Below, piece by piece: positions 1-64,000 of a DNA stretch of 64,000 nucleotides. The notes under the pieces were generated by a model that was not told the DNA's origin, ran no database searches, and saw nothing but the letters and a program-made list of their open reading frames with translations. Origin of the DNA: Gemmatimonadaceae bacterium (lineage in GTDB: Bacteria; Gemmatimonadota; Gemmatimonadetes; Gemmatimonadales; Gemmatimonadaceae); contig JACCRF010000041.1 of the NCBI GenBank assembly GCA_013813715.1, positions 186,001 through 250,000 of the forward strand, written 5' to 3'. The position numbers and the translations under genes were made by a program. Numbering within the stretch: position 1 is the stretch's first letter; every line of letters starts with the position of its first letter.

Positions 1-1
1 G

Positions 2-1246
2 ATGCGCCGGATCGTGGCGGACTATCCGCTCGTCGTCACGGCGTTACTGTTGTCGATCTTTGGCGTGGCGATGGTGTATTCGGCGGGCGTCACCGACACG
101 CCGACGGCCGTCGCCCGAGTGTACAAATCGCAGATCGTCTGGCTCGTGCTCGGCATGGTGGGCGCCTATGGCATCAGCCGGTCGTCGGTGCGCTTCATCG
201 AATGGGTCACGATACCCGCCTACTTTTTCTCGCTCGTGCTGCTCGCGCTGACGCTCGTTATCGGCTCAGGTGCGGGCACAGCGGCCAGCACGAAGAGCTG
301 GCTGGCGGTTGGCGGCGTCAGAATCGGGCAGCCGTCCGAGCTTGCCAAGATTACCGTCGTGCTGATGCTTGCGCACATCCTCGCGGGACGGCGCGAGCCT
401 CCCAAGTCGCTCATGGATCTGTGGAAGCCGGCACTCGCCGTCGCCGTGCCGTGGGTCATCATCATGCTGCAGCCGGACCTAGGCACCGGCATCGTTTTCA
501 TCGGAATCTTCTTCGGCATGCTGTACTGGTCGGGGGTCTCGTGGCCGTTGCTGCTCCTCCTCGCCAGCCCGGTAGTCAGTCTCATCCTCTCCTTCAGCAC
601 TGGTCTGTGGGGAGCGTGGTTCCTCGTGCTGCTGGCGCTCGTGATCTACTACCGGCCGTATCTGGTAGAAGGCATTGTGCTCATGGTCGCGAATATCGCG
701 ACTGGGGTGGTCGCCAATATCCTCTGGGAGAAACTCGAACCGTACCAGCAGAATCGCCTCAAGGTCTTCCTCGATCCTTCCGCGGATGCAAGGGCTTCGG
801 GCTATCACGTCATCCAGTCCAAGATCGCCATCGGGTCGGGCGGCTTCACTGGCAAGGGCTACACGCTCGGAACGCAGAAGCGTCTTGCATTCCTTCCCGA
901 GCAGCACACAGACTTCATCTTTGCTGTAGTGGGTGAGGAAGTCGGCTTCATCGGCGTGACGATTGCCCTCACTCTCTTTCTGATTCTCTTCCTTCGAATC
1001 ACACAGGTCTCCGGCCGCGCCAACGACTCGTTCAGCTCGCTGGTGGCGTTCGGACTGATGGCGAGCTGGTTCGTCCACGTGCTGGTGAACGTCGGTATGA
1101 CACTCAACCTGATGCCGATCACGGGTATTCCGCTTCCGTTCTTCAGCTACGGTGGATCGTTCATGCTCGCGTGCTGGCTGGCGATCGGAATTCTTATGCG
1201 CATCTCCGGCGAGGGACGGGGCAAGGCTGCGTTCAAGACCAGCTGA
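2..1246 (+). CDS. rodA: Rod-shape-determining protein RodA (SEDS peptidoglycan polymerase)
   Basis: Integral membrane glycosyltransferase that polymerises lipid II during cell-wall elongation, normally with a class B PBP and MreB/MreC/MreD. The 414-residue product is very hydrophobic with about ten membrane segments. It shows SEDS family signatures: a KSWLAVGGVRIGQPSELAK loop near residues 98-116, the LPEQHTDFIF loop near residues 298-307 carrying the acidic residue expected at the active site, and the C-terminal GIPLPFFSYGGS motif. The ATG is the second base of the window, so a slightly more upstream start cannot be excluded, but the N terminus looks complete. accD follows at 55 bp. FtsW is the alternative family member; length and C terminus fit RodA better. 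Confidence 0.93.
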   Translation: MRRIVADYPLVVTALLLSIFGVAMVYSAGVTDTPTAVARVYKSQIVWLVLGMVGAYGISRSSVRFIEWVTIPAYFFSLVLLALTLVIGSGAGTAASTKSWLAVGGVRIGQPSELAKITVVLMLAHILAGRREPPKSLMDLWKPALAVAVPWVIIMLQPDLGTGIVFIGIFFGMLYWSGVSWPLLLLLASPVVSLILSFSTGLWGAWFLVLLALVIYYRPYLVEGIVLMVANIATGVVANILWEKLEPYQQNRLKVFLDPSADARASGYHVIQSKIAIGSGGFTGKGYTLGTQKRLAFLPEQHTDFIFAVVGEEVGFIGVTIALTLFLILFLRITQVSGRANDSFSSLVAFGLMASWFVHVLVNVGMTLNLMPITGIPLPFFSYGGSFMLACWLAIGILMRISGEGRGKAAFKTS

Positions 1247-1300
1247 GGCGTGCTGGCCGACGCCTTGCCGCACAACGCCGCCCCGGTCACATTTCGACAA

Positions 1301-2164
1301 ATGGCCTGGTTCCGCAAAGAAAAAAAGCCCCGGCAGCCGCGGCGCGAAAAGCACGAGATTCCCCCGGACGCGTGGGAGAAGTGCGAACGGTGCGGACACA
1401 CCGACATCAGGGAAAAGTTCGTCCGCAACCTGAACGTGTGCCCCGGGTGCGAGCACCACCGCCGGATCCGCGCCATCGAGTACGTCAACATTCTTCTCGA
1501 CGAGGGAACGACGGAGGAAACGGAAAGCGAGATAAGGTCAACCGATCCGCTTGGTTTCCCTGACTACGTCGCGCGTCTGGACAAAGCCCTCGCAAAGTCG
1601 GGAGAGGGCGACGCGATCCTCACCTTCACCGGGCAGCTCCTCGGCCTCCCTGTCTGCCTCGGCGTGATGGACTTTGCGTTCATGGGCGGTTCGATGGGCT
1701 CCGTCGTTGGCGAGAAAATCGCGCGGCTCGGACAGAAGGCCCTTGAGCGCAAGTTCGCGTTCATTCTCGTGTCCGCATCGGGCGGAGCGCGAATGCAGGA
1801 AGGCGTGCTGAGTCTCATGCAGATGGCGAAGGCGGCGGCGATCCTGTCGCAGCTCGCTGAGCGACGCATTCCCTACGTGTCGATCCTCACCAATCCGACA
1901 ACTGGAGGCGTCAGCGCGAGCTTTGCCATGCTCGGCGATGCGATTGTCGCCGAGCCCGGAGCGGTGATCGGTTTTGCCGGGCCACGCGTTATCAAGCAGA
2001 CAATAGGGCAGGACCTGCCGGAAGGGTTCCAGACGTCAGAGTTCCTTCTCGAGCATGGAATGGTGGACGCGGTCGTGCACCGCAAGGACCTCAAGCAGAC
2101 GGTCGGCAAGCTGCTTCGTCATATGAGTGGGAAGCCCGCGGCGACGGGGTGGACCGCGGCCTGA
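1301..2164 (+). CDS. accD: Acetyl-CoA carboxylase carboxyltransferase subunit beta
   Basis: Beta half of the carboxyltransferase that moves CO2 from carboxybiotin to acetyl-CoA, giving malonyl-CoA for fatty acid synthesis. The product is 287 residues. It begins with the typical AccD N terminus MAWFRKEKKPR, followed by a four-cysteine zinc ribbon (CERC then CPGC) and a crotonase-like core with the SASGGARMQEG and GFAGPRVI motifs. An in-frame GTG at 1250 would add 17 residues, but the ATG at 1301 matches the family start. The last 16 bases overlap folC, an arrangement seen in many bacteria. The alpha subunit gene accA is not in this window. Confidence 0.95.
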   Translation: MAWFRKEKKPRQPRREKHEIPPDAWEKCERCGHTDIREKFVRNLNVCPGCEHHRRIRAIEYVNILLDEGTTEETESEIRSTDPLGFPDYVARLDKALAKSGEGDAILTFTGQLLGLPVCLGVMDFAFMGGSMGSVVGEKIARLGQKALERKFAFILVSASGGARMQEGVLSLMQMAKAAAILSQLAERRIPYVSILTNPTTGGVSASFAMLGDAIVAEPGAVIGFAGPRVIKQTIGQDLPEGFQTSEFLLEHGMVDAVVHRKDLKQTVGKLLRHMSGKPAATGWTAA

Positions 2165-3441
2165 GCGAGTATCGGCAAACCATTGACGCGCTCTTCGCGC
2201 GCACTGGTGCAACGTCCAAACTCGGTCTCGAGCGCACCCTCGCGCTTCTCGCGGGGCTCGGCAACCCCCACCGCGACCTCACGACTCTCCACGTGGCAGG
2301 AACCAACGGTAAGGGAAGCGCTGTCGCCACGCTCTACTCGCTTCTCCGATCGAAGGGCATGCGTGTCGGGCGCTACACATCTCCCCACCTGATTGATTTT
2401 CGCGAGCGCATCGTCGTGGACGATCGCGAGATCAGCGAGGCCGACGTCCTGGCTTTCCTGTCGCAATGGGCAACCGCCGCTGACCGGCTCGGTGCGACGT
2501 TCTTCGAAATCACCACCGCGATGGCGCTCGACTATTTCGTGCGAATGGACGTCGACATCGCGGTGATCGAGACCGGACTCGGCGGACGCCTCGATGCCAC
2601 CAATGTCATCACTCCCGTCGCGGCTGGAATAACATCCATCGCGATTGACCACACCGATTACCTCGGCACGACGATCGAGGAGATCGCGCGCGAAAAAGCC
2701 GGCATTTTCAAGCCCGGCGTCCCGTCCGTGATCGGGCGCATGCCGGCGGACGCCCGGGTTGCGATCGAGAGGATGGTATCAGACGCGGGACTGGCATCGG
2801 TGACCGACTCGACGCGTCTCTACGAATGCAGCAACGTGATGTTGACAGAGGGTGGAACCGCCTTCACGGTGCGGTATGCTGGTGAGGAAGCACGGCTCTC
2901 GACCGGGCTCATCGGGAAAGTGCAAGCGGACAACGCGTGCGTCGCTCTCGCCATGCTTCGCGTCGCCGGCAACGACTACGCAGTATCGCTCGGCGAAGCG
3001 CGGGAAGTCCTCCCGACCGTTTCACTTCCCGGCCGTTTTCAGCGCCTCGGCAATTACGTGCTCGACGTTGCGCACAATCCCGACGGAATGAGATCCCTCG
3101 CCGCGACTGCGGAGGCCGTCGGTCTGGCTCGTCCGCTCATTGCCGTCGTCGGAATACTCGCCGACAAGAATTGGCGCGAGATGCTGGCCGTTCTATCTGG
3201 CATCGCCGACCACTTGATACTGACCCTCGCGCCGAGTGCGCCTGCGACGAGGGCATGGAATCCCGCTGAGGCGCTCGCGCTCGCCGTCGCCAGTGGCTGG
3301 TCTGTTGAGTCGATGCCGGATCTTGCCGTCGCGCTCCGTGCCGCGGAGTCAGCCGGTGCGACCGTACTGGTGACTGGCTCATTCCACACTGTTGGCGATG
3401 CGTTGCGGATAATTCGGCCGGGGTTCCCTGATTCTTCTTGA
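2149..3441 (+). CDS. folC: Bifunctional folylpolyglutamate synthase / dihydrofolate synthase
   Basis: Mur-ligase-family enzyme that adds glutamate to dihydropteroate and folates using ATP. The 430-residue product has the P-loop HVAGTNGKGS near residues 46-55, the YTSPHL motif that follows it, the ETGLGGRLDATN metal/nucleotide motif near residues 141-152, and a C-terminal ligase domain with VLDVAHNPDG. The GTG start at 2149 lies inside the end of accD, so translation is probably coupled. folB and folK are about 35 kb away at 37133-37905, so folate genes are split between two clusters here. Confidence 0.95.
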   Translation: MDRGLSEYRQTIDALFARTGATSKLGLERTLALLAGLGNPHRDLTTLHVAGTNGKGSAVATLYSLLRSKGMRVGRYTSPHLIDFRERIVVDDREISEADVLAFLSQWATAADRLGATFFEITTAMALDYFVRMDVDIAVIETGLGGRLDATNVITPVAAGITSIAIDHTDYLGTTIEEIAREKAGIFKPGVPSVIGRMPADARVAIERMVSDAGLASVTDSTRLYECSNVMLTEGGTAFTVRYAGEEARLSTGLIGKVQADNACVALAMLRVAGNDYAVSLGEAREVLPTVSLPGRFQRLGNYVLDVAHNPDGMRSLAATAEAVGLARPLIAVVGILADKNWREMLAVLSGIADHLILTLAPSAPATRAWNPAEALALAVASGWSVESMPDLAVALRAAESAGATVLVTGSFHTVGDALRIIRPGFPDSS

Positions 3442-3472
3442 GCTAACTCCATGCAGGGCGTAGCTTTCCGCA

Positions 3473-4756
3473 ATGGCGCAGGGAGCTTTACCCGGATTCC
3501 GTGATTTCTATCCCGAACAGCTCGCCGAGCGAGCCTACATCACAGGCGTCTGGCGTGAGGTGATGCGCCGGTATGCGTTCGTCGAATACGACGGACCACC
3601 GCTGGAGCCGCTTGATCTCTATCGCCGCAAGAGCGGAGACGAGCTTGTTGGCCAGCTCTATTCCTTCACTGACAAGGGCGATCGCGAAGTCGCGTTGCGG
3701 CCGGAGATGACGCCCACGTTTGCGCGCATGGTCGCCGCCAAAGCGAACTCCCTTCGCAAGCCCGTGAGATGGTTCTCCGTGCCGCAACTCTTCAGGTACG
3801 AGCGCCAGCAGAAGGGGCGCCTGCGCGAGCATTTCCAGTTGAACGCGGACATTGTCGGCGAGCCCGGCGTAACCGCCGACGCCGAGCTTGTAGCCATCGC
3901 CCTGGACGTAATGCGCGAGCTGGGCCTCGCGGCGACGGACGTCAATGCGAGAGTCTCCGACCGCCGGCTCCTCGAGGCATTGCTTCTCCACTCGGATGTC
4001 TCCGTGGACTCGCTTCCCGCTGTGTATGCAGTGATCGACAAGCGCGGCCGTGAGCCGGCCGCAATCTCGCGCGAGAAGCTCGCGAAGGTCGTGTCCTCTG
4101 GAGCTATCGCGGATCGCGTCGAAGCGGTGCTCGAGTGCGCCGACGTCGAGACGCTTCGCTCGCATTACGGCCAGGTCGACGCAGCGGTCGTCCACATCGA
4201 TCGCATGAGCGACTACCTGCGTTACGTCGATGCGCTTGGCTTCTCGGAATGGGTGCGGCTCGACCTCTCGATCGTCCGCGGGCTCGCCTATTACACAGGA
4301 ATCGTGTTCGAGCTGTTCGACACGGCCGGCGAATTCCGCGCGATATGCGGCGGTGGCCGCTACGACACGCTTCTCGAAGCACTCGGTGGCGTGAACCTGC
4401 CCGCACTCGGATTCGGAATGGGCGACGTCGTGCTGGGCGAGCTTCTGCGCGCTCGCAGTCTCGTTCCCGACGCGCGGTCTCGTACCGATTTCTGGGTGGC
4501 GGCCGACGATGATGCCCTGATGACCGACGTGATGTCTGTCGCGTCGCGTCTGCGGCGCCGAGCGAAGAGCGTCGAGTACGCGCTCCGCCCGCAGCAGCTC
4601 GGGAGGCAACTCAAGGCTGCCGGTTCCGCCGGCGCTAGTCGCGCCGTACTTCTCAAGCGCGACCGGTATCCGGGTGGCGAAATCACAGTCAAGGATCTGC
4701 GCACGGGAGCGGAGCAATCTCTTCCGATTGACGAGTTCATCAACTCCCTGGACTAA
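3473..4756 (+). CDS. hisS: Histidine--tRNA ligase, divergent (plant-organelle-like) subtype
   Basis: Class II synthetase that charges tRNA-His. At 427 residues it contains the catalytic core (motif 2 around FRYERQQKGRLREHFQ) and a complete C-terminal anticodon-binding domain from about residue 340. The presence of that domain argues against HisZ, the ATP phosphoribosyltransferase regulatory paralogue. Two signatures differ from the usual bacterial enzyme: the histidine-binding loop reads RGLAYYTGIVFE rather than RGLDYYTRTVFE, and motif 3 reads GFGMGDVVLGELL with Asp where an Arg-containing motif is usual. From memory both resemble plant organellar HisRS. The stop overlaps the proS start by one base (TAATG). 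Confidence 0.88.
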   Translation: MAQGALPGFRDFYPEQLAERAYITGVWREVMRRYAFVEYDGPPLEPLDLYRRKSGDELVGQLYSFTDKGDREVALRPEMTPTFARMVAAKANSLRKPVRWFSVPQLFRYERQQKGRLREHFQLNADIVGEPGVTADAELVAIALDVMRELGLAATDVNARVSDRRLLEALLLHSDVSVDSLPAVYAVIDKRGREPAAISREKLAKVVSSGAIADRVEAVLECADVETLRSHYGQVDAAVVHIDRMSDYLRYVDALGFSEWVRLDLSIVRGLAYYTGIVFELFDTAGEFRAICGGGRYDTLLEALGGVNLPALGFGMGDVVLGELLRARSLVPDARSRTDFWVAADDDALMTDVMSVASRLRRRAKSVEYALRPQQLGRQLKAAGSAGASRAVLLKRDRYPGGEITVKDLRTGAEQSLPIDEFINSLD

Positions 4757-6225
4757 TGGCTGACGACAAGAAGCTGACGACACGCGCTGTCGACTTCAGC
4801 GCGTGGTACAACGAAACAGTCCTCCGCGCCGAGCTGGCTGATTACTCGCCGGTGCGCGGGTGCATGGTGATTCGACCGCGCGGGTATGGGATATGGGAGC
4901 GTATGCAGCGCCAGCTCGATACCGCGTTCAAGGACACAGGTCACCAGAACGCGTATTTCCCGCTGCTCATCCCCGAGAGTTTTCTCAGGAAGGAAGCAGA
5001 GCACGTCGAGGGATTCGCTCCCCAGACGGCGGTGGTCACGCATGGAGGCGGCAAGAAACTGGACGAGCCGCTCATCATTCGTCCGACTTCGGAGACGATG
5101 ATCTACGCGATGTTCGCGAAGTGGGTTCAGAGCTACCGCGACCTTCCGCTGCTCATCAACCAGTGGGCGAATGTCGTGCGCTGGGAGATGCGGACGCGGC
5201 TGTTTCTTCGAACCCTCGAGTTCCTGTGGCAGGAGGGGCACACCGCGCACGCGACTGAAGCTGAAGCCGAAGAAGAGACGCGGCGGATGCTCAACGTCTA
5301 TCGCGACTTCATGGAGGCATGGATGGCGATGCCCGTCGTCACCGGCCTCAAGACCGATTCAGAGCGGTTCGCTGGAGCCGTCCGGACGTATTCGTGCGAA
5401 GCGATGATGCAGGACAACAAGGCCCTCCAGGCAGGAACTTCTCACAACCTGGGCCAGAACTTCGCGCGGGCGTTCGATCTGAAGTTCCAGAGCGAGTCGG
5501 GTAGCACCGAGTTCGCGTGGAACACGAGCTGGGGGGTGTCAACTCGGCTGGTCGGCGGCCTGGTGATGACCCACGGCGACGACTTCGGGCTGCGAATTCC
5601 GCCGTTCCTGGCACCGATCGAGCTCGTCATCGTCCCGATCTGGCGCAACGACGAAGACAGGACTCGCGTGCTGGAGACCGCACGCTCGATTCTCGCCGAC
5701 CTTTCCGGATGGGAGCGGCGCAAAACGGGCAAGCTGCGCGTGCACCTCGACGACCGCGAGGGCATGAAGCCGGGCGCGAAGTACTATGAATGGGAGCTGC
5801 GCGGTATTCCGCTGCGGCTCGAGTTCGGGCCACGCGATCTCGACGCAAACCAGTGCGTTCTCGTAAGGCGGGACAACAGAGTCAAGCGCACCGTCACGCT
5901 GGATTCGATCGGCGAGGACGTCTCCGACTTGCTGAGCATCATGCAGACCGATATGCGCGTCGCGGCGTTCGATCGCCGGGAGGCCAACAGCATCCGCGGC
6001 GGAATCACGTACGACCGTTTCCGTGAAGTGATGGAGGGTGACGGCGCATTTGTGTACGCTGGCTTCTGCGGCAGCGCTACATGCGAGCAGACGATTAAGG
6101 AAGAGACTAAAGCCACGATCCGTGTGCTGCCGGACGAGGAGTTTCGGTCTGCGGAGGCGCCCGAGACCTGCCTCAGGTGCGGTGCGAAGTCAGTGGTCGA
6201 GGCGTTGTGGGCGAAAGCGTATTGA
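4756..6225 (+). CDS. proS: Proline--tRNA ligase, archaeal/eukaryotic-type (type 3)
   Basis: Class II synthetase that charges tRNA-Pro. The 489-residue product has motif 1-3 elements of the short ProRS type (IIRPTSETMIYAMFAKWV; LFLRTLEFLWQEGHTAHAT; TSWGVSTRLVGGLVMTHGDD). It lacks the editing insertion of the long bacterial type. It ends in the C-terminal zinc-binding domain diagnostic of type 3, with cysteines in GFCGSATC and CLRC, and a terminal aromatic residue (AKAY). It is translationally coupled to hisS by a one-base overlap and its 3' end overlaps the probable lysA start. Confidence 0.95.
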   Translation: MADDKKLTTRAVDFSAWYNETVLRAELADYSPVRGCMVIRPRGYGIWERMQRQLDTAFKDTGHQNAYFPLLIPESFLRKEAEHVEGFAPQTAVVTHGGGKKLDEPLIIRPTSETMIYAMFAKWVQSYRDLPLLINQWANVVRWEMRTRLFLRTLEFLWQEGHTAHATEAEAEEETRRMLNVYRDFMEAWMAMPVVTGLKTDSERFAGAVRTYSCEAMMQDNKALQAGTSHNLGQNFARAFDLKFQSESGSTEFAWNTSWGVSTRLVGGLVMTHGDDFGLRIPPFLAPIELVIVPIWRNDEDRTRVLETARSILADLSGWERRKTGKLRVHLDDREGMKPGAKYYEWELRGIPLRLEFGPRDLDANQCVLVRRDNRVKRTVTLDSIGEDVSDLLSIMQTDMRVAAFDRREANSIRGGITYDRFREVMEGDGAFVYAGFCGSATCEQTIKEETKATIRVLPDEEFRSAEAPETCLRCGAKSVVEALWAKAY

Positions 6226-7505
6226 CGGCGGGGGCGGAGCCCGGTTTCCGACGCGAGAACGGCGAGCTCGTCTGCGATGGCGTGTCGCTCGGTCTCATTG
6301 CGGCGGATGTCGGCACTCCGGTCTATGTGTACAGTGCAGCGTCGATCAAATCTCAATTCGAAAAGCTGTCGTCGGTGCTGGCTGAGGTTCCGCACCGGCT
6401 GCACTACAGCGTCAAGGCCAATTCCAACCTCGCCATTCTGGGCCAGCTTCGTCGTCACGGCGCCGGCGTGGACGTAGTGTCGGGCGGCGAGATGTATCGC
6501 GCGCAGTCGGCGGGGTTCAAGGGTTCCGATATTGTCTTCAGCGGGGTGGGAAAGACGGAGCGCGAACTGATCGAGGCGCTCGCGCTCGGCGTGCTACTGA
6601 TCAACGTCGAATCCGAGGATGAGCTCACTCTTCTCGATCAGGTGGCCGGGCGACTCGGCGTCGCCGCACCGGTCGCGCTGCGAGTCAATCCCGAGGTGAT
6701 GGTGGACACGCCGCATCCCTACACTCGAACCGGCGGGAAAGGGATGAAGTTCGGAATCCCCTTCGACGAGACGCTGATCGTCGCACAGCGTGCGCTCGGC
6801 ATGAAGCACATCCGGCTTATCGGCATCGACATGCACGTAGGATCCCAGATATCGCAGTTTGAGCCCTACGAGATCGGACTCGCCCGGCTTATGCAGCTCT
6901 GGCATGAGATCGGCGCGTCGGGCGCGAGCGACCTCAGATATCTGGACATCGGAGGCGGTCTCGCCGTGTCGTACGATGCCGGGCACGCTGTGGACATCGA
7001 CGGCTTCGCTGCCGTGGTGAGGCGCATGGTTCCACCGGGAGAGGTCAAGCTGATTCTGGAACCAGGACGTTTTCTCGTCGGCAACGCGGGGATCCTGCTG
7101 ACCCGGGTGCTGTACAGGAAGCGCAGCGGTGGGAAGAACTTCATCATCGTTGACGCCGGAATGAACGATCTCATCCGACCGTCGCACTACAATGCATATC
7201 ACCGGCTCGAGGCAGTGAATCCTACCGGCGCGCGAACAACGGCCGACGTCGTCGGCCCCGTCTGCGAGAGCGGGGACTTTCTGGGACTGCACCGCGACAT
7301 CGACGATGTGCAGCCGGGTGAGCTGATGGCCGTACACTCCGCGGGCGCATATGGCTTCGTGATGTCGTCGAACTACAACTCGCGTCCACGCGTAGCCGAG
7401 GTGCTGGTCGACAAAGGACGGTACGGCATGGTGACGGAGCGCGAACAGTACAGCGACCTCGTCCGAAAGGAGCGTCTCGAGCCCGAGTGGAGGAGTGCCG
7501 AATGA
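6207..7505 (+). CDS. lysA: Diaminopimelate decarboxylase
   Basis: PLP enzyme that decarboxylates meso-diaminopimelate to L-lysine, the last step of lysine synthesis. Visible signatures are the PLP-lysine strand HYSVKANSN, GIDMHVGSQISQFEPYE, the glycine-rich GGGLAVSYDAG, LEPGRFLVGNAG, and the substrate/dimer motif GPVCESGDFLG. The start is uncertain because no ATG is available: in-frame candidates are GTG at 6177, GTG at 6207 and TTG at 6222, the last overlapping the proS stop as TTGA. The conserved RRENGELVCDG segment follows all three, so the fold is intact whichever is used. The stop overlaps the next gene as ATGA. Confidence 0.93.
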   Translation: MGESVLTAGAEPGFRRENGELVCDGVSLGLIAADVGTPVYVYSAASIKSQFEKLSSVLAEVPHRLHYSVKANSNLAILGQLRRHGAGVDVVSGGEMYRAQSAGFKGSDIVFSGVGKTERELIEALALGVLLINVESEDELTLLDQVAGRLGVAAPVALRVNPEVMVDTPHPYTRTGGKGMKFGIPFDETLIVAQRALGMKHIRLIGIDMHVGSQISQFEPYEIGLARLMQLWHEIGASGASDLRYLDIGGGLAVSYDAGHAVDIDGFAAVVRRMVPPGEVKLILEPGRFLVGNAGILLTRVLYRKRSGGKNFIIVDAGMNDLIRPSHYNAYHRLEAVNPTGARTTADVVGPVCESGDFLGLHRDIDDVQPGELMAVHSAGAYGFVMSSNYNSRPRVAEVLVDKGRYGMVTEREQYSDLVRKERLEPEWRSAE

Positions 7506-7990
7506 GGGTAGGACTTCTGGCGGACACGCACGACCGTGTCCCGGCCGTTCGCGAGCTCGTCGAGACGATGTTGAGCAAGGGCGTCACGCTCGTGATGCAT
7601 GCGGGCGACTACTGCTCTCCGTTCTCGCTTGAGCCGTTTCACGAGACGAACGTTGCGCTGCTTGGCATCTTCGGAAGGAATGACGGCGATCCGGAGGGAC
7701 TCAAGGCCTCCGCTGCGCGCGGCATGGGAATGGAGCTGTACGAGTCCCCCCACAGCTTCGATGTCAGCGGCCATCGGATTCTTCTGGTGCACGATATCGG
7801 CGAGGTGCACCGCCGCTCGATCGACGCCCACGAGTTCGTTGTGCACGGCTTCACGCATCGCCAGGAAACAGTCGCGAGAGGGACGACGATTGTCGTCAAT
7901 CCTGGAGAGGGATGCGGCTGGATTGGCGGCCAATGCACGTGCGCAATCCTCGACCTCGAGACGGGAGATGTCGAAGTCGTGACGATATGA
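7502..7990 (+). CDS. YfcE/MJ0936-type metallophosphoesterase
   Basis: Small cytoplasmic binuclear-metal phosphodiesterase of the calcineurin-like fold. The 162-residue product shows the ordered metal motifs ADTHD (residues 7-11), [22 protein letters not shown] and a final VVNPGEG. Family members hydrolyse artificial phosphodiester substrates and their physiological substrate is often unknown, so no precise role is given. The ATG at 7502 is chosen because GGAGG lies just upstream and it overlaps the lysA stop as ATGA; the stop in turn overlaps guaA as ATGA. Confidence 0.88.
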
Positions 7991-9531
7991 CGAGCCGGAT
8001 TCTCATCCTCGATTACGGCTCACAGTACACACAGCTCATCGCCCGCCGCGTCCGCGAGGCGCGCGTCTACTCCGAAATCCACCCGTCGTCGCGGACGCTG
8101 ACGTGGATTCGCGAGTGGAACCCTTCCGGGATCATTCTGAGCGGCGGGCCGAATTCGGTGTATGCGGAGAACGCTCCTGGCGCCGAACGTGAGCTTCTCG
8201 ATCTTGCACCGGTGCTCGGTATCTGCTATGGGATGCAGCTCATCGCGCAGCTCGAGGGGGCCGAGGTGAGGCGCGGCGGGAAGCGCGAGTACGGCCGCGC
8301 CGAGGTAACGGTCACCGAGCGCAACGGTCTGTTCTCGGGTTTCGGTGGTGGAGAGCGATTCGCGGCGTGGATGAGTCACGGAGATCACATTGAGTCGCCT
8401 CCCCCGGGCTATGTGACGACGGCCTCGAGCGGTGGCAATCCGGTCACCGCGTTTCGCCATGAATCGCGGCCGATATTCGGCGTGCAGTTCCACCCGGAGG
8501 TTGCGCACACTCCGCGCGGTGGCGAGATCATCGCGAACTTTCTCTTCGGCGCCTGCAAGGCGGACGCATCGTGGACGGCCGGCGCATTCATTCAGACAGA
8601 GGTTGAGAAAGTGGTCGCCGCCGTCGGCGATGCGAACGTCATCTGCGGGCTCTCCGGCGGCGTCGACTCAGCCGTCGCCGCAGCGTTGGTTCACCGCGCC
8701 GTCGGCGACCGCCTCACATGCATATTCGTCGACACTGGCCTGCTGCGCCTTCACGAGCGCGAGCAGGTGGAGCGCACATTTGGGGAGCACATGGGGATGC
8801 GTCTAGTCACGATCGATGCTGCCGACCAGTTCCTCGATGCGCTGGCGGGCGTCGAGGATCCGGAGACGAAGCGGACGAGCATCGGTCACACGTTTATCGA
8901 CGTCTTCGAGAATGCAGTGTCAGCCGCCGGCAGCGACGCAAAGTTTCTCGTCCAGGGCACGCTCTATCCTGATGTCATCGAGTCGTCGTCTCCGGCCGGT
9001 GGTCCGTCGGTGACGATAAAGACACATCACAATGTCGGCGGCCTAAGGCCCGGCATGACGTTCACGCTCATCGAGCCTTTGCGTGAATTATTCAAGGACG
9101 AGGTGCGGAATGTGGGGCGCGAGCTTGGACTTCCTGAGGAGATAGTGGGACGACATCCTTTCCCCGGGCCGGGTCTCGCGATAAGGATCCTCAGCGACGT
9201 GTCGCGCTCGAAGCTAGATGTGCTTCGCGCCGCGGATGCGATCTATCTCGAGGAAATTCGGTCAGCCGGCTTGTACGACAGCATCTGGCAGGCCTTCGCG
9301 GTTCTGCTTCCCGTACGCAGCGTTGGCGTCATGGGAGATGAGAGGACTTACGAGAACGTGCTCGGTTTGCGGGCCGTCAACAGCACCGACGGGATGACGG
9401 CGGACTGGTTCCCGTTTCCTCACGAGGTGTTGGCCCGGATCTCCAACCGTATCATCAACGAGGTTGGCGGTGTGAATCGGGTGGTGTACGATATCTCGTC
9501 GAAGCCGCCTTCCACCATTGAATGGGAATAG
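7987..9531 (+). CDS. guaA: GMP synthase (glutamine-hydrolysing)
   Basis: Converts XMP to GMP using glutamine and ATP. The 514-residue product has an N-terminal class I amidotransferase with nucleophile motif GICYGMQ and the His-Glu motif GVQFHPEV, then an ATP-pyrophosphatase domain with the P-loop [13 protein letters not shown], and the C-terminal dimerisation domain ending KPPSTIEWE. The ATG overlaps the previous stop (ATGA). It closes the eight-gene plus-strand run that begins with rodA. guaB is not in the window, while the purine de novo genes lie at 18.9-27.5 kb. Confidence 0.97.
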
Positions 9532-9570
9532 CAACCGAATAAAAGCTGTGGTTCTTGGCACTCAATTCCG

Positions 9571-10023
9571 CTAGACCCCCTTCTCTTCGAGCAGCGACAT
9601 GAACTCAGCGGGTTCCGATAACCCGAAGAGCCTCTCCGGAACGTCAGGCTCCTTGCTGAACTGAGCGATCTTGCCCAGCACGGGCAGGTACTGATTCGAG
9701 ACCTCGAGCGGTGGCGCGACGATGAGGAAGAAGAAGTTGACCGGCTTCTCATCTATCGCCTTGAAGTCCAATCCCCCGCTTTTCCGCCCGAAGGCGACGC
9801 GGAGCTTGCTCACCACGAGGGAGCGGCAATGGGGGATCGCGATGCCTCGTCCGATTCCGGTGGAGCCGAGGTTCTCCCTGCGCTTCAGCATCTTGAAGAG
9901 CATCCCTTCGGCCTTCTCGTCCAGCCCGAGAAGCCCGATCAGCTCTTTGAGAACTTCGTCCTTAGTCGAACCCTCGAGTTCCAGCTTAACGGCGTCTTCC
10001 GAGAAAAACTCGCGCAGCTCCAT
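9571..10023 (-). CDS. Orphan PTS EIIA domain protein (fructose/mannitol/PtsN type)
   Basis: EIIA phosphocarrier domain of about 150 residues with the phospho-accepting histidine in GRGIAIPHCRS. It begins MELREFFSEDAVKLELEG, the usual PtsN/EIIA start. No EIIB, EIIC, HPr or EI gene is nearby, so a regulatory (PTS-Ntr-like) rather than transport role is inferred. In-frame starts at 10092 (ATG) and 10116 (TTG) would extend it. The start at 10023 is preferred because it matches the family, follows a GAGAG purine stretch, and sits about 40 nt downstream of a TTGACA-N17-TAACTT promoter that lies inside the longer versions. It is convergent with guaA. Confidence 0.85.
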   Translation of the reverse strand: MELREFFSEDAVKLELEGSTKDEVLKELIGLLGLDEKAEGMLFKMLKRRENLGSTGIGRGIAIPHCRSLVVSKLRVAFGRKSGGLDFKAIDEKPVNFFFLIVAPPLEVSNQYLPVLGKIAQFSKEPDVPERLFGLSEPAEFMSLLEEKGV

Positions 10024-10072
10024 CCACTCTCTCGCTGTTTCACGGGTTAAGCGCAACGGCGCGGGGTCACCC

Positions 10073-10101
10073 AAGTTACCGTTGGCGTCCATGAGTGTCA
10101 A
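10073..10101 (-). promoter_or_regulatory. Sigma-70-like promoter for the EIIA gene
   Basis: On the minus strand a consensus -35 TTGACA (10101-10096) is followed by 17 bases and TAACTT (10078-10073). Predicted transcription starts near 10066, giving a leader of about 43 nt to the ATG at 10023. The -10 matches consensus at only three of six positions. Confidence 0.45.
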
Positions 10102-10110
10102 ACGACGATG

Positions 10111-10139
10111 TTGCAAGCACTTGTAGCGTCGGTTATGCT
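10111..10139 (+). promoter_or_regulatory. Sigma-70-like promoter for dusB, possibly giving a leaderless mRNA
   Basis: TTGCAA (10111-10116), 17 bases, TATGCT (10134-10139). Transcription would begin around 10146, only a few bases before the dusB ATG at 10149, and no Shine-Dalgarno sequence fits between. Confidence 0.45.
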
Positions 10140-10148
10140 TCGTGAATC

Positions 10149-11147
10149 ATGCGCTTTCCCTTCGTCACCGGCCATGCCGTGCCCCTTTACCTCGCCCCAA
10201 TGGCGGGAGTGTCGGAGTCGCCGTTCAGGCAGATGTGCCGCCGCTTCGGCGCCGACGCGGTCGTCACCGAGTTCCTGTCGGCTGAGGCGATTCGACGGGA
10301 GAACGCGGTCACGCTGTCGAAGCTGCGATTCGGGCCGGAGGAGCGTCCCATCGGCGTGCAGATCTTCGGCGCTGAGCCGGCGGCAATGGGAGACGCTGCG
10401 GCGCTGGTCACGGATGTGTTTCAGCCGGAGTTCATTGATATCAATTTCGGATGTCCGGTGAAGAAAGTCGTGCGCCGCAACGGTGGCTCGGGCTGCCTGA
10501 GGGATCTCGAGCTGGTGCAGCAGGTGATTCGCACGGTGGCGTCACGCACGCATCTTCCGGTTACGGTGAAGATCCGCAGCGGGTGGAACGAGGAGATGCG
10601 TGATCCCGTTTACATCGCGTTGAAGTGTCAGGACGCGGGCGCGCGGGCCCTCGCTCTCCATCCGCGTACTCGAACGCAGATGTACACGGGTTCGGCACGG
10701 TGGGAGGAGATCGCCTCAGTCGTTCAGGCACTCGAGATTCCGGTTATCGGGAACGGCGACATCAAGACCGCCGAGGACGCGGTAAGGCTGCATCGCGAGA
10801 CCGGTTGCGCGGCGGTGATGATCGCGCGCGGGGCGTTCGGACAGCCGTGGATATTCGACCAGACGCGCGCTCTCATGAAAGGGAAGCCGAAGCCGGACGC
10901 ACCGCCGGTGCCCGAGCGATTCGCCATCGCCTTGGATCACGCACGCCTGGTGGCGGAATATGAAGCGGATCCACGGGGCGCCGCGATCGAGTTCCGAAAG
11001 CACCTTGGCTGGTACGTCAAGGGATTGGCTGATTCGGCGGACTTACGGAAGCGCCTTTACGCGGTGGAGTCATTCTCCGAGATCGAGGCGATCTTTGATG
11101 AGTATCTCGGCACGCACGCGGACGAGTTGGTGGAGAGCGCGGCGTAG
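10149..11147 (+). CDS. dusB: tRNA-dihydrouridine synthase
   Basis: FMN-dependent flavoenzyme that reduces specific uridines in tRNA D-loops. The 332-residue TIM-barrel protein opens with YLAPMAGVSESPFRQM and contains the signature DINFGCPVKKVVRRNGGS with the catalytic cysteine region, VTVKIRSGW, the LHPRTRTQMYTG loop, and IGNGDIKT plus MIARGAFGQPW for FMN phosphate binding. The C-terminal helical domain is present. The overall pattern fits DusB best, though Dus subfamily cannot be fixed by eye. It starts immediately after a predicted promoter and diverges from the EIIA gene. Confidence 0.92.
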   Translation: MRFPFVTGHAVPLYLAPMAGVSESPFRQMCRRFGADAVVTEFLSAEAIRRENAVTLSKLRFGPEERPIGVQIFGAEPAAMGDAAALVTDVFQPEFIDINFGCPVKKVVRRNGGSGCLRDLELVQQVIRTVASRTHLPVTVKIRSGWNEEMRDPVYIALKCQDAGARALALHPRTRTQMYTGSARWEEIASVVQALEIPVIGNGDIKTAEDAVRLHRETGCAAVMIARGAFGQPWIFDQTRALMKGKPKPDAPPVPERFAIALDHARLVAEYEADPRGAAIEFRKHLGWYVKGLADSADLRKRLYAVESFSEIEAIFDEYLGTHADELVESAA

Positions 11148-11233
11148 GTTCCGGCCTTTCCCACTTGCAGGCGGCTCGCGTCGGCGTCATATCATAGCCC
11201 GCTGGATCCCCCACATCCAAACGGAGGCTGGTC

Positions 11234-12058
11234 ATGAATCGAGTCGTAGCAATGGTGGCAGCAGGCCTACTCGTTGTTGCCGCACCAAGATCTGGTTTAG
11301 CGCAGTGCACCGAAGCCGACAAGACAGCCCTCGAGGCCTTCGACAAGGCCTGGGGTGACGCAGGCATCCGCGGCGATCGTGCGTTCCTCGAGAATGTCTA
11401 CGCGGCGAACTTCGTCGCGCATAATCCGGCGGGGCCGATCGACCGTGCTCTGACCATCAGCAATACGATGGCGACCGCGGAGCGGAACAAGGCGAATCCT
11501 CAGCCGGTTGCGGTTGCCGATCACTACATGATCACTTGCACTCCAAATACCGCGACGATCACGCACCGAAACGTCGTTCCGCCCGCAGCAGGAAGCAACG
11601 CAGCCCCGGCCTATTCGCGGAGCGTTCATTTTCTGGAGAAGCGGGGAAACCGGTGGCAAGTCGTGAGCACCGCGGGGCACCAGTTGGGCGACGCGGCGGT
11701 ACTTGGCTACATGGAGCTGGACTGGAACGCCGCCGGAAAAAAACGTGACCATACGTGGGTCGAGCAGAACTACGCGACGTTTGCATCCGATGTCAGCAGC
11801 AGGACCGGCATGATGGAAAACAAGACGCAGGCGGTCGAGTCGATGAAATCCGACAAGACCGTTACTGAATCGCTCGAGATGTCCGACGTCAACATCCGGG
11901 TGGAGGGGAACACGGCTGTGGTCACCGGCGTGAATCACGCCAAAGGAAAGGATGCGGACGGGAAGCCATTCGATCGCCGCGTGCGCTTCACGGACACGTT
12001 CGTAAAGCAGGACGGCCGCTGGATGGTCTGGGCGACCCAGGGGACGCGAATCCAGTAG
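11234..12058 (+). CDS. Secreted protein with two SnoaL/DUF4440-like domains
   Basis: The 274-residue product has a cleavable signal peptide (hydrophobic residues 4-17, probable cleavage after GLAQ). Two NTF2-fold-like repeats follow. The first (about 25-155) ends RSVHFLEKRGNRWQVVS. The second (about 160-274) ends RFTDTFVKQDGRWMVWAT, so the two halves end with the same strand pattern. Such domains occur in isomerases, cyclases and proteins of unknown function, and no catalytic residues can be assigned. A good SD (GGAGG) precedes the ATG and a possible promoter (TTGCAG ... TATCAT, 11165-11195, 19-bp spacer) lies upstream. It appears to be a single-gene unit. Confidence 0.75.
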   Translation: MNRVVAMVAAGLLVVAAPRSGLAQCTEADKTALEAFDKAWGDAGIRGDRAFLENVYAANFVAHNPAGPIDRALTISNTMATAERNKANPQPVAVADHYMITCTPNTATITHRNVVPPAAGSNAAPAYSRSVHFLEKRGNRWQVVSTAGHQLGDAAVLGYMELDWNAAGKKRDHTWVEQNYATFASDVSSRTGMMENKTQAVESMKSDKTVTESLEMSDVNIRVEGNTAVVTGVNHAKGKDADGKPFDRRVRFTDTFVKQDGRWMVWATQGTRIQ

Positions 12059-12117
12059 GACGCGACAGGCGGCGGGCGAGGTCTATTGCCAGAACCCGTT
12101 CTCCGCCAACGTGTTAG

Positions 12118-12139
12118 AAGCTTGGAGGTGAAGCTTTTT
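12118..12139 (+). terminator. Weak hairpin with short T-run after the DUF4440 gene
   Basis: AAGCTT (12118-12123) pairs with AAGCTT (12131-12136) across a 7-base loop and is followed by TTT. The stem is only six AT-rich pairs, so termination efficiency is doubtful. Confidence 0.3.
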
Positions 12140-12154
12140 ATCATGCCTCTTTTC

Positions 12155-12183
12155 TTGACTTCCGGCCCCCGGTCGCGTATACT
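12155..12183 (+). promoter_or_regulatory. Strong sigma-70-like promoter of ssrA
   Basis: TTGACT (12155-12160), exactly 17 bases, TATACT (12178-12183). Five of six bases match consensus in each hexamer, and the expected start falls at about 12190, next to the mature tmRNA 5' end at 12192. Confidence 0.85.
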
Positions 12184-12191
12184 TCGTGAAC

Positions 12192-12549
12192 GGGGGCGAC
12201 TGGCTTCGACGGGGTTGGTGAAGCCGTGGCTGCGTGCCCAGGTTCTCGGATCCTGGTAAAACCTTCGGGAAAATTTTCAACTGCCAACGATAATCTGGCA
12301 CTGGCTGCGTAACTCTTAGGAGTTGCTGCACCTGCCCTTGAGGAAGCCCGCCCGAGGCGGCTTTGAGGGTATCGCAAATTTGGGCTAGTCGAGCGTCACG
12401 CCTTCGGGCCCTCGGCGAAGAGCTTGAAGGCTTGTTCAGCAGTGGGCCGCCCACCGGCCAGCGGGCTGGAGACATCAATCGGTGGGATACGCACGTAGAA
12501 GCTGTGGTGAATTCAGTCTCGGACCGGGGTTCGAATCCCCGCGCCTCCA
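12192..12549 (+). ncRNA. ssrA: Transfer-messenger RNA (tmRNA)
   Basis: Rescues stalled ribosomes by trans-translation together with SmpB. The 5' end GGGGGCGACTGGCTTCGACG has the conserved tmRNA start, and its first seven bases pair with CGCCTCC at 12542-12548 to make the acceptor stem with one G-U pair. The T-arm GGTTCGAATCCCC lies near the 3' end. The tag reading frame at 12283-12312 encodes ANDNLALAA followed by TAA. The sequence after the discriminator base (12549) is not CCA, so CCA must be added after transcription. This is the one-piece bacterial form. A strong promoter precedes it and a perfect hairpin terminator follows. Confidence 0.97.
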
Positions 12550-12568
12550 CTCAAGAAAGACCGACGGG

Positions 12569-12599
12569 AAGGAGCGGGCTCAATGCCCGCTCCTTTTTT
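12569..12599 (+). terminator. Rho-independent terminator of ssrA
   Basis: GGAGCGGGC (12571-12579) pairs perfectly with GCCCGCTCC (12585-12593) over a TCAAT loop, extended by two A-T pairs, and is followed by a run of T to 12599. Confidence 0.95.
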
Positions 12600-12634
12600 C
12601 GAACGGTATTTTCCCCAAGCCAGGTACCGTGGCC

Positions 12635-13135
12635 ATGACCTTCAGGCGGCTCCTCGCCATCGCGCTTCTCAGCCTCGCCTGCACTGGGCCGGACGCCGCA
12701 CCGAAAGCGAGCCAGAGCGTCGCCCGCTTCAGTGTCGCGGAGAATGCTACGTCGCTTGCCTCTAAACCCGGCGGTACTTTTGAGCTTCACGTGACCGCGG
12801 CGATCGACAGTGGATGGCACGTCTACTCGCTCACTCAGAAATCAGGCGGGCCAGTGCCGCTCTCGATCTCGGTTGCGCCCACAGAGGTTTTCACCCTCGA
12901 CGGAGCTCCGAAGGGCCCTCAGCCAACCGTAAAAGTCGATCCCACCTTCGGAATGGATACCGAGACGTACGACGGCACCCCCCTGTTCATTGTTCCGGTT
13001 CGTATCGGGACTTCGGCGCCGAGCGGAGTGCATACGCTGGACGTAACTGTGCGATCACAAACGTGCAGCGACTGGCTCTGCCTCGACCCGAAAACAACTC
13101 GGCTCACCGTACCCGTAACCGTCGCGGCCCGGTGA
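12635..13135 (+). CDS. Lipoprotein with DsbD N-terminal-like domain
   Basis: The 166-residue product begins with a short leader ending in the lipobox SLAC (Cys16), so it is probably a membrane-anchored lipoprotein. The rest resembles the immunoglobulin-like alpha domain of thiol:disulfide interchange protein DsbD, including the AAIDSGWHVYSLTQ strand and a cysteine pair TCSDWLC (CX4C) near the C terminus that could cycle between thiol and disulfide. The membrane and thioredoxin domains of DsbD are absent, so it may pass electrons to or from another partner. The start is placed at the ATG that gives the signal peptide; a longer reading would run through the tmRNA. Confidence 0.75.
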   Translation: MTFRRLLAIALLSLACTGPDAAPKASQSVARFSVAENATSLASKPGGTFELHVTAAIDSGWHVYSLTQKSGGPVPLSISVAPTEVFTLDGAPKGPQPTVKVDPTFGMDTETYDGTPLFIVPVRIGTSAPSGVHTLDVTVRSQTCSDWLCLDPKTTRLTVPVTVAAR

Positions 13136-13161
13136 ACCGATCCGTAGTTGCAGTTCCGGCT

Positions 13162-13217
13162 GAGCCCGTAGCCGGGAGCGCCTTACCAGCCGGCAGCCTG
13201 GCAGGTCTCCTTTCCGT
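13162..13217. repeat. Partial copy of the inverted-repeat element at 47664-47887
   Basis: Shares a block reading roughly AGCCGGRAGCGCCTYA-CCAGCCGGCAGCC with the right arm of the 47.8-kb element and, like it, ends in TTCCGT. It lies in the 127-bp gap between two convergent genes, along with small CCGGCT/AGCCGG hairpins. Confidence 0.55.
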
Positions 13218-13262
13218 CGTCGACACACGCACGATCCCCGAATTCCGTGCACCGATCGCCGC

Positions 13263-14327
13263 CTAAGGCGCAGCCCCTCCGACTTTCTCACTTTCCTCCG
13301 CACCCTCTCCCAGCATCGCCGGCTCACGATCAGCGGTTAGCGTTTCAGTCTGCTTTCTCTCCGCCGACCTTTTCATCAGAAACTCCGGCGCGAGCGCCAC
13401 ACCGATCAATGTGATCGGCAGAATCTGAAGCGTCTGAATCAGCAGCGACACAGCAATCGCGTCGTTCCGCGATACACCGAACTGCTCGGCGGTGAGCGCG
13501 TAGACGAACTGGAAGAACCCGACATTCCCCGGTGTCGCGCGGACGAGCAGTCCCAGATTCACGGCAAGCAGCGCCGCCAGGCTTCCAGCGGCGGAAATGT
13601 CGACGTGTGCAGCCGCCGCAGCGAGCTCGAACGTCGCGATCTGTCCGGCCCACGAAATCATCGAGACGACCAGCGCACCCGCGAACCGCGGTCCAGTGGT
13701 CAGCGACCGGGTGCTCATCGCGAATCCGGACAGATACGCCTTGATTCTCCCCCACAGTCCGCGAGCCTCGTCGCGATGCTCGGGGACGTGGTCGGGGCCG
13801 ATGTGTCGCGCGGCGTAGACGAACCACACAATCAGAACCGCGATGACGGCCAGAAGGATCTCCGCGGGCAGCCGCCATTTCTCCAGCGAAGGAGGCAGAT
13901 CGAACACGATCACGCCGAGGACAAGCAGGATGACAAAGCCCACCGGATCGAACAGGCGCTCCAGCGCAAGAGTCGCCAGAACTCTCGAGCTCGGTATCCC
14001 TGTCGCGCGTGAAACGAACACGACACGGGCGGCGTCTCCCCCGTTCGCCACGAGAACGTTATTGAGGCCCGCACCGGCGAGCGTCGCCCTGAGCGCGAGA
14101 GGCAGCGATGGCGATCCCGCCGGCTTCAGAAAAAGCCACCACCGCACGCACTTGATCGCAATCGAGATGAAGTTCGCGGCGATTGCCGCGAGCAGGAGTG
14201 GAAGCGAGGCGCTGCGCATCGACGCCCACGCAGCGCCCCAGTCGATTGTCCGCGCGAAGATGACGAGGAAGATTACGATCGCTGCCGTCACGAGCCAGCG
14301 AAGCGCGCGCGCCAGCTTGGGGTTCAC
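13263..14327 (-). CDS. YbhN/AglD-type membrane protein (LPG synthase transmembrane-region family)
   Basis: The 354-residue polytopic protein has about eight membrane segments and matches the flippase-like TM region shared by MprF, YbhN and AglD: LNNVLVANGGDAARV near residues 89-103 and the RATPGNVGFFQF motif near residues 264-275. The soluble lysyltransferase domain of MprF is missing, so it is not lysyl-PG synthase. Family members are thought to move or help process lipid-linked glycans or aminoacylated lipids. Its GTG overlaps the deacetylase stop as GTGA, tying it to the glycosyltransferase and deacetylase upstream; a joint role in an envelope glycolipid is inferred. Confidence 0.8.
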   Translation of the reverse strand: MNPKLARALRWLVTAAIVIFLVIFARTIDWGAAWASMRSASLPLLLAAIAANFISIAIKCVRWWLFLKPAGSPSLPLALRATLAGAGLNNVLVANGGDAARVVFVSRATGIPSSRVLATLALERLFDPVGFVILLVLGVIVFDLPPSLEKWRLPAEILLAVIAVLIVWFVYAARHIGPDHVPEHRDEARGLWGRIKAYLSGFAMSTRSLTTGPRFAGALVVSMISWAGQIATFELAAAAAHVDISAAGSLAALLAVNLGLLVRATPGNVGFFQFVYALTAEQFGVSRNDAIAVSLLIQTLQILPITLIGVALAPEFLMKRSAERKQTETLTADREPAMLGEGAEESEKVGGAAP

Positions 14328-15013
14328 CGAGTGGGCAGCGTCACGAACTCATAGCCCCGTTCAACGAGGCCCTCGATGATTCCGGGGAGAGCTTCCGCGG
14401 TCTGTGTCCGGTCTCCATCGGCGTTATACCCGTCTCCATCATGGAGCAGGATGATCGAACCGGGCCTCGCTCCCTCGACGGTGCGGTCCACAATCGCCTG
14501 CACGCCCGGCCGGTCGCTGTCCCACACGCCGAGCGTCCACCCGATCGTTCGCTCGCCGAGCGACTCGGCGATCGCCGACACCCATGGGTTGCGGAAGCCG
14601 TGCGGGGCGCGGAAGAAGCGAGGCGTGCGCCCAGCGGCACGCTCGATCGCGCGCTTGCCGAGACCGAGATCGCGCTTTACGTAGAACGGCGACTTGAAGT
14701 GCAGCTTCCGGTGGAAGTAACCGTGGTTGCCAATCTGATGGCCTTCACCCGCGACGCGCTGCACAATGGCTGGCCACCTCTCCGCATGGCGGCCGAGGAC
14801 AAAAAAAGTCGCGTGCACGCCGTACTCGCGGAGCGTATCGAGTATCCGAGGAGTTGCTTCGGGGTTCGGGCCGTCGTCGAAAGTGAGCGCGACCTTTCGC
14901 TCCCGCGTCGGAAGATGTCCGAGAACCGAACCGAACAAAAAGCTGTTTCGGTGGAAGGCGCCGTGCACCGCGCCACCAAGCATCGACAGTCCCACAGCGG
15001 CCTGTACGATCAT
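14324..15013 (-). CDS. Polysaccharide deacetylase (NodB homology, CE4)
   Basis: Metal-dependent deacetylase of N-acetylated glycans. The 229-residue product starts with a hydrophobic signal/anchor and then shows CE4 motifs in order: MT1 TFDDGPNPE, MT2 NHGYFHRK (the metal-binding His pair, with Gly at the usual Thr/Ser position), MT3 RAPHGFRNPW, MT4 with GWTLGVWDSDRPG, and MT5 ILLHDGDG. All expected metal ligands and the catalytic Asp/His appear present. It overlaps both neighbours by four bases (ATGA upstream, GTGA downstream), so it is co-translated with a GT4 glycosyltransferase, the PimB/PIG-L type of pairing used to make amino-sugar glycolipids. The substrate is unknown. Confidence 0.88.
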   Translation of the reverse strand: MIVQAAVGLSMLGGAVHGAFHRNSFLFGSVLGHLPTRERKVALTFDDGPNPEATPRILDTLREYGVHATFFVLGRHAERWPAIVQRVAGEGHQIGNHGYFHRKLHFKSPFYVKRDLGLGKRAIERAAGRTPRFFRAPHGFRNPWVSAIAESLGERTIGWTLGVWDSDRPGVQAIVDRTVEGARPGSIILLHDGDGYNADGDRTQTAEALPGIIEGLVERGYEFVTLPTR

Positions 15014-16224
15014 CTGCCCACGTGTTCCAGGCGCCGGTTGCCGAGCACGCCCGTGTATACGTCGAGGACTGCTTCAGTCACGTTCGGCCATCCGTACTGC
15101 TGCGCGTGCACGCGACCCGTCTTGCCGAGCCGGGCGCGAAGCGTCTCGTCGTCGAGCAGGCGCACCAGACTGTCGGCAAGCGCGTTGCGGTCGCCGCAGC
15201 GGAACATGAGCGCCTCGCGCTCGTGCTTCACCACGTCGCGAAAGCCGAGAATATCCGAGCACACGACGGGGGTTTCGCACGCCATCGATTCGAGTAGAGT
15301 GATGCCGAACGATGCTTTCGTCGTCGGGCACGCATAGATCGAGCTGTGCGCGTAGTAACTGGGGCGCGAGCCGAGCACTGCGCCGACGAACGTTATCGCG
15401 GGATCACCGTCGGCGGCCTTGTAGTAGTGATTGCGTAGAGGCCCGTCTCCCACCACCACCAGCTGCGCGTCGCGGTTGCGCCCGCGGACACGCTTGAACG
15501 AATCGATGAGCGTCGTCAGCCCATTCCGTGGATCGAATCGGCCGAGAAAGAGAATCACCGCAACGTCTTTCCGGATTCCGGGCGGTGGCGGGACATGCGG
15601 ATGGAAGAGATCCAGATCGATTCCATTGGGTACTATCGTCCAGTTTGCCTCGAAATACCGGTTGAGCGCAACCGTCGTCGAATGGGAGACGGCGATAGCG
15701 GCCTGGAGCCGATCGAGTTTCTTCTGGAGTATGCGCCGGGTGATGCCGTACAGCAGCGACCGCTCGAAGTACGTATGAAAAGTCCCGACAACCGGACAGT
15801 CCGCCTCATCCATCGCAAGGAGCGGAAGTGAAGGACTGAGCGGCGAATGCACATGGACGATGTCGTACCGTCCCCGCGCCAGCGTTCGCCTCATTTCCCT
15901 GCGCAGCGATAGTCCGAGCGTCATGCGCGCCTGCGAGCCGTTGAAGTAGAGGGGCTGGCTCGTTCCCATCCGTATGACATGCGGCTCCGCTACCGCGCCT
16001 TCGAGCTTCGACGTGATGATGTCCACGTGATGGCCGAGGCGGCGCGCTTCACGCGCGAAGAAGTGGACGTGCTCGCAGATGCCGCCGAGGTGCGGATAGT
16101 AGTACTCTGTGACGAGCGCTATTCGCAGCGGGCGCGCGAACCCTCCCGTCACCCGCGGCAATGCGCCGGCTGGTGTCAGCTCGATCGCGCGCGCGAGGTT
16201 ACCTCGACGAGCCAAGAGCGGCAT
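15010..16224 (-). CDS. GT4-family glycosyltransferase
   Basis: GT-B retaining glycosyltransferase of about 404 residues. The donor-binding and acceptor motifs are clear: IALVTEYYYPHLGGICEH at the N-terminal Rossmann fold, HVHSPLSPSLPLLA, the HTYFE loop, VPNGIDLDLFHP, FLGRFDPRNGL, VVVGDGPL, and ASFGITLLESMACETPVVCS with the catalytic EX7E. It resembles PimB/MshA-like enzymes that act on lipid or inositol acceptors. The start is uncertain: ATG at 16224 is chosen because it overlaps ppdK least; ATGs at 16275 and further upstream would lie deeper in ppdK. It overlaps the deacetylase start as ATGA. Confidence 0.85.
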   Translation of the reverse strand: MPLLARRGNLARAIELTPAGALPRVTGGFARPLRIALVTEYYYPHLGGICEHVHFFAREARRLGHHVDIITSKLEGAVAEPHVIRMGTSQPLYFNGSQARMTLGLSLRREMRRTLARGRYDIVHVHSPLSPSLPLLAMDEADCPVVGTFHTYFERSLLYGITRRILQKKLDRLQAAIAVSHSTTVALNRYFEANWTIVPNGIDLDLFHPHVPPPPGIRKDVAVILFLGRFDPRNGLTTLIDSFKRVRGRNRDAQLVVVGDGPLRNHYYKAADGDPAITFVGAVLGSRPSYYAHSSIYACPTTKASFGITLLESMACETPVVCSDILGFRDVVKHEREALMFRCGDRNALADSLVRLLDDETLRARLGKTGRVHAQQYGWPNVTEAVLDVYTGVLGNRRLEHVGR

Positions 16225-18868
16225 GAGCTGCGGCCAGGCGGGCGATGGGAACGCGGAATGGCGAGCAGGAGACATAGTCGAATCCCATATCATGACACAG
16301 CCCCACCGATCGCGGCTCGCCTCCGTGCTCACCGCATATTCCAATCTTGAGGTCAGGCCTCACCCGCCGCCCATCCTCGACCGCGATCCGAACCAGCCGT
16401 CCCACGCCGCGCGCGTCGAGGACCTGAAACGGGTCGTCGGCAAAGATACCACGTTCGATATAGGTTGGAAGGAATCGGCCTGCGTCGTCTCTGCTCAAGC
16501 CGAATGTCGTCTGCGTGAGGTCATTAGTGCCGAACGAGAAGAACTGAGCGCTCCGCGCGATCTCGTCGGCAGTTAGCGCCGCGCGCGGCAGCTCGATCAT
16601 CGTGCCGATCAGATACTCGATCGTCTCGCCCATCACGCCAAGAACCTGCTCGGCCGCCCGCTCGAGAATAGCGCGCTGGTGCTCGAACTCCTCGACTGTC
16701 GATACCAGCGGCACCATGATCTCGGGTTGAACGTCGATGCCCCGCCGCATCGCTTTGACCGCCGCCTCGAATACTGCGCGGCCCTGCATCTCCGTTATCT
16801 CGGGAAACGTTATGCCGAGCCGGCATCCCCGGTGGCCGAGCATCGGGTTCGTCTCTCTCAGCCCTTCCACGATTCGCGCGAGGTCGGCCCGCGGAAGATC
16901 CAATGTGCGCGCCAGGAGCTTGCTCTCCTCTCCTCCGTGGGGCAGGAATTCGTGGAGCGGCGGATCGAGGAGGCGGATCGTGACCGGTAGCCCGTCCATC
17001 GCCTCGAAGATTCCCTCGAAATCCTGGCGCTGCATCGGCAGCAGCTTCGCGAGTGCGCGGCGGCGTCCCGACTCGTCTCGGGCGACGATCATCTCCCGCA
17101 TCGCGGTGATCCGCTCTCCCTCGAAGAACATATGCTCGGTGCGGCACAACCCGATGCCCTCGGCGCCGAATCCACGCGCGATGCGCGCATCCCTCGGCGT
17201 GTCGGCGTTGGCGCGCACCTTCAGCGTTCGCGCTTCATCAGCCCAGCCGAGCAGCTCGGAGTACGACTGATACACGGGTGCCGCCGACTCAGCCAGTGCG
17301 CCGCTCGTCACGCGGACTACTTCGCTCGGAACGGTCGGCAGGTTGCCCGCGAAAACGCGGCCGGTCACGCCGTCGAGAGTCAGCCAGTCTCCCTCGGCGA
17401 CGGTCGCGCCGTTCACGGAGAATCGGCGGTGCTCGAGGTCTACCTCCATGTCCTTGCAGCCGACGATAGCACACCTGCCCATGCCGCGCGCCACAACAGC
17501 GGCGTGGCTTGTCATCCCGCCTCTCGCCGTCAGCACTGCGCGGGCGGCAACGATCCCGTGGAAATCCTCGGGAGTGGTCTCGTCCCGGACGAGTACCACG
17601 TTGGCGCCTGAGGCGGCTCGCTCTTCGGCCCGGTCCGGGTCGAACACGGCCATGCCGCTCACCGCGCCCGGGCTCGCTGGGAGCCCGATGCAGAGCGGCT
17701 CCGCGCGCACCGACGGATCGATGATCGGATGCAGCAGCTGATCGAGCTGCGCTGCTGGAACGCGCATCACCGCTTCGCGTCTGTCAATCAGTCCCTCCGC
17801 AACCATGTCCCGTGCAATTCGTACCGCCGCCGCGGCGGTACGCTTTCCGGTACGTGTCTGAAGGAGAAAGAGTTTCCCTCGCTCGACCGTGAACTCCAGG
17901 TCCTGCATGTCGGCATAGTGCCGTTCGAGGCGGTCCTGCGTCTCCAGCAGCTCGGTGTAGGCATCCGGGAGCCTGTGCGCCATCTCTTCTATCCGGAGTG
18001 GCGTCCGGATGCCCGAGACGACGTCCTCTCCCTGCGCGTTGACGAGGAACTCTCCGTAGAACTTCTTCTCGCCGGTGGACGGGTCGCGCGTGAACGCGAC
18101 GCCGGTGCCGGAATCGTCACCGAGATTGCCGAACACCATTGCGACCACGCTCACCGCGGTTCCAAGATCATCGGAGATGCCGTTCACCCTCCGGTAGTCG
18201 CGCGCCTTCTTGAGCGTCCACGATTTCCACACCGCCTCGATCGCACCCCAGAGCTGCGCGACCGGGTTGGTCGGAAATTCTGAGCCGACGGCATTCCGTA
18301 GGAGCGCCTTGTATTCCTCGACGAGATTGCGGAGCGCGTCCTCGCTGAGGTCGGAATCTGACTGGGCGCCCGTGGTGAGGCGGCGCGCCTTGAGGACATG
18401 CTCGAAATCGCCGGTCGATACTCCGAGAACCACATCGGAGTACATCTGGATGAAGCGACGGTACGAGTCATAAGCGAAGCGCGCGTTATTGCTCTGCTTC
18501 GCGAGGCCTTGGGCCGTACGGTCGTTGAGGCCGAGGTTGAGGATGGTTTCCATCATGCCGGGCATCGAGACTGGTGCTCCGGACCTCACCGAAACGAGCA
18601 GCGGGTTTTTCGGATCACCGAGGCGCTTGCCGGTCGCCTGCTCGAGGCGCGCGATGTTGCCCTCGACTTCGGCGCGTAGCCGGTCACTGTACTTCCCGTC
18701 GCGCAGATACGAGATGCATTCACTACAGGCGATAGTGAAGCCCTGGGGCACGGGAACGCCGAGATTTGTCATTTCGGCGAGGTTGGCGCCTTTGCCTCCC
18801 AGCACCCCCTTCATCTGCCGCGTGCCTTCGGCCGAGCCGTTGCCGAAAAAGTAGACCGATTGCGCCAT
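16199..18868 (-). CDS. ppdK: Pyruvate, phosphate dikinase
   Basis: Interconverts pyruvate, ATP and Pi with PEP, AMP and PPi. The 889-residue product has the full domain order: ATP-grasp nucleotide domain (KGVLGGKGANLAEMT, SVRSGAPVSMPGMMETILN), the swivelling phosphohistidine domain with catalytic His in GGMTSHAAVVARGMG, and the C-terminal PEP/pyruvate barrel with LCRTEHMFF, GTNDLTQTTFG and catalytic Cys in ICGEHGG. The regulatory Thr two residues before the catalytic His is present. The start MAQSVYFFGNG lies 4 bp after the purF stop; an upstream GTG would overlap purF. Sitting at the end of a purine operon, it may help balance adenylates and pyrophosphate. Confidence 0.95.
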   Translation of the reverse strand: MAQSVYFFGNGSAEGTRQMKGVLGGKGANLAEMTNLGVPVPQGFTIACSECISYLRDGKYSDRLRAEVEGNIARLEQATGKRLGDPKNPLLVSVRSGAPVSMPGMMETILNLGLNDRTAQGLAKQSNNARFAYDSYRRFIQMYSDVVLGVSTGDFEHVLKARRLTTGAQSDSDLSEDALRNLVEEYKALLRNAVGSEFPTNPVAQLWGAIEAVWKSWTLKKARDYRRVNGISDDLGTAVSVVAMVFGNLGDDSGTGVAFTRDPSTGEKKFYGEFLVNAQGEDVVSGIRTPLRIEEMAHRLPDAYTELLETQDRLERHYADMQDLEFTVERGKLFLLQTRTGKRTAAAAVRIARDMVAEGLIDRREAVMRVPAAQLDQLLHPIIDPSVRAEPLCIGLPASPGAVSGMAVFDPDRAEERAASGANVVLVRDETTPEDFHGIVAARAVLTARGGMTSHAAVVARGMGRCAIVGCKDMEVDLEHRRFSVNGATVAEGDWLTLDGVTGRVFAGNLPTVPSEVVRVTSGALAESAAPVYQSYSELLGWADEARTLKVRANADTPRDARIARGFGAEGIGLCRTEHMFFEGERITAMREMIVARDESGRRRALAKLLPMQRQDFEGIFEAMDGLPVTIRLLDPPLHEFLPHGGEESKLLARTLDLPRADLARIVEGLRETNPMLGHRGCRLGITFPEITEMQGRAVFEAAVKAMRRGIDVQPEIMVPLVSTVEEFEHQRAILERAAEQVLGVMGETIEYLIGTMIELPRAALTADEIARSAQFFSFGTNDLTQTTFGLSRDDAGRFLPTYIERGIFADDPFQVLDARGVGRLVRIAVEDGRRVRPDLKIGICGEHGGEPRSVGLCHDMGFDYVSCSPFRVPIARLAAAHAALGSSR

Positions 18869-18872
18869 CAGC

Positions 18873-20249
18873 TCAGCAGCCGCAGCCGAAGCGAAGCTTC
18901 TGCGGATCGGCCGGGGGCGGGGTCGGGTAGTCGCCCGAGAAGCACGCGTCACAGAATCCGCTAGGTCCACCCGGCACGGCACCGAGCATTCCGTCGAGGG
19001 AGAGATAGCCTAGCGAGTCCACGCCGAGCATTCCGGCGATCTCGTCCACCGAGAAGTTCGCCGCTATCAGCTCTTCGCGGTTCGGGGTGTCGATTCCGTA
19101 ATAGCAGGGCCCCGTGATCGGCGGCGAGCTCACGCGCATGTGGACCTCGCGAGCGCCCGCGGCACGCACCATGGCGACGAGTCCGCGCGTAGTCGTGCCG
19201 CGCACAATCGAGTCGTCCACCATCACGACACTGCGACCATCAAGAACCTCTCGCACGGCGTTGTACTTAACCTTTACTTTCGCGTCGCGCCCGGCCTGCG
19301 TCGGCTGAATGAACGTCCGCCCGACGTAGTGATTGCGGATCAGGGCCAGCTCGAATGGCAACGCCGATTCCTCGGCGAAGCCGAGCGCGGCCGAGTTGGA
19401 CGAATCGGGAACGCTGAACACGAGGTCGGCAGCGGGGGCGGGCCATTCGCGAGCGAGCCGGCGCCCCAGCTCGCGGCGGGCTCGATCAACCGAGCCGCCG
19501 AATACACGGCTGTCGGGCCGCGCGAAATACACGTATTCGAACACGCACTTCCTGCTCTCGCGGCGGGGAAGGGGAAATGACGATCGCATGCCCTCCCGGT
19601 CCACCGCCACGATCTCACCCTTCTCCACTTCGCGGACCGCAGTCGCGCCGGTGATGTCGAGCGCGCAGCTTTCCGACGCGAACACATACGAGTCGCCGAG
19701 GCGGCCCATTACAAGCGGGCGCCAGCCCCGCGGATCTCTCGCCGCCAGAAGCGTGTCGCCAATCGTCACCACGAGGGAATACGCGCCCTCCACATTCTGG
19801 AGAGCGTCAGCGAGCTTGTCTTCCGGCGCTGTCGATGCCGACCGCGCGATCCGATGGACGAGAACCTCGGAGTCCATCGTCGAGGTGAAGATCGAGCCTG
19901 CGTCCTCGAGCTCCCGGCGAAGCTCCGTCGCGTTGATGAGATTGCCATTGTGCGCAAGAGCAATATGCCCGTCCTTGAAACGTGCGAGCACCGGCTGCGC
20001 GTTCTCGATCGTGGATGACCCGGCCGTGCTGTAGCGGGTGTGCCCGATGGCGACGTCTCCAGCCATCCCGCCGAAATCCGCGAGCCCTTCGCCAATGAGG
20101 CCCATTCTCCGGGACGCCCGCGCGTTGCCATCGACGCCGATGCTGACGATGCCAGCCGACTCCTGTCCGCGGTGCTGCAGCGAGTAGAGTCCCAGATGAG
20201 ACAATGCGGCCGCGTCGGCATGTCCGTGAATTCCGAATATTCCGCACAT
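18873..20249 (-). CDS. purF: Amidophosphoribosyltransferase, Fe-S type without propeptide
   Basis: First committed step of purine synthesis: PRPP plus glutamine gives phosphoribosylamine. The 458-residue product carries the N-terminal nucleophile Cys2 (MCGIFGIHGH) and the PRPP loop VVMVDDSIVRGTT. Four cysteines match the 4Fe-4S ligands of the Bacillus enzyme: C235 (RKCVFEYVYF), C382 (GPCYYGID), C433 and C436 (FCDACFSG). Unlike Bacillus PurF there is no propeptide: an in-frame stop lies just upstream of this ATG. The C terminus ends in an extra cysteine pair, GCGC. The ATG is one base after the purL stop. Confidence 0.96.
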   Translation of the reverse strand: MCGIFGIHGHADAAALSHLGLYSLQHRGQESAGIVSIGVDGNARASRRMGLIGEGLADFGGMAGDVAIGHTRYSTAGSSTIENAQPVLARFKDGHIALAHNGNLINATELRRELEDAGSIFTSTMDSEVLVHRIARSASTAPEDKLADALQNVEGAYSLVVTIGDTLLAARDPRGWRPLVMGRLGDSYVFASESCALDITGATAVREVEKGEIVAVDREGMRSSFPLPRRESRKCVFEYVYFARPDSRVFGGSVDRARRELGRRLAREWPAPAADLVFSVPDSSNSAALGFAEESALPFELALIRNHYVGRTFIQPTQAGRDAKVKVKYNAVREVLDGRSVVMVDDSIVRGTTTRGLVAMVRAAGAREVHMRVSSPPITGPCYYGIDTPNREELIAANFSVDEIAGMLGVDSLGYLSLDGMLGAVPGGPSGFCDACFSGDYPTPPPADPQKLRFGCGC

Positions 20250-20250
20250 G

Positions 20251-22557
20251 TCAGGCGTTCACGAGCGCGGGTTGGCGCGCGGCATTTGACCACAGGCGTT
20301 CGCTCGACATCAGCGCTGGGATCGCGGCGTGGTAGGCAGCCGCGAGCGAAGCGACATCGCTGTCGAGCTCCGACTCGCCCGCCTTGATGTGAAACCCGTC
20401 CTCAGCAGGCCTGACACTGCCAATCACCCGGGCCGGCACGCCGTATCTCTCCGCGACTCTCATGACCGATGCCGGCGCCGGTGAGCTTACCACGAATCTG
20501 CCCTGCGATTCGCCGAACAATGCGCCGCGCGGCGACACGTCACCGAGGTCACCCAAATGAACGTCCAAGCCCGTGGGATTCGACTGGTCGCCAATGCAGC
20601 ATTCGGCAAGCGCCACCGCTAGGCCGCCATCGCTGCAGTCGTGGGCCGACGCGACATGACCCGAGGCTATCGCGTCGAGGAGTGCATCGATGGCCGCACG
20701 CTCGCGTTTCAGGTCGCAGGCGGGCGGCGCACCCGCAACAACTCCGTGTACCAGCGCCAGATACTCACTACCGCCGAGCTCGTCGCCGGTGTCGCCAATC
20801 AGCACGATGGAATCGCCGGCCGTCCCGAACGTGGATCGCGTGATGTGCTCGAGTGAGTCGATGAGCCCCACCATTCCAATCACCGGCGTCGGGTAGACCG
20901 CACCGCGCGGGCTTTCGTTGTACAGAGACACGTTGCCCCCGGTGACGGGCGTGGACAGCGCGATGCACGCTTCACCAATTCCCGCGATCGCTTCCTTCAA
21001 CTGATGGAAGACTTCGGGACGTCGCGGATTGCCGAAGTTGAGGCAGTTTGTGATCGCCAGCGGCCGGGCGCCAGTGCAGGCGACGTTGCGCGCCGCCTCG
21101 GCAACCGCGATCCTGCCGCCGACACGCGGATCGAGATAGGTGTACCTGCCGTTGCAGTCAGTCTTGAGCGCGATCGCTTTGTTTGTGCCTCTGATTCGCA
21201 GAACCGCGGCATCACCGCCCGGTCCCACAACCGTATTCGTGCGAACAGTTGAGTCGTACTGGCGATACGCCCAAGCCTTGCTGGCGATTGTGGGCGACGA
21301 GAGGAGCGTCAGCAGCGTCCAGGCGGGGTCGATTTCGTCGGGCAGTGGTGCGATGCCGCTGACGTCGGCCGCGCGCAACGCTGCAACTTCCGGATCCTCC
21401 CGCGATTCCGGCGAATACCGGGGGCAATCCGTCACCAGGCGCGAGCCGGGAAATTCGGCCACAACGGTCGCTCCCTCGGTCACGCGGTAGACGGGCTCGG
21501 CGATAACCTCGCCGATGACCGCGGCCGCCAGATCCCATTTGGCGAGAATGGCGCGCACCTCGCTCTCCCGGCCACGATGGGCAACCACGAGCATCCGCTC
21601 CTGAGATTCGCTGAGCAGAATCTCGTACGGAGTCATGCCCTTCTCGCGAACCGGCACGCATGCGACATCGATCGTGACACCGACGTCGCCGCGCTCGGCC
21701 ATCTCGGCGGAGGAAGAGGTGAGGCCGGCCGCACCCATGTCCTGGATAGCGACGATGTGGCCGCTGCGAATGAGCTCAAGACTCGCCTCGAGGAGCAGCT
21801 TCTCGGTGAACGGATCACCGACCTGCACGCGCGGCCGTTTTGCATCGCTCGCTTCTGAGAGATCCTCCGACGCGAAGGACGCGCCGTGAATGCCGTCCCG
21901 GCCGGTGCGCGCGCCGACGGCGATAATGGGGTTGCCGACGCCCTCCGCCTTCGCGCGAATCAGATCCTCCTTATGCATGAGGCCGACGCACATCGCGTTC
22001 ACCAACGGGTTACCCTCGTACGCATCATCGAAGACGATTTCACCCCCGACCGTCGGGATGCCGACGCAGTTGCCGTAGTCTCCAATTCCCTTAACGACTC
22101 CACCGAAAAGGTATCTGCCGCGCGCACTTTCGAGCGATCCGAAGCGCAGCGAGTTGAGCATCGCGACCGGTCGCGCGCCCATCGTGAACACGTCCCTGAG
22201 AATGCCGCCGACACCCGTCGCCGCTCCCTGGTAAGGGTCGACAGCCGACGGGTGATTGTGGGATTCGATCTTGAACGCCACGGCGAGTCCGTCCCCGATC
22301 GAAATAACACCCGCATTTTCACCAGGGCCCTGAAGCACCCATGGTGCAGTCGTCGGCAGCGTCTTGAGCAGATTGCGCGAATGCTTGTAGGAGCAGTGCT
22401 CGCTCCACAACGCGCTGACGATCCCGAGCTCAGTGAAAGTTGGCATTCTTCCGAGCATGGCGACGAGTTTCTCATACTCACCGGGAGTGAGCCCGTGCTC
22501 CGCGACCAGTACGGGTGTGATCGCCGGGTCGCCGGGACGCGGGTTCACGTTGGCCAT
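20251..22557 (-). CDS. purL: Phosphoribosylformylglycinamidine synthase subunit PurL (small type)
   Basis: Catalytic ATP-dependent amidotransfer subunit of FGAM synthase, step 4 of purine synthesis. At 768 residues it is the small PurL that requires PurS and PurQ, both encoded just upstream. Signatures include [14 protein letters not shown], the [19 protein letters not shown] motif, [10 protein letters not shown], and a second AIRS-like half with CLNFGNP and [14 protein letters not shown]. Its ATG directly abuts the purQ stop (TGAATG). Confidence 0.97.
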
Positions 22558-23250
22558 TCAGGCGGCGACCCGCGCCAGCATCGACTCGAACAATGCCAGG
22601 CCGTCGTCGGACCCGAGCAGCCGGTCGAGGGCTCGTTCCGGATGCGGCATCATGCCGATGACATTTCCCCCATCGTTGATGATTCCGGCGATGTTGCGCG
22701 AAGATCCATTCGGATTCCCCGCTGCCGTCGCCTCGCCGGCGTCGTCGACGTAGCGGAAAACGATGCGGCCGCTGCCCTCGATTTCGTCCAGCGTCGCATC
22801 GTCCGCCGTGAATCGCCCGTCACCGTGCGCGATCGGCAGCACAATCCGCTGGCCGTCGGCGTAACCCGACGTGAACAGGGTGTTAGCATTCTCCACACGC
22901 ACGGCAATCGGCGCCGAAACGAAGCGAAGACTTTCGTTGCGGAGAAGTGCCCCTGGAAGAAGTCCCGCCTCACACGCGATCTGGAAGCCGTTGCAGATGC
23001 CGAGCACGGGGCCGCCCCGCCTGGCATGCTCCGCGACTTCGTGCATCACCGGACTGAAGCGTGCGATGGCACCGGCGCGCAGGTAGTCCCCGTAGCTGAA
23101 TCCGCCGGGGAGAATGACGACATCCGAGCCCTGGAGGTCGTGATTCTTGTGCCACAGGTACACCGCAGCTTCGCCGAGTGAATCCACCACAGCGCGGTAC
23201 GCGTCGTAGTCGCAGTTGGATCCGGGGAACGTGACGATGCCGAACTTCAT
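22558..23250 (-). CDS. purQ: Phosphoribosylformylglycinamidine synthase subunit PurQ
   Basis: Glutaminase subunit that supplies ammonia to PurL. The 230-residue product is a class I amidotransferase: N terminus MKFGIVTFPGSNCD, ILPGGFSYGDYLRAGA, nucleophile in GICNGFQIACEAGLLPGAL, and catalytic His/Glu in MMPHPER. The start is the ATG that overlaps the purS stop as ATGA; an upstream in-frame extension is not supported by homology. Confidence 0.97.
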   Translation of the reverse strand: MKFGIVTFPGSNCDYDAYRAVVDSLGEAAVYLWHKNHDLQGSDVVILPGGFSYGDYLRAGAIARFSPVMHEVAEHARRGGPVLGICNGFQIACEAGLLPGALLRNESLRFVSAPIAVRVENANTLFTSGYADGQRIVLPIAHGDGRFTADDATLDEIEGSGRIVFRYVDDAGEATAAGNPNGSSRNIAGIINDGGNVIGMMPHPERALDRLLGSDDGLALFESMLARVAA

Positions 23251-23504
23251 GTCGGCGCAGCGGTCTCGATCTCGAAGTCCTCGGTGACCGGATTGGCAAG
23301 CAGCCGCTCGCACATCCCGCGAACGGAATCCGCTGCCGCGCCGGCATCCGCCGCGCGGGTCTCGATCACGACGTAGCGCCCGACATGTACGTCACTCACG
23401 CCGGGGAAGCCGAGCGAATGGAGTGCTCCCTCGACCGCTTTCCCCTGTGGATCGAGTAGCCCTCGTCGCGGGGTGATGTGAACCCCGACCCGGAACACGG
23501 TCAT
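23247..23504 (-). CDS. purS: Phosphoribosylformylglycinamidine synthase subunit PurS
   Basis: Small 85-residue bridging subunit of the PurLQS complex. It begins MTVFRVGVHITPRRGLLDP and contains GKAVEGALHSLGF and VSDVHVGRYV, all typical of PurS, which forms a beta-alpha-beta dimer and helps ammonia channelling. ATGA overlaps link it to pssA upstream and purQ downstream. A longer reading upstream runs through pssA in another frame and is rejected. Confidence 0.95.
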   Translation of the reverse strand: MTVFRVGVHITPRRGLLDPQGKAVEGALHSLGFPGVSDVHVGRYVVIETRAADAGAAADSVRGMCERLLANPVTEDFEIETAAPT

Positions 23505-24460
23505 CGGTCTCGCTCTTCCGGCGGCGGCGGCGGAAAATTCCGCGGTGCCGGACGGTCGTCGCGCGGATAAGGGCGGCGGCGCTTGCGCCTGTGCCGCGCG
23601 GTCGCCTGAGGGTCCGGCGCTATGTCCGGCACCGAGATCTGAGTGTCGGGCTCGAGGTCCTCGTCTTCGTCGGAGATCACCGGCACGTCTCCCCGTGGCC
23701 GCCGTCCGATCAGCCCGAAGAAAACCGTCTTCGCGACGCCGTAAAGCACGTACGCAACGAGCGCCGGAAAGTAGAACTGCTTCTGGAGCACGATTACGCC
23801 GATCACCGTTGTGGCGACGACCAGCGACCCGAGGATTTCGCTGATGGTGCGATAGCCGATCGTTGGAACGGCGGGGTAGGACACGTTGCTGATCATGAGG
23901 AAGGCGAGCGCCAGCATCAGAAAACGCAGCCAGAAATGCCACGGCAAGTCGCCGAGAATCGTCTCGTTGTAGAGCGATGTCTGGCTGAACCAGTAGTAGG
24001 TGGCGAGCGTCATGCCCGCCGCCGGACTCGGCAGACCGTGGAAGTACCGCTTCGCCCGACCCGCCTGCTCGACGTTGAATCGGGCCAGACGGATGGCCGC
24101 GCAGGCGACGTACAAGAACGGGATGAGCCATTCCCATCCTTCGCGATTGAGCACGACAAAGTACATGATCATCGCGGGCGCGAGACCGAACGTGATCACG
24201 TCGACGAGCGAGTCAAGCTCCGATCCGAATCGTGATCCGCTGCCCGTAGCGCGGGCAACGCGGCCGTCGAGGGCGTCAGCGACCCCTCCGAGAACGATCA
24301 AAAGGCCAGCGAAATCGAACTGGCCGCGCGACGCCGACACGATCGCGAACATGCCGCAAAAAAGGTTCGCCAGCGTAAGTCCGCTCGGAAGGATCACCAC
24401 GGCGCGACGCATGCGGCGGGGCGAATCCATGTCGACCCTGCTTACCCCGTCGTCGGTCAT
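23501..24460 (-). CDS. pssA: CDP-diacylglycerol--serine O-phosphatidyltransferase
   Basis: Makes phosphatidylserine from CDP-diacylglycerol and serine at the membrane. The 319-residue product has about eight membrane segments and a perfect CDP-alcohol phosphatidyltransferase motif, D-G-X2-A-R-X8-G-X3-D-X3-D, in DGRVARATGSGSRFGSELD followed by SLVD. The C-terminal 60 residues are a charged, proline-rich tail (RRKRRRPYPRDDRPAPR, then PPPPPEERDR) not needed by the fold and probably cytoplasmic. The gene follows psd with an ATGA overlap, so serine attachment and decarboxylation to phosphatidylethanolamine are encoded together inside the purine operon. Confidence 0.95.
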   Translation of the reverse strand: MTDDGVSRVDMDSPRRMRRAVVILPSGLTLANLFCGMFAIVSASRGQFDFAGLLIVLGGVADALDGRVARATGSGSRFGSELDSLVDVITFGLAPAMIMYFVVLNREGWEWLIPFLYVACAAIRLARFNVEQAGRAKRYFHGLPSPAAGMTLATYYWFSQTSLYNETILGDLPWHFWLRFLMLALAFLMISNVSYPAVPTIGYRTISEILGSLVVATTVIGVIVLQKQFYFPALVAYVLYGVAKTVFFGLIGRRPRGDVPVISDEDEDLEPDTQISVPDIAPDPQATARHRRKRRRPYPRDDRPAPRNFPPPPPEERDR

Positions 24461-25110
24461 CGGGCCGGGAGCTCGGCGAGAACGGTCGTGCCCGCCGTAG
24501 TCAGCGTTCCCAGCTGCACTCGCAGCTTCGCGTCCAGGGGAACGAACACGTCTACGCGCGAGCCGAACCGGATGATGCCCATACGCTCGCCCTGCTCCAC
24601 CGTGTCGCCGTCGCGGCTGTACGTGACGATGCGCCGCGCGATGAGGCCCGCGATCTGGCGGACGAGGATGCGATAAGCACCGGATTCAATTCCCACGGAG
24701 CTTTGCTCGTTCTCGATGCTCGACTTCTCTGCCGCCGCATTGAGGAACTTGCCCTGGTTGTACTGCACGTAGCGCACGACACCGTCTACCGGGTAGCGAT
24801 TGACGTGGACGCTGAACACGTTCATGAAGATCGAAAGGCGGGTGGCGCGGCCTTTGACGAAGGCAGGCTCATCCACCTCAGTTATCATGATGAGCTTTCC
24901 ATCGGCGGGCGCCACGACAATGTTCGGACCCCGCTCACCAGTCCGCTGCGGGTCGCGAAAGAAATATGCAACCCACAGGGCGAGCAGGGTGACGACGACT
25001 GCGAGCAGCCAGAGCGTCCACGACCTTCGTGCGAGCGCGAGCGCGAAAACGGTGGCCGACAGCGCCGCCGCTATTCCGATGAAGACGTATCCCTCGCGGG
25101 CGAAGTTCAA
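24457..25110 (-). CDS. psd: Phosphatidylserine decarboxylase proenzyme, short type
   Basis: Pyruvoyl enzyme that decarboxylates phosphatidylserine to phosphatidylethanolamine. The product has one or two N-terminal membrane segments, then the conserved core [22 protein letters not shown] and the self-cleavage site in RFGSRVDVF (Gly183-Ser184; Ser becomes the pyruvoyl group). This matches the short Psd type, which uses GS rather than LGST. The TTG start at 25110 overlaps the purC stop as TTGA and gives 217 residues, the usual length. Longer in-frame readings begin inside purC and add a non-homologous arginine-rich leader. Confidence 0.9.
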
Positions 25111-26057
25111 TTGGCGTTTCCCGTATTCAACGGAGACAGAGTGAGCCGGCGATAGAGGTCGAGATAGCGCTCGCTCGTCTCGTCGACGACCTCCGCCGGG
25201 AGCGGAGGGGCCGGATACTCGCCGTTCCACCGGCCCGAGCGCCGCTCTGCCTCCAGATAGTCGCGCAGCGGCTGCTTGTCGAAGCTTGGCTGCGCCCTAC
25301 CCGGCTCGAACCGATCGGCGGGCCAGAAGCGCGAGCTGTCCGGTGTGAGCACTTCGTCCACTAATATAACACGCGCCTTCTCGAATCCCGCCGCTCCGCG
25401 CCCGGTCCCGGCGTATCCGAACTCGAGCTTCGTGTCGGCGATGATTATCCCGCGGCGCGCGGCAACCTCGAGACCGAAGTCGTAGACCTTGCGCGTCAGA
25501 TTTTCGAGCTCGGCAGCGGCGTCGGAACCAATTAACTCGGCCATCATCAGTGTAGTGATGTTCTCGTCATGGCCCTTCTCCGCCTTTGTCGCTGGGCTGA
25601 ACAGCGGCGCAGGCAGCTTAGCAGACTCCGTGAGCCCCTCCGGCAGCGCCTCGCCAGCCAGAGTGCCCCGTGCCAGGTACTCCTTCCAGGCGGATCCTGA
25701 GATATATCCCCGCACTACGCACTCAACGGGAAATACCTCGCTCCGCACACACAGCATCGAACGTCCGGCTATCGCCGCGGCGTGTGCGGCAAGCGGGGGA
25801 ATTTCGCGGATGATCGCGTCAGTCCCGATGGTGAGGAGATGGTGACGTACGATGGGCTCGAGGTGGCGCAGCCACCAAGCCGTGAGCTGCGTCAGAACCA
25901 TCCCTTTGTAGGGCACCGGCTCCTTCATCACGACGTCGAAGGCGCTGATCCTGTCGGTTGCGACGAGGAGTACGCGGTCGGCATCCACATCGTACACGTC
26001 GCGCACCTTTCCCCGTCGCAGGAGGGGAAGGGGGAGCGACGTTTCCGCGACGGCCAT
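25107..26057 (-). CDS. purC: Phosphoribosylaminoimidazole-succinocarboxamide synthase (SAICAR synthetase)
   Basis: Joins aspartate to CAIR using ATP. The 316-residue product is the longer, yeast-like PurC form. It has [20 protein letters not shown] at the N terminus, [16 protein letters not shown], the [11 protein letters not shown] motif and [12 protein letters not shown] with [15 protein letters not shown]. The ATG at 26057 overlaps the purB stop by one base (TGATG); a GTG one codon earlier is also possible. Together with purB it carries out the two-step aspartate-to-fumarate exchange of AICAR formation. Confidence 0.96.
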
Positions 26058-27487
26058 CACACGCGGATCTCTGATTCTTCTGGAGCAATCGGCGCCGCGC
26101 CAGCCAGTGCCGGCTGGAGTACCTCGGCGAGAAACTCATCCACCTGCTCAGGGGCCCGGCCGATGAACCGGGACGGATCCGCCGCTTCCTGGATCTGCTC
26201 GCGGTCGAGACCGAGGCTGCCATCAGAGGCGAGGCGCTCGAAAAGATCGTTAGCTGCCCCGCCTTCCTTGAGCGCACGGGCAGCTGCGAGCGCATGACGG
26301 CGGATCACTTCATGCGCGGCTTGGCGATCGCCCCCGGCGGCGACGGCTCGCACGAGAAGTTTCTCGGTGGCCATGAACGGCAGCTCGGCGTCGATTCGCT
26401 GACGGATTCGAGCCCGGTGCACCTCGAGCCCGCCGGCAACGTTCTCCATTAGTATCAGGATGGCGTCGGTGGCCAGGAATGACTCGGGAATCGACAGGCG
26501 CCTGTTGGCGCTGTCGTCGAGTGTTCGCTCGAAGTACTGAACGCTGTGTGTCTGGTTGGCGTTCCCTTCGAGAGATAAGACGAATCGAGAGAGCGCGTTG
26601 ATTCTCTCGCACCGCATCGGGTTACGTTTGTAGGCCATCGCAGACGAGCCGATCTGCTCGTCCTCGAACGGCTCTTCCATCTCGCCGAAAGACTGAAGGA
26701 CGCGAATGTCGCCCGCGAACTTCGCCGCGCTCGCGGCGATACCCGCGATTACCGACAGCACCGCCGCGTCGATCTTCCGCGTATACGTTTGACCCGTAAC
26801 CGGCAGCGACGTGGCGAAGTCCATGCTCGTCGTCACCAGCCGGTCCAGCTTCCGCACCTTTTCGTGGTCGCCATCGAAGAGGTCGAGAAAGCTCGCCTGC
26901 GTACCGGTGGTGCCCTTGACCCCGCGGAAGGGAACGGTGGAGCGGCGGATGTCGAGATCGCGCAAATCCAGTACGAGATCCTGCAGCCACAAGGTCGCGC
27001 GCTTGCCGACCGTCGTGAGCTGCGCCGGCTGTAGATGCGTGTAGCCCAGCGTTGGCTCGCTCCGCCACTCGCGCGCGAAAGCACCGAGCGGCACGAGCAC
27101 CCGCGTCAAGCGGCCGCGAAGAATCTCGAGCCCGCGACGCATCAGAATGAGATCGGCGTTGTCGGTGACGTAAGCGCTGGTCGCACCAAGGTGAATGAAC
27201 GGCTTTGCGGCCGGGGCGCAGTCGCCGAAGGTGTGAATGTGTGCCATCACGTCGTGACGGAACCGTCGTTCGTACGCCGCCACCGCATCGAAGTCAACGT
27301 CGTCGAGATGTGCCCGCATCTGCTCGATCGCTTCGGCGGGAATATCCGCGCCGAGCTCGCGCTGCGCTTCGGCCAGCGCCAGCCACAGCCGGCGCCACAG
27401 CCCGTAGCGCGTCCGCGGCGACCACAGCTCCATCATCGCACGCGATGCGTAACGTGTGGCGAGCGGGGAGGTCCACGTGTCGTGCAT
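26057..27487 (-). CDS. purB: Adenylosuccinate lyase
   Basis: Fumarase/aspartase-superfamily lyase that removes fumarate from SAICAR and adenylosuccinate. The 476-residue product shows [42 protein letters not shown] and the superfamily signature loop read here as [15 protein letters not shown] (Ala where Pro is common), containing the mobile catalytic serines. The length and the THLQPAQ context resemble the human/B-type more than the short Bacillus type. It starts 3 bp after the htrA stop. Confidence 0.96.
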
Positions 27488-27490
27488 GTA

Positions 27491-28879
27491 CTATTGAATC
27501 ACGAACTCGGTTGTGTAGACGCGTCCCTGTCGCTCGAAATACATCGCGATCGCCCCGCGACCGCCGTAATAATCGAGTGCGCGCGCCGCGGATTCGGCGT
27601 CGGCGATGGGCACGCGGTTGATCTGCAGGATCAGGTCGCCGGGCTGAATGCCAAGCTGCTCAGCGACCCGCGCCGAAACCGTTTGAACGAGCGCGCCGCT
27701 CGCGCGCCGGATGCCGCGCTCGGCGCGAATCGCAGGAGTCAGTGTGACGAGCTGGATCTCACGCAGCACCGTCACTTTGGGGGCGTTGACCTCAGGAAGG
27801 TCAGCAACACGAACAGTTGCCGCGATCTCGCGATTGCCGCGCCGAACGAGGAGCGGCACGTCCTCCCCGACGCGCAGCTCGAGGCGCTCGGCCTCCCAGT
27901 CATACGGCGTCCGCATCACGCGATCTCGCGACCGAAGGAGCACATCTCCGGTCGCAATTCCCGCACGGGCGGCGGGCGAGCCGGGAACGACGGCGCTGAT
28001 CACGACACCATTGGAAGATTGCGGGCCATCGGGGTCGGGCACCTCCAGCTTGATGCCGACCCACGGACGGCGGACGACGCCGTGCGCAAGCAGATCCTCG
28101 GTGACGCGCTGTGCCCGGTTGATCGGAATCGCGAAACCCAGGCCGACGGAACCTCCGCTTGGGGAAAAGATGGAGCTGTTGACGCCGATGACTTCGCCAA
28201 GCGCATTCACGAGCGGCCCGCCGGAATTGCCACGATTGATCGACGCGTCGGTTTGAATCATGTCAACGTACACGCCGGCTCCCGCGCTCTCTGCGACGAG
28301 ATTCCTTCCCGTCCCGCTCACGACGCCAGCGGTGACACTCGGCTCGGAGTTGGCGAGCATGAAGCCGAAGGGGCTGCCGATGGCGATCGCCCACTCACCG
28401 ACCAGAAGGTTCGACGAGTTGCCAAGAGGAGCCACGGGCAGATTTCTCGCGTCGATCTTGATCACCGCCAGGTCGTTGGCCTCGTCCGAGCCGAGCAGAC
28501 GTGCGGGGTACCGGGTGCCGTCGCGCATGGCAACGAAGATCTGAGCAGCGCCTTCGATGACGTGAGCATTGGTGACGATCACGCCATCGGGCCGCACGAT
28601 GAATCCGGAGCCGAGGCCAGTCGTGGTGCGACGCCCCGACCGCCCACCGAAGAACTGTTCGTAGAAATCCGCCGGGACACGCTCCATGACCTCCGTTCGA
28701 ACGGTCACTACCGCCGGGGCGACGCGTTCCACAGCCGATGTAATCGCCGTGCGCCGCTGCGCCGAGACCTCCGCCGAGGTGGCTGCGGAGACCTGGCGCG
28801 CCTGGGCGGCGCGTGGTGTGTCGTTGCCACATCCGGCGGCCAGCGCGACTGCCGCAGCGGGGAAAATGAGTCGGCGCAT
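27491..28879 (-). CDS. HtrA/DegP-family serine protease, predicted lipoprotein
   Basis: Envelope quality-control protease. The 462-residue product begins with a lipoprotein leader whose lipobox ends at Cys17 (LAAGC). A trypsin-like domain follows with catalytic triad His106 (TNAHVI), Asp136 (NDLAVIKI) and Ser219 (GNSGGPL). Two PDZ-like domains occupy about residues 270-365 and 375-462. An alanine/serine-rich linker separates the lipid anchor from the protease. Lipid anchoring distinguishes it from soluble DegP and membrane-helix DegS. It lies between the transaldolase-like gene and purB with 3-bp gaps on both sides, so it is transcribed with them. Confidence 0.92.
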   Translation of the reverse strand: MRRLIFPAAAVALAAGCGNDTPRAAQARQVSAATSAEVSAQRRTAITSAVERVAPAVVTVRTEVMERVPADFYEQFFGGRSGRRTTTGLGSGFIVRPDGVIVTNAHVIEGAAQIFVAMRDGTRYPARLLGSDEANDLAVIKIDARNLPVAPLGNSSNLLVGEWAIAIGSPFGFMLANSEPSVTAGVVSGTGRNLVAESAGAGVYVDMIQTDASINRGNSGGPLVNALGEVIGVNSSIFSPSGGSVGLGFAIPINRAQRVTEDLLAHGVVRRPWVGIKLEVPDPDGPQSSNGVVISAVVPGSPAARAGIATGDVLLRSRDRVMRTPYDWEAERLELRVGEDVPLLVRRGNREIAATVRVADLPEVNAPKVTVLREIQLVTLTPAIRAERGIRRASGALVQTVSARVAEQLGIQPGDLILQINRVPIADAESAARALDYYGGRGAIAMYFERQGRVYTTEFVIQ

Positions 28880-28882
28880 ACG

Positions 28883-29539
28883 TCAGTCCCGCATGCGCGG
28901 ACGCCTCGCGACGCCGCTGAGAAAACGATCGACTCCCCGGTCGGTGAGCGGATGCAGCAGGAGCGAGTGAAGAATCTGAGGTCGTATGGACACAATCTGC
29001 GCGCCCGCGGAAATGCATTCGGTGAACTGGGCAGCCGTCGCCGGCGATGCGACCATCACGTCGCACTCGCAGTCGCTGGCCTCGAGCAGGGAACGGATTT
29101 CGGTCACCGCGTCGGCGCTCGTACGACCCTGCGTATCGAGATCGTGAAGAGAAATGCGAACCATCGAAGCGCCGGCTTTCGCGGCGAGCACCGCCTGGGC
29201 ACCGTTGAACACAAAGGTGGCGCCAACCCGGATGCCTTCGAGGCTGAGCTTGTGCATCGGGGCGATGGCGTCTTCGACGAGTGGGAGCTGCACGATGATG
29301 TGGTCCGATATCCTGGCGAGCTCGCGGGCTTCCCGATACATGTCCGCACCGCTGATCGCTTCTACCTCGACACACATAGGGATGCCGAAGTCCGTGGCGA
29401 CGCTGGCGAGCAAGTCGCGCCCTTCAGGTGACTGCGCCCCTGCGTACGCGGCATCGGAGAACACCACGCCGTCGGCGAAGCCAGTCGCCGCCGCGCGGCC
29501 TATTTCATCAGGCGAAATCGTTTCGACAAAAATGTTCAT
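28883..29539 (-). CDS. Transaldolase/FSA-family protein lacking the Schiff-base lysine
   Basis: The 218-residue product aligns along its length with fructose-6-phosphate aldolase/short transaldolases: MNIFVETISPDEI at the N terminus, HIIVQLPLVEDAI, EGIRVGATFVFNGAQAVLAA, KAGASMVRIS and a C-terminal LTDRGVDRFL helix. At the catalytic position, where FSA has VVKVPV, this protein has IVQLPL, so the Schiff-base lysine is replaced by Gln84 (CAG at 29290-29288). The Asp of strand 1 is Glu6, and the TTNPS loop reads VFSDA. It therefore cannot use the standard mechanism. It may be a non-catalytic sugar-phosphate binder or a changed enzyme. It overlaps truA as ATGA. Confidence 0.75.
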   Translation of the reverse strand: MNIFVETISPDEIGRAAATGFADGVVFSDAAYAGAQSPEGRDLLASVATDFGIPMCVEVEAISGADMYREARELARISDHIIVQLPLVEDAIAPMHKLSLEGIRVGATFVFNGAQAVLAAKAGASMVRISLHDLDTQGRTSADAVTEIRSLLEASDCECDVMVASPATAAQFTECISAGAQIVSIRPQILHSLLLHPLTDRGVDRFLSGVARRPRMRD

Positions 29540-30312
29540 GCATCCACCAGATAGAGTTCTCCGGGATATTCTACCCGCTCCAGATAGAGCGCGTACGGAG
29601 GCGCCGGCGCAGACACCCCGCCGTTGTCGGCAGCTTGGAGGAGGTGCGCAATGATCGTGCGCTCCCGCCGCCCAGCCGCGACATCGAGAAGCGTTGCGAC
29701 GACGAACCTCACCATGTGGTGCAAGAAACGGTTCGCCGTTATCGAGAAGGCGAGGCCGCCGTCACGATTCTGCCACGCAGCCTGTTCGACTGTGCAGCAG
29801 TGATCGTCCCCCTCCGGGGCTGTACCCTTCACGGCGAACGCACGGAAGCAGTGGCTGCCGACGATGAGCGATGTCGCAGCGTCGAGAATGCCCCTGTCGA
29901 TGCCGCGCTTCCACGCGAGCTCCCGCCGGCGGCGGAACGGAGACTCGGCGTCGGCGTCCAGTCCAACGAGATACCGATAGCTGCGTGAACGGGCGCTGTA
30001 CCGGGCGTGAAATTCGTCGCGCATGAGGTACGACTCACGGATCCAGACATCGTCCGGCAGGACTGCGTTCATGGCCCGCCTGAGCTCGGTGACCGTCCAA
30101 CGCTCGCTGACTCGCACGCCGGCGGCCTGTCCGAGAGCATGCACACCCGCATCGGTGCGGCCCGCTCCGAGCACCGCTACATGCGCGCCGCAGAGCCGCG
30201 TCAGCGCATCCTCGAGAACACCCTGCACGGTGCGCTCGGCGGGTTGCCGCTGCCAACCCGCGAACCGTGCTCCGTCGTACTGAATCACAAGTTGGAGCGT
30301 CCGCGTCACCAT
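29536..30312 (-). CDS. truA: tRNA pseudouridine(38-40) synthase
   Basis: Isomerises uridines 38-40 in tRNA anticodon arms. The 258-residue product has the TruA start QLVIQYDGARFAGWQRQP, the catalytic Asp in GRTDAGVHALGQ, FHARYSARSRSYRY, and the C-terminal NRFLHHMVRFVVATLLDVA motif. The ATG at 30312 is the first gene of the fifteen-gene minus-strand run that ends at 13263; the 136-bp gap to the plus-strand gene at 30449 must contain divergent promoters, although only weak -10 matches are visible there. Confidence 0.95.
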   Translation of the reverse strand: MVTRTLQLVIQYDGARFAGWQRQPAERTVQGVLEDALTRLCGAHVAVLGAGRTDAGVHALGQAAGVRVSERWTVTELRRAMNAVLPDDVWIRESYLMRDEFHARYSARSRSYRYLVGLDADAESPFRRRRELAWKRGIDRGILDAATSLIVGSHCFRAFAVKGTAPEGDDHCCTVEQAAWQNRDGGLAFSITANRFLHHMVRFVVATLLDVAAGRRERTIIAHLLQAADNGGVSAPAPPYALYLERVEYPGELYLVDA

Positions 30313-30448
30313 TGCCCAAGTTACCGCGCGCGCATGCCACCGGCAAACGCGTTAACAACGTCCGCTGCTTACCGCGCGCTTGTTGACTTTACCCCGAGCG
30401 CGCGACAAACTCGTCTACGCCCCGACTCGCTTCCCAGTCACGGTCACG

Positions 30449-31345
30449 ATGGCACCACGTACCCTTGCAACGTTTGCAACAGTCCTGTCAGCCGCTCGTG
30501 ACGCTGACGCGGCTCTGACATTGCTGCAGCTCGAAGCGTGGGACATCGAACGGACGTCTCAGCTTGCCCTGTTCCTCTGCGATTCGAGGCGGCAGCTGAT
30601 CACCGAACGGTTGAGTCCGGCGCCGGGCGGGGTCGAGCGAACACCGCTCAATGTCGCGATCGATCACCTCCCGGCGCCGATCCGCCGAGCGCTCAGTTTC
30701 GGCGCGGCGGTTGCCGACTTCGGCTCGGAGTCGGACGATTATATGAGGCTTCTCGGCGTGACTCCCCAGCAGCAGGGAGGAATTCTCTCCGTGCGCGGAT
30801 TGACGCTCGACGGGGAGCTCGCCGGTTTTGTCGCGCTGCACGAGCCGCGCAAGAGATTCGGGCCGCGGATCGTCGAGCGGCTGTCGCCCGCATTCGACCT
30901 GTTCGCGCTCGCCTTCGAAAGAATGGCCGAGCACGAGGCGCGATTCGAAGCGGTGCGAACGCTCGAGGAATTGACGGGGAACATCCACGCCGAGTACAAC
31001 CGAGCCTTGCGGGGATTGAAGGCCGAGCTCGAAGAGTCGCGCGAGAGCAACGCGACTCCGGGCGCGCGTGAGGCGGCTCGCATCGCCGAGCTCGAGCGCG
31101 CGGTGAGTGCTGCGGCGCAGGAAGGGCGGCTACGCGGCGATCGACTGGCGGCGGTCGAGGAGCAGGTATCGCACGCGGTGGGAAAGCTCCAGCAGGTTCA
31201 CATCGATCTTCATCGGCAAACCGAGCTCACGCGCGCGCACGCCGACGTTCTGGCGCGGATTGAGCGAATCATCGAGGAGACCCCGGCGACCGAGGCTGCC
31301 GAAGTGCTCGAAAAGGTCAGGGCGGCCCTTTCTGGCCGCGCCTGA
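30449..31345 (+). CDS. Hypothetical protein with GAF-like domain and C-terminal coiled coil
   Basis: I do not recognise a named family. The 298-residue product has a globular N-terminal half (about 1-165) with the alternating pattern of a GAF domain (LALFLCDSRRQLITERL, GILSVRGLTLDGELAGFVALHEP). The second half is a long heptad-rich, Glu/Arg/Ala-rich coiled coil (about 185-290). No catalytic or DNA-binding motif is visible. The ATG at 30449 is preferred; a TTG at 30380 would add 23 residues. It precedes trpD by 17 bp, so it may be transcribed with the trp genes, and it diverges from truA. A sensing or scaffolding role is only a guess. Confidence 0.6.
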   Translation: MAPRTLATFATVLSAARDADAALTLLQLEAWDIERTSQLALFLCDSRRQLITERLSPAPGGVERTPLNVAIDHLPAPIRRALSFGAAVADFGSESDDYMRLLGVTPQQQGGILSVRGLTLDGELAGFVALHEPRKRFGPRIVERLSPAFDLFALAFERMAEHEARFEAVRTLEELTGNIHAEYNRALRGLKAELEESRESNATPGAREAARIAELERAVSAAAQEGRLRGDRLAAVEEQVSHAVGKLQQVHIDLHRQTELTRAHADVLARIERIIEETPATEAAEVLEKVRAALSGRA

Positions 31346-31362
31346 TTGGCGTCAGCATCCTG

Positions 31363-32400
31363 ATGACCGATCCCACACCACTTCAGGCGGCCATCCTCAA
31401 GCTCGCGCACCACCAGGAACTCACGGGAGCCGAAGCCGCCGAAGCGTTCGGTGTGATCATGCGCGGAGAAGGCAGCGCCCTTCAGATCGCGGCGATGCTG
31501 ACTGGATTGCGCGTGCGCGGCGAGACGGCGGCTATCGTCGCCGGCGTGGTTCAGGCGCTTCGCGAAGTGATGGTCCGGCTTCCCGCGAACGATCCGGAAT
31601 CACTCGTGGACACTTGCGGCACGGGTGGCGGTGCGGTCCCGACTTTCAATATCTCGACCGCCGCGGCCCTCCTCGCCGCGGGCGCCGGTGTCAGGATAGC
31701 GAAGCACGGAAACCGATCGTTCACGTCGAAGTGCGGCAGTGCAGACGTCCTCGAGGCACTCGGTATTCCAATGGATGCGCCTTTGTCCACGATGGCCGCG
31801 GCGCTCGAGCACGCGGGCATCGTCTTCATGTATGCTCCGGTGATGCACCCCGCGATGCGTCACGTCGGGCCGATACGGCGTGAACTCGCTATACCGACCG
31901 TAATGAACGTCGTCGGCCCTCTCGCTAACCCAGCCGGTGCAGCCCGGCAGGTCGTCGGCGTGGCGGACGCCCACCGCGTCCCCATCCTCGCGGGGGCGCT
32001 CGCCGAGCTCGGCGCGCGACACGCGCTCGTCGTTCATGGCGAGCCGGGCCTCGACGAAATATCACCGCTCGGCGTCACGCACGTGTTCGAGATAGTCGAC
32101 AGATCCACACGCGAGTGGACGATCGACCCCGCCGACTATGGCTACACCGGCTGCAACCCCGATGAACTCCTGGGGGGCGGGGCGGAGGACAATGCACGAA
32201 TTGTCACTGAAGTCCTGGGCGGCGGAGGCACGCCCTCGGCGCGCGCAGCGGTCGTGCTGAACGCCGGCGCCGCAATCTACGTGAGCGGGCGCGTGCCGAG
32301 CTACAGCGAGGGTGTTGACGCAGCAAAGGCAGCGCTGCGAGAAGGAAAGGGGCTGATCGCGCTCGAGCGGCTGCGCTCAGCCTATGCGGCCGGCGGCTAA
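31363..32400 (+). CDS. trpD: Anthranilate phosphoribosyltransferase
   Basis: Transfers the phosphoribosyl group of PRPP to anthranilate, step 2 of tryptophan synthesis. The 345-residue product has the PRPP motif VDTCGTGGG near residue 82, FNISTAAALLAAGAGV, KHGNRSFTSKCGSADVLEALG, and NVVGPLANPA. The stop overlaps the lexA stop by four bases on the opposite strand (convergent). trpE and trpG are not present in the window, so chorismate-to-anthranilate conversion is encoded elsewhere. Confidence 0.96.
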   Translation: MTDPTPLQAAILKLAHHQELTGAEAAEAFGVIMRGEGSALQIAAMLTGLRVRGETAAIVAGVVQALREVMVRLPANDPESLVDTCGTGGGAVPTFNISTAAALLAAGAGVRIAKHGNRSFTSKCGSADVLEALGIPMDAPLSTMAAALEHAGIVFMYAPVMHPAMRHVGPIRRELAIPTVMNVVGPLANPAGAARQVVGVADAHRVPILAGALAELGARHALVVHGEPGLDEISPLGVTHVFEIVDRSTREWTIDPADYGYTGCNPDELLGGGAEDNARIVTEVLGGGGTPSARAAVVLNAGAAIYVSGRVPSYSEGVDAAKAALREGKGLIALERLRSAYAAGG

Positions 32401-33005
32401 CACCGACGGAGCACCCCGACGACGATTCCCTGAATGGAAATGTCGTTCTCGTGCACGTAGATCGGCGGCATCGCCTCGTTTGCCGGCTGCAGCCTGATCC
32501 GCCCGTCCTTTTCGCGATACAGTTTCTTCACCGTTGCGGACGTGCCATCGATGAGGGCGATGACCATCTCTCCATTGTCCGCGTTCTGGCGCTCGTTCAC
32601 GATCACGAAGTCCCCGTCGCGTATCTGCTCATCTATCATCGAGTTTCCGCGCACCCTCAGCACATAGTGATTGCCGCCCCTCCTTACAAAATCCTCCGGA
32701 ACGGCGATCATCTCCTGCGATTGAATCGCCTCGATCGGCATGCCGGCGGCCACTGTCCCGGCGAGCGGCAGCTGGAGAGCGCGAGGGTAGATGTCCGACG
32801 GAAGGACCTCGATCGCGCGGCTCTCGTTGTACTCCCGCTTGATGTAACCCTTGCGTTCGAGGTTGCTCAAATGCTCGTGAACGGTCGCGAGCGAACTGTA
32901 CTCGAATCGCGCGGCGATCTCCTCGAAGCTCGGCGCGTAGCCGTTGGCTTCCGAATACTCGGTGAGAAAGCTCAATATCTCACGCTGGCGCTTTGTTAGC
33001 GACAT
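32397..33005 (-). CDS. lexA: LexA repressor
   Basis: SOS-response repressor and self-cleaving serine protease. The 202-residue product has an N-terminal winged helix (about 1-65; APSFEEIAARFEYSSLATVHEHL), the Ala87-Gly88 cleavage site (TVAAGMPIE) and the Ser122/Lys160 catalytic dyad (RGNSMID; ATVKKLY). The ATG at 33005 follows a GGGAAAG Shine-Dalgarno. Start codons further upstream would run through the operator. lexA is antisense inside the trp cluster, convergent with trpD and divergent from trpC. Candidate operators lie 46-88 bp upstream, as expected for autoregulation. Confidence 0.95.
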   Translation of the reverse strand: MSLTKRQREILSFLTEYSEANGYAPSFEEIAARFEYSSLATVHEHLSNLERKGYIKREYNESRAIEVLPSDIYPRALQLPLAGTVAAGMPIEAIQSQEMIAVPEDFVRRGGNHYVLRVRGNSMIDEQIRDGDFVIVNERQNADNGEMVIALIDGTSATVKKLYREKDGRIRLQPANEAMPPIYVHENDISIQGIVVGVLRRC

Positions 33006-33050
33006 ATCTTTCCCGTGCATAGGGTCGTAATTCGCTCGGCTACCGGTACC

Positions 33051-33093
33051 GAACATTTGCCGAACTCAAACATTATCCGAACAACTCCCGAAA
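33051..33093 (-). promoter_or_regulatory. Candidate LexA operators (GTTC-N7-GTTC type)
   Basis: On the plus strand GAAC-N7-GAAC occurs at 33051-33065 and GAAC-N7-GAAA at 33079-33093. Read on the lexA strand these are GTTC-N7-GTTC and TTTC-N7-GTTC, the direct-repeat form known for LexA of alphaproteobacteria. They lie between the lexA start (33005) and the conserved part of trpC. Confidence 0.6.
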
Positions 33094-33917
33094 CGCAAGA
33101 ACTTTCGGGATGGACGGCCCCATCGGGCACGCTTGGCGAGCTGACACAGAACTCCTTTGTGCGGGCCGCCGAGCTTCGGGGGGTGGGCCTCGCCGCTGGC
33201 TCACGACAAATGTGGGCACCGTCTTTCGCCGTCGCCTTGGGCAGTGGCGACTGCATCGCCGTGATCGCCGAGGTCAAACGCGCTTCGCCGTCGAAGGGAG
33301 TGATTGCTGCGGCGCTCTCGGCGGGCGATCAGGCGGCCGCCTTCGAACGTGGCGGCGCGGCCGCCCTCTCCGTGCTCACCGAACCAAAACGGTTCGGCGG
33401 GCGGGATTCCGACCTTGCCGACGCGCGAAGCCGAAGCCAGCTACCGATACTCAAGAAGGACTTTCACGTAGCGCCGGAGCAGCTGGTCCAGGCGCGGAAT
33501 CTCGGCGCGTCGGCGGCGCTGATCATCGTTCGGGCGATCGAACCTGCTAGACTGGGGGGGCTAGCCCGCATTGCGCGCGAGCTCGAGCTCGAGATCCTGT
33601 TCGAGATTCGAGATGAGGACGAGCTGCAGCGGGCGATCGATGCCGGCGCAGAAATCATTGGGGTGAACAACCGGAACCTCGAGACTCTGGAAATGGATCG
33701 GCGCACCGTTGCCCGCTTGGTACCGCTGATACCGGCCCACTGCATCGCGATCGCCGAAAGCGGGTACTCGTCGCGCCACGACATCCTCGAGGCCGCGGCG
33801 GCCGGCGCCGACGCGGTGTTGATCGGATCTGCACTCTCCGCGGCGAACGACCCGGCTGCGGTCCTGACCGCCCTAGCAGGTATTCCGCGCCGTGGCCGCT
33901 TGGCGCGGCCGACGTAG
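33057..33917 (+). CDS. trpC: Indole-3-glycerol phosphate synthase
   Basis: Converts CdRP to indole-3-glycerol phosphate. The TIM-barrel core is clear: IAEVKRASPSKGVI, LSVLTEPKRFGG, PILKKDFHV, AALIIVRAI, EILFEIRDEDEL, GVNNRNLETLEMD, and IAESGYSSRHDI. The start is a problem: homology seems to begin at WTAPSGTLGEL (about 33111), but there is no in-frame ATG or GTG close by. TTG at 33057 is the nearest standard start; GTG at 33015 would begin only 10 bp from the lexA ATG. Either way the 5' end overlaps the LexA operators, so trpC transcription might respond to LexA or come from read-through. Confidence 0.88.
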   Translation: MPNSNIIRTTPETQELSGWTAPSGTLGELTQNSFVRAAELRGVGLAAGSRQMWAPSFAVALGSGDCIAVIAEVKRASPSKGVIAAALSAGDQAAAFERGGAAALSVLTEPKRFGGRDSDLADARSRSQLPILKKDFHVAPEQLVQARNLGASAALIIVRAIEPARLGGLARIARELELEILFEIRDEDELQRAIDAGAEIIGVNNRNLETLEMDRRTVARLVPLIPAHCIAIAESGYSSRHDILEAAAAGADAVLIGSALSAANDPAAVLTALAGIPRRGRLARPT

Positions 33918-33946
33918 CCTGCCGCACGCCGGGGCACTGATAGGCA

Positions 33947-34600
33947 ATGACGGGAATAAAGTTCTGCGGCATCACACGCGGGTCCGACGCCCGCGTGGCG
34001 GCGTCGCTCGGCGCCGCCTACATCGGGGTCATCTTCGCCGAGAGCAAACGGCGCGTGAAGCCCGACATGGCCAGAGAAATCACGTCCGGCATGGAGAACG
34101 GTCCGCGAATCGTCGGCGTGTTCGATGATCTGCCGATTGCGGAAATGGCGCGAATAGCGGATGAGGCGGCACTCGACGTCGTCCAGTTGCACGGGCGCTT
34201 CCGGCCACAGGACGTTGCAATGCTGCGGCGCGGATTCGCGGGCGAGATATGGGCCGTTTGTGGCCTCGACCCGACGGCGAGCACAGTGCCGGGTGAGGCG
34301 GTGGAGCTGGCCGACGTCGCGGACGCGATAGTTCTAGACGCGCGGGTGGGCGGGGTCACCGGCGGCACCGGCAGGACGCTCGATTGGACCGGCCTCGCGA
34401 TCGCCGCGCGCTCTCTTTCGAGGGCCACCTACATCGTGCTCGCCGGCGGCCTCACTCCGGATAACGTGGGCGAAGCGATCGCCGTGATCGCACCGGCGGT
34501 GGTGGATGTTTCGTCAGGCGTGGAGTCTTCGCCGGGAATCAAGGATCCAGGTCTCATGCAGGCTTTTGCGGAAGCGGTGCGTTCCGCGTCTTTAGAATGA
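33947..34600 (+). CDS. trpF: Phosphoribosylanthranilate isomerase
   Basis: Amadori isomerase of tryptophan synthesis. The 217-residue barrel begins MTGIKFCGITRGSDA with the catalytic Cys, has GAAYIGVIFAESKRRV, DVVQLHGRF, the LLDA-like strand AIVLDARVGGVTGGTGRTLDW with the catalytic Asp, and ends with VLAGGLTPDNV and VDVSSGVESSPGIKD for phosphate binding. It follows trpC by 29 bp and precedes trpB by 45 bp. Confidence 0.96.
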   Translation: MTGIKFCGITRGSDARVAASLGAAYIGVIFAESKRRVKPDMAREITSGMENGPRIVGVFDDLPIAEMARIADEAALDVVQLHGRFRPQDVAMLRRGFAGEIWAVCGLDPTASTVPGEAVELADVADAIVLDARVGGVTGGTGRTLDWTGLAIAARSLSRATYIVLAGGLTPDNVGEAIAVIAPAVVDVSSGVESSPGIKDPGLMQAFAEAVRSASLE

Positions 34601-34645
34601 CCAGAGAACCACCGGAGCGGCTTTGACCGGTGCACCTTGGATGAC

Positions 34646-35833
34646 ATGACACCGACACAACACAGCGGGCGCTTCGGCGCCTTCGGGGGCCGATACGTTC
34701 CCGAGACATTGATACCGGCCCTCGATGAGCTCGACGCTGCCTTCGACAGCGCTATGGCTGACGTCGCGTTTCTCGCCGAAGTGGACACAATGCTGTCGAC
34801 GTATGTCGGCCGCCCGTCACCACTTAGCACGGCGCCACGTTTCTCGGCGGCGGTCGGCGCCGAGGTGTTTCTCAAACGCGAGGATCTCAATCACACCGGC
34901 GCGCACAAGATCAACAACACCGTTGGCCAGGTGTTCCTTGCGATGCGGATGGGCAAGCGCCGGATCGTGGCGGAGACGGGCGCGGGGCAGCACGGTGTCG
35001 CGACGGCGACGGTGTGCGCGCGCTTCGGCCTCGACTGCGTAGTCTACATGGGCGAGGAGGACATCCGCCGGCAGTCTCTGAACGTGCGGCGGATGAAGCT
35101 CATGGGAGCGGAGGTCGTCCCTGTAGGCTCCGGCACACGCACGCTGAAGGACGCTACGAGCGAAGCGATTCGCGACTGGGTGACCAATGTGGATAGCAGC
35201 TACTACCTGATTGGGTCGGTCGTGGGGCCCGCGCCGTATCCACGAATGGTTCGCGAGTTCCAGTCGGTGATCGGTCGCGAGGCAAGAGACCAGATGCTTG
35301 CCGCCGCGGGACGCCTGCCCAGTACCGTCGTAGCCTGTGTCGGCGGCGGATCCAATGCCATGGGGATCTTTCATCCGTTCGAGGCCGACCCCGACGTAGA
35401 GCTGGTGGGCATCGAAGCAGCGGGGCACGGTCTCGAATCGGGCGAGCATTCGGCGTCACTTCTCAAGGGGCGTCCCGGGATTCTGCACGGGACGCTCAGC
35501 TACTTGCTCCAGGATGATGCAGGTCAGATACACCCCGCGCACTCCATCTCGGCGGGGCTCGACTATCCTGGTGTCGGTCCGGAGCATGCCCATCTGCGCG
35601 ACACAGGGCGGGCGAAGTACTTCGCGGTCACCGATCAGGGCGCCCTTCGCGGCTTCTCGATGCTCAGCCGTCTCGAGGGAATCATCCCAGCGCTCGAAAC
35701 GTCGCACGCCATAACCTGGGTTGCCGACAACGCGAGCCGCTGGAGCGCCGCGGACGCCGTGCTCATCTGCATCAGTGGCCGGGGCGACAAGGACATGGAG
35801 CAGGTGACTGACCTCGGGATTGGACGCAAGTGA
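34646..35833 (+). CDS. trpB: Tryptophan synthase beta chain
   Basis: PLP enzyme that condenses indole with serine. The product is about 395 residues and matches the TrpB1 type: [15 protein letters not shown] at the N terminus, the PLP-lysine in [24 protein letters not shown], the phosphate-binding [10 protein letters not shown], and the C-terminal [12 protein letters not shown]. The ATG at 34646 gives the family start; a TTG three codons earlier is also in frame. The stop TGA is followed in the same frame by an HD-GYP-like remnant before trpA, which is unusual because trpB and trpA normally abut. Confidence 0.96.
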
Positions 35834-36361
35834 TCGAGCGTTGCGCTGCGCGAAGCAGATGTCTCGTATCGCGCGATGACAATTTCGTACGAGCACCACA
35901 TGCGGGGCGATCTGAGCGCCTATCCGAAGGTGATCCGTCTGCGGTCGATGAGCATGACGAGCAGAATCGTGGCAGTCGCCGACGGCTACGATGCGGCGAC
36001 TTCGCGGCGCGTACCAGACGACGCCGTACCTTCCTCGGCGGTTCGCCAGGAAATGCGCGACAATTCTGCGCGAGGCATGAACCCCGTAGTGGTCAAGGCG
36101 TTCATCGGCATCTATCCGGTGGGAACGCGGGTGGTCCTCGATACGTTCGAGCTTGCTGTCGTCTTCGCGGCGAATACGTGTCTCGACGCGCTGTCGCGAC
36201 CGACCGTCAGGATCGTCAGCGACCCGCAGGGCACCATGCTGCGCCCTGCACCCGAAGTTGACCTTGCGGTGCCGGACGCCAACGGCGAGTATCCTCGCAC
36301 GATCATCAAGACGGCCGACCCTGAGAGATATGGCATCAACGTTGGCGACTATTTCGTCTGA
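35834..36361 (+). pseudogene. 5'-truncated HD-GYP phosphodiesterase remnant between trpB and trpA
   Basis: An open frame of about 175 codons follows the trpB stop in the same frame; the first ATG is at 35876. Its product reads like the second half of an HD-GYP c-di-GMP phosphodiesterase: ISYEHHMRGDLSAYPKV (HH intact, GYP changed to AYP), SRIVAVADGYDAATSRRV, PVVVKAFIGIYPVGTRVVLD and a C-terminal AVVFAANTC...RPTVRIV region. The N-terminal half with the HD metal pair and any sensor is missing and nothing like it lies upstream. The 3' end overlaps trpA by 32 bases. I infer a decayed or domesticated fragment rather than a working enzyme; the intact frame leaves open that a small protein is still made. 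Confidence 0.6.
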
Positions 36362-37133
36362 CAGAATCGACTCGAGATTCGACTCGCTGAAGGGTGCCGG
36401 CCGCAAAGCGCTCGTTTGTTACATCACCGCGGGGTTTCCCGACACGCGAGGCACGCTCGAGCTCATGTCCGGGCTCGAGGCCGAGGGCGCCGACGTGATC
36501 GAAGTCGGAGTGCCATTCTCGGATCCGATCGCCGACGGGCCCATCATTCAGGCGAGCTCGCAGCGGGCACTCGCAGGCGGGATGACGCTCGACAAGTCGC
36601 TGGAGCTCGTTACGCGAGCGCGGCTTGCGGTGCCCGTCGTGTTGTTCACCTATCTCAACCCGCTGCTGTCGGCAGGCGTCGACGTGCTCGAACGTGCGGG
36701 AAACGCCGGGGTCGACGGCGTACTCGTCAGCGACCTTCCCCTCGGCGCTGATCCCGAGCGCGAGGATTGGCTCGCCGGCAGCGGCCTCGCGTTCATCAGA
36801 CTGGTTGCTCCGACTACACCGTCCGATCGGATGAGCGAGATCGCTCGTACCGGATCGGGGTTCGTGTATCTCATCAGCCGCCTCGGCGTGACGGGGGTTC
36901 AGTCAGATCTACCCACACAGCTTCCCGAAACGGCGGCACGTCTCCGCGCGGCGACCTCATTGCCGATCTGCATCGGTTTCGGGGTGGCCGAGCCACACCA
37001 GGCGCGGTCAGCCGCCGGGATCGCGGACGGAGTCGTGGTGGGAAGCGCGCTCGTGCGAGCGGCTGGAGAAAGCGTCGCCTCAGCGTTGCGGCTGGCGCGG
37101 TCGCTGCGCGCGGCGCTGGACGATGCGACGTGA
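36330..37133 (+). CDS. trpA: Tryptophan synthase alpha chain
   Basis: Cleaves indole-3-glycerol phosphate to indole for TrpB. The 267-residue barrel has ALVCYITAGFPDTRGT, the catalytic Glu and Asp in DVIEVGVPFSDPIADGP, VVLFTYLNPLL, GVDGVLVSDLP, and SRLGVTGVQ. The ATG at 36330 follows a GAGAG stretch and begins inside the preceding HD-GYP remnant. It overlaps folB by one base (TGATG), which joins the tryptophan and folate genes into one transcriptional unit. Confidence 0.96.
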   Translation: MASTLATISSDRIDSRFDSLKGAGRKALVCYITAGFPDTRGTLELMSGLEAEGADVIEVGVPFSDPIADGPIIQASSQRALAGGMTLDKSLELVTRARLAVPVVLFTYLNPLLSAGVDVLERAGNAGVDGVLVSDLPLGADPEREDWLAGSGLAFIRLVAPTTPSDRMSEIARTGSGFVYLISRLGVTGVQSDLPTQLPETAARLRAATSLPICIGFGVAEPHQARSAAGIADGVVVGSALVRAAGESVASALRLARSLRAALDDAT

Positions 37134-37492
37134 TGCTGACGCACAGGGTGACCTTGCAGTCGATGCGCTTCCACACGCACATCGGAGTGCTTCCGCACGA
37201 AGCGGAGATTGCGCAGTCAATCGAAGTCGACGTGTCCGTGTGGGTATCCCGCGAGGAATCGGCGGAGGGATCGGAGGGCGTAGTAGACTACCGGAACCTC
37301 TACTCGCTGGTGGCGGCGACTGTGACTGACGGCCATATCAGGTATCTCGAGGACCTCGTGGAGCGTCTCGCCGAAAAGGCGCTGGCAATCGCAGGCGTGG
37401 AGCGAGTTCTGGTGGCGGCGCGAAAGCCCCACGTCGCCTTGCCCGGCCCGCTCGCGCACGCCGAGGTCAGTCTCGAGAGAAGGCGCGGATGA
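37133..37492 (+). CDS. folB: Dihydroneopterin aldolase
   Basis: Folate pathway enzyme that converts dihydroneopterin to 6-hydroxymethyl-dihydropterin and glycolaldehyde. The 119-residue product shows the family start LQSMRFHTHIGVLPHEAEIAQ with the catalytic Glu/Tyr region, VVDYRNLYSLV, and the C-terminal ARKPHVALPGPLAHAEV with the conserved Lys-Pro. It is bracketed by a TGATG junction with trpA and an ATGA junction with folK. Confidence 0.93.
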   Translation: MLTHRVTLQSMRFHTHIGVLPHEAEIAQSIEVDVSVWVSREESAEGSEGVVDYRNLYSLVAATVTDGHIRYLEDLVERLAEKALAIAGVERVLVAARKPHVALPGPLAHAEVSLERRRG

Positions 37493-37905
37493 CTGACGTG
37501 GCGTACGTCGCGTTGGGATCAAACCTGGGAAATCGGGAGCGGGCGCTGGACCGGGCGCGCACGGCGATAGCTGCGATTCGGGATACGGTGATCACGGCGG
37601 AGACGCCCATCGAGGAGACCGAGCCGATCGGCCCGCAGCCGCAGGGCCGGTACCTGAACCAGATGATCGCTGTCACCACCGGTCTTCCGCCGCATACGCT
37701 CCTCGCGGCGTTGCACAGGATTGAGCGCGCAGCCGGACGGGCGCGCGCGTCGCGGTGGGGCCCCCGCACGCTCGACCTCGACATCGTGATGATCGAGGGA
37801 CAGAACATCTCCGACGACTCGCTCAACGTACCGCATCCGGAGCTGAACAATCGCGATTTCTGGCAGCGCCAACTTGCACTGTTGAGAGGAAGCGTCGATG
37901 GCTGA
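37489..37905 (+). CDS. folK: 2-amino-4-hydroxy-6-hydroxymethyldihydropteridine diphosphokinase
   Basis: HPPK: transfers pyrophosphate from ATP to the pterin alcohol. The 138-residue product has YVALGSNLGNRERAL, NQMIAVTTGL, and the signature RWGPRTLDLDIVMI with the two Mg-binding Asp residues, then LNVPHPELNNRDF. The N terminus starts at the ATGA overlap with folB. Its last codons overlap panB by 8 bases. folP is not adjacent. Confidence 0.94.
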   Translation: MTDVAYVALGSNLGNRERALDRARTAIAAIRDTVITAETPIEETEPIGPQPQGRYLNQMIAVTTGLPPHTLLAALHRIERAAGRARASRWGPRTLDLDIVMIEGQNISDDSLNVPHPELNNRDFWQRQLALLRGSVDG

Positions 37906-38716
37906 AGAAGTAACCGGTCCACGCAAGGTCGGGCTACGCGACATCGCGCGAATGAAGCGTGATGGACAAAAGCTCGTCGTGGTCACCGCGTACGACGTTC
38001 TGTTCGCGCGACTCGTCGACGCGGCGGGGGTGGACGTCGTTCTCGTGGGCGACTCGCTTGGCAACGTCGTGGCGGGATTCGAGACGACCCTTCCGGTGAC
38101 GGTTGAGCAGATGATCTACCACGCGCAGGCGGTACGACGGGGAGTGAAACGCGCACTGCTGGTGGTGGATATGCCGTTTCTGAGCTATCAGTCGAGCCGC
38201 GAGGCGGCGATTCTGAATTGCGGGCGTGTGCTGAAGGAAACGGAGGCCGATGCCGTCAAGGTCGAGGGCGGCGGCCCCGAGATGATCGACACCATCTCCG
38301 TTTTGACCCGGATCGGCATTCCGATCGTCGCCCACCTCGGCTTTACGCCGCAATCCGTGCGCACGATTGGGATGCGAGTACAGGGACGCGCCGCGGTCGA
38401 TGCGACCCGCATGGTCGAGCAGGCGAAGTCGCTGGAAGAGGCTGGAGCGTTCGCCCTTGTGCTCGAGCTCATTCCGGCGGAGCTCGCCGCTCGCATAACC
38501 GAAGCCGTGACGATTCCAACGATCGGCATCGGTGCGGGCCCCGGCTGCGACGGCCAGGTGCTCGTCCTCCCCGATCTGCTGGGATTGAACGACGGCTTCG
38601 CTCCGCGCTTCCTCAAACGCTACGCTGATCTCGCTACGGCTGTGCGCGAGGCCGTCGGCCGATTCGGCAACGAAGTCAGGTCGGGCGAGTATCCCGATGC
38701 CGAGCACAGCAACTGA
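37898..38716 (+). CDS. panB: 3-methyl-2-oxobutanoate hydroxymethyltransferase
   Basis: First step of pantothenate synthesis: methylene-THF plus ketoisovalerate gives ketopantoate. The 272-residue barrel contains VVVTAYDVLFARLVDAAG, the metal-binding VGDSLGNVVAGF, VVDMPFLSYQ, AVKVEGGG, HLGFTPQSVRTIG, and the catalytic Glu in LELIPAELAA followed by GIGAGPGCDGQVLV. It uses the folate cofactor whose synthesis genes lie directly upstream. panC begins two bases after its stop. Confidence 0.96.
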   Translation: MAEEVTGPRKVGLRDIARMKRDGQKLVVVTAYDVLFARLVDAAGVDVVLVGDSLGNVVAGFETTLPVTVEQMIYHAQAVRRGVKRALLVVDMPFLSYQSSREAAILNCGRVLKETEADAVKVEGGGPEMIDTISVLTRIGIPIVAHLGFTPQSVRTIGMRVQGRAAVDATRMVEQAKSLEEAGAFALVLELIPAELAARITEAVTIPTIGIGAGPGCDGQVLVLPDLLGLNDGFAPRFLKRYADLATAVREAVGRFGNEVRSGEYPDAEHSN

Positions 38717-38717
38717 A

Positions 38718-39572
38718 ATGATCGTCGTTCCGGCGATCGCGGAAATGCGCGACGCCATCGCGAGAGCGCGAGCTACGGGTGCGCGCGTCGGCTTCGTGCC
38801 GACGATGGGCGCCCTTCACGACGGACACCTGAGCCTCGTTCGCCGGGCGCGGACCGATGCTCAAGTCGTCGTGATGAGCATTTTTGTCAATCCGCTCCAG
38901 TTTGGCCCGGCGGAGGATCTGAGTCGGTATCCCCGTCCCGTCGCGAAGGATGACGGACTCGCGCGCGATGCCGGTGTGGATTTCCTCTTTCGGCCCGGCA
39001 CAGCCGAGATGTATTCCGAGGATCGCGCGATCACTGTGTCCGGCGGCGATCTGGCAAGTCGGTGGGAAGGGGAAGTGCGTCCCGGGCATTTCGAGGGTGT
39101 GTTGACGGTCGTGGCAAAGCTGTTCAACATCGTTCAGCCCGATTTCGCGGTGTTCGGGCAAAAGGATCTTCAGCAGTCGGCTCTTGTCAAGGCGATGGTG
39201 CGAGACCTCGACATGCCCCTCGAGATTGTCCTTGCACCGATCGTCCGCGAGCACGACGGCCTCGCGATTTCAAGCCGGAACAGATATCTCGCGGCCGCCG
39301 ACCGCAATCGCGCCATCCTGTTGCACGAGTCTCTTGCTGCCGCGAAGGTTGCATTCGATGGCGGCGAGAGGAATGCGCGGGCGCTCGAGACTATCGGGCG
39401 ACAGGTTCTGGAGAGCGACGGAGTGTTGCATGCCGACTACTTCGCGATCGTCAACTCCGCCACCTTCGAGCCGGTGGAGACCGTCGCGTGGGGTGCGGCG
39501 GCTATCGTCGCTGCCCGCATCGGCACAACGCGACTCATCGACAACATGTCGTTCGGTGACGATGAAGGTTGA
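38718..39572 (+). CDS. panC: Pantothenate synthetase
   Basis: Condenses pantoate with beta-alanine using ATP. The 284-residue product has the HIGH-like motif PTMGALHDGHLSLVR, SIFVNPLQFGPAEDL, VLTVVAKLFNIVQPD, FGQKDLQQSALVKAMVRDL and the KMSKS-equivalent ISSRNRYL. The ATG at 38718 gives the normal start MIVVPAIAEMRDA; an ATG at 38697 would overlap panB and add seven residues. The final bases overlap the next gene by 11 bases. Confidence 0.95.
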   Translation: MIVVPAIAEMRDAIARARATGARVGFVPTMGALHDGHLSLVRRARTDAQVVVMSIFVNPLQFGPAEDLSRYPRPVAKDDGLARDAGVDFLFRPGTAEMYSEDRAITVSGGDLASRWEGEVRPGHFEGVLTVVAKLFNIVQPDFAVFGQKDLQQSALVKAMVRDLDMPLEIVLAPIVREHDGLAISSRNRYLAAADRNRAILLHESLAAAKVAFDGGERNARALETIGRQVLESDGVLHADYFAIVNSATFEPVETVAWGAAAIVAARIGTTRLIDNMSFGDDEG

Positions 39573-40104
39573 CTCGAATGGGCTTCCCGACTGGTCTCGG
39601 GTCGGCGCGAAACGACTGGCGCACATTGAACGAGTCACCTCACTTCTGCGGGCGTGGGCCGCCGCGATGCGACTCGACCCCGCTGAGGCGAAAGCGTGGA
39701 CCGACGCCGGCGCATGGCACGACTGCCTTCGCGATGCACCGGAGGGCGAGCTGAGACGGCTCACTGGCGATCAGTCGACGCCAGCGGAGCTTCTGCACGG
39801 CCCGGCCGCTGCCGCCCGGCTGGCCTCCGAAGGAGAGAACCGCGCCGGACTTCTCGATGCGATCCGCTTTCATACGGTTGGCTCGCCAAGCTGGGATCGA
39901 ACCGGTAAGGCGCTGTACATGGCCGACTACCTCGAGCCCGGACGAAAGTTCTCCCGCGAGGACCGGAATTTCCTCGCCGCGCAGGTCCCGAATTCCTTCG
40001 AAGCCGCGTTTCGCCAGGTCGTGCGCTTTCGCCTCGACTGGTCGGTGCGCGAGGGGAATCACATCTTTCCCGAGACCGTCGCGCTCTGGAATAGCCTCCG
40101 GTGA
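39562..40104 (+). CDS. YqeK-like HD-domain phosphohydrolase
   Basis: The 180-residue product is an HD-domain protein with ordered metal motifs: AHIERVTSLL (first His), GAWHDCLRD (HD pair), LLHGPAAAARL and the later AIRFHTVG and YMADYLEPGRKF. The last two are typical of YqeK, which splits diadenosine tetraphosphate symmetrically into two ADP. In many bacteria yqeK lies between nadD and rsfS; here nadD is absent and a LytR_C protein follows. The ATG at 39562 overlaps the end of panC and the stop overlaps the next GTG as GTGA. Function by similarity only. Confidence 0.8.
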   Translation: MKVDSNGLPDWSRVGAKRLAHIERVTSLLRAWAAAMRLDPAEAKAWTDAGAWHDCLRDAPEGELRRLTGDQSTPAELLHGPAAAARLASEGENRAGLLDAIRFHTVGSPSWDRTGKALYMADYLEPGRKFSREDRNFLAAQVPNSFEAAFRQVVRFRLDWSVREGNHIFPETVALWNSLR

Positions 40105-40529
40105 AAGCGGGCAGATGGATCATCCTCGCCCTCGTTCTCGGGGGCGGGGCGTACGGCGCAGCGAAATACAACGCGTTCAGAAGTCGGCCCTTTATTTCCG
40201 GCGCGGGAGAGAGCCCGACCGTCGCGGTACCCGCTGGGGTTCGGATCAAGGTCGAAGTGCTGAACGCAACGCATACGAAGGGTCTGGCGCGTCGTGCGAC
40301 AGCGTTTCTGCGAGACCGTGGGTTCGACGTCGTCGCAGTCGGCACGGCCCGCGAGCAGCGGTCGGCCACACTCGTATTGGACCGGTCGAATCATCCCGAG
40401 TGGGCGCAGCTCGTTGCGCAGTCGTTCCTGGCGCCCATGGAGCAGCGCCTCGACAGCTCACGCTACCTGGACGTCACCGTGCTGATCGGATCCGACTGGC
40501 GTCCGCCCGCGCTGCCTTTCTACCCTTAA
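40101..40529 (+). CDS. Membrane-anchored LytR C-terminal (LytR_C) domain protein
   Basis: The 142-residue product has one N-terminal membrane segment (residues 5-20, IILALVLGGGAYGA) and then a single LytR_C-type domain: RIKVEVLNATHTKGLARRA, TAFLRDRGFDVVAVG, and YLDVTVLIGSDW. LytR_C domains accompany cell-wall glycopolymer ligases and related envelope proteins; on its own it is probably a wall or envelope binding module. The catalytic LCP domain is absent. It starts with GTG overlapping the HD gene. Its 3' end overlaps convergent rlmN by 72 bp, so both genes share codons near their ends on opposite strands. Confidence 0.75.
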   Translation: MKAGRWIILALVLGGGAYGAAKYNAFRSRPFISGAGESPTVAVPAGVRIKVEVLNATHTKGLARRATAFLRDRGFDVVAVGTAREQRSATLVLDRSNHPEWAQLVAQSFLAPMEQRLDSSRYLDVTVLIGSDWRPPALPFYP

Positions 40530-41561
40530 CTGTCCACAAGCCGCCGCGATGTCCTTGCCGCGGCTCTTTCGTATCGCCACCTCGACTCCTTTCGCGCGGA
40601 TCACGCGCGCAAAGGCTGCAATCGCCTGCGGGCTGGTGGCGTTGAAGTTTCCGGCACCGCCTGCATGCAGCGGGATCAGGTTGACGAATGCCTTGCAGCG
40701 GCGCGCCAGCTCGACGAGCTGCGACGCATGCTCTGGGCGATCGTTCACCCCGCTCAACATGACGTACTCGAAGGTGACCCGGCGGTCGAAGACGCGCGCC
40801 GCCTCAATGACCTGGGCAAGCGGGTATTTCGCGTTGATAGGCATCAACGTGCGGCGTAGCGCGTCGCTCGGTGCGTGAATTGAGATCGCCAGGCGGAATT
40901 GCTCCTTCCGCTCACCGAGGGCCACGATGCCGGGCAGGATGCCGACCGTGGAGACGGTGATGTGCCGCGCGCCGATGCCGAATCCCTTTGCATCGTTCAA
41001 CACCGTGAGCGTCGGATCAACCGCTTTCCAATTCATCAGGGGCTCGCCCATCCCCATGAACACGATATTTGTCGGCTGCCTGCCGGTCAGCAGTGTCACC
41101 TCGCGCACCTGTCCGGCGATCTCGAACATCCGAAGGTTGCGCGAGAATCCCATCGTTCCGGTTGCACAGAAGGAGCACTGGAGAGCGCACCCGCCCTGAG
41201 AAGAGATGCAGAGCGTCAGTCGCGAACCTTCGGGAATCGCGACCGTCTCGATATGCTCTCCGTCGAAAAGACGGAAGAGAAACTTCTCGGTGCCGTCGGT
41301 TGAGAGCTGGCGCGCTTCCAACGTGAGTCGCGGAATCTCGAACTTCGCGGCGAGCAGTTCACGGAAGGATTTCGGCAACTCGTGCATGGCGGAGAAGTCC
41401 TCACGCGGAGCATGCCAGAGATGCTGAACCACCTGCGCCGCACGGAACGGTTTCTCGCCCGCTTCGATCGCGAATGCCCGAAGCTCCGCTTCGGCTTCCG
41501 CGGGAAGCATGTCGAGAAGATTCGTTCCTTTCCGCTGATCGTTTTGCTGGGGCCTGGTCAT
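40458..41561 (-). CDS. rlmN: Dual-specificity 23S rRNA/tRNA adenine C2-methyltransferase
   Basis: Radical-SAM enzyme that methylates A2503 of 23S rRNA and A37 of some tRNAs. The 367-residue product has an N-terminal helical domain, the radical-SAM cluster CALQCSFCATG (CX3CX2C), GMGEPLMNW, ISIHAPSDALRRTLMPIN and the C-terminal methyl-carrying Cys in AACGQLR. The ATG at 41561 follows AAGGAG at good spacing; a GTG seven codons upstream is less likely. About 24 residues after the conserved end run antisense into the LytR_C gene. It diverges from aspS with a 125-bp promoter gap. Confidence 0.95.
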   Translation of the reverse strand: MTRPQQNDQRKGTNLLDMLPAEAEAELRAFAIEAGEKPFRAAQVVQHLWHAPREDFSAMHELPKSFRELLAAKFEIPRLTLEARQLSTDGTEKFLFRLFDGEHIETVAIPEGSRLTLCISSQGGCALQCSFCATGTMGFSRNLRMFEIAGQVREVTLLTGRQPTNIVFMGMGEPLMNWKAVDPTLTVLNDAKGFGIGARHITVSTVGILPGIVALGERKEQFRLAISIHAPSDALRRTLMPINAKYPLAQVIEAARVFDRRVTFEYVMLSGVNDRPEHASQLVELARRCKAFVNLIPLHAGGAGNFNATSPQAIAAFARVIRAKGVEVAIRKSRGKDIAAACGQLRVERQRGRTPVGSDQHGDVQVA

Positions 41562-41686
41562 GAGCCCGGCTCCTTCCACCAAATGTATGCCACCACTAAG
41601 TTTAACCCGTTGCGACCTCCTCTTCGACCCAGTTTTCGGCCACTCTCCCGACCCTGCGCGCTACTCGGGGCGCGGCCGGTATCCCG

Positions 41687-43483
41687 GTGAACGAACCTGG
41701 CTCGTTCGGCACGACGCTTCGGCCGGGTGGCCTGGCAGGAGTGTTACGGGCGGCCGACGCCGGCAAGAACGTGCAGCTTGCCGGCTGGGTGCACCGCTCG
41801 CGGAATCTAGGCGGCCTGGTTTTCGTTGACCTGCGCGATCGAGCCGGGCTCCTTCAGGTGTCGTTCAATCCGGAATGGACGTCAGATGTGACAATGGCGG
41901 CCGCCAGTGCGCTCGGCCAGGAGTATGTCATTCGAGTCGGCGGTGAGATCGCGATGCGCCCCGCGGAAACCACCAACAGCGAGATGCCGACGGGTGATGT
42001 CGAGCTGCGGGCCACCGAGCTCACCATATTGTCGGCTGCAGAAACGCCGGCGATTCCAGTCGCGAGGGGCAAGAACGAGAATCTGCCGTCGGAGGATCTT
42101 CGCCTTCGACACCGCCATCTCGATCTGCGGCGGCCAGAGCTTCAACACAACATCATCCTGCGCCACCGTCTCCAGCAGGCGACGCGGCGGTACCTCGATG
42201 AACGCGGATTCCTCGAAATAGAAACGCCTATTCTCACAAAGCCCACGCCGGAGGGCGCGCGGGATTATCTCGTGCCGAGCCGGGTGCACCGCGGCGAGTT
42301 CTACGCGCTGCCGCAGTCGCCGCAGCTATACAAGCAGCTCCTGATGGTCTCGGGTTTCGACCGGTATTTTCAGATCGCGCGCTGCTTTCGTGACGAAGAC
42401 CTCCGCGCGGATCGCCAGCCCGAGTTCACGCAAATCGACATCGAAGCATCGTTCGTCACGCCCGAGGACATCATCGACCTCACTGAGGGAATGCTCGGTG
42501 CGCTTTTTCAGGAAGCGGGCATCTCGATTCCGGCGAAGTTCAGGCGGATGTCGTACGCGAATGCGATGGAGCGTTTTGGCAGCGATCGCCCCGACCTGCG
42601 GTTCGGCCTCGAGATCGTAGACGTGACGGACGCGTTCCGCGACGCCGATTTAGCGATTGCGAAATCCGCGATCGCCGCCGGCGGGCGCATCCGAGGCATC
42701 TGCATCCCCGGCGGCGCGGCGTTATCGCGCAAGCAGGTTGACGAGATTGAGCAGATCGCAAAGAGCGCGGGTGCGGGTGGGCTGCTCCGGGTGAAAAAGA
42801 CGGGCGGCAAACTCGACGGGCCGGCAGCCAGATTCCTCAGCGAATCGGGGGAGCGCCTGCTCCCGATCGGTGAAGGCGAGCTGTGCCTGCTCGTCGCCGC
42901 CACCGATGCGACCTCCAACCCGGCGCTCGACCGCGTTCGACAGGAAGTCGCGAAACGAATGGGACTCATCGCTGACGGTGCTGTCGAGATGTTGTGGGTA
43001 ACCGACTTTCCGCTCTTCGGCCGTGATGCGGTTTCCGGGGGACTCGCCGCTGTCCATCATCCCTTCACGTCACCCAGCCCGGACGACGTCGCGCGCTTCG
43101 ACTCCGAACCGGACGGCGTTCGAGCGCTCGCGTATGACGTGGTCATGAACGGAACGGAGCTCGGAGGCGGCAGCATTCGAATCCACGATCCGGCCTTGCA
43201 GCGCCGCGTGTTGAGCGCCCTCGGGATAAGCGATGACGAAGCACAATCACGATTCGGATTCCTGCTCGAGGCGTTGAACGCGGGCGCGCCGCCCCACGGC
43301 GGCATCGCGCTCGGCTTCGACCGCATCGTGATGCTCCTCGCGGGCGCGGCGTCACTCCGCGATGTGATCGCTTTCCCGAAGACGACGGCTGCGCGCGCGC
43401 TGTTCGAGGGCGCGCCATCGGCCGTTAACGCGGGTGACCTCGACGACCTACACCTGGAGCTTCGCTCTGCCAACAGTGACTGA
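41687..43483 (+). CDS. aspS: Aspartate--tRNA ligase
   Basis: Class II synthetase that charges tRNA-Asp. The 598-residue bacterial-type protein has the OB-fold anticodon domain (LAGWVHRSRNLGGLVFVDLRD), motif 1 region EIETPILTKPTPEGARDY, motif 2 FRDEDLRADRQPEFTQID, the GAD insertion (about 300-420) and motif 3 GIALGFDRIVMLL. The gene starts with GTG. Leu in RNLGG is the residue type found in the discriminating E. coli enzyme, but specificity for tRNA-Asp versus tRNA-Asn cannot be decided from this alone. It heads the aspS-phoH-ybeY-meaB-icmA run. Confidence 0.96.
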   Translation: MNEPGSFGTTLRPGGLAGVLRAADAGKNVQLAGWVHRSRNLGGLVFVDLRDRAGLLQVSFNPEWTSDVTMAAASALGQEYVIRVGGEIAMRPAETTNSEMPTGDVELRATELTILSAAETPAIPVARGKNENLPSEDLRLRHRHLDLRRPELQHNIILRHRLQQATRRYLDERGFLEIETPILTKPTPEGARDYLVPSRVHRGEFYALPQSPQLYKQLLMVSGFDRYFQIARCFRDEDLRADRQPEFTQIDIEASFVTPEDIIDLTEGMLGALFQEAGISIPAKFRRMSYANAMERFGSDRPDLRFGLEIVDVTDAFRDADLAIAKSAIAAGGRIRGICIPGGAALSRKQVDEIEQIAKSAGAGGLLRVKKTGGKLDGPAARFLSESGERLLPIGEGELCLLVAATDATSNPALDRVRQEVAKRMGLIADGAVEMLWVTDFPLFGRDAVSGGLAAVHHPFTSPSPDDVARFDSEPDGVRALAYDVVMNGTELGGGSIRIHDPALQRRVLSALGISDDEAQSRFGFLLEALNAGAPPHGGIALGFDRIVMLLAGAASLRDVIAFPKTTAARALFEGAPSAVNAGDLDDLHLELRSANSD

Positions 43484-44429
43484 CGAACCCACTGTACAGC
43501 GCCTCTCTACTGAGGGCGCGGACATGCTGACGCTCGCCGGCGTCAACGACGAGAACCTGATCGAGCTGTCGAAGCAAAGCGGCGCCCGCATCGCGCTGCG
43601 CGGCGACACCCTTACGATGACCGGGAGCGCCGAAGCCGTCAACCGTGCCGCGCCGCTGGCGCGCCGCATGATCGACACCGCGAAACAGCAGATGCCACTC
43701 ACCGCGGATGACGTCCTCCGAATGAGCATGGAGGCGCCGCGCGACGGCAACGGCACGGAGGACTCGCAGCGAATTGTCCTTCCCGGCATCCGCAAGGTGA
43801 TTCAACCAAAGACAAGCGGACAGGGCGAGTACCTCAAGGTGATCGCGGAGAATGACATCGTAGTCGGCATCGGGCCAGCGGGAACGGGCAAGACATACCT
43901 CGCGGTCGCGGCGGCGGTGGATGCGCTCTCGCGCAAGCGCGTGCGGAGAATTGTGCTCGCCCGGCCAGCGGTCGAGGCCGGCGAGAGTCTCGGCTTCCTT
44001 CCCGGTGATCTTCAGGCGAAAGTTGATCCTTACCTGCGGCCTCTTTACGACGCCCTCGAGGACATGATGCCGCCGGAGCGAGTCCAGAAGTCGCTCGAGA
44101 CGCGGACGATCGAGATCGCACCGCTTGCGTACATGCGCGGCCGCACGCTCGCCGACGCGTTCGTGATTCTCGACGAGGCGCAGAACGCCACAAACGCGCA
44201 GATGAAGATGTTTCTCACCCGACTGGGCGTGAACTCGAGAGCGGTGATCACGGGAGACAAGACGCAGATCGACCTTGGGCGGCGAGAGGAATCCGGGCTG
44301 GTTCAGATCGAGCGCATTCTCCCCGGCATCGACGGCATTGGCTTCCACTATCTCACCGAATCCGACGTCGTCCGTCACCGTCTCGTCCGCGAGATCATCA
44401 AGGCGTACGCCGAAGACGCCGGCAACTGA
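43476..44429 (+). CDS. PhoH-like ATPase (YbeZ type)
   Basis: P-loop ATPase of the PhoH family thought to work with YbeY in RNA metabolism. The product is about 317 residues, with an N-terminal KH-like region (about 15-75) and the ATPase core: Walker A GIGPAGTGKTYLA, ARPAVEAGESLGFLPGD, YMRGRTLADAFVILDEAQN with Walker B, and VITGDKTQIDL. GTG at 43476 gives an 8-base overlap with aspS; an earlier GTG at 43434 would overlap by 50. It is followed at 6 bp by ybeY, the usual pairing. Confidence 0.92.
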   Translation: MTDEPTVQRLSTEGADMLTLAGVNDENLIELSKQSGARIALRGDTLTMTGSAEAVNRAAPLARRMIDTAKQQMPLTADDVLRMSMEAPRDGNGTEDSQRIVLPGIRKVIQPKTSGQGEYLKVIAENDIVVGIGPAGTGKTYLAVAAAVDALSRKRVRRIVLARPAVEAGESLGFLPGDLQAKVDPYLRPLYDALEDMMPPERVQKSLETRTIEIAPLAYMRGRTLADAFVILDEAQNATNAQMKMFLTRLGVNSRAVITGDKTQIDLGRREESGLVQIERILPGIDGIGFHYLTESDVVRHRLVREIIKAYAEDAGN

Positions 44430-44435
44430 GCTCGC

Positions 44436-44879
44436 GTGAGACCGTCGCGTATCGTCGTCGAAGTCTCGTCCACGGTCCGGCGAATCCCCATCGCGGCGGA
44501 CGGCGTTCGCCATCTCGTTGAGGCGACGCTTCGGGCGGAGCGCGTGCGCGACGCGATGGTATCGGTGTCGTTTGTTGGACGCACTGCGATGGCCAGGCTT
44601 AACGGGCGCTATCTCCGTCGTGCAGGAGCGACCGACGTGATATCGTTCGGCATGGGGCGCGAGTCGGGGATGCTCCCGGTGGTCGGCGACATCTACATCT
44701 GTGTTGCCGTCGGGAGAGAGAATGCGAAGCGTTTTCGCCTGCCGCTCCGCGAGGAGATCGCGCGGCTGGTCGTGCATGGTGTGCTGCACGTAACTGGTGA
44801 AGATCATCCCGATGATGAGGCAAGAACCACGTCGCCGATGTGGCGAAAGCAGGAGCGGATACTTGCCCGCGCTCGCTGA
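44436..44879 (+). CDS. ybeY: Endoribonuclease YbeY
   Basis: Zinc endoribonuclease for 16S rRNA 3'-end maturation and ribosome quality control. The 147-residue product has the family H3XH5XH zinc motif in VHGVLHVTGEDHPDD, preceded by RRAGATDVISFGMG and GDIYICV. Start is GTG at 44436, 6 bp after phoH. Its last 17 bases overlap the TTG start of the MeaB-like gene. Confidence 0.94.
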   Translation: MRPSRIVVEVSSTVRRIPIAADGVRHLVEATLRAERVRDAMVSVSFVGRTAMARLNGRYLRRAGATDVISFGMGRESGMLPVVGDIYICVAVGRENAKRFRLPLREEIARLVVHGVLHVTGEDHPDDEARTTSPMWRKQERILARAR

Positions 44880-45933
44880 CCGGCTCCTCGACGACTTTTT
44901 CGCGAGAAAGACGTTCGCGCTTGCGCGCGCCGTCAGCATCGTGGAGAATCGGCGGCCAGGCGTTGACGAGATACTGAGCAGCGTTCACAGCCGCGTCGGC
45001 CGAGCGAGGCGGATCGGCGTTACCGGGCCGCCGGGAGCAGGGAAGAGCACGCTCACTACACTCGTCGCGCGGGACTTCCGTGCCGCCGGCCTCACTGTCG
45101 GAATTGTGTGCATCGATCCAACATCTCCGTTCACGGGGGGCGCGCTGCTCGGCGACCGCGTGAGGATGGAGCGGGTCGCTCTTGACGAAGGAGTGTTCAT
45201 TCGCTCGATGGCGACGCGTGGATCGTTGGGCGGGCTCGCCGCCGCGACGCGTGAAGTGACGGACGTCCTGGACGGCTTCGGATTCGACCGCATAATCATC
45301 GAAACCGTAGGCGTCGGACAATCTGAGCTGGACGTGGCCCGAACAGCCGATTCCACCGTCGTCGTTCTCGTTCCGGAATCCGGCGATTCGATCCAGACGC
45401 TCAAGGCGGGCGTGATGGAGATCGCTGATATCTTCGTCGTCAACAAGTCCGACAGGCCAGGAGCGGATCGCCTTCGCAACGACGTCGAGTTGATGCTCGG
45501 GCTCAGGAAGGGGGCGTCGTACGCCAACGTGCCCGCCCATCACGGCGTTGACTTGAAGCGGGCCATGAATCCCGCGCGGCTCGCGCGCGAAACGGCGCGC
45601 ACGAGGGATGATGCAGTCTGGACCCCTCCCGTCCTGCGCGCAGTGGCGGCGAAGGAGGAGGGGATCGCGGAACTGGTGGAGTCGCTCAACCGTCATTTCG
45701 CTTATCTTGACCGAACCGGCGCGCTCAGAAAGCGACGACGCGATAGAATGCTGGAGCGGGTAGTCGAAGTCGTGGAGCGCAGAATGCGCAAGCGCCTGTG
45801 GGAAAACGCGGCGACGCGCGACTGGCTCGAGGGGAGAGTGGAGACGCTGGAGTCGGGGTCGGTCACACCGTACGCAGTCGCCGATGAATTCCTGGCGGCG
45901 CACGGGCACCTTGTAACAGGGGCAGACAGGTGA
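44863..45933 (+). CDS. MeaB/ArgK-family GTPase, B12-mutase chaperone
   Basis: G-protein that loads and protects adenosylcobalamin-dependent acyl-CoA mutases. The 356-residue product has a P-loop GVTGPPGAGKSTLTT, VGIVCIDPTSPFTGGALLGDRVRM, the switch region FIIETVGVGQSE-like IIIETVGVGQSELDV, and guanine specificity NKSD, with a C-terminal helical dimerisation arm. The TTG at 44863 is chosen: AGGAG lies 8 bases upstream and the family N terminus LPALADRLLDDFF begins there. It overlaps the mutase large-subunit GTG (GTGA), which ties the chaperone directly to that mutase. Because the mutase looks like isobutyryl-CoA mutase, MeaI/IcmF-type specificity is plausible. Confidence 0.92.
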   Translation: MPALADRLLDDFFARKTFALARAVSIVENRRPGVDEILSSVHSRVGRARRIGVTGPPGAGKSTLTTLVARDFRAAGLTVGIVCIDPTSPFTGGALLGDRVRMERVALDEGVFIRSMATRGSLGGLAAATREVTDVLDGFGFDRIIIETVGVGQSELDVARTADSTVVVLVPESGDSIQTLKAGVMEIADIFVVNKSDRPGADRLRNDVELMLGLRKGASYANVPAHHGVDLKRAMNPARLARETARTRDDAVWTPPVLRAVAAKEEGIAELVESLNRHFAYLDRTGALRKRRRDRMLERVVEVVERRMRKRLWENAATRDWLEGRVETLESGSVTPYAVADEFLAAHGHLVTGADR

Positions 45934-47639
45934 CGTCAATCAAAGTCGGATCGAGCGGCACGGCAGGTCTCGGCGGTCTGGACGAATCAGCGCGCGAAAA
46001 CGAGAGGCTTCGCGCCGAAGTCGCGGAGTGGAAGAAGAAATACGAATCCGCGAGGAAACGCGACATCGCGTTCACGAATTCGGAGAGGGAGCTCGCGCCC
46101 CTTTACACCGCGCTCGATACCGCCTGGCTCGACGCAGACGACCTCGGTGTTCCCGGCATCTACCCGTACACACGCGGCATCCATCCCACGGGCTATCGCG
46201 GCAAGCTGTGGACGATGCGGCAGTTCGCGGGGTTCGGCAGCGCCCGCGACACGAACGAGCGGTACAAGTTTCTCCTCGCGCATGGTCAGACGGGTTTGTC
46301 GGTGGCGTTCGATTTTCCGACGCTGATGGGTTACGACTCCGATCACGCGAGATCGGAAGGGGAAGTCGGCAAGTGCGGCGTCGCGATCTCGAGCCTCGCC
46401 GACATGGAAGTGCTGTTCGACGGAATACCGCTCGACAAGGTGTCAACGTCGATGACGATCAACGGGCCGGCCGTCATCCTTTACTGTTTTTATTTGGCAG
46501 CGGCGGAGAAACAGGGGGTCGATCTGGCAAAGCTCCGGGGGACGATCCAGAACGACATCCTAAAGGAGTACATGGCCCAGCACGCGTGGGTCTACCCCAT
46601 AGAGCCGGCGCTTCGTCTGATCGTGGATTGCTTCGAGTGGTCGGCGGAGCATGTGCCGCAGTGGAATACGATCTCCATTTCGGGCTATCACATTCGCGAA
46701 GCTGGCGCGACCGCCGCGCAGGAGCTGGCGTTCACTCTCGCCGACGGGTTTACGTACGTCGAGCGGGGCATCGCGCGCGGCCTCGATGTGGATTCGTTCG
46801 CGCCGAGGCTGTCGTTCTTCTGGGATATCCACAACGATTTCTTCGAGGAGATCGCGAAGCTGCGAGCCGCGCGGAGAATCTGGGCGCGGCACATGCGCGA
46901 CCGGTACGGCGCGAAGGATCCGCGCTCACTCGTGATGCGCTTCCATTCGCAGACTGCCGGTGTCACGCTCACCGCGCAGCAGCCGATGAACAACGTCGTG
47001 CGCGTCGCATATCAGGCGATGGCGGCGGTGCTCGGCGGAACGCAGTCGCTGCACACCAACTCGATGGATGAGACGCTCGCGCTTCCCACTGAGGAGTCGG
47101 TGCAGGTTGCGCTTCGCACGCAGCAGGTGCTCGCATACGAAACCGGTGTCCCCAACGTCATGGATCCGCTCGGCGGCTCGTATTATGTCGAGGCGCTCAC
47201 GTCACATCTCGAGGAAGAAGCGGAGTCACTCTTCGCGCAGATCGACGAGATTGGCGGTGTTGTGAGGGGTCTCGAGACTGGTTGGCTTCAACGCAAGATC
47301 GCAGAGTCGGCGGCGCGCCAGCAGTGGGAGATCGAGCAGCACCGCCGGGTGATAGTGGGTGTCAACGACCTCGTGACCGACGAGCCGGAGCTCACGATCC
47401 AGCTTCTCAAGATCGGCGATACTGAGGCGGAGCAGCGCGAGCGGCTTTCGTCATTGCGCGCGACGCGGGATGGTGCGCTGGCTGAGCGGCGGCTGAACGA
47501 GCTCCGCGAGGCAGCGCGGACGAACGAGAACATGATGCCGCACATTCTCGACGCCGCGCGCGCTTACTGTACGCTGTACGAGATACGGGCGGCGATGGAA
47601 GACGTGTTCGGGGCGTACCGAGAGCCGGTCTTCTTCTGA
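45930..47639 (+). CDS. icmA: B12-dependent acyl-CoA mutase large subunit, probable isobutyryl-CoA mutase
   Basis: Adenosylcobalamin-dependent carbon-skeleton mutase, substrate-binding barrel subunit of 569 residues without its own B12 domain. Family motifs include YPYTRGIHPTGYRGKLWTM, GLSVAFDFPTLMGYDSDH, SISGYHIREAGAT with catalytic His, and QTAGVTLTAQQPMNNVVR. The residue matching Tyr89 of methylmalonyl-CoA mutase is Phe99 (RQFAGF) and the one matching carboxylate-binding Arg207 is Gln217 (EYMAQHAW). Phe/Gln is the isobutyryl-CoA mutase signature; Tyr/Arg is methylmalonyl and Ile/Gln hydroxyisobutyryl. It thus probably interconverts isobutyryl-CoA and n-butyryl-CoA, for example in valine or fatty acid breakdown. 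GTG start overlaps the MeaB-like gene. The small subunit is at 48805. Automated annotation would probably say methylmalonyl-CoA mutase. Confidence 0.85.
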   Translation: MTSIKVGSSGTAGLGGLDESARENERLRAEVAEWKKKYESARKRDIAFTNSERELAPLYTALDTAWLDADDLGVPGIYPYTRGIHPTGYRGKLWTMRQFAGFGSARDTNERYKFLLAHGQTGLSVAFDFPTLMGYDSDHARSEGEVGKCGVAISSLADMEVLFDGIPLDKVSTSMTINGPAVILYCFYLAAAEKQGVDLAKLRGTIQNDILKEYMAQHAWVYPIEPALRLIVDCFEWSAEHVPQWNTISISGYHIREAGATAAQELAFTLADGFTYVERGIARGLDVDSFAPRLSFFWDIHNDFFEEIAKLRAARRIWARHMRDRYGAKDPRSLVMRFHSQTAGVTLTAQQPMNNVVRVAYQAMAAVLGGTQSLHTNSMDETLALPTEESVQVALRTQQVLAYETGVPNVMDPLGGSYYVEALTSHLEEEAESLFAQIDEIGGVVRGLETGWLQRKIAESAARQQWEIEQHRRVIVGVNDLVTDEPELTIQLLKIGDTEAEQRERLSSLRATRDGALAERRLNELREAARTNENMMPHILDAARAYCTLYEIRAAMEDVFGAYREPVFF

Positions 47640-47663
47640 GGCGAGGCGATTTGTCAGGCGCCT

Positions 47664-47887
47664 TTGAACGACGGAACGGAAAACTACCAGGCTTCCTGCT
47701 ACCGGCTCGGTGGGGCGCTGCCAGCCGCCTGCCCAAACGGAACGGCGGGGGGCACTACTGAAGACCGTGCGAAACCACTGATGCCAACAAACGCCTTGCC
47801 AGCCGCAGTTCTGGTCGGGCCGGCAGCCGGAAGCGCCTCACCCAGCCGGCAGCCGGAAGCCGGGTAGTTCTCGGTTCCGTCTTTCAA
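47664..47887. repeat. Long imperfect inverted repeat (71-bp arms, 82-bp loop)
   Basis: Left arm 47664-47734 and right arm 47817-47887 are reverse complements at about 59 of 71 positions, by hand alignment. The arms start TTGAACGACGGAAC and end CGCCTGCCC on the left. The 82-bp centre (47735-47816) carries no convincing gene. It fills the gap between the mutase large subunit and a methyltransferase. A partial copy lies at 13162-13217, so this appears to be a dispersed, hairpin-forming repeat (MITE- or BIME-like). No clear target duplication is visible. Confidence 0.8.
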
Positions 47888-47908
47888 TAAGCACGATCCT
47901 GGCATTCC

Positions 47909-48673
47909 GTGAAAAAACAAGAGGAGGCGGAAGAATGGTGGAAATCCTATTTCGATTCCCACTACCTGCTCGAGTACGAGCCGATCTTCACGCTCGAGCG
48001 CGACCGCGCCGAAGCCGGCAGGGTGTTGGAGGTGCTCGGCCTGCCCGTTGGTGCGCGGATTCTCGATGTACCCTGCGGGCATGGAAGGCACGCTCACCTT
48101 TTCGCGGAAGCGGGCCTCGCTGTGGACGGGCTCGATTACTCGGACCATTTGCTCGCGCTAGCACGGAAGCGGGGCACAAGTTCCTCGCTGCGCTACACGA
48201 AAGGCGACATGCGAAGACTCCCCGTGCGGTGGAAAGGCCGCTTCGATGCGGTGGTGAATCTGTTCACGTCGTTCGGCTTTTTCGCTGACCCACGTGACGA
48301 CGCCAGGGTGATCGGGGAGTTTGCCCGCGTGCTCAAGCCAGGCGGCACGCTCGTCTGGCACGGCGGCAGCCGCGACGGCGTGATGGCTCGTTTTCTCTCG
48401 CGCGATTGGTGGGAGACGAGCGAAGGCACCATTGTAGCCCACGAGCGGTCGTTCGATCCGCTGTCAGGAATACTCACTATCGAGTCGGTCTGGCACCGCG
48501 AGAAGAAACCGAGCGGGCGCCGGTCGCACAGAATTCGTCTCTACACCGCCTCGCGGCTCGCCGAGCTGTGTGCGGACGCCGGCCTCATCGTCGAGGAAGC
48601 ATTCGATGGCTTCCGGGCGCGGGCGTTGAGGAGGGCGTCGACCGAGATGATGCTCGTTGCAAAGAAGTTCTGA
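47909..48673 (+). CDS. Class I SAM-dependent methyltransferase
   Basis: The 254-residue product has the SAM-binding motif [20 protein letters not shown], acidic motif [29 protein letters not shown] at motif IV, and [12 protein letters not shown] at motif VI, so it is a Rossmann-fold methyltransferase. The substrate is not evident; the N terminus [18 protein letters not shown] and the C-terminal half resemble a widespread uncharacterised group. The start is GTG at 47909. It interrupts the two subunit genes of the mutase and is flanked by the inverted repeat on one side and a hairpin-rich leader on the other, so it may be an insertion into a formerly contiguous mutase operon. Confidence 0.8.
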
Positions 48674-48683
48674 CGAAACAGAA

Positions 48684-48773
48684 TTACCGCAGAGAACGCA
48701 GGGGTTTACAGGGATCGCTGAGGAAGACAGAACTGAGCGGTAAAGTCGTTGACCGCTCGCTGCATTGCAGCGA
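48684..48773 (+). promoter_or_regulatory. Leader with three mutually exclusive hairpins before icmB
   Basis: Three stems compete: TTACCGC (48684-48690) with GCGGTAA (48737-48743); GAGCGGT (48735-48741) with ACCGCTC (48752-48758); and TCGCTGC (48757-48763) with GCAGCGA (48767-48773). The second stem shares strands with both others. The start codon of icmB lies 32 bases after the last stem. There is no recognisable B12-box, so this is not an obvious cobalamin riboswitch. Confidence 0.4.
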
Positions 48774-48804
48774 TCGCAATACGTCGACTAACTTTGAGCC
48801 CTCA

Positions 48805-49230
48805 ATGAGACCAATCCGAGTTCTCGTCGCAAAGCCCGGCCTCGACGGTCACGACCGGGGCGCAAAAGTCGTCGCCGCGGCGCTTCGGGACGCCGGGATG
48901 GAAGTCATCTACACCGGGCTTCACCAGACCCCGGAGATGATCGCGAGCGCGGCGATCCAGGAAGACGCGGACGTAATCGGTCTTTCGATCTTGAGCGGTG
49001 CCCACATGACCCTCATCCCCCGCGTGAAGCAGCTCGTGATGGACCAGGGGCGCGACGACATCCTCATCACCGGCGGCGGCATTATCCCGAGAGAGGACAT
49101 GGATGCGCTTCAGGCGCAGGGAATTGGTCGTCTGTTCGGACCAGGAACACCGACCACGGAACTCATCGAGTACATCAAGGAATGGTTCGCGGCTCAGGAG
49201 CGCGAGGGCGCTTCACCGGCGAGCGCATGA
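48805..49230 (+). CDS. icmB: B12-binding small subunit of acyl-CoA mutase
   Basis: The 141-residue product is a stand-alone cobalamin-binding domain: [14 protein letters not shown] with the lower-ligand motif D14-X-H16-X2-G19, [11 protein letters not shown], and [12 protein letters not shown]. It completes the active site of a split mutase together with the large subunit at 45930. The length matches IcmB/MutB-C-type small subunits. The ATG at 48805 is the start that leaves a normal N terminus ([12 protein letters not shown]). A 131-bp hairpin-rich leader separates it from the methyltransferase, and the carboxyltransferase follows after one base. It could in principle also serve another large subunit encoded elsewhere. 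Confidence 0.9.
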
Positions 49231-49231
49231 A

Positions 49232-50914
49232 GTGACATCGCGCCTGCGCGAGCTCAGCGGAGAAGTGCGCGAGCTCGAGAAAAAGCTGCGCGCGGGAGGC
49301 GGGGCCGAACGGATTTCGAAGCTGCACGCGCAGGGGAAGCTATCGGCGCGGGAGCGCGTCACGAAACTCTGCGACGACGGATCGCGCTTCCTCGAGATCG
49401 GCCTGCTGGTGGCGTACGATCAGTATGACGGCGGCGCACCCGCGGCCGGCGTCGTGACCGGTATCGGCCTCGTGCACGGGCGCGAAGTCGTCGTCGTCGC
49501 CAACGATCCGACGGTCAAAGCCGGATCGTGGTGGCCGGAGACGATAAGAAAAATTCTCCGGGCGCAGGAGATCGCGATGCGATGCCGCGTGCCCATCATC
49601 TATCTCGTGGATTCAGCGGGCGTCAACCTGCCGTATCAGGAAGGCGTCTTTCCGGGACAATTCGGGGCAGCTCGCATCTTCTATTACAACTCCATCATGC
49701 GGCGGTACCTCCACATCCCGCAGCTCGCCGCGGTGATGGGGCAGTGTGTCGCGGGTGGCGCCTATCTCCCTGCGCTTTCCGACGTGATTCTCATGGTAAA
49801 GGGCACGTCGTTCATGGGACTCGGCGGGCCCAACCTCGTGAAAGGTGCGACCGGCGAGACAATCGACGGTGAAACGCTTGGTGGAGCGCGCACGCACACG
49901 GAGACGAGCGGCGTCGCGCACTACGCCGTAGATAACGACGACGAATGTCTCGCCAAGCTCCGGGATCTTGTTGAACGGCTGCCAACCAGCATCGGAAGCA
50001 CAGTACCCCCAGACGCATACGCTGCGCGATTCGCCACCTCGCGCGACGACTCCCGTGGCTCTGGCGGAGGAACGTCGGGAATCGAGCGGCGGGCGGCGTC
50101 GCCCGGAAGCGACGCGCTGTACGATCTGCTTCCGGCCGACCACCGCATGTCGTACGACGTGCACGCGCTGCTCTCGGCACTGCTCGACGATGGGTCGCTC
50201 GACGAGTTTCAGGGCGGCATCGCCCGCGAGATGATATGCGGGCACGCCAGCATCGACGGAGTGAACGTCGGAGTCATCGCCAACCGGCGTGGACTCATCA
50301 AGGGCCGGGTCGGCGAGAAGCCGCGCTTTGGCGGAATCGTCTACGCCGAAAGCGCCGAGAAAGTGGCGTACTTCATCGATCTGTGCGACCGGCAGGGCAC
50401 GCCGCTTTTATTCGTGCAGGACGTTTCGGGATTCATGGTCGGGCCGGAGGCCGAGCACGAGGGAATCATTCGGGCGGGCGCGCGCTTCGTCGAGGCGATG
50501 GCGACCACTCGGGTTCCCAAGGTCGTGCTGACCGTCAACCATGCATCGGGCGCGGGATACTATGCGATGGCAGGGCAGGGGTTCGATCCCGATTTCATCT
50601 TCAGTTGGCCAACCGGACGGATGGCCGTGATGGAGGGCGAGTCCGCAGTGCAGGCGGTCCACGGACCCGCGCTCGACGCTGCGAAAACGAAAGGAGTTGA
50701 CCCGACATCGGAGGTGACAGTGGCTGTCGAGGCGATGCGCGCCGACTACGAACAGCAGCTCGACGCGAGGTACGCCGCGGCGCGCGGATTTGTCGACGCC
50801 ATCGTGTATCCGGAAGAAACGCGCGAAGTGCTCGCGATGGCGCTTCGCACGTCGATGAACAACCCCGGGCCGCACCTGGGGCCGTTCGTCCTTCCGCCAC
50901 ATCTCGGAGAATAG
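49232..50914 (+). CDS. Acyl-CoA carboxylase carboxyltransferase (beta) subunit, MCC/geranyl-CoA-like
   Basis: Biotin-dependent carboxyltransferase of 560 residues with the two crotonase-like halves: [47 protein letters not shown], and in the second half [15 protein letters not shown] and [19 protein letters not shown]. The [12 protein letters not shown] stretch resembles methylcrotonyl- or geranyl-CoA carboxylase beta rather than propionyl-CoA carboxylase (TGP-VVK). No biotin carboxylase/BCCP alpha subunit is in the window. The GTG at 49232 is one base after icmB. The next two genes form an AtuA-type pair, which elsewhere accompanies acyclic terpene and branched acyl-CoA carboxylases, so a branched acyl-CoA substrate is inferred. 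Confidence 0.85.
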
Positions 50915-50915
50915 C

Positions 50916-52283
50916 TTGAAAGACATCGTCAGAGTCGCGAGCGGCCAGGGGTTCTGGGGTGATTCGCTCGAGGCTCCGCGGCAGCAGGTCGAGGGAGGAG
51001 AGGTCGACTATCTGATGCTCGACTATCTCGCCGAAGTCACGATGTCGATTCTCCAGAAGCAGAAAGAGCGCGATCCCTCGATGGGATATGCGCGCGACTT
51101 TGTCGGAGCGATCGAGAGCGTGCTGCCCGCTATCACTGAGCGCGGTGTGCGCGTTGTGGCCAACGCCGGAGGCGTGAATCCACCCGCCTGCGCCGCCGCG
51201 ATCGCGCAGCTTACGGCGTCGAAGGGCGTCGCCGGCAAAGTGAGAATCGCCGTCGTGACAGGTGATGATTTGCTGTCGCGACTGGACGAGCTGCTTGAAG
51301 CTGGTCATCTGTTAGCGAACATGGAGACGGGCGAGCCGCTGTCGACGATACGAGACCGCGTTCTTTCGGCCAACGCGTACATTGGCTCTACGCCGATCGT
51401 GGAAGGGCTGGCGCGCGGCGCCAACGTCGTGATAACCGGGAGATCGACCGACACCGCTTTGACGATGGCGCCGCTGCGCCACGAGTTCGGGTGGGGCGAG
51501 ACGGATTGGGACCGGCTTGCGGCGGGAATCATCGCCGGACACATCATCGAGTGCGGGGCGCAATGCTCCGGAGGCAACTGTCTCCGCGACTGGCGCAGCA
51601 TCCCCGATCTGGCCAACGTCGGTTACCCAATCGCCGAGGGCGCCGCGGATGGAAGTTTCGTGATCACGAAACACCCCGGTACTGGAGGGATCGTTTCGGT
51701 GCCCTCGGTGGCCGAGCAGCTCGTGTACGAGATGGGCGACCCGCGCGAGTACATCACCCCTGACGTGATCGCTGATTTCACCACGATTCGGCTGGAGGAT
51801 GCGGGCAAGGATCGTGTCCGCGTCTACGGGATCAAGGGGCACCCGTCGACGGACAAGCTCAAAGTGTCGGTCGCGTACAAAGCCGGGTTCAAGGCGGTTG
51901 GGACGCTAGTGTACTCCTGGCCCGAGTCCCTCGACAAGGCGAAGGCGGCCGACGCCATACTCCGCCAGCGCCTCGACCGGCTCGGCCTGGTCTTCGACCA
52001 GACGCTGTCGGAGTACGTCGGTGCGTCGGCAACGCACGGCTCACTCGCGGAGTCTGACGGTGTGCGCGACTATCCCGAGGTGCAGCTCCGCTTTGGTGTC
52101 CGCGGTCCTGATCGAGCCGCAGTTGAGCGATTCACGCGCGAGATCGCGCCGCTCGTGCTCAATGGGCCACCCAGCGTCACTGGCTTCGCGGGCGGCAGGC
52201 CCAAGGTCGAGGAGATCGTCGCCTACTGGCCCGCGCTCATAGACAAGAGCGTGGTGACGACGAGCGTGGAGATGGTCGGATGA
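50916..52283 (+). CDS. AtuA-family (DUF1446) protein
   Basis: The 455-residue product belongs to the DUF1446/AtuA family of acyclic terpene utilisation clusters: [17 protein letters not shown] at the N terminus, [51 protein letters not shown], and [20 protein letters not shown]. Its reaction is not known; it is presumed to help branched acyl-CoA carboxylation or hydration products along. The TTG at 50916 has GGAGA upstream and begins one base after the carboxyltransferase stop. Its C-terminal domain is encoded as a separate gene downstream with a four-base overlap. Confidence 0.85.
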
Positions 52284-52642
52284 AGGTAAGGCTGCTCGAC
52301 ATTGCGCACGCGCGTTCCGGCGATAAGGGTGACACCGCCAATGTGGGCGTCATCGCGCTCGAGCCGCAATTCTATCCGCTGCTCGACCGCCATCTCACCG
52401 TCGACGCCGTCTCGCGGCATTTTCACGGCATGATAACGGGGCCCGTGCAGCGTTTCGAGCTGCCGAATCTGAACGCACTCAATTTCCTGCTGCACGGTGC
52501 GCTGGACGGAGGCGGGACTCTGTCGCTCAAGACCGACGCGCAAGGGAAGGTGTATTCGACGGCGCTGCTCAGAATGGTGATCGACGTGAGCGACGAGGCG
52601 GCTGCCGCGGCTGGACTTGCCGCCAGGGAGGAGCAGAAGTGA
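52280..52642 (+). CDS. AtuA-associated ferredoxin-fold small protein
   Basis: The 120-residue product matches the C-terminal domain found fused to AtuA in other genomes: [21 protein letters not shown], followed by [17 protein letters not shown] and [19 protein letters not shown]. It appears to act as a partner subunit of the preceding DUF1446 protein. The ATG overlaps the AtuA stop (ATGA) and its own stop overlaps the next gene as GTGA. Enzymatic role unknown. Confidence 0.8.
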
Positions 52643-52803
52643 CGCCTCTCACCACAGCGAAAGTGATACTGGCGCTCATTGCCGCCGGACTCTTCGCATA
52701 TGGCATCAGGACGGACGATCAAGTGCTCCGCTACGCCGCCATCGCGTTTCTGGCGGCGGCGGTGTTGCTGCGCTTCCTCGGCCGCAACCGCGGCCCTCGA
52801 TGA
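52639..52803 (+). CDS. Small hypothetical membrane protein (54 aa)
   Basis: A short gene squeezed between the AtuA-associated gene and the aminotransferase with overlaps on both sides (GTGA at the start, ATGA at the end). The product has two hydrophobic segments (about residues 7-21 and 32-46), a short polar turn (RTDDQ) and a basic C terminus (RNRGPR), so it is a likely two-helix inner-membrane protein with both ends inside. No family is recognised. The coupled start and stop are the main support that it is real. Confidence 0.6.
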   Translation: MTPLTTAKVILALIAAGLFAYGIRTDDQVLRYAAIAFLAAAVLLRFLGRNRGPR

Positions 52804-53711
52804 CCGCGAACGAGACGGTGGCGACGGCGATGCCACCGCAATCCGCGGGTGTGCCGGTGGGCGACGTCGTCTACTTCGACGCCCGGTACATCCAGAAATC
52901 CGAAGTTACGGTGTCGCCCGACGACCGCGGATTTCTGCTGGGCGACGGCGTGTACGAGGTGGCTGCAGCTTACGACGGCCGGTTCGTTGCGCTCGATCGC
53001 CATCTCGGTCGGCTGAAAAAGAGTCTTGCGGAGGCGCGCATCGACGTCTCGGTGGCCGACCCGCTCGAGAGCGTGTTTCAGGAGCTGCTCGAGCGGAACG
53101 GATTCGCCGAGCGTGGGAAAGCGATGGTTTATCTCCAGGTTACGCGCGGAGTATCGCCTCGCACCCATGCCTTCCCCAAAGTTCCTGTGCGTCCAACGGT
53201 GTATGCCTTCGCCGCGCCGTTCCCTGACATGGGAGATCTCGCCAGCGGGATCTCGGCGATCACCCGTCCTGATCTGAGATGGTCGCGATGCGACATCAAG
53301 GTCATCTCGCTCATCGCCAACGTCCTCGCGAATCAGGAAGCGAAGGAGAATGGCTCGTTCGAGGCGATACTCGTACGCGACGGTGTCGCGCTCGAGGGGA
53401 CTCACACGAGTTTCTTCGCCGTAAAGGACGATGTCGTCATGACCGCACCGCTTTCGAATTTGATTCTTCCCGGTATCACTAGAGAAATTGTTCTCGAGCT
53501 GTGCCACAGGACGGGATTGAGTGTCAATGAGCAGGCAGTGCCGGCGCACACGCTTCCCCAGGCTGACGAGCTTTTCATCACTGGCACCACAATCGAAGTC
53601 GCGCCGGTGGTTGTCCTCGATGGCAGGCCCGTGGGCGACGGTGCGCCGGGCCCTGTCACAACGCGGATTGCCGAGCTGTATCGCGCTGCAATCGTCGCCG
53701 GACGGCAGTAG
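52800..53711 (+). CDS. dat: Fold-type IV PLP aminotransferase, D-alanine/D-amino-acid aminotransferase type
   Basis: The 303-residue product matches D-amino acid transaminase: VVYFDARYIQKSEVTVSPDDRG, FLLGDGVYEVAAAYDG, RHLGRLKKSLAEARI, the PLP-lysine strand CDIKVISLIANVLANQEAKE, EGTHTSFFAVKDD, and LPGITREIVLELC. It would interconvert D-alanine and D-glutamate with keto acids for peptidoglycan. Branched-chain (IlvE) and 4-amino-4-deoxychorismate lyase are relatives; the RWSRCDIK context fits DAAT best. The ATG overlaps the small membrane-protein stop as ATGA; a longer in-frame reading would cover that gene. Confidence 0.85.
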   Translation: MTANETVATAMPPQSAGVPVGDVVYFDARYIQKSEVTVSPDDRGFLLGDGVYEVAAAYDGRFVALDRHLGRLKKSLAEARIDVSVADPLESVFQELLERNGFAERGKAMVYLQVTRGVSPRTHAFPKVPVRPTVYAFAAPFPDMGDLASGISAITRPDLRWSRCDIKVISLIANVLANQEAKENGSFEAILVRDGVALEGTHTSFFAVKDDVVMTAPLSNLILPGITREIVLELCHRTGLSVNEQAVPAHTLPQADELFITGTTIEVAPVVVLDGRPVGDGAPGPVTTRIAELYRAAIVAGRQ

Positions 53712-53712
53712 G

Positions 53713-54231
53713 GTGGCGGAGATTGTCGGCCTTGGTGCCAGCCGAATCGTGCTCTCTGTCGAGCTCACCACTGATGAGATGATCGCCGTGTCGGCCCCGT
53801 GGAGCGGATCCGGCTTCGATGCGATCATCTATGGCCGGCCGGAGGGCATGACGATCGAGCATTGCGTTCTCTCCGCGGCCTTCGATCGCGAGCCGACGAC
53901 CTGCCGCGACCTCTGCGTGCGCGACCATCCCGACGTCGGGCTAACCGATCCTGCCGGCTACTCGTTCTCGGTCGCGACGGACAGCGCATGCCGAAACCGG
54001 CTGCTTCATTCGCGACCCATCGAGGCCTCGGAGTTCGTACCGCGGCTGTGGCGCGCCGGGCTTCGAAGCTATCGTCTTCTATTCAACGTGCGCCACGAAC
54101 GAGTGGGTGATCTCACGCGAAGTTACCGCGCGTTTCGTGACGCGATCGATGCCGGCAGCAGACCGGTAGGGAGCCCGCGCGAACTGGTTCGGTCGGCGTT
54201 TACGCGCGGCCATTTCGCGCGCGCCGTCTAG
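53713..54231 (+). CDS. Stand-alone C-terminal half of a U32-type peptidase/RNA hydroxylase family protein
   Basis: The 172-residue product corresponds to the second half of U32 (YhbU/RlhA/TrhP-like) proteins: ASRIVLSVELTTDEM matching the vlSpELt strand, IIYGRPEGMTIEHC, then a region with four cysteines at 51, 64, 68 and 93 (EHCVL, TCRDLC, SACRN) at the positions expected for an iron-sulfur cluster, and EFVPRLWRAGLRSYRLL with a final helix. The N-terminal half of the barrel is missing and no fragment of it lies upstream. It is either a truncated relic or a separate Fe-S domain. The GTG is one base after the dat stop, so it is still in the transcript. Confidence 0.6.
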   Translation: MAEIVGLGASRIVLSVELTTDEMIAVSAPWSGSGFDAIIYGRPEGMTIEHCVLSAAFDREPTTCRDLCVRDHPDVGLTDPAGYSFSVATDSACRNRLLHSRPIEASEFVPRLWRAGLRSYRLLFNVRHERVGDLTRSYRAFRDAIDAGSRPVGSPRELVRSAFTRGHFARAV

Positions 54232-54320
54232 CGCTTCTCCTCGAACACCAGTGCGTTCGTGTGCTTCGATCCGCGTGCCGCCGATGACGCTGTGCGCGAG
54301 CGAGTGGGCACACTGATCTG

Positions 54321-56417
54321 ATGGAGCGCCCGACGATCGAATCCGCTCGAGCTGCGTTGCGCGCGTCGTTTGGGTACGGCGAGTTCAGGCCCGGGCAGGA
54401 GCAGGCGATCGAGTCCGTCCTCTCCGGTCGCGACACTCTCGTCGTGCTCCCGACAGGTGGCGGCAAATCGGTGTGCTACCAGATCCCAGCCCTGGTGCTG
54501 CCCGGAATCACTGTCGTAGTATCGCCGCTTATTTCTCTTATGAAGGATCAGGTAGACGCGCTGGAGGCCCGCGGGCTTCCCGCTGCGTTCGTCAATAGCA
54601 CGCTGACATCGGGCCAGGTGTCGGACCGCCTTGCCCGCGCCGCCCGCGGCGAGATCAAGCTGCTCTATCTCGCGCCGGAGCGCTTCGATTTCGGGAACGT
54701 CGCTGCACGACTCGCCGACATGGGCGTCGCCCTGCTGGCGATCGACGAGGCGCACTGCATCAGCCAGTGGGGCCACGACTTCCGTCCAAGCTACCTGCGC
54801 GTCGCCGAAGCACGGCGGAAGCTCGGCATGCCTCCCACCGTCGCGCTCACCGCCACGGCAACGCCCGAGGTGAGAGAGGATATCTGCAGACAGCTCGCCC
54901 TCCAGCGGCCGCGAACCATCATCACCGGCTTCGACCGCACCAACCTCACCTATCACGTTCTCCCCGCGCGCAACGAAGCGGAGAAGGACTCTCTCCTCGT
55001 CCGTACACTGCGAGCGAACGAAGGCCTGGCCGTCATCTATGCAGCGACGCGGAAGTCAGTGGATCGGATCAGCTTGCTGCTGGAGAGAGAGGGTATTCAG
55101 GCGGCCGCCTATCACGCCGGCCTCGACGACTCGCATCGGCGCGACGTGCAGGAAAGCTTCATGACCGAGCGCATCCGCGCGATCGTTGCGACCAACGCCT
55201 TCGGGATGGGAATCGACAAACCCAATGTTCGGATCGTGCTGCATCATTCGATGCCGGGCACGCTCGAGGCTTACTATCAGGAAGCGGGCCGCGCTGGACG
55301 CGATGGCAAACGTTCCAACGTGTACCTCCTCCATTCGTTCCCGGATCGGTTCACGCACGAGTTTTTCATCCGCGGAAATTATCCCGAGCGGCCGTTCGTC
55401 GAGCAGGTGTACGCGGCCCTTTGCCGCGTGGCCTCGGGCGGGCGTGCGCTGCCGTCGTCAGCAGAAGATGTTGTGCCACTGCTTCGGGGGAAGGCCGGGC
55501 CGCGCGAAGTCGAGAGCGCGCTTCGCATTCTCGCGCTTGGGGGTGCGATGGCGGGCGCCGAGAGCTCCGGCTCCTCGGTCCACGTGCGTCTGCTGGCGAC
55601 TCCGCAAAGGATTCGCCGTGAGGTCACGGGTGAAGCGAACCAGGAGCTCGGGCTTCTTCGTGCGCTGTGGAGAGTCGCCGGTGAATCGCTCAACACCGGC
55701 GCCGTGGTGAATCTCGACGCGTTGCCGCCCGGGCTCGCTGGACGGTCGCAATGCACGGCCCTGCTCCAGTCGATGCAGTCGCGACAGCTCCTCGTGTGGG
55801 AGCGCATCGACGGAGGCATGCGCCTCTCGAACGCGACCACCCCCCTCACAAAGTTCAGGATCGACTGGGCCAGCCTCGAGCGGAGGCGTTCGGCTGAGCT
55901 CTCCAAGCTGGCGGCGGTGCAGCGTTACGCATACACAAAGGGCTGCCGGCGGGGTTTCGTTCTGCGCTATTTCGGCGACCCCGCTGCGCGGAATCGGTGC
56001 AGAGGATGCGACAACTGCCTCGGCACGGCGGTCGAGCGCGAGGCGGCAGGAAGCCAGGCAACGAAACCGAAAACCCGCGATCGCGCCGCGCGCGGCGGGC
56101 GCGACGCTTGGGGGCTGTCGCCACGTCCCGAGACGGTCGCGACCGAAGTGGCTCAGGTCTCGTTCGACCCTGAGACGACGCTGGATGAGGCCTCCTCGCG
56201 GCTATTCGCCGAGCTGCGAACGCGGCGAAGCGACATCGCCCGCGAAGAACGGGTGCCGGCGTATATTGTATTCTCCGATCGCACTCTCGCTGAGATGGCC
56301 TTTCAAAAGCCGCACTCGCTCGACGCGATGAGCAGGGTGCGCGGCGTCGGAGCGATGAAGCTGAATAAATACGGCGAGAAATTCCTGGCCGTCATACTCA
56401 AGAACGCAGACCACTGA
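54321..56417 (+). CDS. recQ: ATP-dependent DNA helicase RecQ
   Basis: 3'-5' DNA helicase for recombination and replication repair. The 698-residue product has all RecQ regions: motif 0/I ([28 protein letters not shown]), DEAH box [25 protein letters not shown], motif [18 protein letters not shown] and [12 protein letters not shown], the RQC zinc site ([11 protein letters not shown] followed by CRGCDNC), a winged helix (about 440-560) and a C-terminal HRDC domain with [15 protein letters not shown]. It starts 89 bp after the U32-like gene and ends 13 bp before the acyl-CoA dehydrogenase. Confidence 0.96.
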
Positions 56418-56430
56418 AGCCGCCTTACCC

Positions 56431-57645
56431 ATGGATGATTCACTCTATTTTTCCGAGCAGCACATCGCCGTGCGCGACTTGGTCCGGGAGTTCGCCCGGG
56501 ATGAGGTAGCCCCGGTCGCCGCACGGTTCGACGCGTCGCAGGAGTTCCCCTGGGAAAACATCCAGAAGATGGGCGAGCTGGGTCTGCTTGGAATCCCATG
56601 GCCTGAAGATCTCGGCGGCGCCGGACTGGATCTGCTCTCATACATGATCGCCATTCATGAGATGGCCAAGGTGGATGCGTCGCACGGAATCACCATCTCG
56701 GCGCATACAACTCTCGGAACGTCGCCCATCGTGAACTTCGGCACGCAGCAGCAGAAGGAGCGCTTCGTTCCGCTCCTGGCATCCGGACGAGTGCTCGGAG
56801 GGTTTGGACTGACAGAGCCGACTGCCGGCAGCGATGCCGCGGGAACGCGGTCGACGGCTGTCAGGCGGAACGGGCATTACGTGCTCAATGGCACGAAGAA
56901 TTTCATCACTCACGGTGGAGTCGGCGAGATATTCGTTGTGACTGCCGTCACCGACCCCGCTGCCGGGACAAAGGGGATAACGTCCTTCATCCTCACCAAG
57001 GAAGCGGACCTGTCGCATCGCGGGTCTGCCACCATCGGCCACGATCCGTCTCTCTCGAACATGACCGGGTTCCGCGCCGGAAAGAAGGAAGACAAACTGG
57101 GTTGGCGAGCCTCCGATACGCGCGAACTGATCTTTGAGGACGTAGAGGTGCCGGAAGAGAATCGGCTCGGCGACGACGGCATGGGATTCATCAACTTCAT
57201 GCAGACTCTCGACGCGGGTCGGGTCGGAATTGCGGCGCTGTCCCTCGGAATCGCCGAGGGCGCTTTCGAACAGGCGCTTCAGTACGCGAGTGAGAGAAAG
57301 CAGTTCGGGAGGGCCATCGCCAACTTTCAGGGAATCCAGTTCCAGCTTTCCGACATGGCCACCGAGATCGAGGCAGGGAAGCACCTCATGTACCACGCGG
57401 CGTGGCTGGCTCAGCACCGCAAGCCGTACGGAAAGGAGGCGGCGATCGCGAAGCTCTTCTGCTCGGAGCTCGCCATGCGCTCGACGCTCAAGGCGATCCA
57501 GATTCACGGCGGCTATGGCTACACCAAGGACTATCCGGTCGAGCGGATGATGCGGGATGCCAAAATCTGCGAGATCGGAGAAGGAACGTCGGAGATTCAG
57601 CGAGTTGTCATCGCTCGTCACCTTCTCAGGGGCCTTCTGGATTGA
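56431..57645 (+). CDS. Acyl-CoA dehydrogenase (short/branched-chain type)
   Basis: FAD enzyme that introduces the alpha-beta double bond in acyl-CoA. The 404-residue product shows [75 protein letters not shown] and the catalytic Glu in [12 protein letters not shown], placed as in short-chain and 2-methyl-branched acyl-CoA dehydrogenases. Butyryl-CoA or isobutyryl-CoA, the two ends of the nearby mutase reaction, are plausible substrates; exact chain length cannot be read from sequence. An electron transfer flavoprotein is not encoded nearby. Confidence 0.93.
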
Positions 57646-58190
57646 CCTACTCGGAGATCGCCAAGCGACTCCGCCTTCCGCTCGGCTTCGCGCTTGGATC
57701 TGCATACCTGATCCTGGCGCATCCCACGCCCCTGACGCTCGCGGTCGGGGGAGCGATCGCTTTCGTGGGAGTGCTCGTTCGGGCGTGGGCGTCTGGCCAC
57801 ATCTCGAAGAATGAAAGGCTTGCGATTACGGGGCCATACGCACACACGCGCAACCCGCTGTATTTCGGAAGCTTCCTGATCGGCGCTGGTTTTGCGGTGG
57901 CCGTGCATTGGGGGCTTCTGCTCGTCGTGATCGGGTTCTGGGCTCTCGTCTACGCCCCGACGATGGAGCGGGAGCGGGCCAACATCCGTGGCCGTTTTCC
58001 GGATGATTACGACAGGTACTCCACGAACGTGCCGGCGTTCGTGCCGCGTGTAACGCCGTGGCGGCATAGAGCGTCCGGGGATGAAGGGTTCAGCACGGAA
58101 CTCTATATGAAGCACGGGGAGTGGAAGGCGGCCGTCACATACATTCTCGCCATGGCGTGGCTTTTGTTCAGGATGAAGCCGGGGCTGTAA
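57642..58190 (+). CDS. Membrane methyltransferase of the ICMT/PEMT-like family
   Basis: The 182-residue product has about four membrane segments and the C-terminal signature of isoprenylcysteine/phospholipid methyltransferase-like proteins: [20 protein letters not shown] and the [19 protein letters not shown] stretch. Such bacterial proteins methylate small lipophilic or thiol substrates; the true substrate is unknown. The TTG start overlaps the dehydrogenase stop as TTGA with AGGGG upstream. Confidence 0.78.
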
Positions 58191-58218
58191 GTTGTTGTCA
58201 CTATTGCATCAACATCTC

Positions 58219-58247
58219 TTTCAACGGTACATTACGCGAACTATATA
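58219..58247 (+). promoter_or_regulatory. Possible promoter for the RNase G/E gene
   Basis: A good -10-like TATATA (58242-58247) is preceded at 17 bp by TTTCAA (58219-58224), a weak -35. It lies in the 234-bp gap before the RNase gene, which otherwise shows no gene; the rest of the gap is a GC-rich leader of about 170 nt. Confidence 0.3.
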
Positions 58248-58424
58248 GGCTTCGTAGCATGGGGCGAGCGCGCGACTCGCGCCACCCATCCGCATGCTCT
58301 GCGGCCATCCATCACCGAGTTACCGAACCGTCGGGCGCGGCGACGTTGCGCGCCCATACTCAGGGACAATCCGCCGACCGTTTCGTGACGCCGAGTCGCC
58401 GTCAGGAAAGGGAGGCGGGTGACG

Positions 58425-60029
58425 ATGAAAAGAGAACTTCTCATCAACGCCGGCCTGCGTGAAACGCGGGTGGCCATACTCGAGGACGGCAAGCTCGTAG
58501 AGCTTCTTGTAGACCGTCCGGACAGCCGGCGCATGGTCGGCGACATTTACCTTGGCAGGGTCGAGGCGGTGCTGCCTGGTATCCAGGCGGCCTTTGTGGA
58601 CATTGGAACCGAAAAGAGTGCGTTCCTCCACGCCTCCGACCTGGTTCGCGAATCTGCCGAAGAAGCTGAAGACGACGAGGACGAAGACGACGCGACGCCC
58701 GAACTCGAGTCAAATGGCAGGGAGAAGCCTGGCGGGCTGAGCGCCGGCACCAACGGCAGTGGCTCGCGCCGCGGCAGGAAAGCGGCGCCGCCAATTCAGG
58801 ATGGGCTCAAGCGGGGCCAGGAGATCATGGTTCAGATCTCGAAGGAGCCGATCTCTACGAAAGGCCCTCGCGTAACGGCGCAAATCTCGCTTGCCGGACG
58901 ATTCCTCGTGTACATCCCGGACTCCTCGCGCGTGGGCGTCAGCAGAAAGATTGCCTCTGGACCCGAGCGCCAGCGGCTGAAGGAGCAGGTGGGCGCGATT
59001 CTCCCTGAGAAATCGGGCGGTGTGATCGTCCGTACCGTCAGCGAGGACGTCACGAATGAAGCGCTAAAGCGCGATCTCGACACGCTGATGGCTCAGTGGA
59101 AGAAGGTCAAGCGGAAGGGCCAGTTCAGCCGAGCTCCCAGTCTGCTGCATCGGGAAACGGGTCTTGCGAGCGGGCTCGTGCGCGATTTGTTCAGCGCGAA
59201 GGTGGACAGCCTCACGATCGATTCGAAGGTCGTCTTCAACGAGATCAATGAGTATTTGAAGCCGATCGCTCCGGAGCTCATTGCACGGGTGAGGCTGCAC
59301 GAAGAGCGGACTCCGCTGTTCGACGAGGCGGGAATCGAAGCAGAGATACGGGACGCCTTCAAGCGGCGCTGCGATCTTCCGTCGGGAGGCTATCTGATTA
59401 TCGAGCCCACCGAGGCGCTCGTTTCGATAGACGTGAATTCGGGGCGCTATACTGGCAAGAAGGATCCCGAGAAAACGGTGCTTCGCACCAACCTGGAGGC
59501 GGCCGTCGAGATCGCGCGGCAGCTTCGTCTCCGCGACGTGGGCGGAATCATCGTCTGCGACTTCATCGACATGGAAATGAAGCAGTCACGCGACAAGGTG
59601 CTGCAGGAGCTTCGTACCCATCTCACGAGAGACCGCGCGAGAACCAAGGCCTTCGCGGTCAGCGATCTCGGTCTGATCGAAATGACGCGGCAGCGGGTGC
59701 GGCAGAGCCACTACCAGAGCATGACCGAGTCGTGCCCGACTTGCGAAGGGACCGGGCGGGTTTTTACCCCCGAGACAATCGTGCGGAGAATGGAGCGTTC
59801 GGTGAGAAGGATGGTAATCGAGGGAAGGCGCGACAATCTGCTGGTGAAGCTCCATCCCGACGTCGCGATGTATGTATTGGAGCAGGAGCGCGAGTTGGTG
59901 CAGCGACTTCAGAAGAGCGCCTCATTCTCACTCGAGCTGCGCGACGATCCTTTGCTCAAGCCGGACGAGTTCAAGCTGGTGGTCAAGGGGCAGGGCAGGG
60001 ACGTTACCCATCAGTACGCTGTCGCCTGA
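58425..60029 (+). CDS. Ribonuclease G/E with an acidic insert in the S1 domain
   Basis: Endoribonuclease for rRNA/tRNA maturation and mRNA decay. The 534-residue product begins MKRELLINAGLRETRVAI and has the RNase G/E catalytic core: SIDVNSGRYTGKKDPEKT with the Mg-binding Asp, FIDMEMKQSRDKVL, TRQRVRQSHYQSM and the zinc-link CPTCEGTGR. The S1 domain is split by an insert of about 55 residues (about 75-128) that is first Glu/Asp-rich (EEAEDDEDEDDATPE) and then Gly/Ser/Arg-rich. There is no long scaffold tail, so it resembles RNase G more than RNase E. A strong SD (AAGGGAGG) precedes the ATG. Confidence 0.93.
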   Translation: MKRELLINAGLRETRVAILEDGKLVELLVDRPDSRRMVGDIYLGRVEAVLPGIQAAFVDIGTEKSAFLHASDLVRESAEEAEDDEDEDDATPELESNGREKPGGLSAGTNGSGSRRGRKAAPPIQDGLKRGQEIMVQISKEPISTKGPRVTAQISLAGRFLVYIPDSSRVGVSRKIASGPERQRLKEQVGAILPEKSGGVIVRTVSEDVTNEALKRDLDTLMAQWKKVKRKGQFSRAPSLLHRETGLASGLVRDLFSAKVDSLTIDSKVVFNEINEYLKPIAPELIARVRLHEERTPLFDEAGIEAEIRDAFKRRCDLPSGGYLIIEPTEALVSIDVNSGRYTGKKDPEKTVLRTNLEAAVEIARQLRLRDVGGIIVCDFIDMEMKQSRDKVLQELRTHLTRDRARTKAFAVSDLGLIEMTRQRVRQSHYQSMTESCPTCEGTGRVFTPETIVRRMERSVRRMVIEGRRDNLLVKLHPDVAMYVLEQERELVQRLQKSASFSLELRDDPLLKPDEFKLVVKGQGRDVTHQYAVA

Positions 60030-60123
60030 TGATTGAAAGGGCTGACTCAGATATCAGATGTTGTAACGCTTTCTCCGCGTAGATTGGACTCTCAGCTGAC
60101 CCCGAAAATCGTTGCCCGGCAAA

Positions 60124-60152
60124 TTGACTTGGGAGATTAGGCCGGATACCTT
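60124..60152 (+). promoter_or_regulatory. Candidate promoter of rplU-rpmA
   Basis: TTGACT (60124-60129), 17 bases, TACCTT (60147-60152), upstream of rplU. A 15-base direct repeat TGTAACGYTTTCYCC flanks it, at 60062-60076 and 60160-60174; the second copy would lie at the very start of the transcript. Confidence 0.45.
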
Positions 60153-60188
60153 TCAAGGCTGTAACGTTTTCCCCAACCAGCAGTTGAC

Positions 60189-60506
60189 ATGTCGTACGCG
60201 ATCATCCGCACCGGCGGCAAGCAGTTCCGCGCCGAGTCCGGCAAGACAATCCGAATTCCAACCCTTCCCGGCGACGCCGGCTCGAACGTCACGTTCAGTG
60301 ACGTCATCCTCGGCTCGGACGGTGAGAAGACGCACGTCGGTGTGCCCTCGCTGAGCGGAGCCACCGTCAAGGGCGAGATCGTCCGCCACGGTAAGGACAA
60401 GAAGATCGTCGTCTTCAAGATGAAGCGGCGGAAGAATTACGCGAAGAAGCAGGGTCACCGGCAGGGCTTCACTGAAGTCCGCATCGGCGACATAACGCTC
60501 GGATAG
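60189..60506 (+). CDS. rplU: 50S ribosomal protein L21
   Basis: Large-subunit r-protein of 105 residues, beginning [18 protein letters not shown] and containing [17 protein letters not shown], the rRNA-binding basic stretch diagnostic of bL21. It lies 8 bp before rpmA, the universal rplU-rpmA pairing. Confidence 0.97.
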
Positions 60507-60514
60507 AGGCGAAC

Positions 60515-60793
60515 ATGGCACACAAGAAGGGCGTAGGCTCGTCGAGAAACGGCCGCGACAGCAACCCCCAGTATCGCGGAGTGAAGAAGTTCGGCGGCGA
60601 GAAGGTCATCGCCGGCAACATCATAGTCCGCCAATGCGGAACCAAATGGCACCCGGGCCGCAACGTGGGCCTTGGCACTGATTTCACTATCTACGCGCTG
60701 ATCGACGGCTTCGTAACTTTCGAGCACAAGAGTCGCAGCCGTTTCAAGGTGAGCGTCTATCCCGAGCAGCGGGAGGGCGCCAGCGCCGCTTGA
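60515..60793 (+). CDS. rpmA: 50S ribosomal protein L27
   Basis: Peptidyl-transferase-proximal r-protein of 92 residues: [45 protein letters not shown], and [15 protein letters not shown]. The N terminus is the direct form with Ala-His after Met, so no cleavage of a Firmicutes-type N-terminal extension is needed. The usual downstream obgE is not present; an unrelated small gene follows. Confidence 0.97.
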
Positions 60794-60819
60794 CACGCGG
60801 TGATCGTCCCGGATCTTTC

Positions 60820-60851
60820 GAGCTCCCGAACCTGGGGGCTCTTCTCGTTTC
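60820..60851 (+). terminator. Rho-independent terminator after rpmA
   Basis: GAGCTCCC (60820-60827) pairs with GGGGGCTC (60834-60841) over a six-base loop (one G-U pair), followed by the T-rich stretch TTCTCGTTTC. Confidence 0.55.
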
Positions 60852-60954
60852 TGCGTCTCTGCGTGGCGCAGCCATTGGCTTCGCTGTGACATTCGAAACC
60901 GGAGGCTGCGAACTTGCGTAGTTCTACCAACGCAGTGCAACTCCACAACACGAG

Positions 60955-61368
60955 ATGACGATGCCGCTATTAGACAAGCTGAAGGAAGAGCTCGACCGGG
61001 CTGGCCGCGCAGCTCAGGATGCATTCGACGAAGGAAAGTCGCGACTGGAGGCATTCCGCACCCGGCAGCTCGCCGACAAGGCGGCTCAGGCGCTGGGTTA
61101 CGCCGTATTCAGGGCAAAACAAGGGGGAGGCGAGGTTGACCAGGACACGTACTCGCGCCTCGCTGCAACGCTCGCGACGCACGATGCGGAAGCATCACGG
61201 TACGAAACCGAGATTGACCAGAAGCGGACTGAGGCACGCGTTGATCGTGCGACGGCTACGCGCGGCGACTCAGCGCCTGCCTCGGATACGCATTCGACGC
61301 CCGCTTCAGCATCAGCTCCGCCACCGGACGCCGCAACTCCGCCTTCGGCCCAGGACATCTCGGGCTGA
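60955..61368 (+). CDS. Hypothetical helical protein with disordered C terminus
   Basis: The 137-residue product has a charged, helix-forming N-terminal 90 residues (LLDKLKEELDRAGRAAQDA, DKAAQALGYAVFRAKQGGG, DTYSRLAATLATHDAEA) and an Ala/Pro/Ser/Thr-rich tail (about 100-137) that looks disordered. No signal peptide, membrane segment or catalytic motif is seen, and I do not recognise the family. It stands alone between the rpmA terminator and a convergent amidohydrolase. ATG at 60955 and at 60961 are both possible starts. Confidence 0.6.
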   Translation: MTMPLLDKLKEELDRAGRAAQDAFDEGKSRLEAFRTRQLADKAAQALGYAVFRAKQGGGEVDQDTYSRLAATLATHDAEASRYETEIDQKRTEARVDRATATRGDSAPASDTHSTPASASAPPPDAATPPSAQDISG

Positions 61369-61442
61369 ATCTGGAGTGCGGAGAGGATGGCCGATCCAAC
61401 GGAACCTGGATACGCATAGCGCGACGCGACGCTCAGGCATAG

Positions 61443-61485
61443 TAGAATAAAAAGAAGGGCTCATTCCTCACGGACGAGCCCTTCG
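61443..61485 (-). terminator. Rho-independent terminator of the amidohydrolase operon
   Basis: On the minus strand GAAGGGCTC (61485-61477) pairs perfectly with GAGCCCTTC (61463-61455) over a 13-base loop and is followed by TTTTATTCTA. It lies 60 bp beyond the amidohydrolase stop. Confidence 0.88.
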
Positions 61486-61545
61486 TGCTGCTATGTCGCC
61501 GCTGCGGCTACCCTTGCCGCGCCTCGATCTCGCTATGCGCCTCCG

Positions 61546-62844
61546 CTACCGACTCGGGATCGCCTTTCCAGGGGGAAGCGTCTTGTATCGCTCCGTCAGC
61601 AGCTCCTGCCGATCCATCGCCCGGTGCTCACGGCCGGCTACGAATACACGTTCCGCCCGTGACGAGAACTCGAACGGGTCTCCGGTCCAGATGACGACGT
61701 TTGCGTCGCGACCCGCCTGAAGCGACCCCACCCGATCCGCTACGCCGAATACTTCGGCGGGTGCAAGGGTCACCGCCCGCAACGCATCGTCCCACGTCAT
61801 TCCGTACGCAACGGCGTTTCCGGCTTCCTGCTTGATGTTCCGAACGTTGAAGGTCTCTTCGTCGCCGTTGCCGGCGTTGCCGATGATGATGACCTTCACC
61901 CCGGCGCGCCGGAGCAGCCCCGCGTTCTCCTGAGCCTGCCCGAGGGTCGTGAAGCTGCCCGGAATGTTGTTCATCGCGCCGGTCAGCACCGGCACCTTTG
62001 CCGCGGCGAGCCTATCGGCAACCATCCACGCTTCGGCGCCGCCGCCGATGATTACCTTGATGCCGTTCTCGCGTGATATGCGGAGCGCGGCGTCGATGTC
62101 TCCCGCCTTCTCAGCCACCACGATCATGGGAAGTCGCCCTTGAACCACAGGAATCATCGCCTGAAGGTCGAGCCGGCTCGCCGCGAAATCCCGCGTTTCA
62201 GCGCGCTCGAACGCGCCCCGGTTGCGGCTGAACGCTCGTGTATCCTCGATCAGCTCGCGCAGCTTCACGTAAAGCTCGCCGCGGGCGCCGACTCCCGCGC
62301 CCTGCGCCGACTGGATCTGCGCGAACATGGCGATGGGAGCGCGAACTACCATGTCGCTCGCCATTCCGTCCACCAGATTGAGCAGCGCCGCCTGTCCGGA
62401 GACGAGCTGGCCGCCGCTCGGCAGCACGACTACGCTTGTGACACCTTCCCGGCGGGCAGGCGCGATGAGAGTTGACTGGGGGTTGACGCCTTCCCAGACC
62501 GTGAACGCGGCGGCGATGTTGTCCCTCCCGCGCGCTGCGTCATCACGAGTGCCCGCGATCTGTCCTACCTCGACGAGACCGAGTTGCGTCGCCGAGTTGA
62601 TGAGTCCCGGGGTGACCCACTTGCCGGCGGCGTCTATCCGCTGCGCATCGGCGGGTACGGCGACGTTCGCGCCGACGGCGACGATCTTGCCGTTCCGCAT
62701 GAGAACGGTTCCGTTGTCAATCGGGGCACTGCTCACCGGATACACACGGCCGCCCGTGATCGCAATAGTCTGCGCGGACAGCAGCCCGCCGAACAGGCCT
62801 ACCACTGCGCATGCGCCGACTACGGGCGCAATTCTGAAGTTCAT
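61546..62844 (-). CDS. Secreted amidohydrolase-fold protein lacking the metal-binding histidines
   Basis: The 432-residue product has a signal peptide (hydrophobic residues 6-22, cleavage after LLSAQ) and the overall plan of imidazolonepropionase-like amidohydrolases: the N-terminal beta-sandwich RNGKIVAVGANVAVPADAQ, GKWVTPGLI, and C-terminal ALRAVTLAPAEVFGVADRVG with GSLQAGRDANVVIWTGDP. The metal site is gone: the HXH after GLI reads GLINSATQLG, and the later barrel histidines are also missing. The whole protein has one His (GREHR, near the C terminus). It is encoded 7 bp downstream of an intact paralogue, so it may be a structural partner of that enzyme rather than an enzyme itself. A perfect terminator follows. 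Confidence 0.8.
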   Translation of the reverse strand: MNFRIAPVVGACAVVGLFGGLLSAQTIAITGGRVYPVSSAPIDNGTVLMRNGKIVAVGANVAVPADAQRIDAAGKWVTPGLINSATQLGLVEVGQIAGTRDDAARGRDNIAAAFTVWEGVNPQSTLIAPARREGVTSVVVLPSGGQLVSGQAALLNLVDGMASDMVVRAPIAMFAQIQSAQGAGVGARGELYVKLRELIEDTRAFSRNRGAFERAETRDFAASRLDLQAMIPVVQGRLPMIVVAEKAGDIDAALRISRENGIKVIIGGGAEAWMVADRLAAAKVPVLTGAMNNIPGSFTTLGQAQENAGLLRRAGVKVIIIGNAGNGDEETFNVRNIKQEAGNAVAYGMTWDDALRAVTLAPAEVFGVADRVGSLQAGRDANVVIWTGDPFEFSSRAERVFVAGREHRAMDRQELLTERYKTLPPGKAIPSR

Positions 62845-62851
62845 GAAGCTC

Positions 62852-64000
62852 TCATCGGTTGACGTTACCGGGCAGCGGAACGAAGCCCAGCTCGAAGTCG
62901 GTGCGCCACTGCTGCCGCGGATCCAGTCTGTCGTACAGCATCGCGCCGTCAACCCACACTTTCTCGGGGCGTGCGTACACGCTGAACGGATCGGCCGACC
63001 AGAGGACGAGGTCAGCGTTCTTTCCGACTTCAATCGAACCTACCTTGTCGTCGATCCCTAACTGCCACGCCGGATTGATGGTCACCCACTTGATCGCCTG
63101 CTCGGGAGTAACGGCGATGCCAGCAATGTTGCCGGCAGCCATCGCTTTCGCAGCCTCCTGCGTTAGACGCTGCGAGCCTGATGCGTCGTCGGAATGGATT
63201 GCCACTCTCACGCCGGCCCGGTCGGCGAGGGCGGCGTTGGCCTTGACGCCGTCCAGCGACTCCATCTTGAACGAACCCCAGTCAGCCCACAACGAGCCGC
63301 CAATTTGCTCGCGGGCGAGGACGTCGGCGAGCTTATATGCCTCTACCCCGTGATGGAACGCGCGAATTCTGTAGCCGAACTCGCGCGCGATGTCGATCAT
63401 CTGTGCCATCTCGTCAGCCCGATAGCAATGGTTGTGGACGAGAATGTTGCCGCGCAGAACCTCGGCCAGCGTTTCCATTCCAAGATCGCGCACTGGAGGA
63501 TCGCCTTTCTTGTCCTTGTTCCACTTGTCCCACCGCCGCTTGTAGCCTTCGGCGGTGATCCATGCCGTGCGATAGCCGGCGACGTTGCCCATCCTGGTGG
63601 AAGGTCCGCGAGTGGCGTAAACGCGTTTCGGATTCTCGCCGCAAGCCATCTTCAGGCCGTACTTCGCGCCGGGAAACTTCATTCCCTGCACCGTTCGCGC
63701 GGGGACGACCTTGAGCACCGCGCTGCGTCCACCTATGAGATTGGCGGAACCGGGAAGCACCTGAAGTGTCGTGACGCCCCCCGACAGCTCGCGTGGAAGC
63801 TGCGGATCCTGCGGCCACACCGAGTGCTCAACCCAGACCTGCGCCGTGACGGGGTTGGTGGCCTCGTTCACATCGCTGTTTGCCTGGGTGCCCGGCGCCC
63901 CGCCGGCACCGACATGGGAGTGCGTGTCGATAAGCCCAGGCGTGAGATACTTCCCGGCGCCGTCGATCACTGCTGCGCCCGCAGGCACATCCACCGTTGC
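62852..64000 (-). CDS. Amidohydrolase, metal-dependent (partial, N terminus beyond window)
   Basis: At least 382 residues of an imidazolonepropionase-like amidohydrolase. The metal site is intact here: HXH in GLIDTHSHVGAGG, ILVHNHCY, RAFHHGVEAYKLAD and the Asp loop VAIHSDDASGSQRLTQEAA, then VTINPAWQLGIDDKVGSIE and GKNADLVLWSADPF. The reading frame remains open to the last base, and the residues at the edge (TVDVPAGAAVIDG) are internal to the family's N-terminal sandwich, so about 40-80 residues including the signal peptide lie outside. The 5' end is on the right. It forms an operon with the His-less paralogue downstream. The substrate is unknown; relatives cleave dipeptides or cyclic amides. 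Confidence 0.88.
   Translation of the reverse strand, partial: ATVDVPAGAAVIDGAGKYLTPGLIDTHSHVGAGGAPGTQANSDVNEATNPVTAQVWVEHSVWPQDPQLPRELSGGVTTLQVLPGSANLIGGRSAVLKVVPARTVQGMKFPGAKYGLKMACGENPKRVYATRGPSTRMGNVAGYRTAWITAEGYKRRWDKWNKDKKGDPPVRDLGMETLAEVLRGNILVHNHCYRADEMAQMIDIAREFGYRIRAFHHGVEAYKLADVLAREQIGGSLWADWGSFKMESLDGVKANAALADRAGVRVAIHSDDASGSQRLTQEAAKAMAAGNIAGIAVTPEQAIKWVTINPAWQLGIDDKVGSIEVGKNADLVLWSADPFSVYARPEKVWVDGAMLYDRLDPRQQWRTDFELGFVPLPGNVNR

Follow-up and report, generated by a model that had tools for sequence, protein, structure and literature searches.

The gene under study, P, encodes a protein that on its sequence is a pseudoenzyme, an amidohydrolase whose metal site has been lost. It is inherited together with one intact sister enzyme, the adjoining active paralogue A, so the two are probably parts of one two-part machine, which we call the type-1 pair. 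Specifically, we favor the reading of a secreted hetero-oligomeric amidohydrolase in which P is the non-catalytic subunit and A probably the catalytic one. Both genes lie at the end of the window, by which we mean the whole stretch of 64,000 nucleotides that was analysed (Table 1), and the genome carries one such pair only.

Table 1. Location of the type-1 pair and of its junction in the window
Feature	Position	Strand	Details
P, pseudo-amidohydrolase	61546..62844	minus	432 aa, from the ATG at 62844 to the stop codon at 61546
A, active paralogue	62852..64000, cut by window edge	minus	full HxH/H/H/D set kept
A-P junction	62845..62853	minus	7-bp gap, from A stop TGA (62854-62852) to P ATG

Metal site and fold of P

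All five metal-ligand positions of A are substituted in P when the two are aligned jointly. The segment DTHSH of A aligns with NSATQ of P, such that HSH is replaced by ATQ and A85 and Q87 occupy the HxH positions. The histidines of beta-5 and beta-6 are replaced by V243 and G268, and at the beta-8 position P orthologues have no conserved Asp. An earlier, sequence-only reading of this DNA had the HXH motif as SAT, which is shifted relative to the alignment, but its statement that the later metal ligands are missing is correct, as His, His and Asp are all replaced. The metal site is kept in none of 97 P orthologues, whereas the HHHHD set is present in 92 of 92 adjacent A paralogues. Moreover, 87 of the 97 retain none of the four histidine ligands and the other 10 retain one, never more, and the former ligand positions vary freely within the family (A/S/Y/V, Q/T/S and S/E/T). 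The four histidines that mark a metalloenzyme of the amidohydrolase superfamily are likewise found together in 0 of 97 P proteins and in 0 of 31 other pseudo domains. Ligands at shifted positions can be rejected, since no His column is conserved in the family and the commonest ones are minority states; the claim that P is a pseudoenzyme thus withstood this challenge as well. The P family instead has invariant residues of its own (E92, N121, R131, R188, E271, W273, F298, R335, R412 and Y420), and D249, P295, N333, D389 and E392 are also conserved.

The single histidine in the 432 residues of P, counted in the sequence-only reading, is located at position 407. Twelve would be expected from the active paralogues, and a count of one or fewer has a Poisson probability of ~8e-5. 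However, P orthologues have a median of 5 histidines. Near-total histidine poverty is therefore a trait of some lineages and not of the whole family, for which the conserved trait is loss of the metal site.

The N-terminus of P, MNFRIAPVVGACAVVGLFGGLLSAQ-T, is a signal peptide by sequence reading, and P is thus predicted to be exported. A composite N-terminal beta domain precedes a TIM-barrel-type amidohydrolase fold. P matches the Pfam amidohydrolase models (PF01979/PF07969) with 43.6 bits against a cut-off of 25, mainly over its C-terminal part, and 77 of 77 aligned P orthologues match at E<=0.001. Above the Pfam cut-offs, P and A both match amidohydrolase, and P matches no other family; among the families listed, no curated NCBIfam model scored P above its own cut-off. 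An AlphaFold model of P built with 77 family sequences (pLDDT 91.4, pTM 0.88) adopts the amidohydrolase fold, in agreement with the earlier view that its fold motifs are intact. All of its leading structural matches are amidohydrolases, the best being 3ooq (VIA; Z 49.1, 2.8 A, 374 residues) and the second reaching a Z of ~26. The strong match to 3ooq indicates that the fold is intact and the metal site alone is gone. By phmmer, this Thermotoga maritima protein is also the solved structure closest to both A (1.2e-63) and P (9e-45) but, unlike P, it has the metal-site residues in the alignment. Our search for literature on 3ooq found no paper.

The neighbor 7 bp upstream does retain its ligands, as had been noted from the sequence. 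The complete A gene encodes 476 aa and extends ~283 bases past the window on contig C77, and its N-terminus is possibly of the lipoprotein type. H121, H123, H285, H311 and D365 are all present in A and are invariant in 90 of 90 orthologues. The same is true of K211 and E216, whose counterparts are not conserved in P. The spacing of the two genes fits one operon. A weak ribosome-binding-like site for P, GAGAG (62853-62849), overlaps the stop codon of A, which suggests translational coupling.

Joint inheritance of A and P

Orthologues of P occur in Gemmatimonadota, in Alpha- and Gammaproteobacteria, in a bradymonad and in others, and orthologous A-P pairs are present also in Alphaproteobacteria and the bradymonad. 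A is the gene immediately upstream of P, on the same strand, at 102 of 105 loci; the remaining three (L014, L090 and L100) start at or near contig ends. The sequence-only reading had proposed checking whether the pair is conserved in other genomes, and it is. Scans of about 295-300 Gemmatimonadota genomes found A in 117 and P in every one of these 117, with the two genes no more than 400 nt apart in 113. Among 185 genomes of Gammaproteobacteria, A and P occur in the identical 11, one of which (G326) carries a cluster of the trio type described below.

Several apparent exceptions were rejected on inspection. For example, of two seemingly P-only Gemmatimonadota genomes, G099 does have A, although it was unlisted in the second scan, and in G310 a 4.9-kb contig stops beside P. 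In G333, A is present below the first threshold, and G032 has an intact A ~3 kb upstream of P. The locus in this last genome (L178; contig 6, 1400-7400) comprises the intact A, an ATPase-like gene (681 aa), an N-truncated copy of A and then P, an arrangement that resembles an insertion accompanied by a partial duplication. Hence, in the genomes checked, wherever contigs are complete enough to tell, A and P co-occur without real exception.

The computed evolutionary distances of P and A are correlated (r=0.88, reached in 0 of 500 permutations), a value that owes something to shared vertical inheritance. For close pairs, Nei-Gojobori omega ranges from 0.02 to 0.28 for P, which is therefore under purifying selection, and from 0.03 to 0.37 for A, where the top value stems from a near-identical pair.

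Besides A, no neighbor conserved across phyla was found in the fetched loci. A POT-family peptide transporter lies near the pair in several Alphaproteobacteria and in the bradymonad (among them L073:638-2503, L083:2574-4313, L085, L086, L088, L089 and L199:903-2501), a hint that the substrate may be a peptide. Just past the window, a glycerophosphodiester phosphodiesterase (GDPD) gene is located upstream on the same strand (L009:10389-11171), with relatives in 12 fetched loci.

Trios, fusions and origin

Sister clusters in Gemmatimonadota consist of three genes: an active one (A2) flanked on each side by a pseudo gene, with X before it and P2 after it. Such trios, with a second pseudo subunit added, were seen at L113, L114, L118, L119, L121, L122 and L129. 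The HHHHD set is intact in every active domain of the related clusters and in none of their 31 pseudo domains. A third kind of locus (L115, L116, L120 and L127) holds a divergent active/pseudo pair, for which the deep branching in the tree is uncertain.

Adjoining genes of the sister subfamily are also found as natural fusions. We aligned 21 single-ORF fusions of A2 and P2, of 841-955 aa, and several X-A2 fusion ORFs occur as well; open reading frames that join an active and a pseudo domain are located at L126:3215-5938, L123:1351-4581, L147-L161 and L163-L169, and L162, with 1355 aa, is possibly a triple fusion. Type-1 pairs were never seen fused, so the case for an interface comes from the sister subfamily. 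Two equal domains that have no fixed relative position are expected to give a pTM of ~0.5. The best fused AlphaFold model, that of an 866-aa A2-P2 fusion, reaches a pTM of 0.77 with a mean pLDDT of 73, from a shallow alignment of 21 sequences and with 175 residues under pLDDT 50. Because this pTM exceeds the value for unplaced domains, the model suggests a defined arrangement of the two domains.

Firmicutes and Nonomuraea have single-gene active homologues with the full HHHHD set, whose distances to A and to P are roughly equal. No partner gene adjoins those of Nonomuraea, Acetoanaerobium, Monoglobus and Cytobacillus (L201-L204), and judged by eye the homologues apparently have no signal peptides. 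These homologues suggest that the amidohydrolase fold can function without a partner. In a tree rooted on them, the exported active and pseudo genes form one clade (support 100/98), divided into an active branch (85/66) and a pseudo branch (83/51), both with modest support owing to the divergent third kind, whereas the clade that unites P, P2 and X has 100/100. The simplest reading of this computed tree is a single duplication with a single loss of the metal site, after which the trio lineage gained another pseudo copy. From these comparisons, the system is a widespread and ancient one that includes trios and fusions.

A proposed two-subunit enzyme and its alternatives

An evolutionary route to such an enzyme can be proposed. 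An ancestral single-gene metal hydrolase, 3ooq-like or similar to those of Firmicutes and Nonomuraea, would have been duplicated and would have gained export. One duplicate would have retained the metal site, and the other would have lost it while keeping the fold and the interface. The active copy might then have come to depend on the inactive one for assembly, for stability or for completion of the substrate pocket. The sister subfamily would subsequently have gained its second pseudo copy (the trio X-A2-P2), and adjoining subunits would have fused repeatedly into single polypeptides. We infer from the pattern as a whole that A and P form a physical complex, that A catalyses and depends on P for assembly, stability or the binding of substrate, and that the conserved P-specific residues are functional.

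Both the pseudoenzyme and the conserved pair of the sequence-only reading have held up. Its putative heteromer is well supported indirectly, by the computed co-occurrence and operon adjacency, by the fusions of the sister subfamily and by the predicted inter-domain arrangement. More tentatively, a whole class of secreted amidohydrolases may be obligatory heteromers, in which one catalytic subunit is joined by one or two pseudo subunits that lend substrate-binding residues to a clamshell-like shared cavity, and may have arisen from one ancient duplication with repeated fusions thereafter.

Other explanations deserve consideration. For example, E92, N121, R131, R188, E271, W273, N333 and R335 of P are near the segments that form the metal site of A (at positions judged from the alignment), and P might still have its pocket, for ligand binding or sensing, and use it to capture or deliver substrate or to regulate A allosterically, rather than act as a structural subunit. 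We consider this unlikely, since the fusions to an active domain and the strict one-to-one adjacency better fit a stoichiometric subunit, and the same residues could equally form a subunit interface. Alternatively, the invariant charged residues of P and the strong purifying selection on it might mean that P is an enzyme in its own right, whose site is metal-free or differently liganded and which acts on either the substrate or the product of A. However, amidohydrolases that lack a metal site generally have no activity, conserved histidines are absent and the former ligand positions vary freely, all of which makes this quite improbable.

Adjacency and co-occurrence could also arise from two proteins of one pathway. 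Pathway genes cluster generally, and A and P are both predicted to be exported and by their spacing belong to one operon; they might then be ordinary co-operonic paralogues that make no direct contact. Natural fusions of active and pseudo domains, the inter-domain confidence of the fused model and the absence of A-only and P-only genomes in the two sampled lineages argue against this, and we give it little weight. Finally, the loss of catalytic residues and the draft state of the assembly (183 contigs) might point to a decaying duplicate or an assembly artefact. This would be very hard to reconcile with full-length frames at more than 100 loci, including those of the isolates Rhodanobacter, Maricaulis, Glycocaulis, Kordiimonas and Shewanella, or with a dN/dS well below 1; such breadth of conservation, together with the dN/dS, refutes a pseudogene or artefact. 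The subunit reading of P is thus the one we carry forward.

Among the proteins of many soil and marine bacteria that are annotated simply 'amidohydrolase', a large set would be unable to act as metal-dependent enzymes alone, and an active partner that is expressed alone might be an inactive protein. Because a single tree holds pairs, trios and natural fusions, the evolution of dependence on a dead copy is directly testable. Pairs of enzyme and pseudoenzyme are already known, but a widespread exported amidohydrolase family built in this way seems to be undescribed; our literature search for the A-P family, which had most subscription journals outside its coverage, found nothing.

Among proteins with the amidohydrolase fold, the dihydropyrimidinase-related CRMP/DRP proteins have weak sequence similarity to P. 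They are eukaryotic and non-enzymatic, and are not known to be paired with an adjacent active paralogue. In 2-aminoisobutyrate hydroxylase (AibH1H2), a heterodimer, AibH1 is described as structural and AibH2, which is homologous to PtmU3 and repurposed from the amidohydrolase superfamily, as catalytic (PMC12141560). However, AibH1, unlike P, still binds metal, and AibH1H2 represents a different branch and a different chemistry. The pseudo-dihydroorotase (pDHO) of Pseudomonas is a pseudoenzyme of the amidohydrolase superfamily that is inactive alone and needed for the activity of aspartate transcarbamoylase (ATCase; PMC7053772). Its partner is an unrelated transcarbamoylase and it is cytosolic, whereas the partner of P is an active paralogue. 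P itself was rejected as a pDHO, as its conserved partner is A and no transcarbamoylase is among the identified neighbors.

MPP alpha/beta and the bacterial M16B proteins likewise combine an active subunit with a homologue that lacks the zinc motif, encoded in bacteria by a two-gene operon, and in M16A/C both subunits are fused into one chain of ~1000 residues (PMC11266112). P is not an M16 metallopeptidase, because its Pfam matches and its top fold matches are to amidohydrolases only and an HxxEH motif is impossible with a single histidine. Although the M16 fold is unrelated and the A-P pairing is drawn from sequence, an active protein and a metal-less homologue occur together in both systems. 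By analogy, A and P would most likely work like MPP alpha/beta, the M16B pairs or ATCase-pDHO.
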